Below, in pieces: positions 1 through 7,864 of a stretch of DNA of 7,864 nt (position 1 is its first letter; every line of letters begins with the position of its first letter). Under the pieces are notes generated by a model that was given only the letters and a program-made list of their open reading frames with translations, made no database searches and had not been told where the DNA came from. Source of the DNA: Desulfobacteraceae bacterium (lineage in GTDB: Bacteria; Desulfobacterota; DSM-4660; Desulfatiglandales; HGW-15). A program made the position numbers and the translations under genes. Location of the stretch: the NCBI GenBank assembly GCA_003819975.1, contig RPPU01000197.1:1-7864 (forward strand), read 5' to 3'.

Positions 1-2727
1 GAGGAAGCGGAAGACGATTTCCAACCGGTTGCGACCGGCCCGGACGATCCGGCTTATATCCTTTACACTTCGGGCACGACCGGGAAACCCAAAGGAGTCG
101 TAATTTCCCGCCGGGCGCTCGACCATTATGCCTCCTGGGCTGCCGAAGTCTACGTAGGAGACGAAAACGCTTGTTTTGCTTTTTATACTTCCACGGCCTT
201 TGACCTGACCGTGACTTCGCTTTTCGTGCCCTTCCTGACGGGCAACCTCCTGATCGTATACCGGGACGATGCCCAGGAGTTCAGCCTGCAAAAAGCGCTA
301 CGGGACAACCGGGCCGACATCCTGAAAGCGACTCCGGCGCACTTGGAGCTGCTGGTGGAGGGCGCACCTGAGGGGTTGCGGGTCCGGAAGATTATCGTGG
401 GCGGAGAACAGCTGGAAAGCGGGCTGGCGAACCGGGTGCGGCGGAAGCTGGGGAGCAGGGTCCGTATCTATAATGAATACGGTCCGACCGAAGCCACGGT
501 CGGCTGCATGATCCATGAATTTGATCCGTCCCGGGACCGCGGCGCGTCAGTACCGATCGGGGTTCCGATCGCGGAGACGGCGATCTACGTTCTGGACCGG
601 GCCCGGCAGCCGGTGCCGTTGCAGGTGCGGGGCGAGATTCATATCGGGGGAACCGGGCTGGCGCAGGGTTATTTAAACCGGCCGGAGTTGACGGCCGAGA
701 CGTTTCTGCCGGATCCGTTCGGCCAGGAACCGGGCGCGCGACTCTATAAGACCGGAGACTTGGCGCGCCGGTCGGCGGACGGGAACCTGGAATACCTGGG
801 CCGGTTGGACGAGCAGGTTAAAATCCGCGGATTCCGCATCGAATTGGGCGAAATCGAGACTGTCCTGGCGGAGTACCCGGACCTGCAGCAGTGCCTGGTG
901 ACCGTGCGGCAGGATGCGCAACAGCATAAGTCGCTGTGCGTCTATTTTCGGGCGGCGCGGGAATGCCGGCCCGGAGAAATGCGGTCCTTCCTGCAACAAC
1001 GGCTGCCTGAGTACATGATCCCGACTTATTTTCTGCAATTGGAAACCTGGCCCTTGACCGTCAACGGCAAGGTGGATAAAACAGCCTTGCCCCCTCCGCA
1101 ACCCGGCCACCTTGCCGTCGGCGGGGCCGTTCAAAGCGAACTGGAAGGAGTTTTGGCCCGGGTCTGGCAGGAGGTTTTGGGCGCGGGGCAGGTCGGCCGG
1201 GAAGACAATTTCTTTGCTTTGGGAGGCGATTCGATTAAGGCCATTCAGATCGCGGGCCGGTTGCAGCAGATAGGCCTGCCGGTGCATGCCAAAGATCTTT
1301 TGAGCCAGGCAACGATTGCCCGGCTGGGTTTCCGGCTGCAGACCGCCCACCGTGCGTTTGAACCGGAACAAGGACCGGCGTCCGGATCTTTCGCAATGCC
1401 GCCGATTCATTGCTGGTTCCGGGAGCAGCGCTTCCGAAACCCGAATTTTTACACTCAATCGGTGTTGCTGCGGTTAAAAAAGCCGCTCGCGCTGCCGCCG
1501 TTCGAGCAGGCCTGGGCGCGGATCCTGGAGCATCACGACGGGTTGCGGCTGAATTACGATCGGGAGCACGACCGGCTTTTTTACAATAATGATCATTTAA
1601 AGCAGATGCCGCGCATCGAGTCCTTCGATCTCAGTGCTTTTCCGGCCGCGGAACAGCCGCAAAGCATGCAAAGCATCGGCCGGGAGCTGCGGGCGGGTTT
1701 CGACCTCGGCGGCAGTCTTTTGATGCGTTGCGGCTATTTGATTTGTTCGGAGCAGGAATATTATCTTTTTATAACCGCCCACCATTTTATCATGGACGCC
1801 GTATCCTGGCGGATTCTGCTCGAGGACTGGTTCAACGTCTATCGGGCCCTGGTCTCCGGGACGGCGCCGCTATTGCCGCCCAAAACCGCATCTCTGCAGG
1901 CTTGGCAGGCCAGGTTGCAGGCGCTGCAGGAGCAGGACGACCCGGTTAGGGCCGGCGAACCGGCGGAACAGGCCGCGGACCCGACCGCGGGCGGGCGCAA
2001 GAGCGTGAGCGCGGAACAAGAAGTCCATGAGTTCGCCTTAAGTCCGGAAGACACCGCGGCCTTGAACCGGCATGTCCATCCGCATCTGGACCTCCTTACT
2101 TTTTTGTTGACTGCTTTGGAACGGACGTTCGGAACCGAATCCGCGGACGGGCCGTACGGGGTGCGGCTGGAAATGGAAAGCCATGGCCGGTTGCTGGAGG
2201 AACCGGATGTCAGCCGGACCATCGGCTGGTTCACGGTTCTTTTCCCGCTACGCCTGGTTGCAACCAAGCAAAAAACGGAAGAACGCTTGAAGGAAATCAA
2301 GGAGCAGTATCGAGCGGCTCTGGCCGGGGCCATGGGTTTGTTTTTAAGGCGGTGCGGCCGGGCGGGTTTCCGGGCGACGGGCGTGCCGGGGATCCGTTTC
2401 AATTACCTGGGGGTGATTCAGGAGGGGAATGAGAACGAGGATTACCAATATGATCCCCGGACTTTAGGCCGGGAGAGTGCGGACGAAAACGCTCTGACCG
2501 CCGATCTGGAACTGCAATGCTGGATCGCCGGCGGCCGCCTGCAGGGCCGGATGCTTTATGACGGCGCAAGGTACGGGCGGGATCGCATCGAAGCCTTGGC
2601 AACCGGATTTCAATCAGCATTGCTGGATCTCATCGGGCAGGCTTCCTGCGATCCTTCCGACTATTTTGCTCCTTCCGATTTCGGGCTGGAGATAAGTCAG
2701 GAGAGTCTGGACGCCTTGTTCGGTTGA
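1..2727 (+). CDS. Nonribosomal peptide synthetase, C-terminal part (A-PCP-E), predicted D-Asn module; 5' end outside window
   Basis: The reading frame is open from base 1 to the TGA at 2725-2727 (908 visible residues), so the start and any condensation domain lie to the left. Adenylation motifs in order: A3 LYTSGTTGKPKG (residues 21-32), A4 around FDLTVTS (67-73), A5 NEYGPTE (158-164), A7 YKTGDL, A8 GRLDEQVKIRGFRIELGE, A9 LPEYMIP, A10 NGKVDK. By hand alignment to GrsA the specificity residues are D68, L69, T72, K109, I132, G134, E159, V167, G168 and K357, closest to the asparagine code. The carrier domain has LGGDS with the phosphopantetheine serine at 411. The epimerization domain follows: HHFIMDAVSW (H594, H595, D599), ESHGR (E726), SRTIGWFT and FNYLG. 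It should convert carrier-bound L-Asn to D-Asn in the cytoplasm. There is no thioesterase. The tail SDFGLEISQESLDALFG looks like a short docking end, so the chain probably passes to another NRPS or PKS protein. The following peptidase gene supports an N-acyl-D-Asn role. Confidence 0.95.
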   Translation, partial: EEAEDDFQPVATGPDDPAYILYTSGTTGKPKGVVISRRALDHYASWAAEVYVGDENACFAFYTSTAFDLTVTSLFVPFLTGNLLIVYRDDAQEFSLQKALRDNRADILKATPAHLELLVEGAPEGLRVRKIIVGGEQLESGLANRVRRKLGSRVRIYNEYGPTEATVGCMIHEFDPSRDRGASVPIGVPIAETAIYVLDRARQPVPLQVRGEIHIGGTGLAQGYLNRPELTAETFLPDPFGQEPGARLYKTGDLARRSADGNLEYLGRLDEQVKIRGFRIELGEIETVLAEYPDLQQCLVTVRQDAQQHKSLCVYFRAARECRPGEMRSFLQQRLPEYMIPTYFLQLETWPLTVNGKVDKTALPPPQPGHLAVGGAVQSELEGVLARVWQEVLGAGQVGREDNFFALGGDSIKAIQIAGRLQQIGLPVHAKDLLSQATIARLGFRLQTAHRAFEPEQGPASGSFAMPPIHCWFREQRFRNPNFYTQSVLLRLKKPLALPPFEQAWARILEHHDGLRLNYDREHDRLFYNNDHLKQMPRIESFDLSAFPAAEQPQSMQSIGRELRAGFDLGGSLLMRCGYLICSEQEYYLFITAHHFIMDAVSWRILLEDWFNVYRALVSGTAPLLPPKTASLQAWQARLQALQEQDDPVRAGEPAEQAADPTAGGRKSVSAEQEVHEFALSPEDTAALNRHVHPHLDLLTFLLTALERTFGTESADGPYGVRLEMESHGRLLEEPDVSRTIGWFTVLFPLRLVATKQKTEERLKEIKEQYRAALAGAMGLFLRRCGRAGFRATGVPGIRFNYLGVIQEGNENEDYQYDPRTLGRESADENALTADLELQCWIAGGRLQGRMLYDGARYGRDRIEALATGFQSALLDLIGQASCDPSDYFAPSDFGLEISQESLDALFG

Positions 2728-2762
2728 TTTTTTTGATCCCGAAAAACATGGGATTAAAAAAA
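2728..2762. repeat. Symmetrical inverted repeat after the NRPS stop codon (possible terminator for either strand)
   Basis: Immediately after the NRPS stop, seven T lead into GATCCC; a 9-base loop is followed by GGGAT, one T and seven A. The GC core is only ATCCC/GGGAT (2736-2740 and 2750-2754), but the flanking T7 and A7 can pair and extend it. Read on the - strand it has the form of an intrinsic terminator with a U-run; on the + strand the U-run precedes the stem, so termination of NRPS transcripts is less certain. The stem is short, so the role is a guess. Confidence 0.4.
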
Positions 2763-2765
2763 TGT

Positions 2766-2789
2766 CATTCCGGCCAAGACGTCGGAATG
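2766..2789. repeat. Palindromic REP-like element CATTCCG...CGGAATG
   Basis: CATTCCG (2766-2772) and CGGAATG (2783-2789) form a 7-bp stem around a 10-base loop in the NRPS-peptidase spacer. The left arm plus two bases, CATTCCGGC, recurs at 4915-4923, where it also begins an inverted repeat ending in CCGGAAT. The two copies look like members of a dispersed palindromic family rather than a gene-specific operator. No U-run follows, so it is not a classical terminator. Confidence 0.5.
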
Positions 2790-2869
2790 AAAACCTATAA
2801 AATGATAATGCAATGGATTCATAACCTTTTTTGAAAGGCAAGTTGGGTAAAAAGGAGAAGGTGCTGAAA

Positions 2870-4354
2870 ATGAAAAGAAGAACGCTTTTCAATTGGGCGA
2901 TCCTGGGGTGGGTTGTGCTGATGACCGGCGTGTCGGTGCCGACCGGACCGGCGGCCGGCGGCGATCGGGCTTCGGCGGGAGAACAGGAATGGGACCGGAT
3001 CGTAAAAGCGGCCATGAAAAAAAGTTCCACTCCGGGGGCGGCGTTGGCCGTCATCGCCGGGAGCGAAATTCGGTTCGAAAACTACGGCTGGGCCGACCGA
3101 GCCAATCGAATTCCGGTGCGGGAAACCACTCTCTTTCAGGCCGGGTCCATTTCGAAGACCCTGACGGCTTGGGGTGTAATGAAACTGGCAGAGGAAGGCA
3201 AAATCGATTTGAATGCGCCGGTCGAACGCTATCTTAAGCGCTGGCATCTGCCCGACAGCCCGTATGACCGGAAGCAGGTCACGGTGCGTAGGCTGCTGAG
3301 CCATACGGCCGGGCTCTCCCTGCGGGGATATGCCGGGGTTCGGCCGGGAAGGGGGCTGGCCAGCCTGGAGGAATCCCTTTCCGGGAAAACGGGCGGCGCC
3401 GGCGATGTGCGTTTGATCCGGGCGCCGGGAACCGCTTTCCGGTATTCCGGCGGAGGCTATACGCTGTTGCAACTTATGATTGAAGAAGTGTCGGGGATGC
3501 CTTTCGGTCTTTATATGAAAGATAAAATTCTTATTCCTTTGGGGATGAACAGCAGCTTCTTTGAATGGAAAAATGATTTCGGCGCGGATCTGTCGAAAGG
3601 TTACGGGGTTTTGGGCCAGGAACTACCCAATTATCTATTCACGGAAAAAGCGGCCGCCGGCCTGTTTACAACCTCCAAAGATCTTGCGCATTTTGTAACG
3701 GCACATTATCAAACCGACATCGGCCAAATAAAGGGACGCGGAGTATTAAAACCGGAAACTGTGGATCGGATGCATACTATGGCGGAGCCGTATGGCTGGG
3801 GATTAGGTTATTCTGTCTTAACGTTTTCCGACAATCAGAAAGCGATCGGTCATTCGGGAGCCAATCGGGGATGGAGATCTCAGTTTTTCATTTTTCCGCA
3901 AAAATACAGGGGATTGGTCATTTTAACCAATAGCGATTACGGGTCGTATGTCGTACGGGAAGCCGCGGCCTGTTGGATGAAGGAGCAGACCGCATTTCTG
4001 CCAAAGCATTATCTCGCGGCTAAAAGAATCGAATTTCTGTATTTGATCGGAGCCGGCCTCTTGGCACTATTGGATGCCTGGTTATTGGCGGTAGGACTGC
4101 ATGGACTCGTGAAATCAAAAAGATCTTTTGCGCCATTCAAGGCATTGCCTTTTTATAAGAAGTCATTGCGGATTCTTTTCCCCTTGTCGTTGCTGAGTGC
4201 CTGGTGGATCGGTTTGTATGGACCGATCATCCATGGGTGGAATATCGTGGAATTCTTACCGATCAATTTTAAATGGGTTACTTGTGCTTATTCGTTGTTT
4301 TGCGGGGTATTGTTTTTTTTGGGGTTGATTCCGCGGGAAAAGACCCAAAAGTAA
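2870..4354 (+). CDS. Membrane-anchored D-Asn-type prodrug-activating peptidase (ClbP/XcnG/ZmaM-like, peptidase family S12)
   Basis: The 494-residue product from ATG 2870 has a signal peptide (MKRRTLFNWAILGWVVLMTG, positive then hydrophobic), then a beta-lactamase-fold domain: SISK (S93, K96), tyrosine motif YSGGG (Y192) and HSGAN (H328-N332). Three hydrophobic segments follow at about 388-413, 432-454 and 469-487. Signal peptide, S12 domain and three C-terminal helices match ClbP in order and size. As I recall, ClbP has catalytic S95, K98 and Y186, and N331 binds the asparagine side chain; the positions here are close, though numbers alone do not prove alignment. Such enzymes cleave an N-acyl-D-Asn cap outside the cytoplasm. 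The gene starts 142 bases after the D-Asn NRPS module, on the same strand. ATG 2870 follows AAAGGAG (2851-2857) and GAAGG (2857-2861); GTG 2861 and TTG 2831 are in frame but badly spaced. Alternatives are a penicillin-binding-type cyclase (SurE-like) or a resistance beta-lactamase, but neither normally carries three C-terminal helices. Confidence 0.85.
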   Translation: MKRRTLFNWAILGWVVLMTGVSVPTGPAAGGDRASAGEQEWDRIVKAAMKKSSTPGAALAVIAGSEIRFENYGWADRANRIPVRETTLFQAGSISKTLTAWGVMKLAEEGKIDLNAPVERYLKRWHLPDSPYDRKQVTVRRLLSHTAGLSLRGYAGVRPGRGLASLEESLSGKTGGAGDVRLIRAPGTAFRYSGGGYTLLQLMIEEVSGMPFGLYMKDKILIPLGMNSSFFEWKNDFGADLSKGYGVLGQELPNYLFTEKAAAGLFTTSKDLAHFVTAHYQTDIGQIKGRGVLKPETVDRMHTMAEPYGWGLGYSVLTFSDNQKAIGHSGANRGWRSQFFIFPQKYRGLVILTNSDYGSYVVREAAACWMKEQTAFLPKHYLAAKRIEFLYLIGAGLLALLDAWLLAVGLHGLVKSKRSFAPFKALPFYKKSLRILFPLSLLSAWWIGLYGPIIHGWNIVEFLPINFKWVTCAYSLFCGVLFFLGLIPREKTQK

Positions 4355-4378
4355 TACGGTCGTGTCGTTTTTTTCGCA

Positions 4379-4486
4379 ACCATCTTTTTCTTTTTTGTCG
4401 GGGTCTATATGTAATAATCCGGCCGGCCGGTCGGGATGCAAAGAAACCGAAAATTTTTCGAGCGGAAAGGAGAGCCCTTCGCCATC
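4379..4486 (-). pseudogene. Remnant of a second Sfp-type phosphopantetheinyl transferase gene (C-terminal fragment)
   Basis: Read on the - strand from 4483, this fragment encodes GEGLSFPLEKFSVSL followed by HPDRPAGLLHIDPDKK. The intact transferase at 6701-7441 has the same 15 residues followed by NPDLPARLIQVDEEK. At DNA level, 4440-4483 matches 6861-6904 at 38 of 44 positions, and weaker similarity continues down to about 4405. The WTRKEA catalytic segment that should precede GEGLS is not recognisable, the N-terminal half is missing, and the downstream frame runs into the antisense of the peptidase gene. It therefore cannot be functional. Its place, antisense and directly behind the peptidase gene, mirrors the intact transferase behind the 108-residue gene. 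This suggests a duplication, or replacement of an older transferase during cluster rearrangement. Confidence 0.75.
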
Positions 4487-4815
4487 CGGGTCGAAGAAGT
4501 GCAGGACGCGGGATCGGCAGCGATATGAGCGGTTTTTGAAATTTGTTTCCGGAGACCGGGGCTTGTTACCCCGCCGGAATCAATGGATCACCCGAATGCC
4601 GACACCTTTGAATGGGTGCCCGGGGACGCGAAATCCGGATGCTTGTCGTGGAAATCGATTTAGAACGTTGAGACGGAAGCTCCCGTATCATCCGTATGAT
4701 GCATCGACAAACCGCCGCTATCCACCATGAAAAAATCATTTTCGGTTGAAAACGCCCATCTTTGCCGGCGGTTTTCGGATTTCCGCCACTCCCTTTTAAA
4801 AATATACCCATATTC

Positions 4816-4848
4816 GCTATATTTTAGCTATATTTCAGTATATTTTCA
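4816..4848. repeat. Three 11-bp tandem repeats, consensus GCTATATTTYA
   Basis: The units are GCTATATTTTA, GCTATATTTCA and GTATATTTTCA, head to tail without spacers. A looser CATATTC half-unit precedes them at 4809-4815. A period of 11 bp is about one helical turn, so the T-rich tracts lie on the same face of the DNA. Such phased AT tracts are typical of bent DNA or of a protein array binding site. No gene starts nearby, so the role is unknown. Confidence 0.65.
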
Positions 4849-4915
4849 GAACGCCATGTTAAAAGATTCAAGTTGCGTTTCCGATCTTTAAAAGTTCAGG
4901 GTCTGAGAAAACTTC

Positions 4916-4941
4916 ATTCCGGCAATAAATTAAGCCGGAAT
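4916..4941. repeat. Inverted repeat ATTCCGGC-N10-GCCGGAAT (REP-like)
   Basis: The 8-bp arms are perfect (4916-4923 and 4934-4941) around the AT-only loop AATAAATTAA. The left arm extends to CATTCCGGC, shared with the palindrome at 2766-2789, and the right arm is followed by CCG. The form resembles the TCATTCCGGC...GCCGGAATCC palindromes I know as dispersed intergenic elements in many environmental proteobacterial genomes. That comparison is from memory and unverified. Confidence 0.6.
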
Positions 4942-5380
4942 CCGAATCCGAGCCTGTCCCGTTATAGCGGCGAAAATGGAAAGGATCACCGGAATAAGTT
5001 CGGACGATGGGAACCGATCGACTATTGCTCTTTTATTTATAGCCGATTTTTTATCCATGCGGTTGAACGAGGTGCTGAAGAAATCCGAGAGACTTCTGTA
5101 ACGACATTGAAAGTGTTTTTCAAACAGACAAACAAAAAACAAGTTTCTATGAAATCATAGCAGGTAAGATTGTCTTATTTTGAAAAAATGTTTTGGCATT
5201 TTAATTTTCGTTGTGCTAGTGTACGCCGTTTTGATAGGCTACCCTCAATGGATGGGATTCAGGCTTGATCGTTTAGGTCGTAAAACCCAGTAAGACTTAC
5301 TTAGGATTGTTTGGCCATGATCGGTATGTTTTTAAACCATAAAAACCGTTTCCGCTTTTTCGGTGCTTCGGGAAGTCTTG

Positions 5381-5396
5381 AATATCAGTCGATATT
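5381..5396. other. Short hairpin AATATC-AGTC-GATATT upstream of mbtH
   Basis: A perfect 6-bp stem closes a 4-base loop, about 240 bases before mbtH. It is AU-rich and modest in stability. Together with the stronger hairpin at 5472-5493 it might belong to a structured mbtH leader, if transcription starts upstream of it. Confidence 0.3.
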
Positions 5397-5471
5397 TCGG
5401 GTCATTCATTTCAGACTTTTTCTCTCCAGGCGGCTCGATTCAGAACCGAATGTTCGCACTGGCCTGAATGG

Positions 5472-5493
5472 GCCGGCTCCTTTTGGAGTCGGC
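5472..5493 (+). other. Stable hairpin GCCGGCTCC-TTTT-GGAGTCGGC upstream of mbtH
   Basis: The arms 5472-5480 and 5485-5493 form nine pairs with a single G-U wobble around a four-base loop. No T-run follows, so a classical intrinsic terminator is unlikely in the + direction. It lies about 145 bases before the mbtH start and could be part of a leader RNA or the foot of an upstream transcript. No known riboswitch core is recognisable around it. Confidence 0.4.
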
Positions 5494-5624
5494 GAAGCAA
5501 ATAAAATCATAGTCTCCTTTCATGCCGGTAAAACAGGGAAGAAATGATAATGGAATGAACGCTGAGCAGCCGGTCGGATGGAAGACAATTATTCCGAAGT
5601 CCTATTTTTATTAACTAAAAATGC

Positions 5625-5631
5625 AGAGGAG
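5625..5631 (+). promoter_or_regulatory. Ribosome binding site deciding the mbtH start
   Basis: AGAGGAG lies 7 bases before GTG 5639, ideal spacing. The in-frame ATG at 5621 directly abuts this site and would have no site of its own, so GTG 5639 is the likely start. Confidence 0.75.
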
Positions 5632-5638
5632 CAACATC

Positions 5639-5881
5639 GTGAACACTGAAGAAAAAGAAGACAAAACGATTTACAAGGTGGTTTTGAATCATGAGGAGCA
5701 ATATTCCATTTGGCCGGAATACCGCGAAAATGCGTTAGGCTGGCGGGACGCGGGCAAAAAAGGGCTCAAAGACGAATGCCTGGCTTTCATCAAGGAAGTC
5801 TGGACCGACATGCGGCCCTTAAGTCTGCGTAAACATATGGAAGAAGCGGCGCAGCAGAAGGAAGCGCGAAAGGAGAAATAG
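5639..5881 (+). CDS. mbtH: MbtH-family protein (adenylation-domain partner)
   Basis: The 80-residue product starts at GTG 5639 and has the whole MbtH signature: [40 protein letters not shown], including the conserved tryptophans. A charged tail ([13 protein letters not shown]) follows the core, which is otherwise of normal family length of about 65-75 residues. MbtH proteins bind the N-terminal part of NRPS adenylation domains in the cytoplasm and are often needed for their solubility or activity. The likely partner is the synthetase at the left edge and any others in the cluster. The next gene begins 2 bases after the stop, with its ribosome binding site inside the mbtH 3' end, so the two are cotranscribed. 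The family assignment is secure; which adenylation domains depend on it is not visible. Confidence 0.95.
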
Positions 5882-5883
5882 CT

Positions 5884-6192
5884 ATGGCCAACATGGGCAA
5901 ATATTGCAAGGCGTATTCGATTCAAAAGCTGCGCGAATTCAAGGGCTGGAGCGAAAAGCCGGAAAACGCGCGCAAAGAAAAGCAAAAAGGGGCGGACGGC
6001 AAGGAAACGGAAGTCATTCGGCCGTTAACGGATAAGGACTATCTTTATCTGCAGGAAAACTATGTGGTGACCGACGGCATCTATATCGATCAGAATGTCA
6101 TCTTCGATCAAGTGACGCCGGAATGGAAGGTCTTTTGCGATCAGGTTCTTAAGTTTGAAATACCGGATTATGCAAGAGACACGAGTGAGTGA
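5884..6192 (+). CDS. Conserved-looking hypothetical protein (102 aa) in mbtH operon
   Basis: I cannot name a function. The ATG at 5884 follows AGGAG (5871-5875) with 8 bases of spacing and comes 2 bases after the mbtH stop, so it is translationally close to mbtH. The soluble product has no signal peptide or membrane segment. It has a basic N-terminal part (MANMGKYCKAYSIQKLREF), a lysine-rich middle (residues about 28-43) and an aromatic, acidic second half with LYLQENYVVTDGIYIDQ and VTPEWKVFCDQVLKFEIP. I have an unverified memory of similar short proteins beside NRPS genes in cyanobacteria and other bacteria, with the phrase LQENYVVTDGI conserved. Its position suggests a cytoplasmic accessory to the assembly line, but that is inference from context alone. 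Confidence 0.85.
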   Translation: MANMGKYCKAYSIQKLREFKGWSEKPENARKEKQKGADGKETEVIRPLTDKDYLYLQENYVVTDGIYIDQNVIFDQVTPEWKVFCDQVLKFEIPDYARDTSE

Positions 6193-6243
6193 ACCAAACG
6201 GCATAAAACATTGACCTTTATCGCTAAAATTCCCCAAATCCAT

Positions 6244-6281
6244 TTTTTCACTTTGGGTCTTTGCGTCTTAGTGGTGAAAAA
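6244..6281. repeat. Inverted repeat with CTTTGCGTCTTAGTGGTGAA core, resembling a dispersed intergenic repeat
   Basis: TTTTTCAC (6244-6251) and GTGAAAAA (6274-6281) flank a 22-base centre containing CTTTGCGTCTTAGTG. The phrase resembles dispersed elements of the type CTTTGCGNCTTNGNGGTGAA that I know from intergenic regions of several bacterial phyla; this is memory, not a search. It lies in the 122-base spacer between the 102- and 108-residue genes and could form a long-loop hairpin in the operon transcript. Confidence 0.45.
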
Positions 6282-6314
6282 TCATGAATCTTAAATGAAT
6301 CAAGGAGTGCGGTT

Positions 6315-6641
6315 ATGGACGAATTAGTACAAAAATTGGCGGCAGGCGATCATCCCATTGTAACTCAACGGTACAAAACGGTTGAAGAATTAAAACAGGC
6401 CATTGACCGGGGTTATGTTCTGATTAAGTTCACGGATACGCGCGGGGGCACGGAATTGGGTGTCCGCCTTGATCAGCAACGAAGCGATTGGAGCAAAGCC
6501 GATTTTGCAAAAGCAACCGGCACGGCGCATTTAGCCGGCGATTTGACGCTCAATTATGTCAAGGTGCGCTGCGTGGCGGATGTGGACCTGTCTGTTTTGG
6601 CAGGTGCAGGCCGTCCGGAGATTGTTTCTCCTTGGAATTAA
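6315..6641 (+). CDS. Conserved-looking hypothetical protein (108 aa), third gene of the mbtH block
   Basis: I do not recognise a named family. ATG 6315 follows AAGGAG (6302-6307) with 7 bases of spacing. The soluble product lacks a signal peptide and membrane segments. It reads like a small folded domain: MDELVQKLAAGDHPI, a helix-like VEELKQAIDRGYVLIKF, then a glycine-rich TDTRGGTELGVRLD and a beta-rich second half (LAGDLTLNYVKVRCVADVDL). I vaguely recall similar GGTELGVRLD proteins near NRPS-type genes but cannot confirm it. The 122-base gap after the preceding gene holds a repeat, so it may be in the same operon or have its own promoter. It converges on the transferase gene, with 59 bases between the two stops and no obvious strong terminator there. 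Confidence 0.85.
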   Translation: MDELVQKLAAGDHPIVTQRYKTVEELKQAIDRGYVLIKFTDTRGGTELGVRLDQQRSDWSKADFAKATGTAHLAGDLTLNYVKVRCVADVDLSVLAGAGRPEIVSPWN

Positions 6642-6700
6642 TGTTCGGTCACGGTACCGGGGTTGGATTCATGCAGGGATGGGTCTTGAATCGCGGGCGA

Positions 6701-7441
6701 TCAAGCAGCTCCATCCCAATATCGGAAACGAGTTGCGGCGGAAGAAACCGCAACCGCCGCGGCATATTCAGCGCTCACGGATATCTGCCGGATCATCCAG
6801 CTTCGGTTGTCTTGCTTTTCCTCATCGACCTGAATCAATCTGGCCGGTAAATCCGGATTTAGGGAAACGGAAAATTTTTCAAGGGGAAAGGAGAGGCCTT
6901 CGCCGCGCGCCTTGATAAAGGCTTCTTTGCGGGTCCAGCCGCTGAAAAAAGCGCGAGTGAGCAGGTCTGCGGGCAGGCTGCGGAACTCGGTTTTTTCATC
7001 TTCCGAAAAAAAACGGGCGACAATGTCGCGGGCATCTTTTTGCGGGTTGATGTATTCCACGTCCACGCCGATTTCATACGCGCGTGAAAAAGCAAAGAGG
7101 GCCAGTTGATGGGCATGGGAAAGGTTGAAACGAATCGTTGTCTCCGCGGCGGGCAGGGAAGGTTTACCGTAAGGGTTGTATGTGAAGGCGATCGTCTCGG
7201 GGGGTTGGTTTAAATAACGGCCCAGGATGTTCCGCAACGTGCCGCGGGCCGCGATGAAGCGGTTGCGGTCTTTGGCAAAATGAAAGCGTTCGGCCCGGTC
7301 GATTTCGTCTTGCGAGAGAATCCGGGAGAGGGCGAATATCCGCTCTTGCGGTATGTCCAGGGAAGCCTGCCAGATGTGGACTTCCTGATCGCCCAAGTCG
7401 GGGCGGTCGGGCGGTTTTTGCCATAGATCTTGATTCAGCAT
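6701..7441 (-). CDS. 4'-phosphopantetheinyl transferase, Sfp type
   Basis: The 246-residue product carries all Sfp-family motifs: YGKPSL (91-96), FNLSHA (105-110), IGVDVE with Mg-binding D127 and E129, and FFSGWTRKEAFIKARGEGLS (165-184) with W169, K172, E173 and K177. It moves 4'-phosphopantetheine from coenzyme A to the carrier-domain serine, such as S411 of the synthetase at the left edge, in the cytoplasm. Its length is slightly above Sfp (about 224 residues). ATG 7441 follows the thioesterase stop by 6 bases, so the two genes form one operon reading leftward; the ribosome binding site inside the thioesterase end is weak, consistent with coupled translation. A short stretch of the C-terminal part is duplicated as a remnant at 4379-4486. 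The type and the active-site residues are clear. Confidence 0.95.
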   Translation of the reverse strand: MLNQDLWQKPPDRPDLGDQEVHIWQASLDIPQERIFALSRILSQDEIDRAERFHFAKDRNRFIAARGTLRNILGRYLNQPPETIAFTYNPYGKPSLPAAETTIRFNLSHAHQLALFAFSRAYEIGVDVEYINPQKDARDIVARFFSEDEKTEFRSLPADLLTRAFFSGWTRKEAFIKARGEGLSFPLEKFSVSLNPDLPARLIQVDEEKQDNRSWMIRQISVSAEYAAAVAVSSAATRFRYWDGAA

Positions 7442-7447
7442 CGCGTC

Positions 7448-7864
7448 TCAATTCCGGCTGTAAGGTTGCAGGTCGGCGGCGATTAAAGCGGACAGTTCCT
7501 TCAAATGCTCCTGGATGAAAAAATGGCCGCCGTTGAACATGTGCCATTTGAAGGCCGCGCAAGTATGTTTTTGCCAGGCTTTTATTTCCTCTTCATTGAC
7601 TTTGGGGTCGCCTCTTCCGCCGAAAGCGGTCAAGGGACAGGCAAACGGTTCGTCTTCGGGAATCCGATGGGTTTTGATCAGTTCGATATCGGCCCGGAGC
7701 ATGGGTAAAAAGAAATTCAGGATCTCGGGATTCTCCAGGATCAGGCTGGGGATGCCGTCGTATTCCTTGATCTTCTCGAGAAAAGCCTGATCGGACAACA
7801 AATGAATGTCGGGATCTTTTTCCGGCAGGTGCGGCGCCACATGACCGGAGGCGAAGAAATGAAC
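7448..7864 (-). CDS. Type II thioesterase (editing), C-terminal part; 5' end outside window
   Basis: The frame is open from the right edge to the TGA at 7448-7450 (138 residues). It matches the C-terminal part of GrsT-type external thioesterases: FFASGHVAPHLP, LSDQAFLEKIKEYDGIP, PEILNFFLPMLRADIEL, TAFGGRGDP and FNGGHFF. The catalytic aspartate (GRGDP, visible residue 86) and histidine (GGHFF, residue 114) are present; the GxSxG serine lies beyond the window. Such enzymes hydrolyse wrong or stalled acyl groups from NRPS or PKS carrier domains and so restore blocked assembly lines. The internal GTG at 7838-7840 is not a real start, because the conserved sequence continues upstream of it. The gene is followed after 6 bases by the phosphopantetheinyl transferase, a common pairing in NRP clusters. 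Confidence 0.93.
   Translation of the reverse strand, partial: VHFFASGHVAPHLPEKDPDIHLLSDQAFLEKIKEYDGIPSLILENPEILNFFLPMLRADIELIKTHRIPEDEPFACPLTAFGGRGDPKVNEEEIKAWQKHTCAAFKWHMFNGGHFFIQEHLKELSALIAADLQPYSRN

Follow-up and report, generated by a model that had tools for sequence, protein, structure and literature searches.

Genes for prodrug-activating peptidases point to clusters that make potent, self-protected products. The locus studied here, in which an S12 serine peptidase gene directly follows the end of an NRPS gene, raises the question of whether such a peptidase frees an active compound from an acyl-D-Asn precursor and, if so, whether it belongs with ClbP and its known counterparts. The original prediction classed it with ClbP, XcnG and ZmaM and proposed a prodrug-activation pathway. 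The sole basis for calling such a system undescribed is a limited literature search, in which no prodrug peptidase from another S12 branch was found.

Layout of the locus and the upstream NRPS module

The window, by which we mean the whole stretch of DNA analysed (7,864 bases), seems to be a complete metagenome contig and contains the following features:

1..2727, + strand: 3' part of an NRPS gene, with the A domain truncated at the window start (Pfam domains)
about 1153-1326, + strand: carrier domain of the NRPS (Pfam)
about 1411-2679, + strand: putative epimerization (E) domain of the NRPS (condensation-superfamily match in Pfam, with E motifs read by eye)
2852-2857, + strand: AAGGAG, probably the ribosome-binding site for the peptidase (sequence)
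2870..4354, + strand: S12 serine peptidase, 494 aa, ATG start (ORF, PF00144, AlphaFold model, Foldseek)
2870..2959, + strand: predicted signal peptide or N-terminal anchor, aa 1-30 (hydropathy; low-confidence start of the model)
3146..3157, + strand: catalytic S93-I-S-K96 (alignments)
3443..3451, + strand: Y192-S-G194 (alignments)
3851..3865, + strand: H328-S-G-A-N332, with N332 at the position of ClbP N331 (alignments)
4004..4327, + strand: three predicted TM helices, aa 379-414, 428-450 and 467-486 (AlphaFold model)
4355..4498, - strand: remnant, some 48 codons long and alignable in part, of a second 4'-phosphopantetheinyl transferase (PPTase) gene (repeat D1; tblastn E 4e-12)
5621..5881, + strand: MbtH-like protein, 86 aa (PF03621, E 3.9e-20)
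5884-6192, + strand: small ORF, 102 aa, downstream of MbtH
6315-6641, + strand: small ORF, 108 aa (sub-threshold CBF_beta match)
6701..7441, - strand: PPTase, 246 aa (PF01648 and PF22624; HetI model at 210.9 bits, cut-off of 370 not reached)
7448..7864, - strand: thioesterase, truncated by the window end (PF00975, E 7.7e-15)

By Pfam, the NRPS fragment consists of an A domain, a carrier domain and a condensation-superfamily domain, at which the protein ends without a thioesterase. We take the last of these to be an E domain by its motifs ITAHHFIMDAVSW, ESHGR and FNYLG, and the specificity code of the A domain, DLTKIGEVGK, to denote Asn. The claim of a same-strand neighbour with an asparagine-like code is thus borne out by an A domain, a carrier and a terminal E domain, the first of them cut by the window start; any C domain would lie outside the window. 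The first nine code residues are identical in 13/13 stand-alone modules near ClbP-type genes (within about 6 kb by coordinates) and in 95 of the 119 NRPS matches, among them a match named EdeP (38%).

In its Asn code and terminal E domain the window module resembles starter modules of the EdeP/ClbN type (C-A-T-E, Asn), from which it differs in its placement. The window A-T-E sits in a third, nine-row set that includes the sequence L097 (SH-aLRT 97 and 96 in two trees) and lies apart both from the 13 starters found close to genes of the ClbP type and from the Asn domains of multi-module proteins. Its position is unsure because of its long branch: in the smaller tree it is sister to L097 at 97, and in the larger, later tree its nearest row is P0149.

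The two small ORFs that follow the MbtH-like gene have no Pfam, NCBIfam or PHROGs family, bar the CBF_beta match of the longer one, and no warhead, exporter or starter C domain was seen in the 7,864-base window. The PPTase remnant is 79% identical over 68 bp (blastn) to the intact PPTase gene; judging from the sequence, its presence beside the peptidase gene is a sign of duplication, decay and local rearrangement. Along the peptidase gene itself, GC content drops from about 61% to about 43%, despite which relatives align to the peptidase over nearly its full length.

Topology, fold and motifs of the peptidase

The peptidase belongs to PF00144 (E 4.7e-62) and carries the S12 hallmarks SxxK, Tyr and HxG, as seen by Pfam, motif inspection and the model. 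Near its N-terminus, K-R-R is followed by a hydrophobic stretch at aa 5-23 in the hydropathy profile. In the AlphaFold model (pLDDT 91.5), the catalytic domain is followed by the three C-terminal helices, so that the absence of such helices, which would have told against a ClbP-like layout, is not what is predicted. Plain hydropathy at cut-offs of 1.6 and 1.5 called only two C-terminal segments in the window peptidase, against three in P0003, P0004 and other relatives. The signal peptide, SxxK, Tyr and HSGxN motifs and three C-terminal hydrophobic segments originally described are accordingly all present by motifs, hydropathy and model.

Structural comparison points to ClbP. Foldseek with the peptidase model returned full-length ClbP (7mdc) as its top match (E 3.5e-23), and the 478 columns of the alignment mean that the match extends into the TM part; a family profile of the window peptidase (residues 41-489) likewise matched 7mdc through the TM part. 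Single-sequence search gave another ranking, placing ClbP under Pab87, IS11, Flp, SurE and others, and the nearest sequences of solved structure belong to generic S12 enzymes, among them Pab87 (2qmi), Flp and IS11. Generic S12 proteins and beta-lactamases made up the tblastn matches to plasmids, among the 60 of 1832 records listed.

Class C beta-lactamases carry YxN and KTG motifs. The window peptidase has Y-S-G and H-S-G at these sites and scored 90.9 bits against an NCBIfam cut-off of 415, and we rejected an ordinary class C beta-lactamase as a candidate. A grouping with class C beta-lactamases, raised at the outset as a possible counter-indication, did not appear either, the window peptidase not grouping with AmpC in trees that held one AmpC row.

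An S12 protein next to a terminal E domain could also be a stand-alone PBP-type release enzyme that takes the peptide off the terminal PCP-E module. The cyclases SurE and Ulm16 share the S12 fold and act beside NRPSs with a terminal E domain. SurE-type PBP cyclases are cytosolic, however, and have neither signal peptide nor TM helices, whereas the predicted signal peptide and three TM helices of the window peptidase would put its active site on the outer side of the membrane, remote from the carrier. In the profile search, moreover, SurE (93.7 bits) and Ulm16 (83.6 bits) scored below full-length ClbP (108.7 bits). A SurE-like release enzyme was rejected on topology, and we regard a release function in general as very improbable. 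The grouping with SurE-like cyclases that could have overturned the original prediction was not observed in the structure and sequence searches through which SurE was compared.

Phylogenetic position and pocket residues

The window peptidase may work like the known prodrug peptidases, yet it is not placed in their clade. In quick trees of 64 and 72 rows, the ClbP clade (22 rows) and the window clade are split at 98-99, and in both trees the window peptidase groups with nine of the proteins P0003-P0017 (SH-aLRT 99-100). These nine are membrane S12 proteins of Clostridia/Bacillota named 'CubicO group', 45-54% identical to the window peptidase, with which they share the residue pattern Q-G-N at the pocket positions discussed below, the linker G-W-N...F-L-P and the TM region. 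We know of no function for them.

On 41 rows, a tree in which the window peptidase was constrained to group with ClbP was rejected by the AU test of IQ-TREE (deltaL 54, p 6e-5), whereas a treekit AU test run on the quick tree of 72 rows left that grouping unrejected (p 0.44). As a matter of judgement we give more trust to the IQ-TREE result, since there the constrained and unconstrained trees came from equal searches with a single model. Taken with the pocket residues, this test puts the window peptidase outside the ClbP clade, and membership of the ClbP/ZmaM clade was rejected, the p of 0.44 from the other test notwithstanding; the trees assign the protein to a separate Bacillota branch of S12. 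Searches at order and class level around the nearest genomes returned only the known match (1/10, 1/29 and 1/13).

According to the accessible part of PMC9889268, N331, Ser/Thr at 188, E92, W460 and W466 are conserved across the known prodrug-activating peptidases; ClbP is impaired or abolished by S188A, N331A and W466A, and its E92Q variant retains D-Asn cleavage and gains D-Asp cleavage. In our alignments, E92, Ser/Thr188 and N331 were each present in 22/22 ClbP-clade rows. The window peptidase has Gln90, three residues ahead of S93, in place of E92, Gly194 in place of Ser/Thr188, and N332 at the position of N331. Asn at this last position also occurs in 9/25 relatives with no NRPS in the fetched stretch, so N332 does not discriminate for D-Asn recognition and was dropped as proof of D-Asn specificity. 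The HSGxN motif, read earlier as a mark of prodrug peptidases, loses that value with it, being found in relatives without a nearby NRPS.

The linker between TM2 and TM3 reads G456-W457...F462-L463-P464 and holds a single Trp. In two alignments W457 falls on ClbP W460, leaving F or L at 466, and in a third it falls on W466 itself; Trp occupies position 466 in 20/20 ClbP-type loci in one alignment. From these alignments, W466 has probably been lost in the window peptidase.

Compared with ClbP, XcnG, AmiB, ZmaM, EdeA and PamJ, the window peptidase is therefore alike in its S12 domain, predicted signal peptide, three C-terminal TM helices and N331-equivalent Asn, and its gene, like theirs, adjoins an Asn module with a terminal E domain. 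It differs in its separate clade, in Gln for E92 and Gly for Ser/Thr188, probably in Phe or Leu for W466, and in having no fused ABC half-transporter. Of the assignment to the ClbP/XcnG/ZmaM type, the architecture stands; clade membership, E92, Ser/Thr188 and probably W466 do not.

Asn modules and peptidase relatives elsewhere, and a proposed role

A first scan of the relatives' loci covered about 10 kb or less on each side and A and E domains only. Among 15 genome loci of the window branch (stretches of 3.9-19.9 kb, several cut by contig ends), none held an A or E domain. Twelve more stretches around relatives, a thirteenth further locus of 3.1 kb having been left out of the scan, held no A+E module, the only A-domain-like match scoring 52.8 bits in a 537-aa ORF. 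An NRPS A+E module was thus found in 0/27 fetched stretches, and PKS and C domains in one, from genome G474. The early conclusion that NRPS clusters contain none of the relatives was dropped, since the narrow first scan had missed the G474 cluster. At another locus (L174 9696-11194, genome G542), the peptidase relative is split across two frames and is probably a broken gene.

Among ClbP-type loci in the order of genome G070, an Asn C-A-T-E gene is present in 6/20 stretches, five times directly before the peptidase gene and once 3.2 kb before it, and 2 further loci have other A domains only. In the network of PMC9889268, as far as the accessible part of that paper goes, NRPS neighbours occur only in clusters of known prodrug peptidases, and other clusters, those with TM-bearing S12 proteins included, are deemed unlikely to act in prodrug systems.

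We also sought pairs on contigs of identical size among 161 peptidase and 119 NRPS relatives (best 120 rows per search), the NRPS relatives being limited to 0.55-1.75 times the query length, which favours single-module NRPSs. Three such pairs emerged, P0079/P0151 (190,352 bases), P0244/P0184 (24,815 bases) and P0116/P0141 (9,641 bases), against a mean of 0.22 and a maximum of 2 matches at 400 non-zero offsets. Source, member count and contig count also agree within each pair. The shared contigs were deduced from equal base counts and not from DNA, and a common 190-kb contig does not amount to adjacency.

The three paired NRPSs are of 1,497-1,512 aa, with the codes DLTKIGEVG (P0151 and P0184) and DFTKIGEVG (P0141). 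P0151 and P0141 group with the starters near ClbP-type genes (a 29-row set, 96), and P0184 joins the starter side at 94 (not starred). The three peptidases are all of the window branch and all carry Q-G-N; by hydropathy, signal and TM segments occur in P0079 and P0244 but not in P0116.

Two further clusters bear on the question:

L068 9392-19901 and L127 (G474:C1, about 2851-2881 kb): PKS/NRPS run of genome G474
L129, L128 and L135 (G442:C3, about 114-150 kb): cluster of genome G442

The G474 run is co-directional. A NusG-like gene and an Asn C-A(DLTKVGEVG)-T-E gene open it, genes for a methyltransferase, NRPS, AT and PKS come next, and a pair of ABC half-transporters precedes the final gene, which encodes a 384-aa S12 relative of the window branch. 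This is the only S12 gene found there, and no ClbP-clade peptidase was found in the run. By hydropathy the relative is without signal peptide or TM segments; because they have neither, it and P0116 are weak parallels. All five NRPS-linked relatives carry Q-G-N at 92/188/331, a pattern that is confounded because they were found by window-like queries.

In G442, L097 is the end of a protein of 2,157 aa in which AMP-binding, carrier and C domains precede A, carrier and E-type domains; the first part of this protein best matches a fatty acyl-AMP ligase (FAAL) model (367.5 bits, under the NCBIfam cut-off of 600). A loader for the acyl cap is apparently built into this starter. The gene for this protein opens a co-directional NRPS run, and a ZmaM-like 1,051-aa S12-ABC protein lies 27 kb downstream.

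The peptidase could instead be a common Bacillota cell-surface S12 hydrolase, acting on a D-peptide, cell-wall or lipid substrate, that has come by chance to lie within an NRPS cluster or on its border. The branch is indeed widespread, with matches to query P0244 in 18/387 sampled genomes at E 1e-60; linkage to an A+E module is rare in it, as the 27 stretches show; its closest solved sequences are generic; and the PPTase remnant just behind the gene would fit local rearrangement. Such chance is harder to square with an Asn A-T-E on one side and MbtH, PPTase and thioesterase genes on the other, or with three contig pairings and a G474 run that together exceed random expectation. We consider a chance neighbour unlikely, though by some way the strongest of the competing explanations.

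A peptidase belonging to the cluster might also serve self-protection or trimming, degrading re-entering product or cutting another extracellular bond at a D-residue. Bonds in D configuration are frequent targets of S12 enzymes, and the pocket differs from that of ClbP at 92 and 188, both of which would suit such a hydrolase. It would leave the repeated pairing with Asn C-A-T-E modules unexplained, and we hold it to be improbable.

We prefer, at a probability of about 0.5, the reading that the window gene encodes a membrane-anchored, outward-facing S12 peptidase, ClbP-like in action and from another S12 branch, so that a second S12 lineage would have been recruited to remove the acyl-D-Asn cap from a product after export. 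The prodrug reading is favoured by the Foldseek and profile matches to ClbP, the Asn A-T-E, the nine-row set with L097, the contig pairs and G474. It is weakened by the position outside the ClbP clade, by Gln at 92, Gly at 188 and a replaced W466 in two of three alignments, by the lack of A+E modules in the 27 stretches, by the low rank of ClbP in single-sequence search and by the NRPS-neighbour result in the accessible part of PMC9889268. The pathway first proposed thus keeps its Asn code, terminal E domain, co-directional neighbour, NRPS-associated genes beyond and a seeming co-occurrence among relatives, and gives up membership of the ClbP type.

From the Asn code, E domain, adjacency, catalytic motifs, topology and three equal-size contig pairs, each seen in or predicted from the sequences, we infer an acyl cap, export, cleavage and an active product as follows. 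The NRPS, with a C domain ahead of the window, would load Asn and epimerize it to D-Asn, which, once acylated, would cap a nonribosomal product at its N-terminus. In this capped, inactive form the product would be exported, and at the membrane surface the peptidase, with S93 as nucleophile and K96/Y192 as base, would cleave the amide after acyl-D-Asn, releasing the active compound. Somewhat more tentatively, the S12 lineage marked by Q92/G188/N331 and a G-W...L/M-P linker may have been recruited, possibly repeatedly, for the removal of acyl-D-Asn caps.

If this is true, D-Asn recognition would be possible without Ser/Thr188 and Glu92. Were this task shared by a second clade whose pocket differs, the marker residues now in use would miss such clusters, and a better search handle would be an Asn C-A-T-E module together with any TM-bearing S12 protein. 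Some members of the branch would then be markers, so far overlooked, of self-protected products in uncultured Bacillota.
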